In this document: positions 1 to 64,000 of the stretch, piece by piece
Numbering within the stretch: the first letter of the stretch is position 1
Layout of the letters: each line of letters starts with the position of its first letter
DNA from: Akkermansiaceae bacterium
GTDB taxonomy: Bacteria > Verrucomicrobiota > Verrucomicrobiia > Verrucomicrobiales > Akkermansiaceae
Direction: 5' to 3'
Assembly (NCBI GenBank): GCA_903934285.1
Contig: CAIZNN010000202.1
Span: 1-64,000 of the forward strand
DNA length: 64,000 nucleotides
Made by a program: the position numbers and the translations under genes
The notes under the pieces: generated by a model
What the model was told of the DNA's origin: nothing
Seen by the model: the letters and a program-made list of their open reading frames with translations, nothing else
Database searches by the model: none

Positions 1-67
1 CCGGTGGCGGCCCCGGTGGCGGTGGCGGTGGCGGCCCCGGTGGCGGTGGCGGTGGCGGTGGCGGTGG
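1..67. repeat. GGTGGC hexanucleotide microsatellite
   Basis: Tandem GGTGGC units interrupted by GGCCCC lie at the left edge. On the minus strand they encode the Ala-Thr repeat of the partial exported protein. Such arrays are prone to slippage, so copy number may vary between strains. Confidence 0.8.
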
Positions 68-152
68 CCGGCGCGACGGCTCCGGCGGAGCCGCAGCCTA
101 ATCCAGCCAGGCCCAGCCAGAGCGCGATGAGGGTAATGCGAGGTGATGTCAT
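1..152 (-). CDS. N-terminus of a putative exported Ala/Thr-repeat protein (partial)
   Basis: A reading frame on the minus strand starts at an ATG at 152 and runs off the left edge after about 50 codons. It begins MTSPRITLIALWLGLAGLGC, a short basic start and a hydrophobic stretch ending in a Gly-Leu-Gly-Cys that is a weak lipobox. It then enters an Ala-Thr/Gly-Ala repeat encoded by a GCCACC microsatellite. This is compatible with a secreted protein or lipoprotein whose mature N-terminus is low-complexity. Function is unknown because the body of the protein lies outside the window. No strong Shine-Dalgarno sequence is visible upstream. Confidence 0.5.
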   Translation of the reverse strand, partial: MTSPRITLIALWLGLAGLGCGSAGAVAPATATATATATGAATATATGAAT

Positions 153-375
153 GAATGGAAGGGAAGGGTGATGATGCGGCGGGCGGACAATCCTGGCGCA
201 CCGCCAAGCCCGCCACCCGGCGGGCCTCGGAGCGTCTTTCATCCCGCCGCCACCGCAAGCATTGAGCAACCCATGCCAAGCATCTGAAACGATAGGCGCA
301 GTCGCTGGCCCCGGCCGCCGCGGCGGATTTGTGAGAAAGCTTGTGTCGCGCGGGCAAGTGGCTAGGCTGGGGGCC

Positions 376-1818
376 ATGCCATTCGTCGATCCGGAAATCG
401 TGCCGTTGCTGAGCTTGTTGGCGTGGCTGGCGTTTGAGCTCATCGGCTTGCTGCATGTGCTCCACGCGTTGATGCATGTGCGCACCTCGCAGGGCACCAT
501 TGCCTGGGTGGTTTCGCTGTTGACGTTTCCCTATCTGGCGATCCCGCTATACTGGGTGGTCGGGCGGAGTCGGTTTACCGGCTATGTCCACGGCCGGCGG
601 GCCGGCGATAAGCGTTTGCGCAAGCTGGCGGAGTCGATGCACAAGCGCTTGCGGCAGTACGAAATTGCCATTCCGGATGAAGACGCCTTTGCCAGGGCCG
701 CGATGATTTTGGGCGGGCTGCCGTTCACGCGGGGCAACGCGCTGGAGCTGCTCATTGACGGCGAGGAAATATTTGAGCGCTTGTTCCGTGAAATGCGCCA
801 GGCCCAAGCCTATGTCTGCGTGAATTTTTTCATTGTGAAGAACGACCGGATCGGCACCCGCTTCCAAGAAGCGCTCATCGAGCGCGCGCGGGCCGGGGTG
901 AAGGTGTGGTTTTTGTTTGATGAATTCGGCTCGCACAAGCTGCCACGCCACTATCTGCAAACCTTGCGCGATGCCGGGGTCGAGTGCCGCTCGTTCGGCA
1001 CCAATCGCCATTGGTGGTCGCGCTTGCAGCTCAACTTCCGCAACCACCGCAAAATCGTGGTGATCGACGGCCACACCGCCTATCTCGGGGGGCTCAACGT
1101 GGGCGATGAATACCTCGGGCGCGACGCGAGGTTTGGTGCTTGGCGCGACACCCATCTGCAACTGAGGGGGCCGGCGGTGCAAGCGATCCAACTGGTGTTT
1201 CTCGAAGATTGGTTCTGGGCCACCGAGAGCGTGCCGGACCTGCGCTGGACCACTGCTCTGGAGGCCGCCGACCAAGTGGCGGCGGTAATTCCCACCGGTC
1301 CGGCCGATCCGGCCGATTCCTGGCAACTGGTGGTGGCCGAGGCGGCCAACTCATCGCGCCAACGGCTGTGGATCACCACGCCATATTTCGTCCCGGACGA
1401 GGGTGTTCTAACAGCATTGCAGGCGGCGGCGATCCGCGGGGTGGATGTGCGCATACTCATTCCCGAGCGGGCCGACCACCTGCTCGTTTGGCTGTCGGCG
1501 TTTTCCTATTATGAGCAATCGATTCCCTATGGCGTGAAATTATTCCGTTACCACCGGGGGTTCCTGCATCAGAAGGTGATGTTGATCGACGACCGACTGG
1601 CGGCGGTGGGCACCGCCAATCTTGACAACCGCTCGTTCCGTTTGAACTTTGAGATCACCGCGTTTTCACCGGACCCGGGCTTTGTCGCGGAAGTCGGGCG
1701 GATGCTGGAGCGGGACTTCACCCATGCGCGCGAGGCGACGGTGGAGGGTTTCACCGGGCGGTCATTTTTGTTCCGCGCCGCCTGCCGCGCCGCACGCTTG
1801 CTCGCGCCGATCCAGTGA
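376..1818 (+). CDS. cls: Cardiolipin synthase (phospholipase D family)
   Basis: A 480-residue protein with two N-terminal membrane segments (about residues 10-30 and 40-60, ending YWVVGRSRFTGY as in bacterial Cls). Two phospholipase D HKD motifs follow: HRKIVVID with GGLNVGDEYLG, and HQKVMLID with GTANLDNRSF. Both catalytic histidines, lysines and aspartates are present. Cls condenses two phosphatidylglycerols, or PG with PE, into cardiolipin at the inner membrane. The frame is open from a TTG at 262, but the ATG at 376 places the first membrane helix where family members have it. Length matches E. coli ClsA (486). It stands alone, convergent with the TerC-family gene. Confidence 0.93.
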   Translation: MPFVDPEIVPLLSLLAWLAFELIGLLHVLHALMHVRTSQGTIAWVVSLLTFPYLAIPLYWVVGRSRFTGYVHGRRAGDKRLRKLAESMHKRLRQYEIAIPDEDAFARAAMILGGLPFTRGNALELLIDGEEIFERLFREMRQAQAYVCVNFFIVKNDRIGTRFQEALIERARAGVKVWFLFDEFGSHKLPRHYLQTLRDAGVECRSFGTNRHWWSRLQLNFRNHRKIVVIDGHTAYLGGLNVGDEYLGRDARFGAWRDTHLQLRGPAVQAIQLVFLEDWFWATESVPDLRWTTALEAADQVAAVIPTGPADPADSWQLVVAEAANSSRQRLWITTPYFVPDEGVLTALQAAAIRGVDVRILIPERADHLLVWLSAFSYYEQSIPYGVKLFRYHRGFLHQKVMLIDDRLAAVGTANLDNRSFRLNFEITAFSPDPGFVAEVGRMLERDFTHAREATVEGFTGRSFLFRAACRAARLLAPIQ

Positions 1819-1884
1819 GGTGCCGCGCGGGTGACTCGGGTTGCCCCGCGGCAGCGGGCGGTGCGGGCCCCATTGTGAGAGTCC

Positions 1885-2706
1885 TCATGGCTTGAGCTTG
1901 CATGCGGTCACTAACAACGAGATGGGCAGGAAGATCAGACTCACCAGGGCGGCGAAGGCTTTCATCACGGGAAGGGCCAGGCGAATGAGCGGGTTGATGA
2001 GGCGGCGCGCGCTGGCGTCGGCGGAGTAGAGCAGGGCGACAAACACGATGAACAGAATGCCGGCGAATTTGAACAAGGGCGGGATGTGCAGCACCCCGCC
2101 GGTGATGACATGATAGGACTCTTCGTAAACCAGAATGGCGCCGACCAAGCCGATGAGAATGAATGCGGTGGGCTCCAGCACCGGGTACTTCTTTAGCAAC
2201 TTCATCGCATGGGGCGCGATAGCCTGCAGCGCGAGGATGGCAATCAGCACCCCGGTGTAGATCGGCCACATCACGGGCAGTTGGGTCAGCGGGTCCTTGG
2301 GCGCCAGGCCCACCGCAGCGATCACGTTGTCCACGCTCAGGCTCAGGTCCATCAGGCCGATCTGCAACAACGCGCCCAGCAGGGTGGGCGCGACGGGCTT
2401 GGCTTTGTCAGGGGCGTGGTGGCCGTGGCGGGTGAGATGGGAGCACATGAGCCAGACCAGATAGCCGGCGCCGAGCCAGCGCACCCAGGTGTTGGCGATG
2501 AGCCAGGCTGCCACCAGCAGGGCCATCACGCGGAACACATAGGCCCCCGCCAAGCCCAGCCGGATCGCCTTGCGCTGCTGATGTTCTGGCAATTCCTTGG
2601 CCAGCGCGGCGATGCCAAGCACATTGTCGACCGAGAGCAGGCCCTCGATGATGACGAGGCTGGCGATTACGGGCAGGCCGATGAGGAGGTCGTGTGCGGT
2701 GATCAT
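1885..2706 (-). CDS. TerC-family integral membrane protein
   Basis: A 273-residue protein with about seven to eight hydrophobic segments and the two conserved acidic repeats of the TerC/Alx/YjbE family (EGLLSVDNVLGIAALA near residue 20 and LMDLSLSVDNVIAAVGLA in mid-protein). The paired Asp residues in membrane helices are thought to bind or pass divalent metals. Family members have been linked to tellurite resistance and manganese export. The ATG at 2706 is preferred over an upstream in-frame start at 2748 because it begins right before the first helix. No metal-resistance genes surround it, so the substrate cannot be stated; manganese homeostasis is the best guess from the family. Confidence 0.85.
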   Translation of the reverse strand: MITAHDLLIGLPVIASLVIIEGLLSVDNVLGIAALAKELPEHQQRKAIRLGLAGAYVFRVMALLVAAWLIANTWVRWLGAGYLVWLMCSHLTRHGHHAPDKAKPVAPTLLGALLQIGLMDLSLSVDNVIAAVGLAPKDPLTQLPVMWPIYTGVLIAILALQAIAPHAMKLLKKYPVLEPTAFILIGLVGAILVYEESYHVITGGVLHIPPLFKFAGILFIVFVALLYSADASARRLINPLIRLALPVMKAFAALVSLIFLPISLLVTACKLKP

Positions 2707-2861
2707 GTGAGGCGGTGGCTTGTCATAAGCTGCAGACGTGGTCCGCACAGGGCTCGGTGCGGCTCTTTATATCCATGAAGCTGCGGCGTGTTCATGCTGC
2801 CCAGTGCCCCGTGGTGCGGCCGCAGGCACGGGCGCAGCGTGGGCGGGGCGGATACCCGCAC

Positions 2862-3851
2862 CTAACGGGCGGGAGCCGGCTGGGTGGGGGTTCCGATGCG
2901 TTTGAACAAGCGGAACAAATCGCTGTCCGAGGTGAACACGAGGGTGGTGTCCTTGGCCAGGGTTTTTTGATAGGTTTCGAGGGTCTTGACGAATTGATAG
3001 AAATCCGCGGCCGACGGGCTCGAGTTATAGGCTTGGGCGTAGATGGCGGTGGCCTGGCCATCGGCCTTGCCTTTGATCTCCTGTTCCTTGCGATAGGCTT
3101 CCGACTGGATGGCAAGCAGATCGCGCTCCTTACGGCCGATGATTTTGGCGGCTTCCCCCGCGCCTTCGGAGCGGAAGCGCTCGGCGATTTGCTGGCGTTC
3201 CGATGCCATCCGGGAATAGATCTTATCGATGACGCCGGCTTTGTAGTTGATGCGTTTGAAGCGCACGTCGAGCAACTCGATGCCCCAGGGTTTGACTTTG
3301 GGTTGTGAGGTGAGGAGGATTTGTTGTTCGAGCACGCTGCGGCCGTATTGGATGGGTGGCAGCACGCCGAGATTGGAATCGGTGCCGACGAGTGCCTCAT
3401 CGCGCACGGTCTTGCGGTCTTTGAGGGTGCGGATGAGTTCGATGAGGTCGTGGCCGGCGATGCTGTTGCGGGTCTCGCTGCCGATGATGTCATTGAGGCG
3501 GGACAGCGCGCTGCGTTCGTCGCGGAGTTTCTCATAGTAGGTTTGCGGGTCGGAGATGCGCCAGCGGGCGAAGTTATCCACCGAGATGTAGAGTTTGTCG
3601 CGGGTGGGCATTTCCACCGCGGGGCCGTCCCATTCGAGGATGCGTTTTTCGATGCGGTTGACTTGTTGGATGAAGGGCACCTTGAAATGCAGGCCGGCCT
3701 GATTGGTGGCGGGGTCGGCATTGACGGGAGAGCCCACGGGTTTGCCAAACTGAGTGATGAAGACCTGCTCGGTTTCGCTCACGGTGTAGGCGCTGCTGAA
3801 CAGCAGGATGACTGCCGCGCCAAGGCCGAGGAGGAGGGAAGTGAATTTCAT
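2862..3851 (-). CDS. hflC: HflC-like SPFH/prohibitin-domain protein
   Basis: A 329-residue protein with one N-terminal membrane anchor (MKFTSLLLGLGAAVILLFSS) followed by a band-7/SPFH domain (SETEQVFITQFGKPVG, GLHFKVPFI) and a helical region. HflC pairs with HflK in an inner-membrane complex that modulates the FtsH protease. The gene starts 13 bases after the hflK stop, which is the classical hflKC order. An alternative TTG start lies nine bases upstream. The C-terminus (PTQPAPAR) is short and low in complexity. Identity is secure at family level; a direct role with FtsH is inferred from the family. Confidence 0.92.
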   Translation of the reverse strand: MKFTSLLLGLGAAVILLFSSAYTVSETEQVFITQFGKPVGSPVNADPATNQAGLHFKVPFIQQVNRIEKRILEWDGPAVEMPTRDKLYISVDNFARWRISDPQTYYEKLRDERSALSRLNDIIGSETRNSIAGHDLIELIRTLKDRKTVRDEALVGTDSNLGVLPPIQYGRSVLEQQILLTSQPKVKPWGIELLDVRFKRINYKAGVIDKIYSRMASERQQIAERFRSEGAGEAAKIIGRKERDLLAIQSEAYRKEQEIKGKADGQATAIYAQAYNSSPSAADFYQFVKTLETYQKTLAKDTTLVFTSDSDLFRLFKRIGTPTQPAPAR

Positions 3852-3864
3852 GGGTGGCAAGGGG

Positions 3865-4866
3865 TTAGCGGGTGGGGGCCGGGGTGGCGGTGCCGGCGGC
3901 GGGCAGATTCATGAGCGGGAGGAACTGCTTGGCGTCTTCATCGAGGATGATCTTGGCGCCGACTTTTGGCAACACCTCGTTCATGGTTTCCAGATAGAGG
4001 CGTTGTTTGGTGATGGCGGGCGCCTTGTCGTATTGGGTGAGCAGTTCCTTGAAGCGGGCCACGTCGCCCTCGGCCTCATTGATGCGCTGGACGGCGAAAC
4101 CCTCCGCGGCGGAGATGCGTTGCGCGGCAAGGCCCTTGGCTTTCGGGATGATGCGGTTGTACTCGCTATTGGCCTCATTGATCATGGTTTCGCGTTCTTG
4201 TTGGGCGCGGTTGACGTCATCGAAGGAGCGCTGCACGGGGCCGGGCGGATGGACGTTGTTGAGTTGGAGTTGCTCGGCGGTGATGCCCATGTTGAAGCGC
4301 TCGAGCAAGATGGTGATCTTGCCCAGGCAATCCGCCTCGATCTCGGCGCGGCCGATGGTCAGCACCTCATCGACGGTGCGGTCGCCGATGATATCGCGCA
4401 TCACGCTCTCGGTGAGATCGCGCAGGGTGGGACCGGGGTTGCGGACGTTGAAGAGATATTGTTTCGGCGAGGTGATGCTGTAGTGGAGGATCCATTCCAC
4501 TTGGGCGGCATTGAGATCGCCGGTGACCATGTCGCGTTCCAAGTCCGGCACGTCGCTGGCTTGATCGACATTGGAGGGATTGGGCGAGCCAAAGCCGAAC
4601 TCGAGTTTGAGCTGGCGGCGGATCGGCACGACGGTGATGGTATCGATGCCGAAGGGGAGTTTGAAGTGCAACCCCGGCTCGGCAACGTAGTGGAATTTGC
4701 CAAAGCGTTGGACCACGGCCACCGCTTCCGGGCTGATGGTGAAGTAGGCGGAAAAAAGCCCGATGAACAGCACCAGGGCCACCGGCACCAGCAGCAGCAA
4801 TTGGGCGGGAAAACGCCATGTCGGGAGACCGGGTGGCATGAAATCTTGAAAACCTTTGGGCTTCAT
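3865..4866 (-). CDS. hflK: HflK-like SPFH/prohibitin-domain protein
   Basis: A 333-residue membrane protein. A short cytoplasmic start, one membrane segment (QLLLLVPVALVLFIGLFSAY, about residues 23-42), then the SPFH domain (PEAVAVVQRFGKFHYVAEPG, GLHFKLPFGIDTI). A helical stretch carries the HflK signature around NNVHPPGPVQRSFDDVNRAQ. It partners HflC in the large HflKC cage around FtsH. It is first in the pair, with hflC directly downstream. A hairpin at 4924-4943 separates it from the ABC exporter genes upstream, so hflKC probably has its own promoter in the 157-base gap. Confidence 0.93.
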   Translation of the reverse strand: MKPKGFQDFMPPGLPTWRFPAQLLLLVPVALVLFIGLFSAYFTISPEAVAVVQRFGKFHYVAEPGLHFKLPFGIDTITVVPIRRQLKLEFGFGSPNPSNVDQASDVPDLERDMVTGDLNAAQVEWILHYSITSPKQYLFNVRNPGPTLRDLTESVMRDIIGDRTVDEVLTIGRAEIEADCLGKITILLERFNMGITAEQLQLNNVHPPGPVQRSFDDVNRAQQERETMINEANSEYNRIIPKAKGLAAQRISAAEGFAVQRINEAEGDVARFKELLTQYDKAPAITKQRLYLETMNEVLPKVGAKIILDEDAKQFLPLMNLPAAGTATPAPTR

Positions 4867-4923
4867 GGGATAGGTGGGGTGGGAAGGGTGGCGGCGGGGG
4901 GAGCGGTGCGGGTTCCTTTGAAA

Positions 4924-4943
4924 GGGCAGGCTAATACCTGCCC
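4924..4943 (-). terminator. Hairpin after the ABC exporter operon
   Basis: GGGCAGG and CCTGCCC form a perfect 7-bp stem with a 6-base loop, 80 bases past the stop of the permease gene. On the minus strand the stem is followed by TTTC, a weak U-tract. It may end transcription of the exporter operon before hflK. Confidence 0.45.
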
Positions 4944-5023
4944 TGCCAATGGCAAACTATTAACGGAATTTTTCCCGCGGCAGGCGGGCCATGAGGCCGT
5001 CGCGGACCTGGTAGGGCGCGGAC

Positions 5024-5821
5024 TCATTGGGTGGAGAATTTGGTGAGCAGGCCGCGGCGGCGGGTGTAGTTGAGGATCCAGACGAAGAAGCCGCCGGCCA
5101 GCGCGAGATAGACGAGGTTGAGGACGAAGGCCCACGCCAGCGGCACCCAGCTCATGGTGCCGGTTTGCATGACTTGGCGCATGCCCTCGAAGATATGGGT
5201 GGCGGGCAACGCCAGGGCGACGGGTTGCAGCCAGCCCGGCAGCACGCTGACCGGATAGAAGACGGCGACCACGGGTTGGATGAAAAACGGCACGGCCCAG
5301 GCCAGCGATTCGGCCGCCTGGCCCCAGCGCAAGATCAAGGCGGTGGAGATCATGCCCAGCGACCAGCCGAAGAGCATCAGATTGAGGAAAAACGGGATGA
5401 GCCACCAGCGCATGACAAACACGTTGAAGGAATACGCCAGCCAGCCGATGACCACCAGTGCCACGGCGGTCACGCAGATGCGCAGCACGCCCACCGCGAA
5501 GGTGGCGCAGAGATACTCGAGGGTGCGCACCGGGGCGACGAAGATATTGAGCAGGTTGCGCGTCCAGACGTCCTCGAGAAACGAGATGGCCACCCCTTGC
5601 TGGGCGCGGAACAGGATGTCCCACAGGATCATCGCGCCTAACAGGAATGTGATGAAGTGGGGGAAGGCGCCGCTGGTGTTCTGCTGCAAGAACATGGTTA
5701 GGAACCCCCACACCAGCAGGTCCACAATCGGCCAGAACACCATTTCCACCATGCGGACGGGGCTGCGAGTGTAGAGGAAGACATAGCGCAACAGCAGCGC
5801 GTGGACAATGCGCAGGTTCAT
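5024..5821 (-). CDS. ABC-2 type transporter permease
   Basis: A 265-residue protein with six predicted membrane segments and the ABC-2 permease layout: a cytoplasmic N-terminus (MNLRIVHALLLRYVFLYTRS), the long second-helix region around FHHPVY-like FLLGAMILWDILFRAQQG, and the C-terminal pair of helices. Its ATG overlaps the stop of the ATPase gene by four bases (ATGA), so the two are translationally coupled. Together they form an exporter, probably for a polymer, lipid or drug. The substrate cannot be read from sequence. The frame is open further upstream to 5980, but that stretch lies antisense-like within the ATPase gene and is not part of the protein. Confidence 0.88.
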   Translation of the reverse strand: MNLRIVHALLLRYVFLYTRSPVRMVEMVFWPIVDLLVWGFLTMFLQQNTSGAFPHFITFLLGAMILWDILFRAQQGVAISFLEDVWTRNLLNIFVAPVRTLEYLCATFAVGVLRICVTAVALVVIGWLAYSFNVFVMRWWLIPFFLNLMLFGWSLGMISTALILRWGQAAESLAWAVPFFIQPVVAVFYPVSVLPGWLQPVALALPATHIFEGMRQVMQTGTMSWVPLAWAFVLNLVYLALAGGFFVWILNYTRRRGLLTKFSTQ

Positions 5822-6597
5822 GGGGTGGGCTCCTTGCCATTGGTGTTTTCCAGATCGCCGCTGCGGGCGATCTTGATGAACACGTTTTCGAGCGACTGCT
5901 CGGTGGAGCGCTTGACGATGTCCGCAGGTGAGCCCTCTGCGACGATGCGGCCTTTGTGGAGGAAAATCACCCGGTCGCACACTTCCTCGATGTCGATCAT
6001 GTTGTGGGAGGTGTAGAGGATGCCGATGTTGCGCTCGCGTTGCAGGCGGCGCACCACTTTGCGCACCTTGTCGGCGATGTCGGGGTCGAGGCTGGCGGTG
6101 GGCTCATCGAGCATCAGCAACTCCGGATCATTGAGAAACGCCTTGCACAGGTTCACGCGGGTGCTTTCCCCCGCGGAGAGCTGGCCGGTGAGCCGGTCGC
6201 TGAGATGGCTGACTTCGAGCAGTTCTAACAACCCGGCGATCTTCTGCTTGGGCTGCGCCACGCCGTAAATGCGCGCGAAGACCAGCAGGTTTTGCCAGAC
6301 CTTGAGGTTGCCCGGCAGGCTGGCGTAGGACGAGGAAAAGTTGCTGCGCCGCAGAATAGCGATGCGGTGGCTGTGCAGCGGCTGGCCAAACGCATAGAGC
6401 TGGCCCGAACTCGGCAGGGTCAGGCCCAGCAGGCAATGCATCGCGGTGGTCTTGCCGGCGCCATTGGCACCCAGCAACCCGAGGACCTCGCCGCGGCGCA
6501 GCTTGAAGCTGAAGCGGTCCAACGCCTTGACGCCATCAAACTCACGGGTGAGTTCGACGGCTTCCAGCAGGGTTTCGCGAGTGTCAGGATCGGCCAT
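5818..6597 (-). CDS. ABC transporter ATP-binding protein
   Basis: A 259-residue nucleotide-binding subunit with Walker A (GANGAGKT, near residue 43), Q-loop region, a signature in the form LSAGE rather than LSGGQ, Walker B with catalytic Glu (LLMLDEPT) and the switch His (YTSHNM). It resembles the CcmA/DrrA group of ABC-2 exporter ATPases. It is first of a two-gene operon with the permease, coupled by a four-base overlap. A family A repeat lies about 170 bases upstream, in the gap to nagA. Confidence 0.9.
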   Translation of the reverse strand: MADPDTRETLLEAVELTREFDGVKALDRFSFKLRRGEVLGLLGANGAGKTTAMHCLLGLTLPSSGQLYAFGQPLHSHRIAILRRSNFSSSYASLPGNLKVWQNLLVFARIYGVAQPKQKIAGLLELLEVSHLSDRLTGQLSAGESTRVNLCKAFLNDPELLMLDEPTASLDPDIADKVRKVVRRLQRERNIGILYTSHNMIDIEEVCDRVIFLHKGRIVAEGSPADIVKRSTEQSLENVFIKIARSGDLENTNGKEPTP

Positions 6598-6770
6598 GGC
6601 AGGGACGCGGCGCGGCGCGGCGCGGTGCGGGAAGGCCAGAGTGGCGGCGGGAGCTTGGCTTTGTCAAGTGCCGGGCGGCGGCGGCGCATCTGGCGCGGAG
6701 AGACCGCTAGATGGGCGGAAAACCGGGTGCCTGCGCAGTGGCAGTCCTGTGGCTGGTCATTGGCACAAGA

Positions 6771-6818
6771 GTGTGCGGCAGGATGCCGCACACAGCCGGC
6801 GGGACGCCGGCGCTCCCC
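6771..6818 (+). repeat. Family A double-hairpin repeat, copy A1
   Basis: Two adjacent perfect palindromes, GTGTGCGGC/GCCGCACAC around AGGAT and GCCGGC/GCCGGC around GGGAC, are followed by GCTCCCC. The same design recurs at 17767, 27647 and 55694. This copy is 60 bases past the nagA stop and could serve as a 3-prime hairpin for that gene. Confidence 0.8.
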
Positions 6819-6878
6819 AGTGCGCGGGCGGGTTCGTTAGGGATGTCAACTTGGCTGGCGATATGGGACCGGACCGGC

Positions 6879-8018
6879 TCAGCGTTCGGTGCCATCGACG
6901 AGGGTTTTCCAAACGGAGAAATCCGGTTCGAGGATGACGAGGTCGGCGCAGTAGCCGGGCTCGAGCTTGCCCACGCCGTGGAGGCCGAGCGAGCGTGCCT
7001 GGTTCCAGGAGGTGGTCTTGACGAGTTGATGCAGCGGCAGCGGGATGAGCGTGGCGATGTTGCGCAGCCCCTCGTTGAAACGCAGGGCGGAGCCGGCCAG
7101 CGCGCCGCCCTCCTTGAGGCGGGCGGCACCGTCTTTGACCACCACGGCGAGGCCGCCAAGGGTGGTTTCGCCCGCCCCGATCCACGACGCCGCCATCGAA
7201 TCGGTGATCAGCATGAGCCGCTCGATGGGCACCAGCTTGAACACCAGCTTGAGCATGTCCGGACACAGGTGAATGGTGTCGCAGATGAGTTCGAGCATCA
7301 GCGCGGCATCGGACAGGCCGGCGCCGACCACGCCGATTTCGCGGTGGTGCAAGGGCGTCATCGCATTGCCGAAATGCGTTAGATGGGTGAGGCCGGCGGC
7401 CGTGGCGGCGGCGAGCTGTGCGGCGGTGGCGGAGGTGTGGGCGGCGGAGCTGGTGATGCCGAGGGCCTTGGCGCCAGCAATCACGTCGAGCGCGCCCGCG
7501 ACGTCCGGGGCAATCGACACGATGAGCACCTTGGCGACGGCATGAATGGCCGTGAGTTCCGCCAGCTTGGGCGGGCGCACAAACTGCGGGTTTTGGGCGC
7601 CGGCATTTTTCACGTTGATAAATGGCCCTTCGACGTGCAGGCCGGGAGTTTTACAGAACTCCGGGTTGGCAAAATACTTGGCGCACTCGGCGGCCACTTG
7701 TTCGAGTTTGGCCTGCGGTTGGGTCAGCGTGGTGGGCAGCCAGGTGGTGACCCCTTCCTGCAACTTGCGCCGGGCAATGTGCCGGATCGCCGCGAGCGAG
7801 CCGTCGCAAACGTCGTGATGATCGGCCCCGTGGGCGTGAATGTCGATGAAGCCGGGCATCGTGATGCGCCCCGCGGCATCAATGACCACATCGGCGGCGG
7901 GCCGCGGGTCGCCGGCTTGCAACAGCGCCGCGATCTTGCCGTCAGCCAGCAACAACGCACCGTTTTCAATTTCAAGGTCGGGCGATACAATCCGGGTGTT
8001 TTCGATGAGTGTCTTCAT
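6879..8018 (-). CDS. nagA: N-acetylglucosamine-6-phosphate deacetylase
   Basis: A 379-residue amidohydrolase that removes acetate from GlcNAc-6-phosphate, feeding amino sugars into glycolysis or wall recycling. Visible motifs: the HxH of the metal site (DIHAHGADHHDV, about residue 58), HVEGPF with the metal-binding Glu, AHTSA, the HFGNAMTPLHHREIG substrate loop and the ITDSM motif with the catalytic Asp. The start at 8018 (MKTLIENTRIVSPD) is chosen because family members begin here; the frame extends five codons upstream. No nagB or PTS genes are adjacent. Amino-sugar use agrees with the glycan-degrading theme of the beta-galactosidase at 31.8-35.8 kb. Confidence 0.92.
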   Translation of the reverse strand: MKTLIENTRIVSPDLEIENGALLLADGKIAALLQAGDPRPAADVVIDAAGRITMPGFIDIHAHGADHHDVCDGSLAAIRHIARRKLQEGVTTWLPTTLTQPQAKLEQVAAECAKYFANPEFCKTPGLHVEGPFINVKNAGAQNPQFVRPPKLAELTAIHAVAKVLIVSIAPDVAGALDVIAGAKALGITSSAAHTSATAAQLAAATAAGLTHLTHFGNAMTPLHHREIGVVGAGLSDAALMLELICDTIHLCPDMLKLVFKLVPIERLMLITDSMAASWIGAGETTLGGLAVVVKDGAARLKEGGALAGSALRFNEGLRNIATLIPLPLHQLVKTTSWNQARSLGLHGVGKLEPGYCADLVILEPDFSVWKTLVDGTER

Positions 8019-8069
8019 AAGCAAAAGCAGCAAAACCTAAGGAACGGCCGAAATATCAGGCAGCCGCCG

Positions 8070-8089
8070 CTGGCTGACAAGCCAGTTTT
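8070..8089 (+). terminator. Hairpin with short T-run in the nagA upstream gap
   Basis: CTGGCT and AGCCAG pair around GACA, flanked by GCCG and CGGC that can extend the stem, and TTTT follows on the plus strand. No plus-strand gene ends here, so its role is unclear. It may act as a 3-prime barrier for the minus-strand gene at 8173-9978. Confidence 0.3.
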
Positions 8090-8172
8090 GCGGCTTTATT
8101 TGTCAATTGGAGGTGGCCGCAGGTTTCATTGCCGTTTCCGCCCGCGTTTCCGCCCGCGTTTCAGCCTGCGCT

Positions 8173-9978
8173 TCAGCCGTCGGCGGCGGTTTGGGTCAGC
8201 ACCTTGTTGACCGCCCGGTAGGAGCGGACCAAGACATTGAATTCATCGCGCCAGGGCACAAAAACGGGCTTGGCCTCGTTATTGCGGCCGCGGGTGGCGC
8301 GGGCGAGGGTGCGGATGGTTAGAACCATTTCGCGGACCTCGGCTTGGAGCGGGCGGTCGCGCATTCCGGCATAACGTTCGAGGCGGTCGACTTCGCGCAG
8401 GCAACGCTCAAAGGCCTCGTTGAGGGGCTTGGTTTGGAGGGTTTCGACCGGATGGGTAGTGATCCAAACCATGGGCTGGATGGCGCAGCGCAGTTCGGCT
8501 GCCAGGATGTTGCGTGGCAGCAGGGAGGGCCGCTTGCCGGCCCCTTGCATCGCCAGCATGCGGGCGGAGGCATGGAACGGGGCGGTTTCGGCCAGGTCTT
8601 CGAGCCGCTGGCGGACAAACCGGTTGGCCACGTAGACAGCGACGGATTGGGCGCCGAGCTTGGAGCGGACTGCGTGGAAATTGGCGGTGACGGCGGCCAG
8701 GTCGGGGCTTGGGGTTTTGGCGGAGCGTGCGATGAGTTGCTGGAGGTTGGCGGCCAGCAGCACTTCGTAGTTGAGGAAAAAGCCGGAGTCTTCCATGGCC
8801 AGGATGGCTGGCAGGAACGGCTCGGCCTCCAGCGGCAGGACCAGGCGCCCGCCGCCACCATCGGTTAGGGCGCGGAGTTTGTCCCAAAACCGCGGCGGCA
8901 GCTTGAAGGAACCATCCGCCTGAATTTCGCCAATCACGGTGGCGTGTGGTTCGCAACCGGTGATGGCGGCGTGCATCAGCAGCGCCGCCGCGGCGGAAAT
9001 GGCATTGTGGTTGCGCTCGCTCAGATAGTCCGCGTTATCGCCACACCCCAAGCTCACCGCAACGCCGGCCGGCGCCTTGCCGAGTTGTTTTTCTAACGCC
9101 TTGAGCAGGGGGTCGCGGATCGATCTCAAAGGATCTGTCATGACGCCCTTGGTGGCGTCCGCCCCAAGCACAGAAACCGAGAGGAGGACCAACTTTGCCG
9201 GCCCCTCGCTGGGCTTGGCCAGCATCCGCACCGGCACCGGGCGCAGGACAAACAATTCGGTGGCTTTGTCATAGGTCCACAGCGGGGTGGTGACTGTGGC
9301 CGTGGCCAGCAACGCGGGCTTCCTGGGTGCCGGATCGTCCACCGCAACCGGCCCCGTGGGGGACTGCGGCGGGTCATTTTTGACGACCCGCTCGACCTTA
9401 TTAAACGCCTCGAGCGGCTGGACCCAACCGCCCCAGGCACCTTGCCCGCCGCTTTTCCGCAGTTCTTCGGCGCGCGGGTGTTGTGGATCGGCGATGGCCA
9501 TGACGTCGCCCAGACAAGCGGCAAGCGCACGCCCCGCACTCCCCGCCGCAGCGGTCTCCAACCACTCGAGAAGTTGCCACACCTGGGCGCGGGCCGCAGC
9601 AGCCAGTGGCTGTGCGGCGGCCGTTGGTTTGGGTTCGCCCATGCTGAAGGCTTCCAAGATGGCGCGGGCTTCCACATTGACCGGCTGCAAGGCAAGTGCG
9701 AGGGCGAGCAATTGGGCGGCGGTGCGGCGCTGGAGCGGAGTTTCGCCGCCTTGGGCTTGCGCCAGCACACCGAGTTGTTGGGAAAGACCGATCATGGTAT
9801 CCGCATCCAGCGGCAGCCGATCACGCCGAAACGCCACCCCTTCCTCCGCCGGCGCAACAAAGGACACTCCCGCCGCAGGACGCTCCGCCGCGGCTCCCGC
9901 CGGCATCGCCGACACCTGGCACGCCATGAGTAGCGCGACCCAAATGCCAAGCCGGGCTGGAATTTTCAGCAGATTCAT
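8173..9978 (-). CDS. Secreted protein with a degenerate Lon-protease-like domain
   Basis: A 601-residue protein starting MNLLKIPARLGIWVALLMAC, a good Sec signal peptide. Residues about 30-250 are Ala-rich helical sequence with a Pro-rich linker. Residues about 300-390 resemble the Lon (S16) proteolytic domain: an SAAAALLMHAAITG helix, the strand VIGEIQADGSFKLPP that parallels Lon MTGEITLRGRVLPIGG, and RLVLPLEAE like Lon TVLIPEEN. The catalytic GPSAG serine motif is not preserved, and the position of the catalytic Lys in GGLKEK appears to be Trp in RFWDKL. The C-terminal 200 residues are helical and unrecognised. It is probably a non-enzymatic exported protein. A start at 10071 is possible but would lose the signal peptide. 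Confidence 0.7.
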   Translation of the reverse strand: MNLLKIPARLGIWVALLMACQVSAMPAGAAAERPAAGVSFVAPAEEGVAFRRDRLPLDADTMIGLSQQLGVLAQAQGGETPLQRRTAAQLLALALALQPVNVEARAILEAFSMGEPKPTAAAQPLAAAARAQVWQLLEWLETAAAGSAGRALAACLGDVMAIADPQHPRAEELRKSGGQGAWGGWVQPLEAFNKVERVVKNDPPQSPTGPVAVDDPAPRKPALLATATVTTPLWTYDKATELFVLRPVPVRMLAKPSEGPAKLVLLSVSVLGADATKGVMTDPLRSIRDPLLKALEKQLGKAPAGVAVSLGCGDNADYLSERNHNAISAAAALLMHAAITGCEPHATVIGEIQADGSFKLPPRFWDKLRALTDGGGGRLVLPLEAEPFLPAILAMEDSGFFLNYEVLLAANLQQLIARSAKTPSPDLAAVTANFHAVRSKLGAQSVAVYVANRFVRQRLEDLAETAPFHASARMLAMQGAGKRPSLLPRNILAAELRCAIQPMVWITTHPVETLQTKPLNEAFERCLREVDRLERYAGMRDRPLQAEVREMVLTIRTLARATRGRNNEAKPVFVPWRDEFNVLVRSYRAVNKVLTQTAADG

Positions 9979-10058
9979 CTTCCAGGCAATGGTGGAATCA
10001 ATCCGCCAGGATTCAAGCCAACATTGCGGATTTTTCGATCTTGCGGCATGCTCGGGGC

Positions 10059-10472
10059 ATGCCAAGCGCACCCCCCCAGCTCGAAACCCGCGAAGAGGTG
10101 ATGTTTTTCGATACCGACTGCGGCGGTGTCGTCCACAACCTCGCCTACCTGCGCATGATCGAAACCTGCCGCACCCGCCTCGCCGCCCTCATGGGATTGG
10201 ACCTCCGTGCCATGGCCGACACCCGCCAGTACCCGGTGGTCACCCGCACCGAGATCGACTACAAGCGTCCGGCCCGGCTCGGCGAGTGGCTGGTGGTCCG
10301 CGGCCGGTTGGATGCACTCGCCCGCGCCCGCTTCTGGTGTGTCTTTGAAATGATCCGCGAGGCCGATGGCCAGACCCTCGTCACCTCCCGCCAGACGCTC
10401 GCCCTGGTCAACATGCCCGAAGGCAAACCCGTCCGCCTGCCTGCCGCTTGGGCCGGACAGTGGGGCCTGTGA
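10059..10472 (+). CDS. YbgC/4-hydroxybenzoyl-CoA-type acyl-CoA thioesterase
   Basis: A 137-residue hot-dog-fold protein. The active-site signature FFDTDCGGVVHNLAYLRMIE (about residues 15-34) carries the catalytic Asp and the VVHN-YL-E pattern of the YbgC family. EIDYKRPARLGEWLVV forms the central sheet. It hydrolyses short acyl-CoA or acyl-ACP thioesters in the cytoplasm. YbgC elsewhere sits in tol-pal clusters, but here it stands alone, divergent from the secreted Lon-like protein. The start could be the TTG at 10041; the ATG at 10059 is preferred. Confidence 0.85.
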   Translation: MPSAPPQLETREEVMFFDTDCGGVVHNLAYLRMIETCRTRLAALMGLDLRAMADTRQYPVVTRTEIDYKRPARLGEWLVVRGRLDALARARFWCVFEMIREADGQTLVTSRQTLALVNMPEGKPVRLPAAWAGQWGL

Positions 10473-10605
10473 AGCCGCGGCCAGAGGTGGCTGCCGCGTC
10501 CTGCCGCAGGCCGTGGCTGCAGCGTCCTGCCGCGCTTGTGGTCCGCAAGGTGCCGGCCTAACCGATCCCGGGCATCTCCGGCAAGGGCCCCGCAGAAATC
10601 CGCCC

Positions 10606-12234
10606 TCACCCCGCCCGCCGGCAATTTTCACCCTGGCTCGTGAAGCACAGCGCCACGGCGGCGGTCACCACGGTGCCGGCCATGATCCGCCACGGGAACT
10701 CGATGATCGGGAACCAGGCCGGATTGTCGTAGAGGGGGTGGCCGGAAATCATTTGGGTCAGGTCGTTGGGCAGATTGCTCAAGATGGCCACCGCCACGAT
10801 CCCGGCAGTCATGGCCATGAGATTGCCGGCTTCACTGCCGCGGTGGCGGGTGAACAAGCCGACCATGAAAATGCCTAACAACGAGCCGTAGGTGTAACCG
10901 AAACTCCCGAGAATGATCCCGATGATGCTGAGGCTGGGATGGCACGCCTTGACAAAGGCGGTGGCCAGCCCGACCAAAATCAGCACCAGGGTGAAACCGA
11001 CGGTGCTGAGTTTGATGATGCGCACCCGCTGGGCGTCGTCGTTCGGCGTGCCAAACCAGCGGAAATGGAAATCGCGCGAATAACTCGTCGCCAGCGAGTT
11101 CATCGCCGTGCCGAGCGAGCCCATGGTGGTGGCCAACACCCCGGCCACCACCAGCCCGCGCAACCCGCCCGGCATCACATCGACAACGAAATACGGGAAG
11201 ATCCGCGTGCTGTCGGGTTGGCCCGCCGCCATCGGCAGATAGGGGTCGGCCACCACGTGACCGTAATACACCGCCAGCAGAATTCCGATCGTTAGCACGG
11301 CGAAGGTCACCGGGATATCGGCCAAGCCCGACAAGATGGTGGCCACGGCGCTTTGGCGTTGGTTTTTGGCGGTGAGCATCCGCTGCACCATGTCCTGATC
11401 GGTGCCGTGGGTGGCGAGCGTGACAAACAACGAGCCAAACAACGCCGCCCACACGGTGAACTCGGTTTCTAACACACTCTTGAGCTTGCCCCACGGCGTG
11501 GCCGCGGCGACCTCGCCCTCCCATTGCCACAGCCGCAGATCGTTAGGTCCGGTGAGGTGGCTCTTGGCCCCGGCCCAGCCGCCGGGGATGTGGCCGAGCA
11601 AATACCACACCGAAAACCCCAGCGCCGCAAACAACACCGCAATCTGCAACACGTCGGTCCAGATCACCGCCTTGATGCCGCCGACGGCGGTGTAGGCCGC
11701 CGTCAGCAGACTGATGAGCACCAAGGCGGCGCCGGTGAACCAGAATTGCTCCCAATTACCTAACGGCTCGCCGCGGTGGGTCTGGTTCCAGATCACCACC
11801 AGTAACAGGGTGGGCACCCACAGCCGCGAGCCGCTGGCCAGCGAGCGGGTGAGCAGGAAGATGGCGCTGGCCATGCGGCGGGTGCGCGGGCCGAAGCGGA
11901 TCTCGAGAAACTCGTAAATGCTCACCACGTTGTGCTTGTAATAGGCCGGGATGAACACCGCGCTGACCACCAGCCTGGCTAACAGATAGCCGAGCATGAG
12001 TTGGGCATAGGTGTAATTGCGCAGCCGGAACCCTTCGCCCGGCGAGCCGAAAAACGTGCCGGCGCTGATTTCCGAGGCCAGGATCGAGGCCAGCACCGCC
12101 CACCACGGAATCGAGCGGCCGCCCAACGCGAAATCCGCCACGCTGCGGTTGCGCCGGCTGCAATACACCCCGATCCACACGATCACTGCAAAGTACGCCC
12201 CGATGATGGCGAGGTCCAATCCGTAATCCGACAT
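10606..12234 (-). CDS. Sodium:solute symporter (SSS family)
   Basis: A 542-residue membrane protein with about 13 hydrophobic helices. It starts outside with MSDYGLDLAIIGAYFAVIVW and shows the SSS core: the unwound first core helix around ADFALGGRSIPWWAVLASIL, ASEISAGTFFGSPGEGF, and helices with VGGIKAVIWTDVLQ, which match the GGxxAVxxTD signature of SSS transporters (SGLT/PutP/NanT group). It imports a small organic solute, such as a sugar, sialic acid, amino acid or myo-inositol, with sodium. Substrate cannot be set from sequence. An in-frame start at 12276 exists, but 12234 gives the usual N-terminus. Confidence 0.9.
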   Translation of the reverse strand: MSDYGLDLAIIGAYFAVIVWIGVYCSRRNRSVADFALGGRSIPWWAVLASILASEISAGTFFGSPGEGFRLRNYTYAQLMLGYLLARLVVSAVFIPAYYKHNVVSIYEFLEIRFGPRTRRMASAIFLLTRSLASGSRLWVPTLLLVVIWNQTHRGEPLGNWEQFWFTGAALVLISLLTAAYTAVGGIKAVIWTDVLQIAVLFAALGFSVWYLLGHIPGGWAGAKSHLTGPNDLRLWQWEGEVAAATPWGKLKSVLETEFTVWAALFGSLFVTLATHGTDQDMVQRMLTAKNQRQSAVATILSGLADIPVTFAVLTIGILLAVYYGHVVADPYLPMAAGQPDSTRIFPYFVVDVMPGGLRGLVVAGVLATTMGSLGTAMNSLATSYSRDFHFRWFGTPNDDAQRVRIIKLSTVGFTLVLILVGLATAFVKACHPSLSIIGIILGSFGYTYGSLLGIFMVGLFTRHRGSEAGNLMAMTAGIVAVAILSNLPNDLTQMISGHPLYDNPAWFPIIEFPWRIMAGTVVTAAVALCFTSQGENCRRAG

Positions 12235-12397
12235 GCGCCGCACGCTAGCCCGTCCACCCGCCATGCCAAGCGCCAAATTGCCGCGCCAGCCCGCCGTGAC
12301 AAACCGCCCTCGCCTCCAGCCGCGCCCCCGCCCGCGGCTGCACCGCCCAGCCGCGGAAATTGCCCGCCGCGCCAGATTTCCAATCTAACATCTCGAT

Positions 12398-13324
12398 TTG
12401 TGCGCCGCAGTTGGCTTGGCTGGTGTTGCCGTGCCCGCCGCCACCCTGCATGCCTGCCTGCTTGCCGCGCGTCCCAAGACGCTGCCCGCCGCCATCGTGC
12501 CGGTGTGGGTCGGCTGCGTGCTGGCGTGGAAACTCAGCGGCCAATTCGATCCCTGGCTGGCCGGGGGCACCCTGGGCGGCTCGCTCGCCATCCAAATCGC
12601 CACCAACTTTTTCAATGACGCGATCGATTCGCACAAAGGGGCCGACACCGCAGGCCGGCTCGGGCCGACGCGGGTCACGGCTTCCGGCCTGATGTCGGCG
12701 CGGCTGGTACTGGGTTGGGCGCTGGCCTTTTTGTTGTTGGCATTCATTTGCGGGATCCTTCTCTACCAGGCAAGGGGCTGGCCGATCCTGGCCATCGGGG
12801 TGCCGTCGTTGTTTCTCGCCTACGGCTACACCGGAGGCCCGTTTCCACTCGCTTACCGCGGACTGGGCGAAGTGTTTGTCATTCTTTTCTTCGGCTTCAT
12901 CGCCGTGGCGGGCAGCGTTTTCATCCAAACCGGGACCTGGCCGGCTGCGGCCTGGTTGTTAGGATGGCAGGTCGGCCTGCTCTCCGCGGTGCTGATTTCC
13001 ATCAACAACCTGCGCGACCGGGCGGAAGACGCCACCACCGGCAAGCGCACCTTGGCCGTGCGCTGCGGCCAGCAGGCGGCCGTGGCGGTGATTGCCCTGG
13101 AACTGGTGCTTGCCGCGGCCGCCGGCGGCGCGTGGCTCGCGCTGGGCCAAGGGGCGCTGGCGGCCGCCGGCCTGCCCGTGGTCGTGCTTGGCTGGCGGAT
13201 CCTCCACGGCGTGCGGACCCTGCCGCCCGGCCCCGGGTTCAACCGCTTGCTGGCGCTTGGCGGCGTCCAGCTGGTATTATTTGCCGCGGTGTTTCACTTG
13301 GCAGCGGGTTGGCGCTGGCCGTGA
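12398..13324 (+). CDS. menA: 1,4-dihydroxy-2-naphthoate polyprenyltransferase
   Basis: A 308-residue UbiA-family prenyltransferase with eight to nine membrane helices. The start LLAARPKTLPAAIVPVWVG is typical of MenA. The two Asp-rich, magnesium-binding motifs are NFFNDAIDSHKGAD (about residue 70) and SINNLRDRAEDATTGKRTLA (about residue 198), the latter a MenA hallmark. It attaches the polyprenyl tail to DHNA to give demethylmenaquinone at the inner membrane, so the organism probably respires with menaquinone. The start codon is uncertain: TTG at 12398 or GTG at 12431. No other men genes are adjacent. Confidence 0.9.
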   Translation: MCAAVGLAGVAVPAATLHACLLAARPKTLPAAIVPVWVGCVLAWKLSGQFDPWLAGGTLGGSLAIQIATNFFNDAIDSHKGADTAGRLGPTRVTASGLMSARLVLGWALAFLLLAFICGILLYQARGWPILAIGVPSLFLAYGYTGGPFPLAYRGLGEVFVILFFGFIAVAGSVFIQTGTWPAAAWLLGWQVGLLSAVLISINNLRDRAEDATTGKRTLAVRCGQQAAVAVIALELVLAAAAGGAWLALGQGALAAAGLPVVVLGWRILHGVRTLPPGPGFNRLLALGGVQLVLFAAVFHLAAGWRWP

Positions 13325-13406
13325 ACCAACTGGTGGCGATTTTCCCCTTGCGCCGCAGGCAGGATGGGGGCAAATTCAGGCGCTGAGAACCATCAACCTG
13401 ACCTCC

Positions 13407-13646
13407 ATGAAATACTCGCTTGCCATCCTCGCCCTCGCGGCGGCCTTCGCCCTGCCTTCCTGCTCCAACCAGGGGCCTAACACAAATACCGGCATGGCCA
13501 CCGGTGCCCTGCTCGGTGCGGGAACGGGTGCCATCATCGGCCATCAATCCGGCCACACGGGTGAGGGCGCACTCATCGGCGGTGCCGGCGGCGCGCTCAT
13601 TGGCGGGGCTTACGGCAAATCCAAGGACCAACGCGAAGGCTATTGA
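13407..13646 (+). CDS. Small glycine-zipper lipoprotein
   Basis: A 79-residue protein: signal peptide MKYSLAILALAAAFALPSCS with lipobox LPSC, then two glycine-zipper segments (GALLGAGTGAIIGHQSG and GALIGGAGGALIGGAYG), and a charged KSKDQREGY end. It resembles the OsmB/YMGG-like small outer-membrane lipoproteins, some of them stress-induced. Glycine zippers pack helices within membranes. It lies 82 bases after menA and ends 10 bases before the convergent argA. Exact role unknown. Confidence 0.8.
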   Translation: MKYSLAILALAAAFALPSCSNQGPNTNTGMATGALLGAGTGAIIGHQSGHTGEGALIGGAGGALIGGAYGKSKDQREGY

Positions 13647-13656
13647 GCGCCGGGCG

Positions 13657-14745
13657 TCACGCGCCCGCCAGCACCCGCGCAAACACCAGCGAATCACGCC
13701 CGCTGGCCTCAAATTGCCGGCGCCGCGCCACGGGCAGATCCGCCACCGTGGCCGGCGTGTAGCCGAGCCGCTTGTTGAAGAAATCCGCCGCGCGGTTGGT
13801 CAGGGCGAACACCCGCGTGATCCCCTGCTCGCGCGCCATGGCTTCGGCGTGCTGCACCAACTCGATGCCATAGCCCCGGCCCTCGTGCGATTGTTTCACA
13901 TGCAGGCAGGCGACCTCGGCACAGCCTTCGGCGGGATATTGGTGCAAGGCGACACATCCGACCACGTTGTCGTCTATCGCCATGACCCGGAAATCGCCGA
14001 GGCGGGACTGGATGTCCTCATAGGTGCGCGCCACCAGCTTGGTGCGGCGCACCGCGCGCCCGATCATTCCTAACAACTCCGGGATGTCCTCCTCGCGCAA
14101 TGCGCGGATCACCCGGTAGCTGTCGCCATGGATCATGGTGCCCACGCCTTCGTTGAAGAACAACTCATCCACCAGCACCCCGTGGCGCCGGCCATTGAGG
14201 ACATGCACGCGCGGCACGCCGCGCTGGCAGGCGGCGGCGGCGGCCCGCAACAACGCCGCCCCGGCACCACTCGTGCGACTGGCCAGTTCCCCGGCGTCGG
14301 CCGCGCGGATGGCATGGACCGGGGCGCCATCGATTAAAATCGCTTCTTCCAGCAAGGCGATGATTTTGGCGACGCCGATGCCGTTGGCGAAATCGACGAC
14401 GGGCCGATCCAAGGGGCCGGTGGCGGTGGCATCGATGATGGCGGACTGGCCGCGGCCGAGGATTTCCATCACCTCGCGCACCGCCTCGGGATCGGTGATG
14501 GGCCGGGTCACCCGCGCGGCCATGATCTCGCATTCCAGGGTCCAATCGTAGAGGTCCTTGAGATCGCCGCCGAGCACCCCGAGCACCAGTTTGACTCCGA
14601 GGTCTTCGAGCACGGCCAGATCCAGCAAGGTTTCCGCAATGGCGGGCTCCGGCAACAACCCCGCCTCAATCAACACGAAAAACACCTTCCCGCGAAATTG
14701 CGGAATGTATCGCAGAACCTCTCGTACGTCGCTTTGCTGCGCCAC
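13657..14745 (-). CDS. argA: ArgA-type amino-acid N-acetyltransferase (N-acetylglutamate synthase)
   Basis: A 362-residue protein. Residues 1-210 resemble the amino-acid-kinase fold of ArgA (DLAVLEDLGVKLVLGV, LIDGAPVHAI, RRHGVLVDELFFNEGVGTMI). Residues 215-362 form a GNAT domain with the acetyl-CoA loop near HVKQSHEGRGYGIELVQHAE and FALTNRAADFFNKRLGY. This matches N-acetylglutamate synthase, the first step of arginine synthesis, rather than a plain GNAT. It is shorter than E. coli ArgA (about 440), mainly within the kinase-like half, which is regulatory in this family. The start is GTG at 14745. No other arg genes are adjacent. Confidence 0.82.
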   Translation of the reverse strand: MAQQSDVREVLRYIPQFRGKVFFVLIEAGLLPEPAIAETLLDLAVLEDLGVKLVLGVLGGDLKDLYDWTLECEIMAARVTRPITDPEAVREVMEILGRGQSAIIDATATGPLDRPVVDFANGIGVAKIIALLEEAILIDGAPVHAIRAADAGELASRTSGAGAALLRAAAAACQRGVPRVHVLNGRRHGVLVDELFFNEGVGTMIHGDSYRVIRALREEDIPELLGMIGRAVRRTKLVARTYEDIQSRLGDFRVMAIDDNVVGCVALHQYPAEGCAEVACLHVKQSHEGRGYGIELVQHAEAMAREQGITRVFALTNRAADFFNKRLGYTPATVADLPVARRRQFEASGRDSLVFARVLAGA

Positions 14746-14854
14746 GCCGCGACCTTACCAATCTGTGCCGCCACCGCAAGGATGGCATGCGGAATTCCCC
14801 ATTTATCCTGTAACTTTTCCTCCCCTCGCGGCTCAATGGTGGCAACACCGCGAT

Positions 14855-15112
14855 ATGAAATGCACCGACATGCTGGCAATGCTCAATGATTTCGTGGACG
14901 GCACGATCGACCCGTCCATCTGCGCGGAATTCGAGCGCCACCTCGCCGGGTGCAATCCGTGCCAGGTGGTGGTGGACAACATCCGCCAAACCATCACCCT
15001 CTACCAGAATGGCCAACCGTATGAACTGCCCGCACAATTCCGCCAACAATTGCACACCGCGTTGCGCGCCCGCTGGAAGGAAACCCATCGCACTGCCGAC
15101 ACCAATCCATGA
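14855..15112 (+). CDS. Putative zinc-finger (zf-HC2) anti-sigma-factor-like protein
   Basis: An 85-residue soluble protein beginning MKCTDMLAMLNDFVDGTID. The pattern Cys3, then HLAGCNPC (His-x3-Cys-x2-Cys near residue 30), is the zinc-binding module of ZAS anti-sigma factors. There is no membrane helix and no sigma factor beside it. Its stop overlaps the ATG of the RND adaptor gene by four bases, so it is translationally coupled to the efflux operon and probably regulates it or senses its substrate. A link to an unlinked ECF sigma factor is inference. Confidence 0.75.
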   Translation: MKCTDMLAMLNDFVDGTIDPSICAEFERHLAGCNPCQVVVDNIRQTITLYQNGQPYELPAQFRQQLHTALRARWKETHRTADTNP

Positions 15113-16167
15113 ACCGCTCCCGACCTGAAAAACCAGCCATGAATCCCATGCACTCGTTTCCCGGCATCCTGCTGGCAGCCCTGCTGGTCGGCGCCTGCCA
15201 CCGGCACGATGCCGCCGCGCCGCCCGCCGCCACCCCGCCTGCCGTGGCGGTGCAGCTCACCGCCGCGAGCTTGCAATCCTATCAGGCCACCGAGGACGTC
15301 GTCGGCACCGTGCGCTCGAAACAACGCGCCGTGATCGAGGCCAAGGTCAGCGGCCGCCTCCTCCAATACCTCGTCGCCCCGGGCCAGCCGGTCCAATCCG
15401 GCGAGTTGCTGGCCGAGTTGGACGTGCAGGAGAGCCGCGCCAGGCGCGAGCAAGCCAAGGCCGTGTTGGACCAGGCGCAGCGCGATCTGGCGCGCCAGCA
15501 GCAACTCATTCTCACCAACGCCACCAGCAAGCAGGAATTCGAGGCTGCCGCCGCCCGCGCCAAGGTGGCCGCCGCCGGGCTCAGCGAGGCGGACACCATG
15601 TTGGGCTATGCCAGAGTCACCGCGCCGTTTGATGGGGTCATCACCCGCAAGCTCGCCGATGTGGGCGATCTGGCGATGCCCGGCAAACCGCTGATGGAAC
15701 TGGAGGCCCCGCGCGTGCTGCGCTTTGAAACCGACCTGCCGGAAAGCCTGCTGGACCGCATCAAGCTCGGCGACACCCTCGCCGTGACCGTCCCCGCGTT
15801 GCCAGCACCGGTGCCTGCCACAGTCTCGGAAATCTCCCCGGTGGCCGATGCGGTGAGCCGCACGTTCCTGGTCAAGCTCGACTTGCCGGCCGCCGCCGGC
15901 CTGCGCCCCGGCCAGTTCGGCCGCGTCGCGGTGCCAGTCGCGGCAACCGAGTTGTTGTTAGTGCCGCGCCAGGCGCTGCTCAAACGCGGCCAGATGGAGG
16001 CGGTCTTTGTCGTCAGGGACCACCGCGCCTCGCTGCGCCTGGTCAAAACCGGCAAGGTGCTCGCTGACAAACTCGAGATTCTCTCCGGGCTCGAACCGGG
16101 CGATGCGATCGTGACCAGCGAGGCGTCGCAGCTCACCGATGGCCAACCCGTGACGCCACAGCCATGA
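15109..16167 (+). CDS. RND efflux periplasmic adaptor (membrane fusion protein), lipoprotein
   Basis: A 352-residue HlyD/AcrA-family adaptor. Signal peptide with lipobox-like [10 protein letters not shown] near residue 25, a biotinyl-lipoyl hairpin ([20 protein letters not shown]), an alpha-helical coiled hairpin ([20 protein letters not shown]), the return lipoyl half ([20 protein letters not shown]) and a beta-barrel domain. It bridges the inner-membrane pump with an outer-membrane channel. It overlaps both neighbours by four bases: the zinc-finger gene upstream and the RND pump downstream. No TolC-like gene follows, so the channel must be encoded elsewhere. Confidence 0.92.
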
Positions 16168-19100
16168 GCGACTCCCCATCCAAACGTCCGGCACTGGGCA
16201 TCGCGGGCCGCATCGCGGCGGCTTTCATCGACTCCAAGCTCACCCCGCTCATCATCATCGCCGCCGTGTTGTTAGGAGCGGCGGCCATTTTCCTGTTGCC
16301 GCGCGAGGAAGAGCCGCAGATCAAGGTGCCGATGGTCGATGTGATGGTCGCCATGCCCGGCTCGAGTGCCAAGGAGGTCGAGGAGCGCGCGACCCGGCCG
16401 ATGGAAAAATTGTTATGGGAGCTGCCCGGGGTGGAATACATATACTCGACATCCCGCGACAGCGAGAGCCTGTTGATAGTGCGCTTCAAGGTGGGTGAGG
16501 ACCCGCAGGCCAGCCTGGTGAAACTCACCGAGAAGCTGCGCTCGAATTTCGACCGCATTCCGCCCGGGGTGGGTGCGCCGCTGGTCAAACCCAAGAGCAT
16601 TGATGACGTGCCGATCCTCGGCCTGACCTTCCACAGCGCCCGCTATGATCATCTCACCTTGCGGCGGCTCGCCGCGCAGGTGGAGGAAGCCGTCAAGCAA
16701 GTGCCGCTGGTGGCCGAGACCACCCTCATCGGCGGCGCGCGCAAGACGGTGCGCGTGATCCTCGATCCTGTTAGGCTGGCCTCGCGCAGTCTCAGCCCGG
16801 CGGGCATCATCCCGATGCTGCAACAAGCCAACCGGCAATTTCGCGCCGGCGGGCTGACCACCGCCAACCGCGAGGTGCTGGTGGAAACCGGCGCCTTTCT
16901 CAAGTCCACCGCGGAGGTGGGCAATGTGGTTGTCGGCGTGTTTGGCGCGCGGCCGGTCTATCTGCGGGAGGTGGCGGACGTTGTGGACGGCAGCGAGGAA
17001 CCCAGCCAATATGTGTTATTTGGCGCGGCATCCCAAAAGGGAGACGGGCCGCCCGCCCGTCTGCTTTCCCAGACTGAAGAACCCGCCGTCACCCTCAGCA
17101 TTGCCAAGCGCCCCGGTGCCAACGCCATTGGCGTGGCCGACGAGGTGCTGCGCAAAGTCGAGTTGCTCAAGGGCACGCTCATTCCGGCCGAGGTGACGGT
17201 GGACGTCACCCGCAACTATGGCGAGACGGCGGCGGAGAAATCCAACGAATTGTTATTGCACATGGGCATAGCCATTTTCAGTGTCGCGCTGCTCATCTGG
17301 CTGACGCTGGGCTGGCGCGAGTCGGGGATTGTGGCGGTGGCCATTCCGGCCACCCTTGCGCTGACCTTGCTGGTGTTTTACCTCCATGGTTTCACGCTCA
17401 ACCGGATCACCCTGTTTGCGTTGATTTTCAGCATCGGCATTCTCGTCGATGACGCCATCGTGGTCGTCGAGAACATCGTCCGCCATTTCCATTTGCCAGC
17501 CAACCAAGGCCGCGACTGGTCCGCCATCGCGGTGGAGGCGGTCAATGAGGTGGGCAATCCCACCATCCTCGCCACCTTTGCGGTGATAGCCGCGGTGTTG
17601 CCGATGGCGTTTGTCGGCGGCTTGATGGGTCCCTACATGCGGCCGATCCCGATCGGGGCCAGCGCGGCGATGTTCTGGTCGTTGCTCATCGCCTTCATCG
17701 TCACCCCGTGGGCGTCGATCCGGATCCTGCGCTGGGGCAGGAAATACGGGGAGCGCGGGGAGCGCGGGGAGCGCCGGCGTCCCGCCGGCAGTGTTCGGCA
17801 TCCTGCCGAACACTCTTCATCTTCATCTTCATCTTCATCTCCCCCCTCTTCCTCTCCCACTGAAGCATCTTCCACCTCTGCGGCACCTGTCTCGGCCCAT
17901 CCCGAGGATTTCTTCACCAAACTCTATCGCCGCGCGATGGGGCCGCTGATTCATCACCGCGGCTGGCAGTGGGCGTTTCTGGCAGGGATCACCTGCTTGT
18001 TGTTAGCATCGTTCGCCACCGTCGGCCTCGGCTGGGTCAAGGTGAAAATGCTGCCGTTTGATAACAAGAGTGAATTCCAAGTGATCCTCAACATGCCGGA
18101 GGGCGCCTCGCTGGAACAAACCACCGCAGTGGCCCGCGAAATGGCCGCCGCCATCCGCGACGAACCGGAAGTGACCAACTGGCAGATCTATGCCGGGGTC
18201 GCCTCGCCGTTTAATTTCAGCGGGCTGGTGCGCCATTACTTCATGCGCCGCGGCGCCAACGTCGCCGACATCCAAGTCAACCTGGTGCCCAAGCATGCGC
18301 GCAAGGCGCAAAGCCACGACATCGCCAAGCGGGTGCGGCCGCGGCTGGCGGCCATTGCCGCGCGCTATGAGGCGCGCATTGCGGTGGCCGAGGTGCCGCC
18401 GGGCCCGCCGGTGCTCCAAACCTTGGTGGCCGAAATCTATGGACCCGATGAAAAATCCCGCTTGCAGCTCGCCGACAAAGTGAAAGCCATCTTCAAGCAA
18501 ACCCCCGGCGTGGTGGATGTGGATTGGTACCATGAGGCCGACCAACAAAAGGACCGCTTCGTCATCGACAAGGAAAAGGCCGCGCTCCACGGCATCAGCG
18601 CCGCCACCATCTCACAGACACTCAAAATCGCCGTCGCCGGCGAAACGGTCGATCTGCTCCATCAGCCGGCCGAAAAGGAGGACGTCGAGATCCGCCTCGA
18701 GATCCCGCGCTCGTCGAAAACCACCACCGACGAATTGTTAGCCCTGCGCGTGCGCTCCGGCGATGCCAACGCCCTGCCCGAACCCGGCGCGGCCGCCGCC
18801 CCGTTGGTGCCGTTGCGCGAACTCGTCACCATCGAGCGCGGCACCGTCGAGAAAAGCCTCTATCACAAAAACCTGATGCCCGTGACTTATGTCATCGGCG
18901 ACGTCGCCGGGGTGGTGGAAAGCCCGGTGTATGCGATCCTCAAGATGAACGAGGCATTGAGAAAGCTCGACACCCGCGAGTTTGGCGGCAGCGGTGCCAC
19001 GCTGCAGATCCACAATGCGAGCATGCCCTTCAGCGATGCGCAACCATCGCTGAAGTGGGATGGCGAGTGGCACATCACCATTGAGGTGTTCCGCGACCTC

Positions 19101-19571
19101 GGCTCCGCCTTTGCCGCTTGTTTGATTTTGATCTATGTGTTGATGGTCGGCTGGTTCCGCAGCTTCATCACCCCGGCCATTGTCATGATCGCCATCCCCT
19201 TCTCACTCGTCGGCATCCTGCCCGCCCACGGCCTGATGGGCGCCTTCTTCAGCGCCACCAGCATGATCGGCTTCATGGCCGGGGGCGGCATCGTGGTTAG
19301 AAACTCAATCATCCTGGTGGATTTCATCGAGCTGCGCCTGCGCGAAGGCATGGCCTTGAGTGAGGCGGTCATCGATGCCGGCGCCGTGCGTTTCCGCCCG
19401 ATGTTGCTCACCGCCATGGCCGTCATCGTCGGGGCGGCCGTCATCCTCGCCGACCCGATTTTCCAAGGCCTGGCCATCGCGCTGATGGCCGGGGAGGTCG
19501 CCAGCCTCTTCATCAGCCGCATGGCCGTGCCGGTGTTATACTATAGGTTCAATCACCGCCGGCATGGCTGA
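16164..19571 (+). CDS. RND-family efflux pump (AcrB/MdtB-like inner-membrane transporter)
   Basis: A 1135-residue resistance-nodulation-division pump with 12 membrane helices in two repeats. The first helix begins [20 protein letters not shown]. The porter start [20 protein letters not shown], the helix 4 acidic pair [13 protein letters not shown] and the second-half [14 protein letters not shown] are visible. It exports drugs, metals or lipophiles by proton antiport. Residues about 526-576, after the first six helices, are an added low-complexity stretch of Arg/Gly-Glu repeats, Ser-rich runs and Pro. It is encoded by a family A palindrome plus CATCTT microsatellite, still in frame. Length is otherwise normal (about 1040-1080). 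Confidence 0.93.
17767..17815 (-). repeat. Family A double-hairpin repeat, copy A2, inside the RND gene
   Basis: In reverse orientation relative to A1, this copy reads GGGGAGC, then GCCGGC/GCCGGC and GTGTTCGGC/GCCGAACAC stems. It is preceded by GGGGAGCGC tandem units and followed by (TCTTCA)n. The whole insert keeps the pump reading frame open. Confidence 0.85.
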
Positions 19572-19635
19572 CGCGCCCGGCGGCAGCACGGCGTCTGGTC
19601 ATCTTCCGGAGCGAGGTGGTCTCGCCAGCATGGAA

Positions 19636-19654
19636 CGACACTTGCCAAGTGTCG
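19636..19654. terminator. Palindrome between convergent genes
   Basis: CGACACTTG and CAAGTGTCG form a perfect 9-bp stem around a single base, between the ends of the RND pump gene (plus strand) and the receiver gene (minus strand). It may be a bidirectional terminator. It also resembles the CAAGTC palindromes of repeat family C, so it could be a dispersed repeat serving that role. Confidence 0.5.
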
Positions 19655-19659
19655 CGACT

Positions 19660-20088
19660 TCAAGACAAGTTGCTCCAGCCCACTCGCGAGCCGCGGCGGA
19701 TATTGCGCAAGGCGAGTTGGGCGCGCACGCGCACGAGCACCTCGAATTGGCGGAACGGCTTCACGATGTAATCCGCTCCGCCCCGTTCGAATCCCGCGGC
19801 GATGTCCGCCGTTGCCGAGAGCGCGCTGATGAAAAGGATGGGAATGGCGCGCAGCGCCGCGTCTGCCTTGAACTGCCGGCAAACCTCCAAGCCGTCCATG
19901 CCCGGCATCCGGATATCCAACAACACCAAATCCGGGGGGGTCTCGCGCGCCGACGCGAGTGCCATCTCGCCGCTCCGAAACGCCCACACAATCCAATTTT
20001 TTTCGCGCAGCATCAGTTCGAGAACGTTCAAGTTCTCCACCTCGTCGTCAATAATCATGATGTTGACCGGATCGGAAGGGGTATTCAT
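19660..20088 (-). CDS. Single-domain response regulator (CheY-like receiver)
   Basis: A 142-residue protein that is only a receiver domain: acidic pair Asp14-Asp15 (IMIIDDE), phospho-acceptor Asp58 (LVLLDIRMPGMDG), the Thr/Ser switch in LFISALSA and the conserved Lys in YIVKPF. There is no output domain, so it acts through protein contacts, for example with a histidine kinase or in a phosphorelay. The long frame opens further upstream to 20304, but the ATG at 20088 begins the fold. It is divergent from the OmpR/kinase pair with a 525-base gap. The partner kinase is not evident. Confidence 0.88.
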   Translation of the reverse strand: MNTPSDPVNIMIIDDEVENLNVLELMLREKNWIVWAFRSGEMALASARETPPDLVLLDIRMPGMDGLEVCRQFKADAALRAIPILFISALSATADIAAGFERGGADYIVKPFRQFEVLVRVRAQLALRNIRRGSRVGWSNLS

Positions 20089-20613
20089 GCGCTGCGTTGT
20101 GAAGTATGGATTGTCATGAGATGCTTGCCGGGTGTGCCGCGAGGATCCACGGCCATGCGCCCGATTCATTGCTGCCAGGAAATTGCTTCTTGGGGGCACC
20201 CCGGTGCAACAACCGGTGGCCGGACCGGAGGGCGGGAACATGCCGGTTGCGTGGACACAAGGGGGCTTGAGCGGCGGGAAAGCCGCAGCACAGGCGCCGA
20301 CCAAGCCGATGGTCAGGCGGAAACATGCCGGGAAATGGAGGGTTTTCTCAGACTCATGGCAAGCAACTTCAGGCGCAAAATAGCTATCGAGTCGGCCTTG
20401 CCAAGAATTATTGTCGATAAGATCTCTTTACCGGGTGTCGGGTCATTGGCTTCTCCGGCACACGGGACTTTGGCAAGTCCCGTTCCCATGCATTTGGCCA
20501 AACGTGAAATTCGTTTTACAACGCATCGTCCAATTGGAAAATCCGCCCGCATGATGATCCGTCATTTGACATGATCCCCTCCCCCGGCGATCATCCCGAT
20601 CCCCTTCACCACC
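20089..20613. other. Divergent intergenic region (525 bases)
   Basis: No convincing gene. It separates the single-domain regulator from the OmpR-type pair and should hold both promoters. It contains a family C palindrome at 20455-20487. GC falls to ordinary-looking AT-richer sequence near 20380-20440 and 20500-20560, the likeliest promoter zone. Confidence 0.6.
20455..20487. repeat. Family C palindromic repeat, copy C1
   Basis: The stem CGGGACTT/AAGTCCCG around TGGC lies in a 33-bp block that starts CCGGCACA and ends GTTCCC. It is identical to copy C2 at 25639-25671 except for one base in the loop. Confidence 0.85.
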
Positions 20614-21291
20614 ATGCGTCTGCTGCTCATCGAAGATAATGCCCCGTTGCGGGCGGCCATCGGCCAATACCTGCGTGAAGCCGATTTCATCGTCGATAGC
20701 GCCACGACCGGCGAGGAAGGCCTCTGGGCCGCCACCGAAACGCCCTACGACGCCATTCTCCTCGATCTGACGTTGCCGAAAATCGATGGCATGGAGATTT
20801 TGCGCCGCCTGCGGGCAAAAATGAACCCGGTCCATATCCTCGTCATCAGCGCCCGCGACGGCTTGGAAGACCGCCTGGAGGCGTTGAACGCAGGTGCCGA
20901 TGACTATCTGGTCAAGCCGTTTGCGCTGTCCGAAGCCCTCGCCCGCATCCGCGCCTTGCTGCGCCGCAGTTATGTCAGGAAATCCCCGCTCATGCAGGTG
21001 GCCGACTTGCAACTCGATCCCATCCGCCGCCGCGTGCAGCGCGCAGACCGCACCATCGAACTCACCGCCCTCGAATACCGCCTGCTGGAATACCTGTTGT
21101 ATCGCGCCGGCGAGGTGGTGTCCCGCACCGATATCTGGGAGCGGGTTTTCGAGGATGGCAGCGGCGGCACCAGTAACTCCGTGGATGTGTACATCGGCTA
21201 TCTGCGAAAAAAACTCAATGCCGAAGGCGAGCCCGACCTGATCCAAACGCGGCGCGGCCAGGGCTACATGCTGGAGGCGCCGCCACCATGA
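20614..21291 (+). CDS. OmpR/PhoB-family response regulator
   Basis: A 225-residue two-domain regulator. The receiver has Glu7-Asp8, phospho-acceptor Asp51 (AILLDLTLPKIDG) and Lys in DDYLVKPF. The C-terminal winged helix shows ELTALEYRLLEYLL, the recognition helix SNSVDVYIGYLRKKL and the wing IQTRRGQGYML. It binds DNA when phosphorylated by the kinase encoded immediately downstream, whose start overlaps its stop by four bases. Targets are not shown by sequence. The LtaS-like gene 200 bases further on is a plausible one, given that the pair sits next to it. Confidence 0.93.
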   Translation: MRLLLIEDNAPLRAAIGQYLREADFIVDSATTGEEGLWAATETPYDAILLDLTLPKIDGMEILRRLRAKMNPVHILVISARDGLEDRLEALNAGADDYLVKPFALSEALARIRALLRRSYVRKSPLMQVADLQLDPIRRRVQRADRTIELTALEYRLLEYLLYRAGEVVSRTDIWERVFEDGSGGTSNSVDVYIGYLRKKLNAEGEPDLIQTRRGQGYMLEAPPP

Positions 21292-22736
21292 GACCCCCGT
21301 CGATCCGGCGTGCCCTGCTGTTCCGCTGCGGCATCGGCGTGGGCGTGCTGCTGTGCTTCCTGTCGGCCTCTATCTATCTGCTAGTACGGCAGAGTTCGTA
21401 CCGCGAGGCGGACCGGTCGATCACCCAGACCGCCGCGTTGCTGGCCAACCAGGTGGAATTGGGCCACGGCGGGGTGACCTTTGAGTGGCAGGAGGGACTG
21501 GGCACCAACGAGGCGCTGATTCTCGAGGGCCTGTTCCAATTCTGGGACGAGCGCACGGGGCACACCACGCGTTCGCCGGCGCTTCAGGCGCATGATCTCC
21601 CGCGCTTCCACGGTGCGCAGGGCAGCCCGCTGGTCAAATCCATCGTGCTGCCCAACGGGGATCGTGGTCGCGCGGTGGGCCTCCAAGTCCTGCCGTTTGT
21701 GTTGCCCGAGGAAAGCGAGAGGATGCGCAGCCGCGGCGAGCTGATCGATCCCAAATCGCTGCCCCACACCTTGGTGGTGGCCGGCAGCATCGAGCCGGAA
21801 CACCACACGCTGGCCCGGCTGCGCTATGCCCTCGCCAGCGGCGTGTTGCTCGCCCTCGCCCTTGGGTTCACCCTCATCGACCACGTCATCCGGATTTCAC
21901 TGCGGCCCATCGACAAGCTCGCCCGCGAAATGCACGAACGCGCCGAACATCAATTGGATTGCTCGCTGTCCTTGCCGCGCGAGATGCCCGCGGAACTCAC
22001 CGGCCTGGCACAGAACTTCGACTCCCTGCTGGCCCGCGTCGCCATCACCCGCCACCGCGAGCGGGACTTCATCCGGCATGCGGCGCACGAACTCCGCACC
22101 CCCATCGCCGGCCTCCGCGCCACCATCGAACTCGCGCTCTCGCAAGCACGCGATGCCACATCCTATGCCGGCTATCTAACGACTTGCCGGGCCGCGGCCG
22201 ACGAGCTGGGCGGACTGGTGACACGTCTCTCGGCGCTGGCCCGCATCGGAACCTCCGCCGCCGCTCCGGAGGTTCTTGAAGTCCTCGATCCACACCTGCT
22301 CGTTACTGAGTGCCTGTCGCCCTTTCTGTCCACCATCGAGCTGCGCCACATTCACGCCGTCATCGAACCCGCCGCGCCTGACCTCAGATTCATCGGGGAG
22401 CGCACGCTGAGCCGGATCATTCTCAACAACCTGCTGGATAACGCCGCATGCTATACCCCGGACAACGCCGTCATCAGGATCCGTTGCGAGCGTGCAGGCA
22501 GCCAGGTGCAAATCATCGTGTCCAATCCCGCCGCCGATCTAACGGAAGATCCCGCGCGCCTGTTCGAGCCCCTGTTCCGCCGCGATAGTCCACTCCACGA
22601 TACCGGAACCCACCTTGGCATCGGCCTGACCCTCAGCCTGGATGCCGCCAGCGCCATGGGCGGCACCTTGCATGCCTGCAAGACGGCTGCCGGCTGGATC
22701 GAGTTTATTTTCGGCTTGCCGGGCGCCACGGCGTGA
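21288..22736 (+). CDS. Membrane sensor histidine kinase
   Basis: A 482-residue kinase. First membrane helix about residues 10-33, a periplasmic sensor of about 150 residues with no recognised domain, second helix about residues 178-200, a HAMP-like linker, the HisKA H-box HAAHELRTPIAG with His267 as phospho-site, and a HATPase domain with N-box NNLLDNAACYTP and G-box GTHLGIGLTLS. It forms a two-component system with the OmpR-type regulator. The G1 Asp-x-Gly box is degenerate around SNPAADLTEDPARLF, so ATP binding should be checked, although the other boxes are good. Confidence 0.92.
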   Translation: MRPPSIRRALLFRCGIGVGVLLCFLSASIYLLVRQSSYREADRSITQTAALLANQVELGHGGVTFEWQEGLGTNEALILEGLFQFWDERTGHTTRSPALQAHDLPRFHGAQGSPLVKSIVLPNGDRGRAVGLQVLPFVLPEESERMRSRGELIDPKSLPHTLVVAGSIEPEHHTLARLRYALASGVLLALALGFTLIDHVIRISLRPIDKLAREMHERAEHQLDCSLSLPREMPAELTGLAQNFDSLLARVAITRHRERDFIRHAAHELRTPIAGLRATIELALSQARDATSYAGYLTTCRAAADELGGLVTRLSALARIGTSAAAPEVLEVLDPHLLVTECLSPFLSTIELRHIHAVIEPAAPDLRFIGERTLSRIILNNLLDNAACYTPDNAVIRIRCERAGSQVQIIVSNPAADLTEDPARLFEPLFRRDSPLHDTGTHLGIGLTLSLDAASAMGGTLHACKTAAGWIEFIFGLPGATA

Positions 22737-22932
22737 TCTCCACGGCGGGTCTCGGCGCAGGGTGGCGGCCGGAGAGCTGCCGCCGGACGGTTAGAAAAAA
22801 TCGCCGCTCCTCTCACCGGATTCTCATGTTCGGTCTGCTAATGGATGTTCCGCAAGCAGCGCCCGCCTGCCGGATTGGCCGGGGGGAGGGGCGATTCCAG
22901 CCTAACCGAATTCCCGCACTCCATTCCAGCCC

Positions 22933-24963
22933 ATGCGTCGTTTCTTCCGTTCCATTCCCGCACGCTTCGCGCTCATCGCGTATTCCTTGTTCTTCGGGGT
23001 TTCCCTGCTGTCGCGACTGATGCTATCGGTCGCCGCGCGGCATGAGATCACATGGGACACATCGCTCCCCGGCAGCTTCGCCACCGGGGTCTGGTTTGAT
23101 GCCGCAGCCGCGGTTTTCGCGGCGCTGCCATGGCTGCTGTTCGGTGCGCTCATCCCGGCCCGGTTTTTAAAATCCACCATAGGCACTTGGTTGGTGGCGG
23201 GCCTGATGACTCTCTTCACCGGCATTCTGATCTTCATCACCACTGCGGAGTGGTTCTTCTGGGACGAATTCCACGCGCGCTTCAATTTCATTGCCGTGGA
23301 CTATCTCATTTGGACCCAGGAAGTCTTGAGCAACATCAGCGAGTCTTACCCCATCGTGTCCATTTGCGTCGGCATTGCTGTGTTGGCGCTCGTCGCGGGT
23401 GGCTGGATGATCCGCAAGGGGGTGTTCTCATGGGTGGCAAGTGGCACCACCACCTGGCGGGACCGATGTGCCTGGCCGGTCGCGGGCCTCGCCCTCGCCG
23501 CGCTCGCCGTGGCGGCGGTGAGCCAAGCGTCGATGCCCGGCTTCGCCAATCAATATCATGGCGAGTTGGCGAAAAACGGCTGCTGGTCGTTCTTCGCCGC
23601 TTACAAGCAAATGGAACTCGACTACGAAAAGTGGTACGTGGTGCTGCCCCGGGACCAGGCGCTCGGCAAGGCCAAACAATTGCTCGTCACCACGGATGCA
23701 CCGGCCAGTTCGCCGGCGGCCGATGACCTCCACCGCAGCATCAGCGGTCGCGGCCCCGAACACCGCTGGAATGTCATTCTGGTGTGCATGGAGAGCATGA
23801 GCGGCGACTTCATGAGCTACCTGGGAAACCGGGGCGGCCTCACCCCGAATCTCGATCGCCTCGCCAAGGAATCCGTCTTCTTCGAAAACCTCTATGCCAC
23901 CGGCACCCGCACCGTGCGCGGGATGGAGGCCCTCACCCTCAACCTCCCGCCCACCCCGGGCCAAGCAATCATCTACCGCCCCCAAGGCACCGGCCTGACC
24001 ACCACCTTCAGCCCGTTTCTTGACCGCGGCTACGATTGCGCGTTTTTCTATGGCGGCGATGGGCGCTTCGATTTCATGAACCGCTATTTCTCCACCGCCG
24101 GGTGCCGCATCATGGACGTGGGCGCGTGGACCGCCCAGGACGTCACCTGCAAAACCGCTTGGGGCGCGTGCGATGAGGACTTGTTCCGCAAAGCCCTCGC
24201 CGAAGCCGATGCCGACCACGCCGCAGGCAAGCCGTTCGAGTTTTTCTGCATGACCACCAGCAACCACCGGCCCTACGATTTCCCGGCGGGCCGCATCGAC
24301 CTGCCACCCCACAGCGGGCGCAACGCGGCGGTGAAGTATGCCGATTGGGCGGTTGGCAACCTCATCGCTGAGGCCCGCCAGCGCCCGTGGTTCAAGGACA
24401 CCTTGTTCGTCATTTGCGCCGACCATTGTGCCAGCAGCGCCGGCAAATCCGAACTCGACATCACCAAGTACCACATTCCGGCCCTGATCTACAACCCCGC
24501 GCTGGTGCCCGCGCAAACCGTTGCCGCCTTGTCCAGCCAGATCGATGTGATGCCCACGCTGTTCGGACTGCTGAACTGGAGTTATACCACCCTGGGCTTT
24601 GGCCATGACCTGCTGGCACCTTCCGCCGCCGGCCGCCCCGGCCGCGCATTCGTCTCCAACTATCAGAAAATCGCCCTGTTGCAAAATGCCGGCATCACCA
24701 TTCTCAAACCCAACCGCATCACCTCCTCCCATGCCTGCGATCTGACCACTGGAGATTTCCGCCCGCTCGACCCCGCCACCGCCGCCACCCTGGTGGGTGA
24801 AGCCACGGCTTTCTATCAGAGTGCTGCCTGGTTGTTCACCAGCGGCCGGCTCAAGAAATCTCCCGGCGGGCCCACGCCGGCGGGGGCCGCGCCCGACGCG
24901 GCCGACCCCTCCGGCTTCGCCAGCTCCCCACTCAACCGCCCCCAGGCCCCGCCAGCCCCCTGA
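22933..24963 (+). CDS. LtaS/OpgB-like membrane sulfatase-fold phosphotransferase
   Basis: A 676-residue protein with five N-terminal membrane helices (to about residue 190) and a large extracytoplasmic alkaline-phosphatase-fold domain. Motifs of the LtaS/MdoB family: NVILVCMESM with the metal-binding Glu, the nucleophile Thr in ATGTRTVRGMEAL, MTTSNHRPYDFP, and the metal site FVICADHCAS. In Gram-negatives this family transfers phosphoglycerol or phosphoethanolamine head groups to periplasmic glucans or lipid A. The last 60 residues are Pro/Ala-rich and disordered. It ends two bases before the methyltransferase gene, so the two are likely cotranscribed. Confidence 0.87.
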   Translation: MRRFFRSIPARFALIAYSLFFGVSLLSRLMLSVAARHEITWDTSLPGSFATGVWFDAAAAVFAALPWLLFGALIPARFLKSTIGTWLVAGLMTLFTGILIFITTAEWFFWDEFHARFNFIAVDYLIWTQEVLSNISESYPIVSICVGIAVLALVAGGWMIRKGVFSWVASGTTTWRDRCAWPVAGLALAALAVAAVSQASMPGFANQYHGELAKNGCWSFFAAYKQMELDYEKWYVVLPRDQALGKAKQLLVTTDAPASSPAADDLHRSISGRGPEHRWNVILVCMESMSGDFMSYLGNRGGLTPNLDRLAKESVFFENLYATGTRTVRGMEALTLNLPPTPGQAIIYRPQGTGLTTTFSPFLDRGYDCAFFYGGDGRFDFMNRYFSTAGCRIMDVGAWTAQDVTCKTAWGACDEDLFRKALAEADADHAAGKPFEFFCMTTSNHRPYDFPAGRIDLPPHSGRNAAVKYADWAVGNLIAEARQRPWFKDTLFVICADHCASSAGKSELDITKYHIPALIYNPALVPAQTVAALSSQIDVMPTLFGLLNWSYTTLGFGHDLLAPSAAGRPGRAFVSNYQKIALLQNAGITILKPNRITSSHACDLTTGDFRPLDPATAATLVGEATAFYQSAAWLFTSGRLKKSPGGPTPAGAAPDAADPSGFASSPLNRPQAPPAP

Positions 24964-24965
24964 TC

Positions 24966-25553
24966 ATGCACTCGCCCCGCCTCAGCGAACAAGGCTTCGT
25001 CAATCTCCATCGCAAGCTGATTTTCCGCCTCCTCGCGATCGTCCTAACAGCCTATCTGTTTTATGCGCCGAACCTGTGGCCCCTCGCCGCATCCGCGGTT
25101 TTGTGCGCCCAGGTTGCGGGGATGCTGCTGATCTTTGCCGGGATCATCGGCCGGATTCTGGCGACGCTCTCGATTGGCGGGCACAAGGACCAGGTCATTG
25201 TGAGGACCGAACTCTACTCCGTCTGCCGCAACCCGCTGTACTTCGCCTCTTTCCTCATGGCTGGCGGTCTCGGCCTGCTATCCGGCAGGGCCGATTTCAC
25301 CATCCTGCTGATCGCCGCCTTCCTGGCGATTTTCTATCCGATGATGCGCAACGAGGCAAGTTACCTCAGGGCGCGCTTCGTTGAATTTGCGGAATATGAG
25401 AATGCGGTGCCGCTGTTCATTCCGGATTTCAGGCTGTGGCAGGAACGCGCCACTTACCCGATCAACTTCCGCCTGGTGAAACGCACGCTGCTGGATGCCT
25501 CGCTCATCCTCATCGCCATTCCCGTGATGATTCTGCTGCGCTGGATTGCATGA
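24966..25553 (+). CDS. Isoprenylcysteine/phospholipid methyltransferase-family membrane protein
   Basis: A 195-residue membrane protein with four to five helices. The ICMT/PEMT signature is seen in ELYSVCRNPLYFASFLMAGG (the GxYxxxRNPxYxG pattern) followed by the MRNEASYLRARFVEFAEYE motif, where Glu and Arg bind S-adenosylmethionine. Bacterial members methylate lipids or small hydrophobic thiols; the substrate is not known here. It starts three bases after the LtaS-like gene, which suggests both modify envelope lipids. Confidence 0.85.
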   Translation: MHSPRLSEQGFVNLHRKLIFRLLAIVLTAYLFYAPNLWPLAASAVLCAQVAGMLLIFAGIIGRILATLSIGGHKDQVIVRTELYSVCRNPLYFASFLMAGGLGLLSGRADFTILLIAAFLAIFYPMMRNEASYLRARFVEFAEYENAVPLFIPDFRLWQERATYPINFRLVKRTLLDASLILIAIPVMILLRWIA

Positions 25554-25638
25554 CGGTGGGCCTGGCGCATGGCCGGCGCGGCGCCGGAGTGCGCGCCGCC
25601 ACGCAACAACACTTGTGAAGTGGCGGGGCGTTGCCACG

Positions 25639-25671
25639 CCGGCACACGGGACTTGGGCAAGTCCCGTTCCC
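25639..25671. repeat. Family C palindromic repeat, copy C2
   Basis: Same 33-bp block as C1, with the CGGGACTT/AAGTCCCG stem and a GGGC loop. It sits between convergent genes, downstream of the methyltransferase and of the antitoxin gene, where it may act as a terminator. Confidence 0.85.
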
Positions 25672-25714
25672 CGCCGCGGCCTCGCCGGCACGCTGGTTGC
25701 CGGAGGGCGAGCAA

Positions 25715-26053
25715 TTAGAGCGCGGCGAGCGTCCGGCGGAACGCCTCCGAGAGTGTGACGTGGTCACGGGTCGCGAGTTTCTTGAGTTGCTCGCGCGTCT
25801 CGGCAGGAACCAGCAGATTGAGGCGGACATGGCCGCTGGGTTTGCGGCCCGCACCAAGGCGTTTGCCTCCACGCATTGGCTTGACCACGACCTTGCCGTG
25901 TTTTTCCGTACGCTCGTAGAGGGTGCCGACGGCTGCGGGCGCAGGAATGCCAAGCAGGCGTTGGGCTTTCCCAGCGAGCGGTTTGGCGGCAGGATCGAAA
26001 TGCCAGCCTTCACTGCGGGGTTCTTCTTTGTATTCAAGGGTTGGTTTTTTCAT
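25715..26053 (-). CDS. Ribbon-helix-helix antitoxin partner of BrnT
   Basis: A 112-residue protein. The N-terminal half is charged (MKKPTLEYKEEPRSEGWHFD). The C-terminal half has a basic GGKRLGAGRKPSG linker and a predicted ribbon-helix-helix (VRLNLLVPAETREQLKKLAT). Its ATG lies inside the 3-prime end of the broken brnT gene, overlapping by 20 bases, which is the toxin-first order of BrnT/RHH modules. It probably binds DNA and formerly neutralised the BrnT RNase. It remains intact although the toxin is interrupted, so it may persist as a solitary repressor. The frame is open to 26107; the ATG at 26053 is the likely start. Confidence 0.75.
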   Translation of the reverse strand: MKKPTLEYKEEPRSEGWHFDPAAKPLAGKAQRLLGIPAPAAVGTLYERTEKHGKVVVKPMRGGKRLGAGRKPSGHVRLNLLVPAETREQLKKLATRDHVTLSEAFRRTLAAL

Positions 26054-26312
26054 AAGCTTGTTGCTGTTTTCTCCAATAACCCGCGCCGATGACGCGGATG
26101 TTGCCACCGCGCAGGGTGAACCTCACGGTCAGAATGCCCCGGCCATCGGCACCCACGCAGTAGAACCTGGACTCTGCGCCGGAGTGCGAGGCATCCGGCA
26201 GAATCAGACGGCGCGGATCGTCAAAGGCCGCTGGAACCTAGGAAAAATCAACGCCGTGCTTATGCACGTTCGCCGATTCTTTCGCCGCATCCCACTCGAA
26301 GGCCACGCACAC
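26034..26312 (-). pseudogene. brnT: brnT toxin gene interrupted by an in-frame TAG
   Basis: Translation from a GTG at 26312 (or 26306) gives AFEWDAAKESANVHKHGVDF, the classic BrnT N-terminus. After one Ser comes TAG at 26238-26240. The same frame then continues through AAFDDPRRLILPDASHS, RFYCVGADGRGILTVRFT and NIRVIGAGYWRKQQQAYEK to a TGA at 26034. Every recognisable BrnT block is present on both sides and no frameshift is needed. Family members carry an acidic or polar residue at the stop position, so one substitution (for example GAG to TAG) explains the break. BrnT is a RelE-fold ribonuclease. As read, only a 23-25-residue peptide would be made. A sequencing error cannot be excluded. Confidence 0.82.
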
Positions 26313-26420
26313 AAACTCAACCGCGGCTATTTGATTGTCAATACCTAAAATCAACAACCCCGTTGCCCCCACTCGCCACCCCTCCCTTGGCGACAGCACC
26401 CCTGCGGTGTATGGCATGAC

Positions 26421-26820
26421 ATGTTCCGCGTGGAGCTTACCTTCTGCGGCGGTCTGCCGCGTTTTCTGCGGCGGTGCTTGCTCACGCGGGACCGGCGCTT
26501 GCTGATGCATGCCATCGTGCAGCACGGCTATTGCCCGCGAGCGGACGACCCGGAGCAACAGGCGCGCGAGGTCTTGCGGCGGTATTGATTGTTAGACAGG
26601 CCACCACGGCTGTCGCCATGGAGTCGCTGTTTGCATTGCAACGGCGGGCTGCGGCAGGTGCCCAAGCAGGAGGTGGCCACCGCGCTCGCCGGAGAACCGC
26701 GCACGCTGCGCTATTATGACGAGTTCCGCCGCTGCGCCAGCTGCGGGCGCAGCTATTGGCACGGTTCGCATGCCGCAAAGCTCAGTGCCCGCCTGGCGCG
26801 GCTTCAGCCCCCATGTCTAA
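26421..26820 (+). pseudogene. Mut7-C (DUF82) RNase-domain remnant with in-frame TGA
   Basis: An ATG at 26421 opens a 55-codon frame: a short start FRVELTFCGGLPRFLRR, then CLLTRDRRLLMHAIVQHGY and DDPEQQAREVLRRY. TGA follows at 26586-26588. The frame continues with LLDRPP, then RCLHCNGGLRQVPKQEV, YYDEFRRCASCGRSYWHGSH. These last blocks, with CxxC-type zinc ligands, are diagnostic of the Mut7-C RNase family, often fused to a ubiquitin-like N-terminus. The first Asp-containing half of the PIN-like domain is missing between FLRR and LLTRDR, so there is an internal deletion besides the stop. The natural stop codon is also lost against the convergent sod gene. It is clearly non-functional as a full Mut7-C protein. 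Confidence 0.8.
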
Positions 26821-26822
26821 CG

Positions 26823-27581
26823 CTATCCCCTGGCCGCGGCGAAGCGCGCGGAGACGGCGGGCCAATTGACGATGTTCCACCAGGCGGCGATGTAGTCGGG
26901 CCGGCGGTTCTGATAGTGGAGGTAATAGGCGTGCTCCCAGACGTCGAGGCCGAGCAGCGGGGTGCCGAGATCGGCGGCCGGGACGATCCCTTGCATCAAC
27001 GGGTTGTCCTGGTTGGGGGTGCTGGTGATCTTGAGCTTGCCCTCTTGCGCGATGAGCCATGCCCAACCGGAGCCGAAACGTTTGGTGGCGGCTTCACCAA
27101 AGGCTTTCTTGAACCCCTCCACCGATTCGAAAGAACCCTCGATCGCGGCTGCCAGTGCCGCCGACGGCTGGCCGGATTCGGCGGGGGGAGTTAGGGTCTG
27201 CCAGAAAAAGTCGTGGTTCCAGTGGCCGCCGCCGTGGTTGCGCAAGGTCGTGCGCAGCGTTTCATCGGGCACGGCAGGGAGCGTGGCGAGGAGTTTGTCG
27301 AGTGGCCGTGTCGCCAACTCCGGTGCGCTGGCCAGCGCGGTGTTGAGGTTGGTGATATAGGCGGCGTGATGTTTGCCGTGATGAACCGCCATCGTGGCCT
27401 GGTCGATGTGCGGCTCCAAGGCTGCCAACCCATACGGCAGCGCGGGCAGCGTGTAGGGCGCGCCGACCGGGGCGGCGGCGGCGGCGGCGGCGCGTGCCGC
27501 ATTGGGCAGCAGGGCCGCGGCGGCGGCCAGAGTGCCGAGTTGGACGAAGTGGCGGCGGTCGACGGGGGATGATGGTGTCAT
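26823..27581 (-). CDS. sodA: Exported superoxide dismutase, Mn/Fe family, with Tat signal
   Basis: A 252-residue protein. Residues 1-36 are a twin-arginine signal (VDRRHFVQLGTLAAAAALLP), so the enzyme is exported folded to the periplasm. The mature part is a complete Fe/Mn-SOD: ligand His in TMAVHHGKHHAAY, His in NHGGGHWNHDFFW, and Asp and His in LDVWEHAYYLHY. The NQDNPLM segment and GGHWNH fit the manganese type, as in E. coli SodA. It removes superoxide outside the cytoplasm. Tat export is unusual for this fold but known in a few groups. A family A repeat lies 65 bases upstream of the start. Confidence 0.93.
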   Translation of the reverse strand: MTPSSPVDRRHFVQLGTLAAAAALLPNAARAAAAAAAPVGAPYTLPALPYGLAALEPHIDQATMAVHHGKHHAAYITNLNTALASAPELATRPLDKLLATLPAVPDETLRTTLRNHGGGHWNHDFFWQTLTPPAESGQPSAALAAAIEGSFESVEGFKKAFGEAATKRFGSGWAWLIAQEGKLKITSTPNQDNPLMQGIVPAADLGTPLLGLDVWEHAYYLHYQNRRPDYIAAWWNIVNWPAVSARFAAARG

Positions 27582-27646
27582 AGCATGGACCTGTAACGCC
27601 GGATGGAGGGAAAATCAATTGCAGGTTCCGCTAGCCATGCGCTGCA

Positions 27647-27706
27647 GAGTGTTCGGCAGGATGCCGAACACAGCCGGCGGGACGCCGGCGCTCCCCGGCG
27701 CTCCCC
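27647..27706 (+). repeat. Family A double-hairpin repeat, copy A3
   Basis: Stems GTGTTCGGC/GCCGAACAC around AGGAT and GCCGGC/GCCGGC around GGGAC, then GCTCCCC repeated twice. It lies just past the trpG stop (27723, minus strand) and is a plausible 3-prime end structure for that mRNA. Confidence 0.85.
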
Positions 27707-27722
27707 GGCACCGGTCCCCCAG

Positions 27723-28286
<564 letters not shown>

Positions 28287-28311
28287 GGGGAGATTCAGTT
28301 ATCAGGCAAGT

Positions 28312-28409
28312 GACAGAAGACCGCTGCGCTGCAAGACAGAAGACAGCAGACAAGAGAAAGAGGAATCGAATCTCTTGTCTTCTGTCTGGGAGCGCAGCGG
28401 TCTTCTGTC
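28312..28409. repeat. Family D long inverted repeat between trpE and trpG
   Basis: The arm at 28312-28330 (GACAGAAGACCGCTGCGCT) is perfectly complementary to 28391-28409. An inner 9-bp pair (28349-28357 with 28371-28379) and AGACAGAAGAC/TTCTGTCT segments extend the pairing. Arms are built of AGAC-type units with GCGCAGCG in each. It would fold as a long hairpin in the trp mRNA. A relative lies at 42421-42495. Confidence 0.8.
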
Positions 28410-28422
28410 TTCTGTCTTCTGT

Positions 28423-29937
28423 CTATTCATTGGGTCTTTCTTCGAGCGTCCGTGCCAGGGCGATGGCGCGGAGCATGCCTTTGGCTTTGTTGACCGTCTC
28501 GATATATTCGTAGGTCGGATCGGAGTCGGCGACCACCCCGGCGCCGGCCTGGACGTAGGCTTTGCCGCCCTTGAGCAGGCAGGTGCGCAGCGTGATGCAG
28601 GAATCGTGCGAGCCATCGAAGCCGAAATACCCGACCGCGCCGGCGTAGGCGCAGCGTTTGTTTTTTTCCAGTGCGTTGATGATTTGCATGGCGCGGATTT
28701 TCGGCGCGCCACTGACGGTGCCGGCGGGGAAGGTGGCGCGCAAAACGTCGTAGGCGCTGTGGGCCGGATCCAATTCGCCGCTGACGTTGGACACAATGTG
28801 CATCACATGGCTGTAGCGCTCCACCATCATGAAATCATCCACCCGCACCGCGCCGTGCTTGGCGATGCGGCCCACATCATTGCGCGCGAGGTCCACCAAC
28901 ATCAGATGCTCGGCACGCTCCTTGGGATCGGCTAACAACTCGGCGGCCAGCGCGTCGTCCTCCTCCGGGGTCCGGCCCCGCCAGCGGGTGCCGGCGATCG
29001 GGCGGATATCGATGCGGCCGTGGATCGATCTGACATGCACTTCGGGCGAGCTGCCGACCAGCGCGAAATCGCCCAACTCCAACAGGAACATGTAAGGCGA
29101 GGGGTTGACGAAGCGCAGCGCCCGATAGAGATCGACCGGCGGCTGCTCGAATTTGGTTTCGAAGCGCTGGCTCGGCACGAATTGGAAAATATCCCCCGCC
29201 GCGATGAACTCCTTGCCCGCGCGCACCATCGCCTCAAATTCCTCCTGACTGGTGTTGCTTTGGGCAGCGACCGGCTCCACTTGCAGCAACCCGTTGAGGG
29301 CCGGCACATGCAACGGGCGGTTGAGGATGTCCACCAGCGCGGCGATGCGGCCGCGGGCGGCGGCATAGGCGTCCGCAGGGCTGGCAAACTCGTCGATGAA
29401 GGCATTGGCCACCACCTGCAAGCGGCGCAGCCGGTGATCAAACACCAGCATCGTGTCGGCCAACACAAACACGGCGTCCGGAATGCCTAACGGATCGGGC
29501 GGCGGCGGCCCCAGCGTCGGCTCAAACTGGCGCACCGCATCGTACGACAGATAGCCGACCATGCCCCCGGAAAACACCGGCAGCCCACCATGGGTGACCG
29601 GCCGGTAATGGGCCATTTCACGTTCCAGCGCGCCGAGCACATCATCCGGGGTGGTGAAGCTGCGGGTGCTCGCCCCATCTTCGCGGATGGTGATTTGCTT
29701 GTCGCGGGCCTCGAACACCAACCGCGGACCGCTGCCCACAATCGACCAGCGCCCGGCTTTCTCGGTGCTCTCCGCACTCTCCAGTAAGAACGAATGGCGC
29801 GTGTCGCGCAACTTGAGGTAGGCCGACAGCGGGGTCTCGAAGTCCGCCGCGAGCTGGGTATAGACAGGGATCACATTGCCCCGCCCCGCCAGCGCGACGA
29901 AGGCTTCCAAGGATGGCTCGACGGGTAGATGATTCAC
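28423..29937 (-). CDS. trpE: Anthranilate synthase component I
   Basis: A 504-residue chorismate-using enzyme. The N-terminal domain has the tryptophan-feedback motif LLESAES near residue 51. The catalytic domain has PIAGTRWRGRTPEED, AEHLMLVDLARNDVGRIAK, MHIVSNVSGEL, TFPAGTVSGAPKIRAM and YVQAGAGVVADSDP. With TrpG it makes anthranilate, the first step of tryptophan synthesis. The start is GTG at 29937. The other trp genes are not in the window. A degradative tryptophanase gene is encoded 13 kb away. Confidence 0.95.
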   Translation of the reverse strand: MNHLPVEPSLEAFVALAGRGNVIPVYTQLAADFETPLSAYLKLRDTRHSFLLESAESTEKAGRWSIVGSGPRLVFEARDKQITIREDGASTRSFTTPDDVLGALEREMAHYRPVTHGGLPVFSGGMVGYLSYDAVRQFEPTLGPPPPDPLGIPDAVFVLADTMLVFDHRLRRLQVVANAFIDEFASPADAYAAARGRIAALVDILNRPLHVPALNGLLQVEPVAAQSNTSQEEFEAMVRAGKEFIAAGDIFQFVPSQRFETKFEQPPVDLYRALRFVNPSPYMFLLELGDFALVGSSPEVHVRSIHGRIDIRPIAGTRWRGRTPEEDDALAAELLADPKERAEHLMLVDLARNDVGRIAKHGAVRVDDFMMVERYSHVMHIVSNVSGELDPAHSAYDVLRATFPAGTVSGAPKIRAMQIINALEKNKRCAYAGAVGYFGFDGSHDSCITLRTCLLKGGKAYVQAGAGVVADSDPTYEYIETVNKAKGMLRAIALARTLEERPNE

Positions 29938-30112
29938 AACGCGCCAAGCATGCCGCGGAATTGGCGCAGGGCAAGTCCGATTATGGCCCCAGAGTCACCA
30001 CCACCTTGTGCTTGCGGATGGACACCTCCTTGAGCAGCAACTTGGCGAGGGCGGTTTGGGTGTCGTGTTTGGATAGCTCTCACCAGCACCAGGCCGGGCC
30101 GCCAGGATTTGT

Positions 30113-31072
30113 TCATAACATGCCCTCGACGAGGGCCTCGAGTTTGACGAGATCGGCGGCGAAGTTGCGAATCCCCTGGGCGGTCTTTTCGGTGGCCATG
30201 GCATCCTCGTTGAACGCATAGCGAAACCCCTTCTCATCAAGATGAAGTTGTTCGCCGGCACTCAGCGCCGCCGCCGCGGGCGTGAGCTGCGGGGTGAGCG
30301 GTTCGTCACAGGCCTGGAGTTCGCCTAACAACGCGGGGCTGATCGTCAACAGGTCGCAGCCGGCGAGCGCGACGATTTCGCCCTTGTTGCGGAACGAGGC
30401 GCCCATCACCTCGGTGCGGTAGCCGAATTTCTTATAATAGTTATAGATGGCGCGCAGCGATTGCACGCCGGGGTCGTCCGCGCCCTGATAGTCCTTGCCG
30501 GTGGCGGCCTTGTGCCAATCGAGGATGCGGCCGACAAACGGCGAGATGAGTTGCACCCCGGCCTCGGCGCAGGCCACCGCCTGGGCGAACGAAAACAACA
30601 ACGTGAGATTGCAATGGATGCCTTCCTTTTCGAGGACCTCCGCCGCCCGGATCCCCTCCCACGTCGCGGCGATCTTGATGAGGATGCGCTCGCGGGAATG
30701 GCCTGCCTTCTCGTAGGCGGCGATCAAGTGGCGGGCCTTGACCAGGGTGGCCGGGGTGTCGAACGAAAGCCGGGCATCCACCTCGGTGGAGACCCGGCCG
30801 GGGACGATCTTGAGGATTTCCAGCCCGAAGAGCACCAGAATGCGATCAATGATCGCGGCGCTGAGCGCGCGCCCGGCGAGTCCCGAGGGCTTGAGCGCGG
30901 CGATGGCCTGAGCGACGAGGTGGCGGTATTCGGGTTTGGCGGCAGCCTGCAGAATGAGCGAGGGGTTGGTCGTGGCATCCTGCGGCTGATAGATGCGCAT
31001 CGCCTCGAAGTCGCCGGTATCGGCGACCACGGTGGTGACTTGCTTTAATTGGTCGAGTTGGCTGGTGCTCAT
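30113..31072 (-). CDS. tal: Transaldolase
   Basis: A 319-residue class I aldolase of the TalB type: the start [20 protein letters not shown], the [10 protein letters not shown] signature near residue 31, the Schiff-base Lys in [15 protein letters not shown], and [11 protein letters not shown]. It exchanges a dihydroxyacetone unit between sedoheptulose-7-phosphate and glyceraldehyde-3-phosphate in the pentose phosphate pathway. A start at 31117 is possible; 31072 fits the family. It follows the MBL hydrolase gene by 69 bases. Confidence 0.95.
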
Positions 31073-31141
31073 GGCATCCGCCACCTTAGCTGCCCGCAAC
31101 CGGAATGGGAAGCACAAACGCGGGGGTGGGGCCCAGCCGTG

Positions 31142-31759
31142 TCACTGCCTGAGGTAGGGATTATCCGCCATTTCCTCACCGACGGTGGTGGCCGGGCCGT
31201 GGCCGGGTAACAACCGGGTCTGCGGCGGCAGGGCCAGCAGATGGCGGGTGATCCCATCTATCAATTGCTGGTGGCTGCCCCCCGGTAAATCGGTGCGGCC
31301 GATGGAGCCGGCAAACAGGGTGTCGCCGGAAAAGGCGAATTGATAGTCGGGGAGATGGAACACCAGGCTGTCCACGGCATGGCCGGGAATGTGATAGAGC
31401 GAGAACTGCAGGCCACAGAGTTCGAGCGGCCGGGTGGGGTCGGCCACCAGGCGCCGATCTATCCGATAGGGCGCGACCGGCGCCGGCATGCCCCACTTGC
31501 GGCTGAGGGATTCCAGGGTGACTTCGTCCGAATAGTCCGCCCAGGCATGGAGGGTGGCACCTGCCGCCTGGAGTGCGGCGGCATCCAGCACATGGTCGAA
31601 GTGCTGATGGGTGAGTAGCAGGTGATCGACACGCACCCCGCGCGTAGCGACCCATGCGGCAATGCCCTCGGGCGCGTCGACGACCAGATTGCCGTCGGGG
31701 GTTTCGACCAGGTATCCGTTGGTGGCGCAGACTCCGCCGGTGTAGATGGTTAGTTTCAT
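31142..31759 (-). CDS. Metallo-beta-lactamase-fold hydrolase (glyoxalase II-like)
   Basis: A 205-residue MBL-fold protein. The metal motif is LTHQHFDHVLD (HxHxDH), with further ligands in YHIPGHAVDS, FAFSGDTLFAGSIGRTDLPG and LPGHGPATT. The SGDTLF/GRTD pattern is that of the GloB/YcbL group, which hydrolyses thioesters such as S-lactoylglutathione or related persulfides. It starts seven bases after the beta-galactosidase stop, so cotranscription is likely. The frame opens upstream into the repeat-coded tail of that gene, but the ATG at 31759 is the proper start. Confidence 0.9.
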   Translation of the reverse strand: MKLTIYTGGVCATNGYLVETPDGNLVVDAPEGIAAWVATRGVRVDHLLLTHQHFDHVLDAAALQAAGATLHAWADYSDEVTLESLSRKWGMPAPVAPYRIDRRLVADPTRPLELCGLQFSLYHIPGHAVDSLVFHLPDYQFAFSGDTLFAGSIGRTDLPGGSHQQLIDGITRHLLALPPQTRLLPGHGPATTVGEEMADNPYLRQ

Positions 31760-31766
31760 GAACAGA

Positions 31767-36125
<4,359 letters not shown>

Positions 36126-36175
36126 AACCGCTGGCCTGTCTGCGCGTGGAATCCGGCGAGTGGTGGGGCGCCACA

Positions 36176-36227
36176 GAACTGCGGTCTCGTCCCCACCGGA
36201 CGCCCCGGAGGTGCGTCCCTGCCCGGA
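36176..36227 (+). repeat. Family B repeat, copy B2
   Basis: Has the 5-prime block ACTGCGGTCTCGTCCCCACC and the GGACGC/GCGTCC hairpin, then diverges after CTGCCCGG. The conserved 5-prime block is shared with B3. Confidence 0.85.
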
Positions 36228-36357
36228 GCCGTCCGTTGCCAACCCCCGTGCCATACTGACGGCATTGGGCGGCCCGCAGCTGATTTCCTGCCGATTCCAG
36301 CTCCCACCCAGGGCAGCCTGTTGTGCAACTCCAGCGCTTCAACACCGGCGGCCCCGG

Positions 36358-38505
36358 CTATCTTCCCGACCGGCGTTCGCGGGAGTCCTCGTCGCGCTTC
36401 TTCGTTTCCTCCTGCTGGCGCTGGCGGGCTTCTTCGGCGCCGCGCTGCCGTTGTTGCTCGGCTTGTTGGGCGCGTTGTTGGTTGGCCTCCTCGGCCTGGC
36501 GTTGACGGGCTTGTTCCTGCTGGCGCTGGCGGGCATCCTCGGCGGCGCGCTGCCGTTGTTGGTTGGCTTCCTCGGCTTGGCGCTGCAATTGTTCCTGCTG
36601 GCGCTGGCGGGCATCCTCTAGGGCGCGCTGGCGTTGAGCTTCGGCTTGTTGGTCCTTTTGTTGCTTTGCCGTGTCGGCCTGGCGTTGGCGGGCATCCTCA
36701 AGGGCACGCTGGCGCTGGGCCTCGGCCTGTTGGTCCTTTTGTTGCTTTGCGGCTTCGGCTTGCCGCTGGCGGGTTTCGTCAAGGGCACGCTGGCGTTGGG
36801 CCTCGGCTTGTTGGTCCTTTTGTTGCTTTGCCGTGTCGTCCCGGCGTTGGCGGGTTTCGTCAAGGGCACGCTGGCGTTGGGCTTCGGCTTGTTGGTCCTT
36901 TTGTTGCTTTGCCGTGTCGTCCCGGCGTTGGCGGGTTTCGTCAAGGGCACGCTGGCGTTGGGCTTCGGCCTGCTGGTCCTTTTGTTGCTTTGCCGTGTCG
37001 TCCCGGCGCTGGCGGGTTTCGTCAGCGGTGCGTCCCCGTTGGGCTTCAGCCTGTTGGTCCTTTTGTTGGTTGGCGGCCTCGTCCCGGCGTTGGCGGGCGT
37101 CGCCAGCGGTGCGTCCCCGTTGGGCTTCGGCTTGTTGGTCCTTTTGTTGGTTGGCCTCCAACACTTGTGTGCGGCGTTGGCGGAAAGCGTCGCGGCCGCC
37201 GAGTTCGGTCATCGCCTGGTCGGCTTGCAACCGGTCTTGCTCGCGTTTCTGACGGAAATGACTGACGACCTCTTGGTCCAGCGGTTTGGCCCGTTCGATG
37301 GCGACGTCCTGGAGTTGCCCGCGGACGCGGGTAGGACGCAGCGCGGCGTTCCAATTGGCATGGATGGCGGGAGCGGCGATGGTGAGTTGGTTGCCTGACC
37401 GCTGCGGGCGCATCGCCAGGGGGTCGCGATCCGGGCGCTGGTGGTGGTTGAGATTGAGTTGATAGTACGGGGCGGGGCGGCCCAGGGAGCGGCAGATATC
37501 TTGATAGCGCGGGCCACCGACAAACACGTTGCGCTCGCGGCAGCGGATGTTGGTGATATTGGTGGTGTGCTGCCAAAACTCGGGATTCTGGGCGACGGGC
37601 AAGCAATGGCGCCGGATCGGGCTGGAAAAATGATTGATGGCCACAAAGTTGAACCATCCGGCGCTGATGCCGAAGCGGGTCTCGACCGAGGCGTCCCAGG
37701 TGCAATCGCGCCAGCCGAGGGTTTCCGGGGGCAGCGGCGCCCAGCCGATGTGGCTGCCGCTTTCGCGCCAACACACCCAGGCCGGTGCCCATTGGTCGCC
37801 GGGCACCCAGATCCAGCCGCGGCCGCGCAGCAGCGCCCAGCGCCCGTAATGGTAACAGGCCCAGCCGAAGGGCTCGTTAGAGATCCAGGTCCAGCCGTGG
37901 TCGGTGCAAACCCAGGTGCCGTCCACGTAGGGGCGCCAGCCGACGGTGCGCACCACGGCGGGTTGCCAGACGTAGCCGTAGTCCGGGGACTCGAACCAGG
38001 AACCATACGAGGCCAGCCCATCATAAAACGTGCCGTAGTCGGTCACCGGGAGGGTGTCGGCGGGCGGGGTGTCGGCCTCCGGGATGGCTTCGCGGCCGGC
38101 CAGTTCGAGTTCGCGGCCGCTGAGAAGTTGCTCGCGCTGTTGCAAGTCCTGTTGTTGGTCTTCGAGGGCGGTGGCGCGGCCTTCGAGTTTGCCCTCGCGG
38201 TTGGCGAGTTCCTGTTCGCGCACGGCGAGGGCTTGCTGTTTGGCCGCGGCTTCCGCGCCCTTCTCCTGTTCCAAGGCGGCTCGTTCGTCTTCGATGCGCA
38301 TGCGTTCGCGCTCGATGGCGTCGCGCTCACTGGCGAGGAGTTGGTCGGCGAGTTGGCGCTCGAGGAGTTGTTTTTGTTCGAGGGCCTCGCGGTGCTGGCG
38401 TTCCAGCTCGGCAAGTTTCTTGGCAACGTCAGTGTTGGATTTGTCGCAACCGGCGACGACAACTATGGCAAACCCGGCAAGCAGCAGCAGCAACGACTTT
38501 TTCAT
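36358..38505 (-). CDS. YXWGXW/DUF6600-like lipoprotein with coiled-coil and 27-residue repeats
   Basis: A 715-residue protein. Lipoprotein signal with AIVVVAGC near residue 20. Residues 25-150 are a charged coiled coil (LAELERQHREALEQKQLLER). Residues about 155-330 are Trp/Tyr-rich with repeats such as YGSWFESPDYGYVWQP, WRPYVDGTWVCTDHGWTWIS and EPFGWACYHYGRW, the DUF6600/YXWGXW type. Residues about 460-715 are Gln/Arg/Glu-rich, with seven units of a 27-residue repeat containing QQKDQQAEAQR. Outer-membrane-anchored with an extended helical rod is inferred. Function unknown; such proteins are frequent in Verrucomicrobiota and Deltaproteobacteria. Confidence 0.8.
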   Translation of the reverse strand: MKKSLLLLLAGFAIVVVAGCDKSNTDVAKKLAELERQHREALEQKQLLERQLADQLLASERDAIERERMRIEDERAALEQEKGAEAAAKQQALAVREQELANREGKLEGRATALEDQQQDLQQREQLLSGRELELAGREAIPEADTPPADTLPVTDYGTFYDGLASYGSWFESPDYGYVWQPAVVRTVGWRPYVDGTWVCTDHGWTWISNEPFGWACYHYGRWALLRGRGWIWVPGDQWAPAWVCWRESGSHIGWAPLPPETLGWRDCTWDASVETRFGISAGWFNFVAINHFSSPIRRHCLPVAQNPEFWQHTTNITNIRCRERNVFVGGPRYQDICRSLGRPAPYYQLNLNHHQRPDRDPLAMRPQRSGNQLTIAAPAIHANWNAALRPTRVRGQLQDVAIERAKPLDQEVVSHFRQKREQDRLQADQAMTELGGRDAFRQRRTQVLEANQQKDQQAEAQRGRTAGDARQRRDEAANQQKDQQAEAQRGRTADETRQRRDDTAKQQKDQQAEAQRQRALDETRQRRDDTAKQQKDQQAEAQRQRALDETRQRRDDTAKQQKDQQAEAQRQRALDETRQRQAEAAKQQKDQQAEAQRQRALEDARQRQADTAKQQKDQQAEAQRQRALEDARQRQQEQLQRQAEEANQQRQRAAEDARQRQQEQARQRQAEEANQQRAQQAEQQRQRGAEEARQRQQEETKKRDEDSRERRSGR
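36610..37165. repeat. 81-bp tandem repeat within the lipoprotein gene
   Basis: Seven 81-bp units encode the 27-residue QQKDQQAEAQR repeat. The three central units are nearly identical and the edge units are diverged, which indicates recent central duplication. Base composition is as in the rest of the gene. Confidence 0.88.
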
Positions 38506-38575
38506 GGGATGGATGGCTTTCGCAGGAGTTGACGGCGAGCGGGTGAAAATTATTCAGGCGAAGTTTCAGCCCGGT

Positions 38576-39238
38576 TCACAGGACGCCGAGGGTGGCCACC
38601 TCGAAGTCGACGCGGGCGGGGCCGTGGCGGCCGGCGTGGATTTCGCGGCGGGTGACGCGGGTGCCGAGGAGCGCCTCGAACATGCGCAATTCCATGCCCA
38701 CGGCGCGCGGGAATTTGGCAAAGACCGGCTGCAGCGGCTGATGGTACTCCTCGATGCGGACGCCTTTCTCGGGGTCGTATTTGCAGCGGGCAAAGCAGCC
38801 GTCCTGCTCGCGCAGGCCGGCTAACAGGGTGGCCTTGTCGATGATGGACCGGGCCTTGGCCAGGCGCGGTTGCCAGCGCTCCTGCCGGTGTTGGAAATAT
38901 TGGAAAATAAGCCGCTCCGGCGCCGCCTCGCCAAACAGGGTCCGCAGGTTATCTAACAAATCTAGCGAGAATCCGACCCCGGCCTGCGGAAACAACAGCG
39001 CAGCCTTGGGGGCTAGCCGATAGAAAATCTCCGGGCGCCCGACGGCGCGGCGCGGTGCGCGCGTGCGCTCGAGGTAGCCGAGTTGCTTGAGGGCCTCACA
39101 GTATTGTTTGACGGCCATGTAGCTCATGCCGAGGCGGCGGGAGAGGTCACTGACGGGCAGCTCGCCGGCGAGTTTGAGTTCCTCAAGGGTGGCCACCCAT
39201 TGCGGCTTCACCAAATCCTTGTAGCCCGGAAGAAACAT
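38576..39238 (-). CDS. Winged-helix transcriptional regulator (ArsR/SufR-like)
   Basis: A 220-residue protein. Residues 10-75 form a winged helix-turn-helix (LKLAGELPVSDLSRRLGMSY with recognition helix YMAVKQYCEALKQLGYL and wing RAVGRPEIFYRLA). The layout, including the GRPxxxYxLT-type wing, resembles SufR and the DeoR-like regulators of that group. The C-terminal half contains Cys residues in DGCFARCKYD and a His-rich IEEYHQPL, which in SufR-like proteins can hold an Fe-S cluster. Whether this one binds metal is open. It is upstream of the DUF6600-like lipoprotein in the same direction, 70 bases apart. Confidence 0.75.
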   Translation of the reverse strand: MFLPGYKDLVKPQWVATLEELKLAGELPVSDLSRRLGMSYMAVKQYCEALKQLGYLERTRAPRRAVGRPEIFYRLAPKAALLFPQAGVGFSLDLLDNLRTLFGEAAPERLIFQYFQHRQERWQPRLAKARSIIDKATLLAGLREQDGCFARCKYDPEKGVRIEEYHQPLQPVFAKFPRAVGMELRMFEALLGTRVTRREIHAGRHGPARVDFEVATLGVL

Positions 39239-39253
39239 GGCGCAACGCGGGGG

Positions 39254-39913
39254 TCAGGGGGCGGCCGCCGGACCAGTTAGATCGGACGGATCGGACGGAT
39301 CGGACGGATCGGACGGATCGGACGGATCGGACGGATCAGACGGATCAGACGGATCGGACGGATCGGACGGATCGGACGGATCGGACGGATCGGCGGATGG
39401 GCGGTCGTTGGCTTCGAGGAATTGCAGGACTTCTTGTTGGAGGGCATCCACCTGGTCGAGGGGGATGTCCGGATCCTTGACGATATAGACTTCGCCGGTT
39501 TTGCGGTTTTCGTAAATGCGTAGAATGCCGGTGGGAGTGCGCTGGGTATCGGTCTCGCGCAAGATCCGCTTGCGTTCGAGCATGACGGCAAGGATGTAGC
39601 GGGTGTTTTCGGTGTGGTCCTGGTCATCTTCCACCAAGCGGCGGAGGATGTCTTCGGGGGGTTCCTTTTCGACTTGCCGGGGCTTGTCGCCACCCGGGGC
39701 GCTGTAGCTGGTGCGCCACGACGAGAACGCCGGCGCGGCGGTCGGCGGCAAGGCGTGCCACGCCTCCACACAGTAATCGCGGCGCAGGTAGCCGCTGGAT
39801 TCCGGATCCGGAAACAAGGCGGTGATGATCGGTTCGCCCGCAACAAACGGACGTTGGGACGCGGCGCACTCGCGGCCGCGCGCGCGGATGTGCCAGGATT
39901 CTGCTAGAGCCAT
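39254..39913 (-). CDS. Conserved hypothetical protein with Asp-Pro-Ser tandem tail
   Basis: A 219-residue cytoplasmic protein. Residues 1-75 hold ALAESWHIRARGRECAASQR, ITALFPDPESSGYLRRDYCV and EAWHAL. Residues 90-150 are helical (EDILRRLVEDDQDHTENTRY, LAVMLERKRILRE). I have the impression that proteins of this kind are common in Verrucomicrobiota, but I know no function. The tail is about twelve Asp-Pro-Ser repeats encoded by a 9-bp tandem array and ends LTGPAAAP. It lies five bases after the LptF/G-like gene, in the same direction. Confidence 0.7.
   Translation of the reverse strand: MALAESWHIRARGRECAASQRPFVAGEPIITALFPDPESSGYLRRDYCVEAWHALPPTAAPAFSSWRTSYSAPGGDKPRQVEKEPPEDILRRLVEDDQDHTENTRYILAVMLERKRILRETDTQRTPTGILRIYENRKTGEVYIVKDPDIPLDQVDALQQEVLQFLEANDRPSADPSDPSDPSDPSDPSDPSDPSDPSDPSDPSDPSDPSDLTGPAAAP
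39283..39392. repeat. 9-bp tandem repeat encoding the DPS tail
   Basis: About twelve copies of ATCGGACGG, two of them with ATCAGACGG, are read on the minus strand as Asp-Pro-Ser. Unit length is a multiple of three, so copy changes keep the frame. Confidence 0.92.
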
Positions 39914-39918
39914 GTCGG

Positions 39919-41310
39919 TTAGGGGGTGAGGTGCTTGGTGATCCTGAAAAACCTGAGGAGTGACTGATAGACCGGGCGGTCGGCGATGCGGCGGTGGAAC
40001 AGGTAGAGGCCCAGGAGGGAGAATACGATGTTAGGCAGCCAGGCGGCCAGCGCGGGGTGGAGCAATCCGGCTTCGCCGAAATTGAGAATGACGTTGGTGG
40101 TGAAGATCATCAGGACGGAGAGGACGATGGCGAGGAAGATATTGCCACCAGGGCCGCGGCGGGAGAAGTGGATGGACAGCGGCGCGGCAAGCAGCACGGT
40201 GACCAGGCAGGTGAAGGGCAGCGCCCAGCGGTAGTGCCATTGGGTGAGATAAGGGGCCGCGGCGTGTTCGTTAGGCGGGGTGTGGTGTTTGGTGGCGTTG
40301 GCGCGGAGCCAGCCGTTGAGATCGGGGATGCCGAGGACCTGGGCGGCGAGCCCGGGTTTGATCAATTGCCATGGGGTTTCCGACCACTGCTGGCGCAGCA
40401 CGGGCGGCTCGGGGATTTCAAACTCGGGCACTTGCCCGGCCGCAAAATGGCTGATGACGGGCGCCTCAAAGGTCCAGGAATTGTCGCTGCGATCCCAGCG
40501 CGCGCGCGCGGCGGCGAGCCGCGTGATGAGCGACCCATCGGGGCGGGTGGTGGTCACCTCCACGTTGAGCAACGGCTCGCCTTTTTCGTAGTTTTTCGGG
40601 AAGGCGCCAACCATCCACAGCCGGTGGCTGTCCGGGTTGTTATAGATGACATGTTTGGCCTCGGTGATGAGGACGCCGGCGGCGGCATCGAGGATTTCGT
40701 CCTGCCGGCCATCGGCGGTGGGGGCCCAATGGTAGTTGAGTCCGAGGCACAGCAAACTGCACCAGATGCCCGCGGCCAGCAGCGGCGCGCTGAGCCGGAT
40801 GAGACTGCGCCCGGATTGGATCATGGCGACGATTTCGCGGTCGCGGGACAATTTGCCGAGAGCGTAGATGAGGGAGAGCAGCAGGGCGTAGGGCAGCAGC
40901 AGCAACAGAATGGCGGGTGCCCGGACCTGGTAATAGGCGGCAGCGGTGAGCAGGGTGCTGCTGCCTTTGCGGAAGTCCTTGAGGTTTTCGGCGAAGTCGA
41001 TGAGCATCCAGATGAGCAACAGCGCACTCACACAAATGAAGAAAATGCCGCCGAACTGGCGGGCGATGTGGCGGTCAAGGGTGCCGCCAAAGGCATAAAT
41101 GACGGCGGCCAGCGCGGGCAGGAAACACAACGCCGCCAGCACGTACGGGCGGGCGAGGTGGGCGGTCACGTCGGAGTCCGGGAAGCCGGTGAGTTGCGCG
41201 GTGATGGAGCGCAATTCGGCGGGAATGAGCCAGACGCAGAGCAGCGCGCCGACCCCGGCAAGGCCGAGGGCGAACAGCAATCGCAGCAGCAGGGATGGGG
41301 CACTGGGCAT
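39919..41310 (-). CDS. LptF/LptG-family lipopolysaccharide export permease
   Basis: A 463-residue YjgP/YjgQ-family membrane protein. N-terminal helices precede the typical start TLDRHIARQFGGIFFICVSA. Three helices, a periplasmic beta-jellyroll (about residues 210-340), and three C-terminal helices (RWALPFTCLVTVLLAAPLSI) follow. It works with LptB to extract LPS from the inner membrane. The first 85 residues add two extra hydrophobic helices not normal for LptF/G (about 360 residues). It precedes the DPS-tail hypothetical gene and follows lpxA, so lipid A synthesis and export genes are clustered. Which of LptF or LptG it is cannot be told. Confidence 0.88.
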   Translation of the reverse strand: MPSAPSLLLRLLFALGLAGVGALLCVWLIPAELRSITAQLTGFPDSDVTAHLARPYVLAALCFLPALAAVIYAFGGTLDRHIARQFGGIFFICVSALLLIWMLIDFAENLKDFRKGSSTLLTAAAYYQVRAPAILLLLLPYALLLSLIYALGKLSRDREIVAMIQSGRSLIRLSAPLLAAGIWCSLLCLGLNYHWAPTADGRQDEILDAAAGVLITEAKHVIYNNPDSHRLWMVGAFPKNYEKGEPLLNVEVTTTRPDGSLITRLAAARARWDRSDNSWTFEAPVISHFAAGQVPEFEIPEPPVLRQQWSETPWQLIKPGLAAQVLGIPDLNGWLRANATKHHTPPNEHAAAPYLTQWHYRWALPFTCLVTVLLAAPLSIHFSRRGPGGNIFLAIVLSVLMIFTTNVILNFGEAGLLHPALAAWLPNIVFSLLGLYLFHRRIADRPVYQSLLRFFRITKHLTP

Positions 41311-41321
41311 GGCGGTCGGCG

Positions 41322-41372
41322 CTGGCCACACGATGGCCACACGATGGCGGCAGGATGGCGGCAGGATGGCGG
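41322..41372. repeat. Short 11-bp tandem duplications upstream of the LptF/G-like gene
   Basis: GGCCACACGAT occurs twice, followed by GGCGGCAGGAT twice, in the 111-base gap between lpxA and the permease. This is probably slippage; no function is evident. Confidence 0.6.
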
Positions 41373-41421
41373 GTGTGTCGAGCGCGTTGTCGGGGGCAAT
41401 GAGGCGAATTCCCCAAATAAG

Positions 41422-42198
41422 TTACCCGCCAGCGATCACCCCTTTGCGCGACGGCTTGGCCACCGCCTCCAACATGCGCATGGCCGCCGGGCTCCACTCC
41501 ATGCCGGCCGCCGCCGCCAGCGCCTTGCGCAGCGCCAGCCCCGAGCCGAACAACAAGCCATACAATTTCTTGATTTCGGCGCGGGCGGCCGGGTCAAATC
41601 CGGCGCGGCGCAGCCCCACCGTGTTGAGCCCGGCCAAATGGTTGCTGCCATAGGCCACACAATACGGCGGCACATCCTGGCTGACCGAGGCGTTGCCCTG
41701 CACCATCGCCAAATCCCCGATATGGAGAAATTGATGATAGCCGCCGCCGCCGCCCAGGAAGGCCCGGTTGCCAAGGCGCACGTGCCCGCCAAACATCACG
41801 TTATTGGCAATCACATTGCCATCGCCCACCTGCGAGTCGTGCCCCAAATGGACCCCGGTCATCACATAGTTGTCCTCGCCCAGCGTCGTGTAGCCGCCCG
41901 CCTTGGAGCCCCGGTGGATCGTCACATACTCGCGGATCACGTTGCGCGCGCCTATCCGCACCCCGGAGCGCACCGCCGGATCAAACCCGAGATCTTGCGG
42001 TGGGGCCCCAATCACGCTGCCCCAGCCGACGCAGGTGCCTGCGCCCAGGCTGGTGTCGCCGCAAATCCACGCGTGGCCGCCAATTTTCACCCCGGCCGCC
42101 AATTTCACCGGGCCCTCAAGCACCGCAAAGGGCCCGATCACCACGTCGGCGGCCAACTCAGCTTCAGGCGATACCAGGGCGGTGGGATGGCAGGTCAT
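41422..42198 (-). CDS. lpxA: UDP-N-acetylglucosamine O-acyltransferase
   Basis: A 258-residue left-handed beta-helix enzyme, the first step of lipid A synthesis. Hexapeptide repeats run from residue 5 (LVSPEAELAADVVIGPFAVL) to about 190. The catalytic His is in MTGVHLGHDSQVGD, the LpxA signature IREYVTIHRG is intact, and the C-terminal helices end FGSGLALRKALAAAAG. Family length is about 262. It transfers a hydroxyacyl chain from ACP to UDP-GlcNAc in the cytoplasm, proof of an LPS-type outer membrane. No other lpx genes are adjacent. Confidence 0.95.
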   Translation of the reverse strand: MTCHPTALVSPEAELAADVVIGPFAVLEGPVKLAAGVKIGGHAWICGDTSLGAGTCVGWGSVIGAPPQDLGFDPAVRSGVRIGARNVIREYVTIHRGSKAGGYTTLGEDNYVMTGVHLGHDSQVGDGNVIANNVMFGGHVRLGNRAFLGGGGGYHQFLHIGDLAMVQGNASVSQDVPPYCVAYGSNHLAGLNTVGLRRAGFDPAARAEIKKLYGLLFGSGLALRKALAAAAGMEWSPAAMRMLEAVAKPSRKGVIAGG

Positions 42199-43979
<1,781 letters not shown>

Positions 43980-43985
43980 GGGGCC

Positions 43986-45005
43986 TCACTGAAACAACTC
44001 GCGGGCGGCGTAGGCCATGCCGATGGCGGCAGCGGCGTCGCCGCCGATGGCCCACTCGAAGCGGGTGGTTGCCTGGCTGCTGTCTAACGGGCTGAACCGG
44101 TAAACCGACCAGGCGCGGTCAGCGAAGCCTTCCTCGATCCAAGTCATGAAGAGGTCGCGGAACGAGGTTTCGGCGAGGCCGCCGCCGATGACCACCAGGC
44201 CCGGATCAAACACCCGCACCAGATCGGCGATCAAGTAGCCGAGGATGAATCCTTGCTGGCGGAAAATGCTAACAGCCAGTTCGTCGCCGTGTTGGGCGAA
44301 GTCGCGCAACCGGAACGCTTTGTCCGCGATCGGCGCGTCGGTTTGATTGAGCGGATGGGCGGCCCATTGCGGTTTGGCCAGTTCCAGCGCCAGCCTGCGA
44401 CGCAGCGCCATGAGCGACACCCAGGCTTCCGAGCATCCGGTTAGGCCGCACGAGCAGGGCGGCAGGGAGCCATCATCCTCGCGGAACGGCACGCTCACAT
44501 GGCCCACTTCCAACGCCAAGCCATTGACGCCCTCATAGCAGCGGCCGCCGGGCAGCACCAGTCCGCCGCCCAACCCGGTGCCGGGTGCGAGCAACATCAG
44601 GCTGCTGGTATGTTCCTTGCGCATGGCATACTCGCCCACCGCGGCGGCGTTGCCATCATTGGTCATGAACACCGGCAGACCCAGTCGCGCCGAGAGCAAC
44701 CCGCGGATGTCGGTGCCCACCCAGTCGTCGGCCAGATTGGCACGCCCCCAAATCACCCCGTCGCTGCTGGGGGCCGGCACGTCCAGCCCGATGCCGGCGA
44801 TGGCACCGCGTTCGATCCCGGCACCCGCGGCGAGTTGTTCGAGCGCCAATTCCAATTGGCGGAAGGTCGCCTCGTAGCCGTCTTTGACCAGGCTGCGGAC
44901 CTCGACGAGAGCGCCGGCCTGTTCGGCCTGGGCATCGACCAAGACGGCCTTAACGGTGGTGCCCCCGATGTCGAGCCCGGCAAAATATGATGCGTTAGAT
45001 TTCAT
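43986..45005 (-). CDS. ROK-family sugar kinase (glucokinase-like)
   Basis: A 339-residue ROK kinase. The phosphate-binding start FAGLDIGGTTVKAVLVD, the catalytic Asp in FMTNDGNAAAVGEY, APGTGLGGGLVLPGG, and the zinc motif EVGHVSV with CSCGLTGCSE are present. ROK kinases of this kind phosphorylate glucose, or other hexoses and hexosamines. There is no helix-turn-helix, so it is not a ROK repressor. The ATG at 45005 is preferred to one 60 bases upstream. Its neighbours give no further clue to the substrate. Confidence 0.9.
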   Translation of the reverse strand: MKSNASYFAGLDIGGTTVKAVLVDAQAEQAGALVEVRSLVKDGYEATFRQLELALEQLAAGAGIERGAIAGIGLDVPAPSSDGVIWGRANLADDWVGTDIRGLLSARLGLPVFMTNDGNAAAVGEYAMRKEHTSSLMLLAPGTGLGGGLVLPGGRCYEGVNGLALEVGHVSVPFREDDGSLPPCSCGLTGCSEAWVSLMALRRRLALELAKPQWAAHPLNQTDAPIADKAFRLRDFAQHGDELAVSIFRQQGFILGYLIADLVRVFDPGLVVIGGGLAETSFRDLFMTWIEEGFADRAWSVYRFSPLDSSQATTRFEWAIGGDAAAAIGMAYAARELFQ

Positions 45006-45148
45006 GATGGTGGTGGGGATTGCCCTCAGGCCGCAAAGACTCTTCAGCTCTCCCCGTTTTGTCAAGGCCGCGCAGAGGACTGTGCGGTCCAGCCTTGCCT
45101 GAAGCTCACATCCTCAGACCTCGCGAACCCGGAGGAGCTGTTTGTTAG

Positions 45149-45229
45149 TCAAGCGGCAGCGGCATTGGGTTTGAAGGCCCGGTGTTCATAGCCGGCCGGG
45201 GCCGGCGGCAAGCCGGTAATCACCGGGCT
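45149..45229 (-). pseudogene. Fragment similar to the C-terminus of the CAP-domain secreted protein
   Basis: On the minus strand the frame reads VITGLPPAPAGYEHRAFKPN, then four Ala and a stop. The intact gene at 48437-51160 has TTGLPLAPAGYEYRTFKLDD near its end. The match covers about 20 residues, with nucleotide similarity through CATAGCCGGCCGGGGC. It looks like a relic of a related secreted-protein gene on the other side of the helicase. Confidence 0.6.
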
Positions 45230-45259
45230 GCGGGCGCCGCCGCGAGTGGCGCAATGAAG

Positions 45260-45340
45260 CGGGCAGGCATGCCACCAATGGCCCGCGAGAAATCCATCCA
45301 TCACGTCAAGAACGTTCTCTACCTGAGGCCACTCCACTGG
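45260..45340. repeat. Direct repeat E, left copy
   Basis: About 81 bases starting CGGGCAGGCATGCCACCAAT and ending GAGGCCACTCCACTGG. Roughly 90 percent identical to 47984-48063, with one single-base indel. The two copies bracket the helicase-exonuclease gene in the same orientation. Confidence 0.9.
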
Positions 45341-45455
45341 TCTTCTGTGCCCCATGCGCCGGCAGGACGCCGCCCACGCCGCGCAAGCGGCGGAAACTTT
45401 CCCAACGCGGCGCTTGCGTTGGCGGCGGACTTGCTGATAGGTTCACAATCACACG

Positions 45456-47885
45456 ATGAGCTATCCCAACGAGCAACAGCAAGCGGTGCTGCGGCAGCTT
45501 TATGGCACGCTGCTGGTGCTGGCTCCGGCTGGCACCGGCAAGACGCGGATCATGGCCAACCGTCTGGCGGCGGTCATTGCGGATGGAATGGCGCCCGGCA
45601 GCACCCTTGGGGTCACCTTCACCAATCGCGCCGCGGAGCAGATGCGCATAGCCGTTAGGGATGCCTGTGGCGCCGTCGCCACGGACTGCCGCATCCAGAC
45701 GTTTCACAGCCTGTGCGCATGGATGCTGCGCATGGAAGCGCGCGATCTCGGGCTGCCAGCCGATTTCGTCATCTACGACGAACAGGACAGCATCGACTTG
45801 CTGCGGGATTGCCTCGCCGGCACCGGCATCGGCATCAGCCCGGACGCCGCTTTCTGGCAACTCTCGCAAATCAAATCCGACTGCCCGGCCGAATGCCTGG
45901 CTCTAGCAGAAATCCCGCCGCTCAACCTGAGCGGCCTTGCCGAGCCCTATCGCAAGGCGCTGCGCACCTATCACGCACATCTCGCCGAAAGGCACGCGCT
46001 GGACTTTCCCGATCTGCTGTATCGCACCCGCGCGATGCTTGCCACCCTGCCGGATAAACGCGAGAAGTGGTCCAACCGGTTCGCGTGGATCCAGATGGAC
46101 GAGGTGCAGGACACCCATCTTGCCGAATATGAGGTGATCCGTCTGTTAGCCACGCAAGCCACCGGCATCGCGTTTTTCGGCGACCTCGACCAGACCATTT
46201 ACGAATGGCGCGGCTCGAAACCCGACGCCGTCATGCGGCGCGTCAGGGCGGATTTCGGCCCGGTCAGCGAGCTGCCGCTGCTGGACAATTATCGCGCGAC
46301 GAAGTCCCTGCTGCGGGTGGCCGACCGCCATGCCGGCACCTTTGCCGATCGCCGCACCCGGATCCGGCCGGCGTCATCCCTGCCGGAGGGCATAGCCCCG
46401 GAATGCGAGCGTGCTGCAAATGCCGCTGCCGAGGCCGAATGGATTGCCTCCCGTCTGCAGCGCGTCCTGGCGGACCCCGAGCCGGGCAGGATCGGCATTC
46501 TCACCCGCACCCACAAACGCTCGGAGTGCATTTCCCGCGCCCTCTCACAGAGCGACATCCCCCATCTAACCGTCGAGCAGTTCGACTTCTTCCGGCGGCA
46601 GGAAATCAAGGACTTGCTGGCACGGCTCCGGCTCTTGCTGAATCCTTCCGACAGCGGTTCGCTGCAACGCCTCACCCAGCGCCCGGCATCCGGCATTGGC
46701 GCCGCCACCCTGCACAAACTCTGGATCGAAGGGCAGCAGTGCGGACTGCGCATCACCGACCTCGCGCAACTCCGGTCACACCACCACGGTGAACCGTTCC
46801 GCGTGTTGTTAGATGCGCTCGCGCATGGCACGGTAGTGGTGTTTGATGTCGAAACCACCGGCCTCTCAGCAACGGACGACGAGGTGATCGACCTCGGCGC
46901 GGTGAAGCTCGTCGGCGGCCGCCCTGTCGCGGAATTCGATGCGTTGCTGCGCCCGAGCCGGCCGCTGGGCGAGTCCGCCGCAATTCACGGCATCAGTGAG
47001 GAAACATTGTTGAAAGATGGGCGGGACCCAACAGAAGTGTTGCGCGAGTTCGGCAGATTCGCCGACGGCGCGGTGCTGGTCGGCCACAACGTCGGTTTCG
47101 ACCTGGCGATGATCCGCGCCCATGCCGCGCGGCTGGGGGTGCCCCTGCCAACCGCGGCCTGGGATGACACTCTCGACCTCGCGCGGCGCTTTCTGCGCCT
47201 CGAGCGCCACGATCTGACAAGCGTGAGCCGCCATCTGGGCACCCGCTCCGTGCCGTCCCACCGTGCGCTCGCCGATGCGCGGCCCACCGCCGAAGTGCTG
47301 ATGCTCCTGGCTGGCGAACTCGCGGCAGGCACCCGGGCCCGCAAGGAACTCATCGCCCGCCACGGCAGCCTGTTCCATCCGCTCGCCGAACAACTCGAGG
47401 CCTGGCGCGGGCTGGCCACGACGCTGCGCCCGGCCGCGCTGTGCGGGCGGATCCTGGATGAATCCGGCCTCCTCGGGCATTACAGTGGCGATACCCAGCG
47501 CCTCGCCAACCTCGAGCGCTTCGTCCAATACTTCGTCCGTCACGACGAACCGGCCCGGGCGCCGGCAGATATGTTAGGAGAACTCACCCGCAGGGTTGCC
47601 CTCTCCCGCAACCTCGATTTCCTCGCGGCGGATGACCACAGCATCCCCATCCTGACCGTCCACCAGTCCAAGGGCCTCGAGTTCGACACCGTCTTTGTCG
47701 CCGGGCTGACCGAAGACGAGTTCCCCAGCTACTACGCCAAGAAGGATGGCAAGCTGGAGGAGGAAAAGCGCCTCTTTTACGTCGCCATCACCCGCGCCAA
47801 GCGCCACCTCATCCTCAGCTCACACGCGACCAATGACATGGGTTTTGAAAAGCCGCCTAGCAGTTTTCTGGCCCATCTCATCTAG
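45456..47885 (+). CDS. UvrD/PcrA-type SF1 helicase with internal DEDDh exonuclease domain
   Basis: An 809-residue protein. SF1A helicase motifs: I APAGTGKT (Lys29), Ia TFTNRAAEQM, II MDEVQD (Gln in place of the usual second acidic-core Ser), III FFGDLDQTIYEWRG, IV LDNYRAT, V LTVHQSKGLEFD, VI RLFYVAITRAKRH. Between the halves of the second RecA domain lies a DnaQ-like 3-prime exonuclease: Exo I FDVETTG (Asp464, Glu466), Exo II HNVGFD (Asp549), Exo III HRALADA (His602, Asp607). All DEDDh residues are present, so both activities should work. It probably unwinds and trims DNA in repair, replication restart or defence. It is a single gene flanked by direct repeats E. Confidence 0.93.
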   Translation: MSYPNEQQQAVLRQLYGTLLVLAPAGTGKTRIMANRLAAVIADGMAPGSTLGVTFTNRAAEQMRIAVRDACGAVATDCRIQTFHSLCAWMLRMEARDLGLPADFVIYDEQDSIDLLRDCLAGTGIGISPDAAFWQLSQIKSDCPAECLALAEIPPLNLSGLAEPYRKALRTYHAHLAERHALDFPDLLYRTRAMLATLPDKREKWSNRFAWIQMDEVQDTHLAEYEVIRLLATQATGIAFFGDLDQTIYEWRGSKPDAVMRRVRADFGPVSELPLLDNYRATKSLLRVADRHAGTFADRRTRIRPASSLPEGIAPECERAANAAAEAEWIASRLQRVLADPEPGRIGILTRTHKRSECISRALSQSDIPHLTVEQFDFFRRQEIKDLLARLRLLLNPSDSGSLQRLTQRPASGIGAATLHKLWIEGQQCGLRITDLAQLRSHHHGEPFRVLLDALAHGTVVVFDVETTGLSATDDEVIDLGAVKLVGGRPVAEFDALLRPSRPLGESAAIHGISEETLLKDGRDPTEVLREFGRFADGAVLVGHNVGFDLAMIRAHAARLGVPLPTAAWDDTLDLARRFLRLERHDLTSVSRHLGTRSVPSHRALADARPTAEVLMLLAGELAAGTRARKELIARHGSLFHPLAEQLEAWRGLATTLRPAALCGRILDESGLLGHYSGDTQRLANLERFVQYFVRHDEPARAPADMLGELTRRVALSRNLDFLAADDHSIPILTVHQSKGLEFDTVFVAGLTEDEFPSYYAKKDGKLEEEKRLFYVAITRAKRHLILSSHATNDMGFEKPPSSFLAHLI

Positions 47886-47983
47886 CTCGCTGCTATTAGG
47901 AAGACCGGGTGTGACACGGGTTTCTTGAGTGCACATCGACGAGCCGTTTGGTGCCGCAGTTGCGCACCCATTCGAAATACCCG

Positions 47984-48063
47984 GCGGGCAGGATGCCACC
48001 AATGTCCCGCGAGAAATCCATCCCTCGCGTCAAGAACGTTCTCCACAAGAGGCCACTCCACTA
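47984..48063. repeat. Direct repeat E, right copy
   Basis: Matches 45260-45340 in the same orientation with about eight differences. On the minus strand both copies keep an open frame containing VENVLD and DGFLAGHWWH, so the unit may derive from coding sequence. Confidence 0.9.
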
Positions 48064-48267
48064 GTTTTAAAGATTGAATTTGGAATTCGTCAGCAACCGG
48101 TGTGTGCCACCACCCGCCCCGTCCCGGCCTTGTCACCCCCGCAGCCAGCACGCCACCAAGGCCCAGAACCCGAGTCGGCCAAAAAGCGCCCGCGCCCTGG
48201 CCAGGCTTCACACGCCCAAAAACCAGCCTCAAAAAAAGTCAAAAATAACTCTTGATTCGATCTGATA

Positions 48268-48337
48268 CTACTGCGGCCTCGCCCCCACCGGACGCCCCGG
48301 AGGTGCGTCCCTGCCCGGCATCGTCGCGACTTCGCCC
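48268..48337 (+). repeat. Family B repeat, copy B3 (longest)
   Basis: ACTGCGGCCTCGCCCCCACC, the GGACGC/GCGTCC hairpin, then CTGCCCGGCATCGTCGCGAC and TTCGCCCC. It combines the 5-prime part of B2 and the 3-prime part of B1, so it gives the fullest view of the element. Confidence 0.85.
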
Positions 48338-48436
48338 CACATTCGGTGTTGCAAGGACTCTGGTGGCGGGACGCCACCGGCAACGGCCCGCCGCGAGACG
48401 CGGCGGCCACGCAATTGCACACTCAAACAGCACGGC

Positions 48437-51160
48437 TCAAGGCGCTGCCGTGACCCGCACGCGGAGGAAGCCTTTGTCAGGCGCGCCCGCCGCGTCGTCG
48501 AGTTTGAAGGTCCGGTATTCATAGCCGGCCGGGGCAAGCGGCAAGCCGGTGGTTAGCGGGTCCACCACGACCACCGGGTGGGTGAAACTGTCCGGATCGG
48601 TGGCGCCCTGGATGGTGTAGGTGACCCCATCCTGGGTGGCCGCTGGTGCCGGGGTGCCGCTGAAGGCCGGGGTGCCCGCGCGCACCGCGACGGTCAGCAA
48701 CAGGGTGGGCGCGCCGCCGGGGGCCGCCGAGGATGTTAGATCGTACACCTTGGCGCGGCCGCCGGCAGCGGACGGGTCGCCGCCGAGGGCGAACTCGAGG
48801 GCATTGGCCTGGCCGTCGTGGTCGGGATCGGCCGCGGGGCCGACCACATTCGGATCGGTGACGGCGGGAAAGTATGAGTTCATCCAAGTCACCAGCGCGG
48901 AACCCGTATAGCTGGTGGCGGCGATTGGACTATCCGATTTGCCGACTTTTTTGGCGTAGGCGGTGAGGGTGAGGGTGGAGCCGTCGACAGGCACGCTGAA
49001 GCCGCCCGCCGGGCTGGTGGCGCATTGCTCGGCACCGCCGTTGAGGCGGTAGTAAATCGTCGAGTTGCTTTCACTGGTGATGGTGATGGACTGCCCGGGG
49101 GCAGGCGCGGCGCCCGCCGGGGCGAACACCGGCAGGGATGTTAGCTCCGCCGTGCTCAGCACGAGCGCTTTGAGCGGGCCATAGGGCATCCAGCGGTTGC
49201 CCAATTTGGTGCGCATGCGCAGGCGCAAGGCCAGATTGTTAGTCAGGGTGATCCCGGCGCTGGCGCTGTTGAGCACAAAGCTGGTGGCGGTGGCCGCCAG
49301 CGTGTTGGTTTGCAGCAAGCCCAGCCACGGGCAGTTGGTGGTGGTGATGTCATCGAGGAAAATGCCGGTGGGAATGGTGGTGTAGTCAAAGCCATTGTGG
49401 GATTGATCGGCATAAAACCCCATGCCCGGCGCCACCCCCAGGCGGAACCGCAGCCGCAGCGGCAGCGCCGACGCGTCCAGCGCGATGGTGGCGTTGGACG
49501 CCGCGCCATCCGCCACCCCCGTGGCATTGCCCGTAATCGCCGCGCCTTTCTGCGCCCAACTCACCCCGCCATCGCAGCTGGCTTCCACCACCAGGCTGGT
49601 GGCCGGCGACATGTAGCCGCGGCGGTACTTGAAGGTCAGCGTGGCGGCGGCCCCCGGCAACACATCGCGATCCAACTCGAACGACTGGCCGGGCACCCCG
49701 TTGAGGCGGGGGTCGTACCATACCGGGAATGTTAGTCGGAACGACTTGGCACCGGTGATGGGCCCGAACCCCGCAAAGCTGGCCGTCGAGCGGAACACAT
49801 AACTCGAGGCGGTGGTGGCAATGACCGCGGGCGTGGGCGAGTCCTCGGCGCCTTCCGTCCACGCCGTGGTCAGCGGCCGGAAGCAGTTGACTTCGATCGC
49901 CTCGGCTTTGGAGGGCGGGCAGATCTGATAGGTGGCGGGCGCGGGGATTTGCGGCGAGGCGGGGCCGAATATGGATTGATCGGAGGTCAGCAGGTTCGGA
50001 TTGATCAGGGTCACCGCATAGGTGTACGAGTCCGGCACGCCACAGCCGGTGATCCCGCCAACGGTGATATGGTAGCGGGTATCGGCAGTCACCGTGGTGG
50101 CGGCCTGCGCGTCGGGCACTTGCCACACCAAACACGGATCACCATAACTCCCGTTCCTGGCTTGAATCACCACCGCCACCGCCACCCCGGCCGCCGTGGT
50201 CATCGTCACACTCGCCGTGTCAAACCCGGCCCCCGGATAACTCAGCGACCACAGCGCCGAGTTCAATGCCGCCGGAAAATACCCCGCCGCCGGATAGGCC
50301 ACAAAGCGCGGTGTCACAGCCGCCACTTCGCCGGCTTTGGGCACCACATAGAGGACGTTGGTGGGCGGCCGCACCGTGTCGGTGGCCGGGTCGTATGCGC
50401 CCGGGGTGTCGCCCGTTGCGAAGTCGGTGGCTGGTGGATAGAGTGCCCAGCGGCGGTGGCCCACTGGCAGGTTAGAATCGCCGGTGGCGTTGAGGGCGTT
50501 CTCGTTCAGATAGGAATCCACCGCGGCCGGCCCATAATAGCCGAACGCGAGGCTGCCGTGATGATTGGCGTTCCATGCCGCGGGGGTCCACGCCACGCAG
50601 TTGGCCTGCAGCGGGGTGTGGCTGATGGCCGCGGTGGCATCGCCCAAGGGTGGATAGATCGTCGCGCCGACGCTGCAGCCATAGGTGCGGATGATCATGT
50701 AGGCCGCGCGCTGGGCGGCGGCGGCCTTGGTGACCGCCGCCGCCAGCGGCGGGCTGGAGGCCGGGCTGTAGAGATTGGTCGGGTCGCTCGCGTCGATCAA
50801 TACGCTGGCCCCGCTGTTGAGGTGGGCCACGGCCGGAACCTGGCACAACGCACGGAAAAAATTCAAGCGCCGCTCCACATCCGTGACGAACGCGGCGGCC
50901 GTGGTGCCCTCCGCGTTGGTGTAGGGATCGGCCGCAGTGTAATTGCCGCTCCACCCGTGGCGGCCCTGATAGCCCTCCGACGCCTGATAGACCCCGTGCC
51001 AGAACGAGACCACGTCGTTGCGGTCTTGCGCGTCGACGGTGAAATCCCCTCCGCCCGCCGGATAGGTCCCCGGCACCCACGCCACTGCCACGCCCGACCC
51101 GCCGAGGCACAGCGCCCCGAGCGCCGCCAAACCCACCTGCATGTTAGTATTTTTACGCAT
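48437..51160 (-). CDS. Secreted CAP-domain protein with CHB_HEX_C and calcium-binding tail
   Basis: A 907-residue exported protein with signal peptide (NMQVGLAALGALCLGGSGVA). Residues about 75-260 look like a CAP/SCP domain: ERRLNFFRALCQVPAV and the later NLPVGHRRWALYPP. A long beta-rich middle follows. Residues about 715-770 match the chitobiase C-terminal beta-sandwich (ITSESNSTIYYRLNGG). The end has DPDHDGQANALEFALGGDPS, a thrombospondin-type-3/dockerin-like calcium loop common in Verrucomicrobiota secretomes, and a final beta domain. Function unknown; adhesion or extracellular polymer handling is a guess. Divergent from ilvB. Confidence 0.75.
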   Translation of the reverse strand: MRKNTNMQVGLAALGALCLGGSGVAVAWVPGTYPAGGGDFTVDAQDRNDVVSFWHGVYQASEGYQGRHGWSGNYTAADPYTNAEGTTAAAFVTDVERRLNFFRALCQVPAVAHLNSGASVLIDASDPTNLYSPASSPPLAAAVTKAAAAQRAAYMIIRTYGCSVGATIYPPLGDATAAISHTPLQANCVAWTPAAWNANHHGSLAFGYYGPAAVDSYLNENALNATGDSNLPVGHRRWALYPPATDFATGDTPGAYDPATDTVRPPTNVLYVVPKAGEVAAVTPRFVAYPAAGYFPAALNSALWSLSYPGAGFDTASVTMTTAAGVAVAVVIQARNGSYGDPCLVWQVPDAQAATTVTADTRYHITVGGITGCGVPDSYTYAVTLINPNLLTSDQSIFGPASPQIPAPATYQICPPSKAEAIEVNCFRPLTTAWTEGAEDSPTPAVIATTASSYVFRSTASFAGFGPITGAKSFRLTFPVWYDPRLNGVPGQSFELDRDVLPGAAATLTFKYRRGYMSPATSLVVEASCDGGVSWAQKGAAITGNATGVADGAASNATIALDASALPLRLRFRLGVAPGMGFYADQSHNGFDYTTIPTGIFLDDITTTNCPWLGLLQTNTLAATATSFVLNSASAGITLTNNLALRLRMRTKLGNRWMPYGPLKALVLSTAELTSLPVFAPAGAAPAPGQSITITSESNSTIYYRLNGGAEQCATSPAGGFSVPVDGSTLTLTAYAKKVGKSDSPIAATSYTGSALVTWMNSYFPAVTDPNVVGPAADPDHDGQANALEFALGGDPSAAGGRAKVYDLTSSAAPGGAPTLLLTVAVRAGTPAFSGTPAPAATQDGVTYTIQGATDPDSFTHPVVVVDPLTTGLPLAPAGYEYRTFKLDDAAGAPDKGFLRVRVTAAP

Positions 51161-51433
51161 CCCGGATTGCGGTTTCGATGCAAAAATACGTACGTAAAAC
51201 TAGTGAGTCAATCACTTTCCCGGGTAATTTCCGGCCCCGACCCGCTTGGATGACTGGCGGGTAAACCCGTCAGTTTGGCCAGGCGATGCAGGCGGGAGCG
51301 GTGGAATCGCCTCTGAAATCGGTGGTTTCATGGGTCGGTGTGGAGTTTCGTGGCGTATTTGCCGTAAAACCGTCATATTTCTGTTGCCATTGATGGTGGA
51401 TTGGTGAAAGTTGGCGTTCGAACCCCAATTTTC
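51161..51433. promoter_or_regulatory. Divergent control region of ilvB and the CAP-protein gene
   Basis: Contains a 10-bp palindrome TACGTACGTA (51187-51196) near the CAP-protein start. A 9-bp hairpin lies at 51253-51274 (ACTGGCGGG/CCCGTCAGT, one G-U pair, loop TAAA), followed by TTTGG, in the ilvB leader about 160 bases before the start. The hairpin could be an attenuator, but I see no leader peptide rich in branched-chain codons. No T-box is recognisable. Confidence 0.4.
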
Positions 51434-53161
51434 ATGAAAACCGAGCAACTGGATGGAGCGCAGGCCCTGATCAAAACCCTGGATGATCTGGGCATTGAAT
51501 ATATTTTCGGGTATTCCGGGGGTGCGGCGTTGCCGATTTTTGATGCGCTCGAGACGGTGCAGACCAACATGAAATTCATATTGGCCCGTCACGAGCAAGG
51601 TGCGGTGCACATGGCGGATGGATATGCCCGTGCCACCGGCAAGCCGGCCGCGGTGCTGGTGACCTCCGGCCCCGGGGCGGGCAATACCGTGACCGGATTG
51701 ATGACCGCGCAAATGGACTCGGTGCCGATGGTGGTCATTTGCGGCCAGCAAGTGACATGGATGCTGGGCAAGGACGCGTTCCAAGAGGCGGATATTTTCG
51801 GCATCACCATGCCGGTGGTGAAACACAACTTTCTGGTGAAGCAGGCCAACGACCTGCCGCGCATCATCCGCGAAGCCCACCACATTGCCACCACCGGGCG
51901 GCCCGGGCCGGTGCTCATCGACGTGCCCAAGGATGTGTCGCAGGGGCCGTTCAGCGGCGAGCTCGACCCGCAATTGGATTTGCCGGGCTACCATCCGGAG
52001 CGTGCGCTCGACATTGATTTGGCGCTCATCGACGAGACGGTGCAACTCATTTCCCACGCCAAGCGGCCGGTGATATTGGCCGGGCAGGGGGCGATGATAG
52101 CACGGGCCAGCGCGGAACTCATGGCGTTTGCCGAAACCCTCGGCTGCCCGGTCACCAACACCTTGTTAGGCAAGGGGGTGTTCCCGGAAACCCACAAGCT
52201 GTCGCTGGGCATGATCGGCATGCACGGCACCGCCTATGCCAACAAGGCGATCTGCGAGGCTGACTTGATTTTCAACGTCGGCTCGCGGTTTGACGACCGC
52301 ATCATCGGCAAACCCAAAGAGTTCGGCAAGCATGCGAAGATCATCCACGTCGACATCGACCCGTCCGAGATGAACAAGATGATCCGCCCGCACATCCAGA
52401 TAGTCGGCGATGCCAAGGCGGTGCTCACCGAATTGAACAAGCGCATTTCCAAGCTGGAGACCGCGCCATGGCTGGCCACGCTGGATGGCTACAAGAAGAA
52501 ATACCCGCTCAGTTACAAGAAGCAAGGCGGGTTGCGGATGCAGCAGGTGATCCAGGAGTTTTACAAACAAACCAAGGGCAAGGCGATTGTGGCCACCGAC
52601 GTGGGGCAGCACCAGATGTGGGCCGCCCAATTTTTCCTCAATGACCGGCCGCACGAATGGCTGTCCTCGGGCGGGGCCGGCACCATGGGGTTCGGTTTTC
52701 CGGCCGCCATCGGCGCGCAGTTTGCCTGCCCCGACAAGACCGTCATTTCGTTCTCCGGCGACGGCGGCTTCCAAATGACCGCCTTCGAGCTGGCCACCGT
52801 CGCGTTGCACAAGCTGCCGGTCAAAATCGTGGTCCTCAACAACCACTATTTGGGCATGGTGCGCCAATGGCAGGAGTTGTTTTTCGACGACCGCAAGTCC
52901 GGCGTCGATCTCATCGGCAACCCGGACTTCTGCAAGCTCGCCGCCGCCTATGGCATTCCCAGCGTGCACATCAAGCGCCCGGCCGACGTCACCCGCATGG
53001 TGAAGAAAGCCCTCGCCTACAACGATGGGCCGATGCTCATTCATGCCGAGTGCATCAAGACCGACAACGTGTTTCCGATGATTCCCGCCGGGGCCGCGCT
53101 CGAGGACATGCTCATCGAACCGCCGAAATACAAGATGGCCAAGCCGACCGGCTCCACGTGA
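51434..53161 (+). CDS. ilvB: Acetolactate synthase, large catalytic subunit
   Basis: A 575-residue ThDP enzyme that condenses pyruvate to acetolactate, or with 2-ketobutyrate to acetohydroxybutyrate, the first common step of valine, leucine and isoleucine synthesis. Motifs: catalytic Glu in [30 protein letters not shown], the FAD-binding middle ([10 protein letters not shown]), and the ThDP signature [20 protein letters not shown] with [12 protein letters not shown]. This is the anabolic, FAD-dependent type. The ATG at 51434 fits the family start. ilvN follows 39 bases later. Confidence 0.96.
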
Positions 53162-53200
53162 TCATTGCCCTTCCAGACAACCCCCAATCCGCCACCGTTC

Positions 53201-53737
53201 ATGCAAGCCATCACCCCCACTAATCTGCCGGCCGAGACCTCGCCCAGGCAGATGCCGCATACCCTTTCGGTCTACGTCAACAACCGCCCCGGGGTGCTGA
53301 TGCGGATTTGTCAGGTCTTCGCCCGCCGCGGCTTCAACATCGATTCGCTCGTCGTGTCGCAAGGCCGCGATGCGCGCTTCTCGCGCATCACCATCGGCCT
53401 CACCGGCGATCCCGAAGGCTTGGAGCAAATCGTCAAGCAGGTGGCCAAGCTCATCGACGTCATCCACTGCTCCGAGCACACCCTCGACAACTCGGTGACC
53501 AAGGAGATGGTGCTCATCAAAATCCGCTGTTCACCTAACGAACGCTCCCAGGCCCTGCAGATCACCGAGCATTTCTCCGGCAAAACCGTCGATCTCACCC
53601 CGGTGTCGATGATTGTCATGATCACCGGCGACAGCCCCAAGCTCGACTCCGCCGTTGCCATGTTCTCGCAGTTCGAAATCATCGAGACCGTGCGCACCGG
53701 CAAGGTCGTCATGGCCCGCGGCCAGCAGCCGACCTGA
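53201..53737 (+). CDS. ilvN: Acetolactate synthase, small regulatory subunit
   Basis: A 178-residue protein with an N-terminal ACT domain (HTLSVYVNNRPGVLMRICQV, RRGFNIDSLVVSQG) and the C-terminal ALS_ss_C domain (LIKIRCSPNERSQALQITEH). It binds valine for feedback control and activates IlvB. Translation could start at a TTG at 53165, but the ATG at 53201 is typical. It forms an operon with ilvB and converges on polA with an 11-base gap. Confidence 0.95.
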   Translation: MQAITPTNLPAETSPRQMPHTLSVYVNNRPGVLMRICQVFARRGFNIDSLVVSQGRDARFSRITIGLTGDPEGLEQIVKQVAKLIDVIHCSEHTLDNSVTKEMVLIKIRCSPNERSQALQITEHFSGKTVDLTPVSMIVMITGDSPKLDSAVAMFSQFEIIETVRTGKVVMARGQQPT

Positions 53738-53748
53738 CGAGCACCTGC

Positions 53749-56655
53749 TCAATGCGCCGCGAGCCAGTTGGGGCCGATGCCGTGCTCGACCTCGACCGGC
53801 ACGTTGTTAGGCAGCGGCAGGGCGCTTGTCATGGCGTGGAGGATTTGCGGCACGAGTTCGTCCTGCTCGTGGAGGGCCAGGTCGAAGACGAGTTCGTCAT
53901 GCACCTGCAAGAGCATCTTGGTTTGGTACGAGCCATCCCGCAGCAACCCGTCGATGTGAATCATGGCGAGTTTGATCATGTCGGCGGCGGTGCCTTGGAT
54001 CGGGGTGTTGATGGCGGCCCGCTCGGCGGTGGTGCGCAGGTTCTGGTTGGCAGATGCCAGATCCGGGAACGCGCGCCGCCTGCCGGTTAGGGTGGCGACA
54101 TACCCCGCCTCGCGGGCCTGGGCGACGGTGCGGTCCATGAACTCGCGGATGGCGGGGTACTCGCGGAAATAGGCGTCGATGATGGAGGCGGCTTCGGTGC
54201 GTGGGATGGCCAGGCGTTGGGCGAGGCCGAAGGCGGAGATGCCATAGATGATGCCGAAGTTGACCATTTTGGCGGTGCGGCGCATCGCCTGGGTGACCTC
54301 GGCGGCGGCCACGGCAAAGACCTTGGCGGCGGTGGTGGTGTGGATGTCCTCGCCATTTTGAAAGGCGGCAATCATGGTGGCATCGTGCGCCAGCGCCGCC
54401 ATGACCCGCAGCTCGATTTGCGAGTAATCACAGGACAGGAGCTGAAATTGCAAGGCTGAATCCTGGGATGGCCGCGGCACGAACGCCTGGCGGACTTTGC
54501 GGCCGGCCTCGGAGCGCACCGGGATGTTCTGGAGGTTGGGATCGGACGAGGCGAGGCGGCCGGTGGCGGCCACCAGCTGGTGGAAATGGGTGTGGAGGCG
54601 GCCGGTGGCCGGCACCAGGTGGTTAGGCAGGGCGTCCAGATAGGTTGATTTGAGTTTGGAGGCTTCGCGCCAGGCGAGGATATCGCTGATGATCGGGTGT
54701 TTGCCTTCAAAGGTGGCGAGCGTTTGCTCGTCGGTGCGGAATTGGCCGGTCTTGGTCTTCCTGGCTTTCTCGTCGAGCTTGAGGTGTTCGAAGAGGATCT
54801 GGCCGAGTTGTTTGGGCGAGGCAATGTTGAAGGGGGTGCCGGCATGTTGTTGGATCGCGGCGGCCAGCGCGTCAATCTGGAGTTGCAGCTCGTCGCCGAT
54901 GAACTTGAGCGAACCAACGTCGATGGCGATGCCCTCCATTTCCATGCGCACCAGCACCGGCAGCAGCGGCCCTTCGATGTGTTGCATCACCTCGTGCTGG
55001 CCCGAGGCGGCTAGCAGCGGGCGCAACTTCGCGGCGAGCTGCCAGGTCACGTCGGCATCCTCCGCCGCGTATTCCGCCAGCCTGGCCAGGGGAATGGCCG
55101 CGACGTCGATCCCGGCGGCCGGTGGTGGCGCTGCCGCAAACTCGAACAAATCGTCGCTCGGCGGTGGCGGCGCGGCTTGGCGCTTGGCCAGCGAGGCGAC
55201 CTCGGCGAACTTGACGGGCGTGTAGCCGAGCAAAATTTCGGACAGGTAGTCCATCGAGTGGCGCCGCTCGGGAAACACCAGCGCATCGGCGAGCATGGTG
55301 TCGAAAAACGGCCCGGCGACCTCGATGCCGTGGTGCTGCAGGATGGACAGATCGAACTTGAGGTTGTGGCCGAGTTTTTCCGCCGGGCCGGCAAACAGCG
55401 CTTTGAGATCCGCCAGTTGGGAATTGAGGTCCGCCAGCGGCAGATACCACGCTTGGTGGGCGTGCCAGCAGAAGGCAATCCCGAGCAGCTTGGAGGCGAA
55501 GCGGTCGAGGCCGGTGGTTTCGATGTCGAAGCAGAAGCAGGGTTGCCGCCGCAGTTCGGTTAGGAGCTGGCGTGCCAGCTCCGGGGTGTCGGCGAGTTGA
55601 TAGGTGTGGGCGACGTCGCGGATGGTGCGGAAGGTCTCGAACAGGGTGGGTTGGGCCGGCGCGGCAGGGGATGGCTGCCCGATGGAGGAAGAGGATTCCG
55701 GCGCGACGCCGGAATCAGCCGGCAGGATGCCGGCGCTCCCCGCAGTGGCGGCGCTCCCCGCAGTGGCGGCGCTCCCCGCAGTGGCGGCGCTCCCCGCAAA
55801 CAGCCGTTTGGTTAGGGAGCGGAATTCAAACTCATTGAAGAGGGTTTTGAGGGCGTCGTCATCGCGCGGGGAGAGCAGCAGATCCTCCCAGCTGACGGCG
55901 ATGGGCACGTCGATGATGATGGTGGCGAGTTGTTTGGACAACAGGGCCTGATCGGCGTAGGCCGCGATGTTCTCCCGCAGTTTGCCTTTGAGCTGTGCGG
56001 CGTTGGCGAGGAGGTTTTCCATCGAGTCGAATTCGGCGATGAGTTTCTTGGCGGTTTTCTCCCCGATGCCGGGGACGCCGGGGATGTTGTCGGAGGCGTC
56101 GCCCCACAGGCCGAGGATGTCGATGACTTGCTCGGGGCGCTGGATCTCCCAATTTTTGAGCATGGTGGGCAAGTCGATGATTTCGTGGTCGGAGCCCTTG
56201 CGGCCAGGTTTCCACATCACGGTGGTGGCCGAGATGAGTTGGGCAAAGTCCTTGTCGGGAGTGACCATGAACGACTCGAACCCAGCCGGTTCGGCGCGTT
56301 TGACCAAGGTGCCGATGATGTCGTCGGCCTCGAAGCCATCGACTTCAAGCACAGGGATGTGAAACGCCCGGCACAGCGCCTTGATGTGGGGGATGGCGGC
56401 GGCGAGTTCCTCGGGCATCTCCGCGCGTTGCGCCTTGTAGGCGGGATAGCTGAGGTGGCGCGGGGTGGGCGCGGCGGTGTCGAAGGCGACCCCGATATGG
56501 GTGGGCGTTTCGCCTTCGAGAATTGCCAGCAGGGTGTTGATGAAGCCGTAGAGCGCGGAGGTGTTGACGCCCTTGGAATTGCGGATCGGGGCTTGGATCA
56601 AGGCGAAGTGGGCCCGGTAGATGAGGGCCATGCCATCGAGGAGGAAGAGGCGCAT
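53749..56655 (-). CDS. polA: DNA polymerase I
   Basis: A 968-residue polymerase with all three domains: 5-prime nuclease (DGMALIYRAHFALI, then GLWGDASDNIPGVPGIGEKT), DEDDy-type 3-5 exonuclease (FDIETTGLDRF, GHNLKFDLSIL, YAAEDADVT) and the polymerase (motif A SCDYSQIELRVMAAL, O-helix RRTAKMVNFGIIYGISAFGL, motif C LLQVHDELVFDL). It removes RNA primers and fills gaps. Residues about 286-335, in the linker between the nuclease and Klenow parts, are an Ala/Gly/Ser insert (SAATAG repeats, then AGILPAD). It is coded by an 18-bp tandem repeat and a family A element. Typical length is about 930. Confidence 0.96.
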   Translation of the reverse strand: MRLFLLDGMALIYRAHFALIQAPIRNSKGVNTSALYGFINTLLAILEGETPTHIGVAFDTAAPTPRHLSYPAYKAQRAEMPEELAAAIPHIKALCRAFHIPVLEVDGFEADDIIGTLVKRAEPAGFESFMVTPDKDFAQLISATTVMWKPGRKGSDHEIIDLPTMLKNWEIQRPEQVIDILGLWGDASDNIPGVPGIGEKTAKKLIAEFDSMENLLANAAQLKGKLRENIAAYADQALLSKQLATIIIDVPIAVSWEDLLLSPRDDDALKTLFNEFEFRSLTKRLFAGSAATAGSAATAGSAATAGSAGILPADSGVAPESSSSIGQPSPAAPAQPTLFETFRTIRDVAHTYQLADTPELARQLLTELRRQPCFCFDIETTGLDRFASKLLGIAFCWHAHQAWYLPLADLNSQLADLKALFAGPAEKLGHNLKFDLSILQHHGIEVAGPFFDTMLADALVFPERRHSMDYLSEILLGYTPVKFAEVASLAKRQAAPPPPSDDLFEFAAAPPPAAGIDVAAIPLARLAEYAAEDADVTWQLAAKLRPLLAASGQHEVMQHIEGPLLPVLVRMEMEGIAIDVGSLKFIGDELQLQIDALAAAIQQHAGTPFNIASPKQLGQILFEHLKLDEKARKTKTGQFRTDEQTLATFEGKHPIISDILAWREASKLKSTYLDALPNHLVPATGRLHTHFHQLVAATGRLASSDPNLQNIPVRSEAGRKVRQAFVPRPSQDSALQFQLLSCDYSQIELRVMAALAHDATMIAAFQNGEDIHTTTAAKVFAVAAAEVTQAMRRTAKMVNFGIIYGISAFGLAQRLAIPRTEAASIIDAYFREYPAIREFMDRTVAQAREAGYVATLTGRRRAFPDLASANQNLRTTAERAAINTPIQGTAADMIKLAMIHIDGLLRDGSYQTKMLLQVHDELVFDLALHEQDELVPQILHAMTSALPLPNNVPVEVEHGIGPNWLAAH
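55694..55741 (+). repeat. Family A double-hairpin repeat, copy A4, inside polA
   Basis: GATTCCGGC/GCCGGAATC around GCGAC and GCCGGC/GCCGGC around AGGAT, then GCTCCCC. On the coding strand it reads as AGILPADSGV within the interdomain linker of polymerase I, and the frame stays open. Confidence 0.88.
55741..55794. repeat. 18-bp tandem repeat in polA, three units
   Basis: Three copies of CGCAGTGGCGGCGCTCCC follow directly on copy A4 and encode the Gly-Ser-Ala-Ala-Thr-Ala units. Each unit reuses the GGCGCTCCC end of the family A element. Confidence 0.9.
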
Positions 56656-56953
56656 GTGGGTCGTGGGTGGGTGATGGGGGTGGCGGCTGGCGCGGATGCG
56701 GGCGGATGGCGGGCCGTGCCTGAAGTGTCTGCGTTACCAACCAGGCACCCATCATGGCCGGACGCGCCGATGCTACACCCGCCTGTGAGCCAAGCAATCC
56801 CCTTCTCCGCCCGGCGCCCGATCCCAACTCACAAGCAGCCGCCCGCGGCCCTTGCAGCGTCATGATCCGGCCCGAGAAATATCCAGAAAAGTGTTGCATA
56901 ACGTGGGCTATGACCTAGTTTTCGCGTCCGCTACGGCTTACTCCAGCGCACCT
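56656..56953. other. Divergent intergenic region between polA and the one-carbon operon (298 bases)
   Basis: No gene supported. It must contain the promoter for the metF-led operon. An AT-richer stretch at 56873-56950 just before metF is the likeliest site. I recognise no riboswitch. Confidence 0.5.
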
Positions 56954-58555
56954 ATGATTGATTTGTCCTCCAACCTGCGGCTCAAGGAAATCCTCTCGGA
57001 ATCCGCGCATTTCCCGATCGGGGTCGAACTGGTGTCCAGTCGTGGCACCATGTCGCAAAAGCAAGCGCTCAAGACCCGGGGGTTTTCCGCGGACCTGACG
57101 CACAGCCCGCGGATTGATTGGGTGTCCATCACTGACAATGCCGGCGGCAATCCGCAGCTCGCCCCCATCGCCTTGGGCACGCCGATTCTGTTTGCCGGCA
57201 AGGAAGTCATTATCCACCTGACGTGTAAGGACATGAACCGTTACGCGCTGGAAAGCCAACTCTGGCTGCTGGCCAGTCAGGGGTTCCACAATATCCTGGC
57301 GCTCACCGGTGACTATCCCATCGAAAGCTTTGAAGGCCGTGCCAAACCGGTGTTCGATATCGATTCGGTGGGCTTGCTCACCATGATCGAGAAGTTGAAT
57401 ATGGGGCTGGAAGTCGCCTCCGGCGGCACCAAGCCCCCGACCAAGCTCGACGCCACCCATTTTTTTGCCGGCGCCGCGACCTGTAATTTCAAATTCCACG
57501 AAAACACCCTGCTGCCCCAGTATTACAAACTTGAGAAAAAAATCTCAAGCGGGGCGAAATTCATCATCCATCAGATCGGCTTCGATTCGCGCAAGGGTCA
57601 CGAACTGCTCGAATACATGCGCCTGCGGCAACTGGACCGCACCCGGATGGTGGGCAACGTCTATGTGTTGAGCCCGTTTGTGGCGCGCCTGTTCAATCAA
57701 ATGAAAGTTCCGGGCGTCATCCTAACGGACGAGCTGAACGCTCTCTGTCAGAAGCAGGCGGCGTCACCGGACAAAGGCAAGGGGTTTTTCCTCGAATTCG
57801 CCGCCAAGCAACTGGCGATTTGCCGGGGGCTGGGCTATCAGGCAGGTTATCTGGGCGGCGTGCACAGTTATGCGGATGTCGAAAAAATCCTCGATCTGGA
57901 ACAATCCTTCGCCCGCGATGATTGGAAACTCTTTGCCAAGGAAATCGCCTACTCCCGCCCTGACGAATTCTTCCTGTTCGAACATGACCCGGATACCGGC
58001 CTGTGCCGCCCGGGCGAACTCAACAGCGAATGGAAAAAATCCCTGCCGGCAAGACGCTCCAACAAGAATGTCACGCTCAGCTACCAGCTTTCGAAGCGGT
58101 TTCATGCGCTGATGTTTGAACATGGCAAGGGCCTGGCACCGCTGGGCGCAACGATCTGCCGCAAGGCGAAGGACCCCAGCCAGGGCCCGTCATGGCTGCG
58201 CGGCATCGAGCATCTCGCCAAATCGGTCATGTTTTCCTGTCAGGATTGCGGCGATTGCTCGCTGGGCGAAACCTCGTTCCTGTGTCCCGAATCCCAATGC
58301 GCCAAGAACCAGCGCAATGGCCCGTGCGGCGGGTCGCGCGACGGCAAATGCGAGGTCTTTAACTATGACTGCATCTGGGCGCGGGCCTACGACCGCAAGA
58401 AATACGAAGGGGAGTCCGAGCAACTTCTCCAGCGCCCCCCCGTTATTCAGAATCAGGGACTGCGCGGCACTTCAAGTTGGGCAAATTTTTGGCTCGGCAA
58501 AGATCATTCCACAAAAACAAGCAAGCCCGCAAACCCTGACAAACCTTCAATCTAA
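56954..58555 (+). CDS. metF: Methylenetetrahydrofolate reductase fused to Cys-rich MTHFR_C domain
   Basis: A 533-residue protein. Residues 1-310 are a MetF TIM barrel (HFPIGVELVSSRG, WVSITDNAGGNP, EVIIHLTCKDMNRYALES, ILALTGDYP), which binds FAD and reduces 5,10-methylene-THF to 5-methyl-THF. Residues about 400-500 are the MTHFR_C domain with a Cys cluster (SCQDCGDCSLGET, CPESQCAKNQRNGPCGG, CEVFNYDCIW). In acetogens this domain is the separate MetV partner, which can bind an Fe-S cluster; here both are one chain. It heads a five-gene operon with a 12-base gap to the next gene. The start at 56954 is chosen from the family. Confidence 0.9.
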   Translation: MIDLSSNLRLKEILSESAHFPIGVELVSSRGTMSQKQALKTRGFSADLTHSPRIDWVSITDNAGGNPQLAPIALGTPILFAGKEVIIHLTCKDMNRYALESQLWLLASQGFHNILALTGDYPIESFEGRAKPVFDIDSVGLLTMIEKLNMGLEVASGGTKPPTKLDATHFFAGAATCNFKFHENTLLPQYYKLEKKISSGAKFIIHQIGFDSRKGHELLEYMRLRQLDRTRMVGNVYVLSPFVARLFNQMKVPGVILTDELNALCQKQAASPDKGKGFFLEFAAKQLAICRGLGYQAGYLGGVHSYADVEKILDLEQSFARDDWKLFAKEIAYSRPDEFFLFEHDPDTGLCRPGELNSEWKKSLPARRSNKNVTLSYQLSKRFHALMFEHGKGLAPLGATICRKAKDPSQGPSWLRGIEHLAKSVMFSCQDCGDCSLGETSFLCPESQCAKNQRNGPCGGSRDGKCEVFNYDCIWARAYDRKKYEGESEQLLQRPPVIQNQGLRGTSSWANFWLGKDHSTKTSKPANPDKPSI

Positions 58556-58567
58556 CATAAATCACGC

Positions 58568-59431
58568 ATGTCCATCCCCACCCTGACCATCATCGGCGAA
58601 TCGATCAACGATTCGGTGCCTTCCACCCACAAATTTTTCGAGGCCAATGACCTGGTCGGCTTGCAAGAGCTGGCCGTGTCGCAGGACCTCGGTGGTGCCG
58701 GCTACATCGATGTCAACGTCGGCCCCCGCTCCGCGGAGTTTCTCGCCGAAATGGTGCGCCGCGTGCAAAGCGTCACCACCAAGCCGGTGTCCATCGACAC
58801 GCCTGATCCGGTGATGGCCGCGGCCGGGCTTAAAGCCTACGACCGCGCGCGAGCGGGTGGGCGGCTGCCGATTTTGAACTCCATTTCGCCGCTGCGCCTG
58901 GAGATGTTCGAGCTGGCGGGGATCATGCCGTTCATGCCGATATTGCTGGCGTCCGAGCGGGTGGAAAACGGCTGCTGCTGCGCCAACCACAGCGCCGAGG
59001 AAGTGTACCAGACCGCCTGCGAGTTGGTTGCCGAAGCAGCCAAGCACGGCATCCCCGTCGAGCATTGCATCATCGATCCGGCCATCTCGCCCATCGGCGC
59101 AGATTCCGACGGCCGCTTGCAATGCCTCATGGGCGCCATTCGCCTGATCCACGCCGATCCCGCCCTCAAGGGGGTTCACATGTCGGTAGGCCTGAGCAAT
59201 TTCAGCGTGATGCTGCCGCCCAAACGCGCCGACGGCTCGCCCACCAAAGGCCCGCTGGAAAGCGCCTTCCTCACCCTCGCGGTGCCACTGGGCATGGACC
59301 ACGTCATCGGCTCGGTCAAACGCAAATACGATTTCCTCCCGGCCGACCACCCCGCCATGCTCTGCGTCAACGACTGCCTGCAACTCGAAGGCCTCGACGT
59401 CATCATGCGCGTCCAGGAATACTACGCCTGA
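58568..59431 (+). CDS. Pterin-binding methyltransferase (AcsE/MtgA-like, DHPS superfamily)
   Basis: A 287-residue TIM-barrel protein of the pterin-binding family: [51 protein letters not shown], and [16 protein letters not shown]. These are the strand-end motifs of methyl-THF:corrinoid methyltransferases such as AcsE and the MetH pterin domain. The variants fit less well to folate-making DHPS. It would move the methyl group of methyl-THF onto a corrinoid protein, though no corrinoid protein is encoded here. It sits between metF and fhs, 29 bases before fhs. Confidence 0.82.
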
Positions 59432-59460
59432 ACCCTCCCTCCCTAACGAAATCTACCGTC

Positions 59461-61137
59461 ATGTCCCTATCCGATATTGAAATCGCCAGTGCGGCCAAGA
59501 TCCGGCCCATCACGGAAATTGCGGCGAAGCTGCATATCCCCGATGACGACCTCGAACTCTACGGCAAGTACAAGGCCAAAATCTCGCTCGACTACTTCCG
59601 CTCGCTGGAACACGCCCCGGCCGGCAAGCTCATCCTGGTGACGGCCATCAACCCGACCCCAGCCGGAGAAGGCAAGACCACCACCAGCGTGGGACTGGGC
59701 GACGCGCTCAACCGCATAGGCAAGCGCACCGTGATCTGTCTGCGCGAGCCGTCACTCGGTCCGTGCTTCGGCGTCAAGGGTGGCGCGGCGGGCGGTGGCT
59801 ATGCGCAAGTGATCCCGATGGAGGACATCAACCTCCACTTCACCGGCGACTTCCACGCCATCGGTGCCGCGCACAATCTGCTCTCTGCGATGCTCGACAA
59901 CCATCTCACCCATGGCAACGTGCTCAACATTGACGTCAACCGGATCACTTGGCGCCGCGTCGTGGATATGAACGACCGCGCCCTGCGCGACATTGTGCTC
60001 GGCCTCGGCGGCAGCGCCAACGGCACGCCGCGGGAATCCGGCTACGACATCACCGTCGCCTCCGAAGTGATGGCCATTTTCTGTCTATCCGAGTCGCTCA
60101 AGGAGCTGCGGGAACGCCTCGGCAAGATCGTCGTCGCTTACACCCGCGACAAGAAGCCCGTCACCGCCGCCGACCTCAAGGCCCACGGTGCGATGACCGT
60201 CCTGCTCAAGGATGCGCTCAAGCCCAATCTGGTGCAAACTCTGGAAGGCACCCCGGCGTTTGTGCACGGCGGGCCGTTCGCCAATATCGCCCACGGCTGC
60301 AACAGCGTGCTCGCCACCAAACTCGGCATGCGCCTCGCCGATTACACCGTCACCGAAGCCGGCTTCGGCGCCGACCTCGGCGCGGAAAAATTCCTCGATA
60401 TCAAGTGCCGCAAAGCCGGCATCCAGCCGAGTGTGGTGGTCATCGTGGCCACCGTGCGCGCGCTTAAGATGCACGGCGGGGTACTCAAGGCCGACCTCGG
60501 CAAGCCCAATCCGGCCGCTGTCGAGAAAGGCATCGAGAATCTGGAGAAACATCTCGAGAACATCCGGATGTATAACCTGCCGGCCGTCGTCGCGATCAAT
60601 CATTTCACCACCGACACCGACGAGGAAGTCGCCGTCATCGAACGCCATTGCCAAACCCTCGGCGTGCGCGCGATCAAGGCCGACCACTGGGCGCGTGGTG
60701 GTGCCGGGGCGGAAGACCTCGCCCGCGCGGTCGTCGCGCTGGCGGACCAACCGGCCGCTAACAATTTCCAATTCCTCTACACCGACGAGATGAGCCTGTG
60801 GAATAAAGTCCGCGCCGTGGCCCAGAACATCTACGGTGCCGACAACATCATGGCCGACGTGAAAATCCGGCAGAAGTTCAAGGACTTCGAGGCTGCCGGC
60901 CATGGTCATCTGCCGGTGTGCATGGCCAAAACCCAATACTCGCTTTCCACCGACCCGGCCTTGCTCGGGCGCCCGAAAAACTTTGATGTGCAGATCCGCG
61001 ATGTGAAACTCAGCGCCGGCGCCGGGTTCATCGTCGTGCTGACCGGGGACATCATGACCATGCCCGGCCTGCCCAAGGCACCCTCTGCCGAAATCATAGA
61101 CATCAACGAAGACGGCAAGATCGTCGGTTTGTTCTGA
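59461..61137 (+). CDS. fhs: Formate-tetrahydrofolate ligase
   Basis: A 558-residue ATP-dependent ligase making 10-formyl-THF from formate. P-loop-like [18 protein letters not shown], the formyl-phosphate/folate region [20 protein letters not shown] and [20 protein letters not shown], and [19 protein letters not shown] are all present. Length is typical (about 557). It is the entry of formate into folate one-carbon metabolism, used in acetogenesis, formate assimilation or purine supply. Its stop overlaps the start of the transporter gene (TGATG). Confidence 0.97.
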
Positions 61138-62390
61138 TGCCGGCCACGCCCCATCCCCACCCCGGCTACCGCTGGCTCATAGCCGGCATGGGCACCTTGC
61201 TGCAACTGTGCCTCGGCTCGGTGTATGCTTGGAGCTATTTCCAGAAACCGCTCGTCGAAGCATACGGCTGGCGCAACACCCAGGTGGCTTGGGCGTTCAG
61301 TCTCGCCATCGGGTTTCTCGGCATCTCGGCTGCGGTCGGCGGCGTGTTGTTGCCAAAATTCGGCCCGCGCAAACTCGCCACGGTTGGCAGCTTGTTGTTC
61401 GGTTCCGGCTACTTGCTCGCGGCAGTGGCGTTGCACATCAAATCGCTGCCGCTGTTGTGGCTCGGCTATGGGGTGGTGGGCGGCATCGGGCTGGGCCTCG
61501 GCTACGTCATTCCGGTGGCGACCGCCGCCAAATGGTTCCCCGACAAAAAAGGCCTGGTCACCGGCATGGTCGTGATGGGCTTTGGCTTCGGCGCGCTGCT
61601 GATGAGCAAAGTCGTGGCGCCGGCCCTCAACACCGCCTTCCCTAACCAACTTCCGAGCGTCTTTGCCGGCATCGGGGTGATCCTCGGCCTGACGAGTTTG
61701 CTGGCGGCGGGATTCATGCGCAACCCCCCGGCCGCCACGGCGGCGGTGGTGGGTGGGGAAAAGGCCTGGCCGCGGCTCCTCTCCCGGCAATTCGCGCTGA
61801 TGTGGTTGGTGTTTTTCTGCAACATCGTCGCCGGCATCGCCATCATCAGCTTCCAGTCGCCGCTGTTGCAGGATTTGTGGAAAAACATCAATCCGCTGCT
61901 GGCACCGGCCACGCTGGCGACCTATGGCGCGACCTTGATCGCGGTTAGTTCCGTCTTCAACGGCCTGGGTCGCTTCTCGTGGGGTGGCTTGTCCGACCGC
62001 CTCGGCCAGATCCACACCTTCCGCCTCATGCTCGGCACCCAGGTCATCGCGTTCATCGCGTTGATGTCGGTGGGCAACCCGTGGTTGTTTGGCGCGCTCA
62101 TCTGTTACATCCTGCTCTGCTATGGCGGCGGCTTCGGGGTCATGCCCTCGTTCGTCCTCAACACCTTTGGCCCGCGGCTCATGCCCGTGCTCTACGGTTG
62201 CATCCTGACCGCCTGGTCCGCCGCCGGCATCGTCGGCCCGCAAGTCATCGCCTGGCTGAAGGACCGCTACGGCCCGCAAGCGTCCGGCTATGCCTTCGCC
62301 CTCGGCGCCGGACTGCTCGCGCTGGGATTTTTGCTGTCGTTGCTTTTGACTGTTGCCAAGCCCGGTGATTCATCATCCGCACATGGCTGA
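61137..62390 (+). CDS. OFA-family MFS transporter (oxalate/formate antiporter type)
   Basis: A 417-residue MFS protein with 12 helices. The start GYRWLIAGMGTLLQLCLGSV YAWS is characteristic of the OFA family (OxlT group), as are helices with GVVGGIGLGLGYVIPVATAA KWFPDKKG and CYGGGFGVMPSFVLNTFG. The one-base overlap with fhs and position inside a folate one-carbon operon make formate, or another small carboxylate, the probable substrate. Other OFA members carry pyruvate or lactate, so this needs a test. Its end overlaps the next gene by eight bases. Confidence 0.85.
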   Translation: MPATPHPHPGYRWLIAGMGTLLQLCLGSVYAWSYFQKPLVEAYGWRNTQVAWAFSLAIGFLGISAAVGGVLLPKFGPRKLATVGSLLFGSGYLLAAVALHIKSLPLLWLGYGVVGGIGLGLGYVIPVATAAKWFPDKKGLVTGMVVMGFGFGALLMSKVVAPALNTAFPNQLPSVFAGIGVILGLTSLLAAGFMRNPPAATAAVVGGEKAWPRLLSRQFALMWLVFFCNIVAGIAIISFQSPLLQDLWKNINPLLAPATLATYGATLIAVSSVFNGLGRFSWGGLSDRLGQIHTFRLMLGTQVIAFIALMSVGNPWLFGALICYILLCYGGGFGVMPSFVLNTFGPRLMPVLYGCILTAWSAAGIVGPQVIAWLKDRYGPQASGYAFALGAGLLALGFLLSLLLTVAKPGDSSSAHG

Positions 62391-64000
62391 TTTTCTAACA
62401 ACACTGCGGTCCCAGCCGTTGCTCTGCGACGGCGCGATGGGCTCGTATTTATTCGAGTTGACCGGGCGGCTTTCGGAATCCAACCACGTTTACGAGGCGT
62501 TCAACCTCGAACAACCGGAACTCATCCGGAAAGTCCACCTCGCCTACCTCAGTGCCGGGGCGCAGTGCCTCAAAACCAATACCTTCGGCGCCAACCGCCA
62601 GCAGTTGGCGCAATTCGGCCTCGCCGGCAAGGATGCCGCCGTCAACCGCGCCGGCGTGGACATCGCCCGCGCCGCGATCGCCGAATTCCAGACCCGGCGC
62701 GGCGAGGCCGGTCCATTTTTCGTGCTGGCCTCGGTCGGGCCGGCGGCCACGGCGGAGGCCGTGGCGGAATGCTATCGCGAACAACTTGAAACCCTCATCG
62801 CCGCCGGCGCCGATGCGCTGCTGCTCGAGACGTTCAATTCGCTGCCGCAACTCGAGTGGCTCATCGGCCTCATCCGCTCGCTGCCTAATGCCCCGCCGGT
62901 CATCGCCGAAATGACCCTCCGCTCCGGCAGCGCCGGGCAGGCACTCGACCCCGACCCCGTCACCTTCGTCAACCGCATGGCCGCGCTCGGTGTGGCCGTC
63001 GCTGGCGTCAATTGCTGTGCGCCGTGGGACGCCGATGCGTTCGTCGATGCGGTCAAGGACGCCGCGCCGGTCCGCAGCGGAGTGATGCAGTTGGTCGTGA
63101 TGCCTAACGCCGCCGGCTTCCAGCGCATCGGCAACCGCCTCATGACTTCCGTCAACCCGGAGTTTGCCGGCAAGATGGCCCGCAATTTGTCGGATCGCGG
63201 GGTGCGTTTGCTCGGCGGGTGTTGCGAAATGCATCCGCCGCACATCCAGGAGATGCACAACTACCTCCAATCCCGCCATGTCGCCGCTCGGGTCGCTTCG
63301 CTGCAGCTCACAACCACCCTGCCGCCCGTTGCCGACACGGAGAAATCGCTCAATGGCGGATTTTCCCGCAAACTCAAGAGCGGCCAATTCGTGGTCAGCA
63401 TGGAGGCGCTGCCGCCGCGTGGCACCGACCCGAGGATCATCCGCAACAAGGTGGATTTCATCGCCCAACTGGCGGCCAGCGGCTTGGTTGATGCGGTGGA
63501 TTTCACCGATGGATCGCGGGGCATCCCGCTGATTTCACCCGGCGATTTCATTCACCTGATCCGCGCAACCCTCAACTGGAACGCCGCGACGGGCGATGCG
63601 TTGGAACTCATCCCGCATTTCACCGGCCGTGACCTCAACGTCATGGGCGTGCAAAGCCGCTTGGTCGGCCTTCACGCCAATCGCATCCACAACGTGCTCT
63701 TCGTCACCGGCGATCCTCCCAAAATGTCGCCCAGCTACCCGCGCTCGGCCGCCGTGTTTGACCTGGATTCCATCGCCATGATCCGCCTCACCCATGCCTG
63801 CTTGAATGCCGGGGTGGATTTCGGCGGCGTCGCGCTGGGCAAGCACCCCGACCCGCGCACCCATTTCACCATCGGCGCGGGCGTGGAACTGGAAGCGCCC
63901 GACATGCGCCGCGAGTTGTCGCGCTTGCAGCAGAAAATCGATAACGGCGTGGATTACATCATGACCCAGCCCGCCTTTCACCACGCCCCGCTGGCGGCAT
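62383..64000 (+). CDS. Bifunctional homocysteine S-methyltransferase/MTHFR (partial, runs off right edge)
   Basis: An open frame from ATG at 62383 to the window end, 539 codons without a stop. Residues 1-300 are a BHMT-type homocysteine methyltransferase: LLCDGAMGSYLFE, TNTFGANRQQL, and the zinc-binding GVNCCAPWD and LLGGCCEMHPPH with three Cys. Residues about 320-539 are the start of a second MetF-type barrel: VVSMEALPPRGTDPR, VDFTDGSRG, NVLFVTGDPPKMS. This HMT-MetF fusion makes methyl-THF and methylates homocysteine to methionine. It is the second methylenetetrahydrofolate reductase of the operon. The C-terminus is outside the window. Confidence 0.92.
   Translation, partial: MADFLTTLRSQPLLCDGAMGSYLFELTGRLSESNHVYEAFNLEQPELIRKVHLAYLSAGAQCLKTNTFGANRQQLAQFGLAGKDAAVNRAGVDIARAAIAEFQTRRGEAGPFFVLASVGPAATAEAVAECYREQLETLIAAGADALLLETFNSLPQLEWLIGLIRSLPNAPPVIAEMTLRSGSAGQALDPDPVTFVNRMAALGVAVAGVNCCAPWDADAFVDAVKDAAPVRSGVMQLVVMPNAAGFQRIGNRLMTSVNPEFAGKMARNLSDRGVRLLGGCCEMHPPHIQEMHNYLQSRHVAARVASLQLTTTLPPVADTEKSLNGGFSRKLKSGQFVVSMEALPPRGTDPRIIRNKVDFIAQLAASGLVDAVDFTDGSRGIPLISPGDFIHLIRATLNWNAATGDALELIPHFTGRDLNVMGVQSRLVGLHANRIHNVLFVTGDPPKMSPSYPRSAAVFDLDSIAMIRLTHACLNAGVDFGGVALGKHPDPRTHFTIGAGVELEAPDMRRELSRLQQKIDNGVDYIMTQPAFHHAPLAA

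Follow-up and report, generated by a model that had tools for sequence, protein, structure and literature searches.

The window, a stretch of 64,000 nucleotides of an Akkermansiaceae genome, encodes a member of the scattered, already profiled RTasHel family. We consider this protein to be probably an accessory, stand-alone SF1A helicase of that family whose domain 2B houses a DEDDh 3'-5' exonuclease and that serves in DNA repair or defense. The gene is a single uninterrupted frame from ATG to stop (Table 1). Pfam identifies UvrD-helicase (residues 5 to 260, 1e-54), UvrD_C (275 to 790, 7.2e-83), and, inside UvrD_C, RNase_T (461 to 615). Both UvrD domains and the intact motifs place the protein in the SF1A UvrD/PcrA superfamily, and the key helicase residues are all there (K29, D215, E216, Q246, R252, R280, H736, and R780). 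The first-pass annotation had described a complete helicase gene with all SF1A motifs, carrying the four DEDDh residues and the Exo III His within the helicase core. Both descriptions hold: D464, E466, D549, H602, and D607 lie inside UvrD_C and, together with a matching fold, assign the insert to the DEDDh (DnaQ) exonucleases.

Table 1. Positions in the window of the helicase-exonuclease gene, its parts, and nearby repeats
Feature	Position	Strand	Basis
Helicase-exonuclease gene, 809 aa	45456..47885	+	ORF; Pfam UvrD-helicase, UvrD_C, RNase_T; PADLOC RTasHel, 546 bits over 4-805
Helicase part 1, residues 1-455: motifs through IV, start of domain 2B, GIG 413-415	45456..46820	+	phmmer to PcrA 1pjr; AF2 model
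Embedded DEDDh exonuclease, residues 456-621 (D464, E466, D549, H602, D607)	46821..47318	+	Pfam RNase_T; PADLOC; structural match to DnaQ
Helicase part 2, residues 622-809: rest of 2B, motifs V and VI	47319..47882	+	Alignment with PcrA
Repeat D1, left copy, 76 nt	45269..45344	+	Window self-comparison; own-genome copies
Repeat D1, right copy, 76 nt	47993..48068	+	Window self-comparison; own-genome copies
Relic like 3' end of CAP-type ORF (repeat D2, left)	45156..45227	-	82% to 48489-48560; also matches tail of CAP orthologue in G087
Two-hairpin element of genus-wide repeat, ~0.5 kb behind gene	48353..48411		Repeat search in genus loci

The position of the insert follows from alignment with PcrA (1pjr), in which phmmer pairs residues 3 to 422 with PcrA 11 to 430 and residues 641 to 805 with PcrA 462 to 638. 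The exonuclease thus sits in domain 2B, between PcrA residues 430 and 462; the limits of 2A and 2B in this protein, and the role of its GIG, are our assumptions. An AF2 model of the 809-aa protein (mean pLDDT, 90.0; pTM, 0.82) includes the insert with confidence. In structure searches, the whole model matches UvrD, Rep, and PcrA at Z 37.2 to 39.4, and residues 456 to 626 match the DnaQ domain 8h18 (Z 23.8, rmsd 2.1, 169 residues). We set aside matches to HelD, UPF1, SLFN11, and nsp13 as reflecting only the common helicase fold, and comparison with viral models yielded nothing further.

Membership in RTasHel (PADLOC PDLC03802, labeled DRT) spans the full length of the protein, which scores 546 bits with residues 4 to 805 aligned to profile positions 6 to 667 of 675. 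The exonuclease fragment by itself matches both the PADLOC DEDDh profile (1e-36) and RTasHel positions 399 to 511, so that the embedded exonuclease belongs to the family as well. Among the matches listed, cyanobacterial and planctomycete members are 38 to 52% identical to the window protein over the best segment. Our search of the open-access literature, in which some queries were narrow, turned up no paper describing a DEDDh domain embedded in a UvrD-type helicase.

Several known systems resemble parts of this architecture. PcrA, UvrD, and Rep share the helicase core and motifs, but the window protein adds the exonuclease of ~166 residues and is not an orthologue of any of them by the NCBIfam equivalog models (337.1 versus 911.2 for PcrA, 286.8 versus 951.45 for Rep, and 284.9 versus 1144.45 for UvrD). 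The source genome carries further UvrD-like genes on two other contigs (C188 and C66). AddA and RecB, also UvrD-like helicases joined to a nuclease, match the model at Z 25 to 30, but there the nuclease is of the RecB type and C-terminal rather than a DEDDh domain in 2B. GajB, the UvrD-like helicase of the Gabija defense system, fits the window protein in two stretches only (best profile, 261.7 bits; best stretch, 5 to 409), and PADLOC finds no GajA match in the 10 main flanking genes. ExoDinG, in which DinG carries an N-terminal DEDDh exonuclease, likewise joins a helicase and a 3'-5' DEDDh exonuclease in one chain, and the two exonuclease folds are similar (9ii8, Z 23.1, rmsd 2.4, 179 residues). 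However, ExoDinG is an SF2, 5'-3' helicase with the exonuclease at its N terminus, according to two reports (PMC12345164 and PMC11981726), whereas the Pfam domains here are UvrD domains of SF1 with the exonuclease lying internally; the window protein is therefore no ExoDinG.

Between 36.3 and 56.7 kb, the genes recognized around the helicase gene are DUF6600, a winged-helix gene, LptF/G, LpxA-like, beta-eliminating lyase, ROK, a CAP-like ORF (48437 to 51160), ilvB, ilvN, and polA. The CAP-like ORF has no Pfam match, and its name is our presumption from its sequence. As the first-pass annotation had noted, no transposase or integrase occurs among these genes; the small ORFs between them were scanned in part. 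In PADLOC, the 10 flanking window genes produced no defense match except that of polA to polymerase-type models, and we take the RTasPolA assignment (120.6 bits) to be an ordinary PolA.

Reverse transcriptases (RTs) distinguish the window locus from part of its family. In 15 of 83 loci, all cyanobacterial, the gene adjoins a defense-type RT (UG35 or UG14) in an operon-like arrangement, while no UG35- or UG14-like RT was found in the remaining 68. The RTasHel fit and these pairs keep plausible the earlier suggestion of a repair or defense nuclease, although the RT partner is absent from the window contig, and the window locus is not a DRT system with an RT encoded beside the helicase. An RT encoded elsewhere and acting in trans, as part of a DRT system, is highly improbable: untyped RVT_1 matches do occur on three contigs of the source genome (C110, C56, and C98), but none lies on the window contig (C202), and another carrier of the gene (G066, 76% complete) has no RVT_1 match.

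More narrowly, the protein could be a stand-alone antiphage factor, the helicase-nuclease part of DRT systems acting without an RT, a reading suggested by comparative sequence data that we regard as possible but doubtful. The RTasHel fit, exonuclease included, and the operon-like pairing with UG35/UG14 RTs or, at two loci (L079 and L089), with a cytosine methyltransferase are consistent with it, and so, taken without a background rate for toxin-antitoxin neighbors, are the HicA, ParE, PIN, DUF4062, and Schlafen AlbA_2 genes near genus copies. The RT-free window contig, the 68 loci where no such RT was found, and the lack of a defense match beside the window copy argue against it.

Another narrow reading, likewise possible but doubtful, is that of a host DNA repair enzyme comparable to ExoDinG, uninvolved in defense, whose two activities would clear crosslinks or blocked 3' ends. 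In Staphylococcus aureus, crosslink resistance through ExoDinG is reported to need both activities (PMC12345164). The window gene stands among metabolic genes, both of its domains are under purifying selection (see below), and clpP and lon lie near some Bacillota members, which fits a housekeeping role. Against this reading, presence is patchy in three sampled groups and accompanied by relics, which is unusual for core repair, and the protein belongs to a PADLOC RTasHel family with RT partners in cyanobacteria.

At least a piece of the gene is present at 65% identity or more in 9 of 73 genus genomes, and 2 of 288 sampled phylum genomes give a strong match (both counts include the source genome). 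In the family to which one acidobacterial locus belongs, 12 of the 121 genomes sampled have it, that locus included. Viral contigs yielded no match; among matching records, 1 of 169 from phages (27% identity, in two pieces) and 5 of 1,796 from plasmids cover at least 80% of the query. A tree of the relatives, built by a quick method with a simple model and with long branches flagged, served broad grouping only. The DEDDh residues are retained wherever the region is present (83 relatives), save in two Akkermansiaceae copies. These are two of the five Akkermansiaceae ORFs compared: one has D549 replaced by V (G026) and the other has lost about residues 480 to 568 in frame (G001). The helicase frame is still open in both, suggesting that these copies may do without the exonuclease. 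Comparison of the three closest full copies gives a dN/dS of 0.15 to 0.22 for the helicase parts and 0.15 to 0.16 for the exonuclease, which indicates purifying selection on both.

Orthologues in the genus are 87% (G075 and G066), 73% (G026), and 72% (G001) identical, each in another context, and DNA similarity between genus copies hardly extends past the reading frame. The gene shares the codon usage of its neighbors, and its synonymous divergence does not exceed that of other genes; it is therefore unlikely to have come recently from a distant source, though it may have been exchanged or relocated inside the genus. Judged from these comparisons, the gene appears to be patchily kept, often decaying into relics, and not recently acquired.

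The first-pass annotation had reported direct repeats of ~80 bp and ~90% identity, ~2.7 kb apart, and took them as a sign that the gene came in or travels as one piece, or is exchanged by recombination between them. The repeats (D1) are real: two copies of 76 nt, 89% identical, lie 2,724 bp apart in the same orientation on both sides of the gene, and a 38-nt pattern of D1 occurs twice in the window versus a mean of 0.00 in 100 shuffles. The proposed mobility did not survive comparison. The source genome holds a third close copy, beside mazG and a DUF6088 gene on a contig without a helicase match (C259), as well as diverged copies on further contigs. D1 is absent from the 72 other genus genomes, gene carriers included (1 of 73 has it), and from the vicinity of the gene in the four other carriers whose flanks were compared. 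The annotation itself had held that relatives carrying the gene without the repeats would speak against mobility, and such relatives exist; the repeats do not travel with the gene in relatives, and no empty site with one repeat and no gene was found.

All three close copies do sit at points where the source genome departs from the mazG-CAP order seen in relatives, indicating that the site has been rearranged. In two relatives (G087 and G075), there is a 17-bp overlap between mazG and the CAP orthologue, and the helicase gene lies on other contigs. The D2 pair of the window (45156-45227 and 48489-48560, 82%) corresponds to the 3' end of the CAP-like ORF. Synteny of the left flank is uninformative, since, apart from one 136-bp match in L144, none of the DNA flanking the ROK gene of L141 recurs at seven other genus loci. 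Two coding origins were rejected. The ORF over the right D1 copy has no Pfam match. A DUF488 relic behind the gene was considered, as positions 47910 to 47985 are 77% identical to L051:5527-5600, where a DUF488 ORF of G075 begins, but DUF488 proteins match nothing in the window (tblastn). Even with direct repeats flanking a rearranged site, a composite element or recombination cassette bounded by D1 is thus very improbable, given the distribution of D1, native codon usage, old divergence, and no identified transposase. D1 is a lineage-specific dispersed repeat and no part of the enzyme's working.

A different repeat, the two-hairpin element, counts against the view that repeats are incidental here: at 6 of the 12 genus loci compared, it is no more than 0.8 kb away from the gene or a relic. 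With the window element as query (E ≤ 0.001), five other loci (L053, L037, L056, L051, and L040) match, each at most 1 kb from a copy or relic of the gene, and about 361 kb elsewhere gave no match. Gene copies may have been relocated or rearranged within the genus together with this REP-like repeat, as their varying positions would allow, but we think it improbable. We had selected the element precisely for its occurrence near copies, the other six loci have none nearby, and similar elements lie far from the gene (window 10487-10531 and L141:8033-8077). The comparison sequence was mostly core genes, so a preference for accessory or intergenic places could explain the pattern.

We return to the stand-alone helicase with an exonuclease in 2B. 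In PcrA and UvrD, domain 2B sits over the duplex ahead, and it controls activity in PcrA, UvrD, and Rep. The helicase would load on single-stranded DNA, move 3' to 5' along that strand, and open the duplex, thereby heading toward 3' ends of the opposite strand, which the exonuclease in 2B would trim or degrade near the fork. Likely substrates would be blocked or damaged 3' ends in repair and phage or reverse-transcribed DNA in defense. We tentatively propose an old, self-contained helicase-nuclease module with a 3' exonuclease in the regulatory 2B, whose swivel could gate 3'-end trimming at the fork. The module would act alone in most phyla, be coupled to UG35/UG14 RTs or methyltransferases in cyanobacteria, and have lost its exonuclease while keeping its helicase in some Akkermansiaceae. 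If this is true, strand opening and 3'-end removal would be linked in one moving part, offering a direct test of the role of 2B, and the same protein, free-standing and paired with two kinds of defense RT, would reveal the contribution of a helicase-nuclease to DRT systems.

The product of the helicase gene retains all eight helicase residues tested and all five exonuclease residues (D464, E466, D549, H602, and D607), and its RNase_T domain lies inside UvrD_C, which bears out the first-pass annotation of a complete helicase with an embedded DEDDh exonuclease. A phmmer comparison with PcrA (1pjr) aligns residues 3 to 422 of the window protein with PcrA 11 to 430 and residues 641 to 805 with PcrA 462 to 638. 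These limits place the exonuclease insertion between PcrA residues 430 and 462, at a point that we take to be in domain 2B, just past the GIG motif (window protein 413 to 415). AlphaFold2, given an alignment of 50 family members, produced a model with mean pLDDT 90.0 and pTM 0.82. Along its full length this model matches UvrD, Rep, and PcrA (4c30: Z 39.4, rmsd 7.8, 599 residues), with the large rmsd probably an effect of domain positions. Residues 456 to 626 of the model match DnaQ-type exonucleases (8h18: Z 23.8, rmsd 2.1, 169 residues).

Coordinates of the helicase-exonuclease gene, its domains, and the associated repeats (window nucleotides unless a comparison locus, L, or residues are named)
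Feature	Position	Strand	Remark
Helicase-exonuclease gene	45456-47885	+	Intact ORF, 809 residues
UvrD-helicase domain	residues 5-260		Pfam
UvrD_C domain	residues 275-790		Pfam
RNase_T domain	residues 461-615		Pfam; within UvrD_C
76-bp repeat, left copy	45269-45344		89% identical to right copy over 76 nt
76-bp repeat, right copy	47993-48068		89% identical to left copy over 76 nt
Second repeat pair	45156-45227 / 48489-48560		Resembles 3' end of CAP-type ORF 48437-51160
Two-hairpin, REP-like element	48353-48411
Two-hairpin elements, other loci	L037:5880-5936; L053:2769-2818; L056:3847-3895; L040:8051-8103
Two-hairpin elements, L051	10138-10185 and 10665-10725

A scan of genome contigs gave 434 relatives, the best 80 of which were retained and aligned together with three plasmid loci (83 proteins). 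Those 80 come from Cyanobacteria, Acidobacteriota, Bacillota, Planctomycetota, Verrucomicrobiota, Kapaibacteria, Ignavibacteriota, and others. D464 and E466 are conserved in 82 of the 83 proteins (one gap, at a contig end), H602 and D607 in 80 (three gaps, at contig ends), and D549 in 79 (valine in genus genome G026; gaps from a deletion in G001 and from two contig ends). Because the 80 were selected by similarity to proteins of this architecture, the counts show an intact exonuclease within the family and not how frequent the architecture is. In a tree of the helicase columns, rows group mostly by phylum, and the window protein falls with Akkermansiaceae, beside Planctomycetota and unclassified rows (99 SH-aLRT) and apart from Cyanobacteria. 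The family is patchy: with generic UvrD genes reaching E values as low as 5.7e-111, strong matches occur in 2 of 288 sampled genomes of the phylum, the window's own included (E <= 1e-120), and in 12 of 121 genomes sampled from the family to which one acidobacterial locus belongs, that locus included (E <= 1e-150). This patchiness favors a role in defense.

Gene partners point in the same direction at some loci. A UG35 or UG14 reverse transcriptase (RT) is present at 15 of the 83 loci, every one of them among the 26 rows from Cyanobacteria (a single clade of 25, plus L118); the queries were pieces of one UG35 and one UG14 RT, so other RT types would escape, and several loci end at contig ends. 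The UG35 RT lies directly upstream in six loci (L070, L072, L075, L083, L087, and L099) and downstream in seven (L069, L073, L074, L076, L080, L081, and L085; fragmented in L074 and L076), and the UG14 RT lies downstream in two (L066 and L078). Typed with PADLOC, two examples scored 1233 and 1262 bits as RT_UG35, and RT_UG14 reached 696 bits. In two further cyanobacterial loci (L079 and L089), a C-5 cytosine methyltransferase gene (7008-7970 in both) takes the RT's place directly upstream, ending 16 bp ahead of the helicase-exonuclease ORF. These RT and methyltransferase pairs also argue for defense; at L135, Gabija genes lie downstream.

The PADLOC profile RTasHel (PDLC03802) was tried on eight other family proteins and fits every one. 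Its positions 398 to 514 match the isolated exonuclease fragment of L066, which makes the embedded exonuclease part of the RTasHel family. The window protein is an additional member of a family already represented by a profile. We found no UvrD-type helicase with an embedded DEDDh exonuclease in a search of one open-access library, most subscription papers falling outside it.

The ordinary neighborhood of the gene in the window speaks for repair, as does the presence of clpP and lon close to the gene in some Bacillota. Of the ten main genes flanking the window copy, PADLOC matched only polA (RTasPolA and a weak DEDDh). In ten genus genomes searched, RVT_1 gave no match on any contig that carries the gene or one of its relics, and none anywhere in G066. 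Elsewhere in the window, 36358-38505 encodes a DUF6600 protein with a long C-terminal stretch of repeated charged Q/A/R-rich units, and the ORF at 39254-39913 has Asp-Pro-Ser repeats near its end, encoded by a simple DNA repeat.

Nine of the 73 genus genomes carry a piece of the gene at at least 65% identity: the window's own (G000), G075 (87%; a 12.6-Mb assembly with 6% contamination), G066 (87%), G026 (73%), G001 (72%), G074 (spread over two contigs), G087 and G025 (both truncated where the contig ends), and G085 (1-83, containing a stop). Further short fragments occur in G013 and at another place in G001. The helicase frame is open and the exonuclease damaged in the orthologues of G001 (L038, G001:C13:51000-63039, 6416-8575; residues about 480 to 568 lost in frame) and G026 (L037, G026:C55:12000-29099, 6497-8920; D549 to V). 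Among G000, G075, and G066, dN/dS is 0.15 to 0.22 in the helicase parts and 0.15 to 0.16 in the exonuclease. For the G026-G001 pair it is 0.68 in the few remaining exonuclease codons, 0.25 in the N-terminal helicase part, and also 0.53 in the C-terminal part. Second 3'-end pieces of the gene lie 2.2 to 2.5 kb behind the main copy (L038:11025-11255; L037:11154-11248), with PIN and HicA in between in G001 and DUF4062 and Schlafen AlbA_2 in G026. An open 103-codon miniature (L041:7139-7450, G001:C1) consists of the start of the gene followed by one piece from its middle and one from its 3' end.

DNA similarity to G075 or G066 (45445-47866 or 45456-47866) coincides with the reading frame and extends almost nowhere beyond it, the flanks being unlike except for a two-hairpin element and one 77-bp match (47910-47985). 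The latter is 77% identical to the beginning of a DUF488 ORF that lies some 2 kb behind the gene in G075 and, judged from DNA, is possibly a DUF488 relic. Codon usage does not set the gene apart as foreign, since it equals the adjacent ROK gene in GC3 (0.794 versus 0.797) and in codon adaptation to neighbors (0.649 for both). For the helicase gene, dS is 0.45 against G075 (0.46 to 0.84 for other genes), 0.34 against G087 (0.40 to 0.61), 0.38 against G066 (ROK 0.78), and 1.09 against G026 (ROK 0.94). On these values it equals the compared genes in age or is somewhat younger; there is room for exchange within the genus.

The flanking repeat of about 80 bp noted earlier is real, its similarity exceeding chance, but the proposal that the gene moves as a unit through it did not hold up. 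The repeat is confined to the window's own genome among 73 genus genomes (E <= 0.001; likewise in a smaller search of 37), and the third close copy in that genome (89%) is on another contig, on the minus strand of C259 (799-873), where mazG is on one side and a DUF6088-domain ORF on the other. Diverged copies occur on C158 (74%) and C28 (70%), and short partial copies on C48 and C256. The gene order in G087 is PEPCK, rhomboid, mazG, CAP, ilvB, ilvN, and polA (PEPCK, rhomboid, and mazG domains confirmed), and G075 shares it as far as ilvN. The window's genome splits this series between C259 (PEPCK, rhomboid, and mazG) and the window (CAP through polA), which breaks the mazG-CAP junction; care is needed with contig joins because the source assembly is fragmented (282 contigs, completeness 96.88, contamination 3.42). 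The three close copies surround this break, and part of the CAP-tail similarity of the second pair recurs beside the repeat on C259. We interpret the locus not as a helicase transposon but as a site of rearrangement that holds a small dispersed repeat. Each side of the break carries the repeat and sequence like the CAP tail (window 48437-51160; G000:C259:799-1842, L042). Within the repeat (stretches 45282-45319 and 48006-48043) is a perfect palindrome (AGAACGTTCT), and the right copy has a possible stem-loop (CGCGAG/CTCGCG).

Searched with the window's two-hairpin element, 30 genus stretches yielded five other matches at E <= 0.001, all less than 1 kb from a copy or relic of the helicase gene (L053, 151 bp; L037, 589 bp; L056, 783 bp; L051, 589 bp; L040, 777 bp). 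L051's own element as query found an additional one 53 bp from the gene or relic. Six genus loci carry the element within 0.8 kb of a copy or relic; at the same threshold it is absent from about 361 kb outside the 1-kb flanks, which total about 19.5 kb. Weaker or related copies lie distant from the gene (window 10487-10531, L141:8033-8077, and L038:11975-12019). The query was chosen because it had already been observed near gene copies, and the comparison sequence is mostly core genes, which may explain part of the enrichment. As 6 of the 12 gene or relic loci also have no element nearby, the association is a lead and not a mobility result.

SF1A helicases move 3' to 5' on single-stranded DNA, and DEDDh exonucleases take nucleotides off 3' ends. 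Movement in this direction would bring the enzyme toward the opposite strand's 3' ends, and housing in 2B would put the exonuclease in a good position to trim them. The closest studied parallel that we found is ExoDinG; according to two reports, crosslink resistance in Staphylococcus aureus requires both of its activities (PMC12345164; PMC11981726), which by analogy would favor repair. Both halves of the earlier suggestion of a repair or defense nuclease keep their support from distribution, neighbors, and this parallel, at about equal weight. Predicted uses would be the repair of blocked 3' ends, the removal of invading or reversed strands, and attack on phage or reverse-transcribed DNA.
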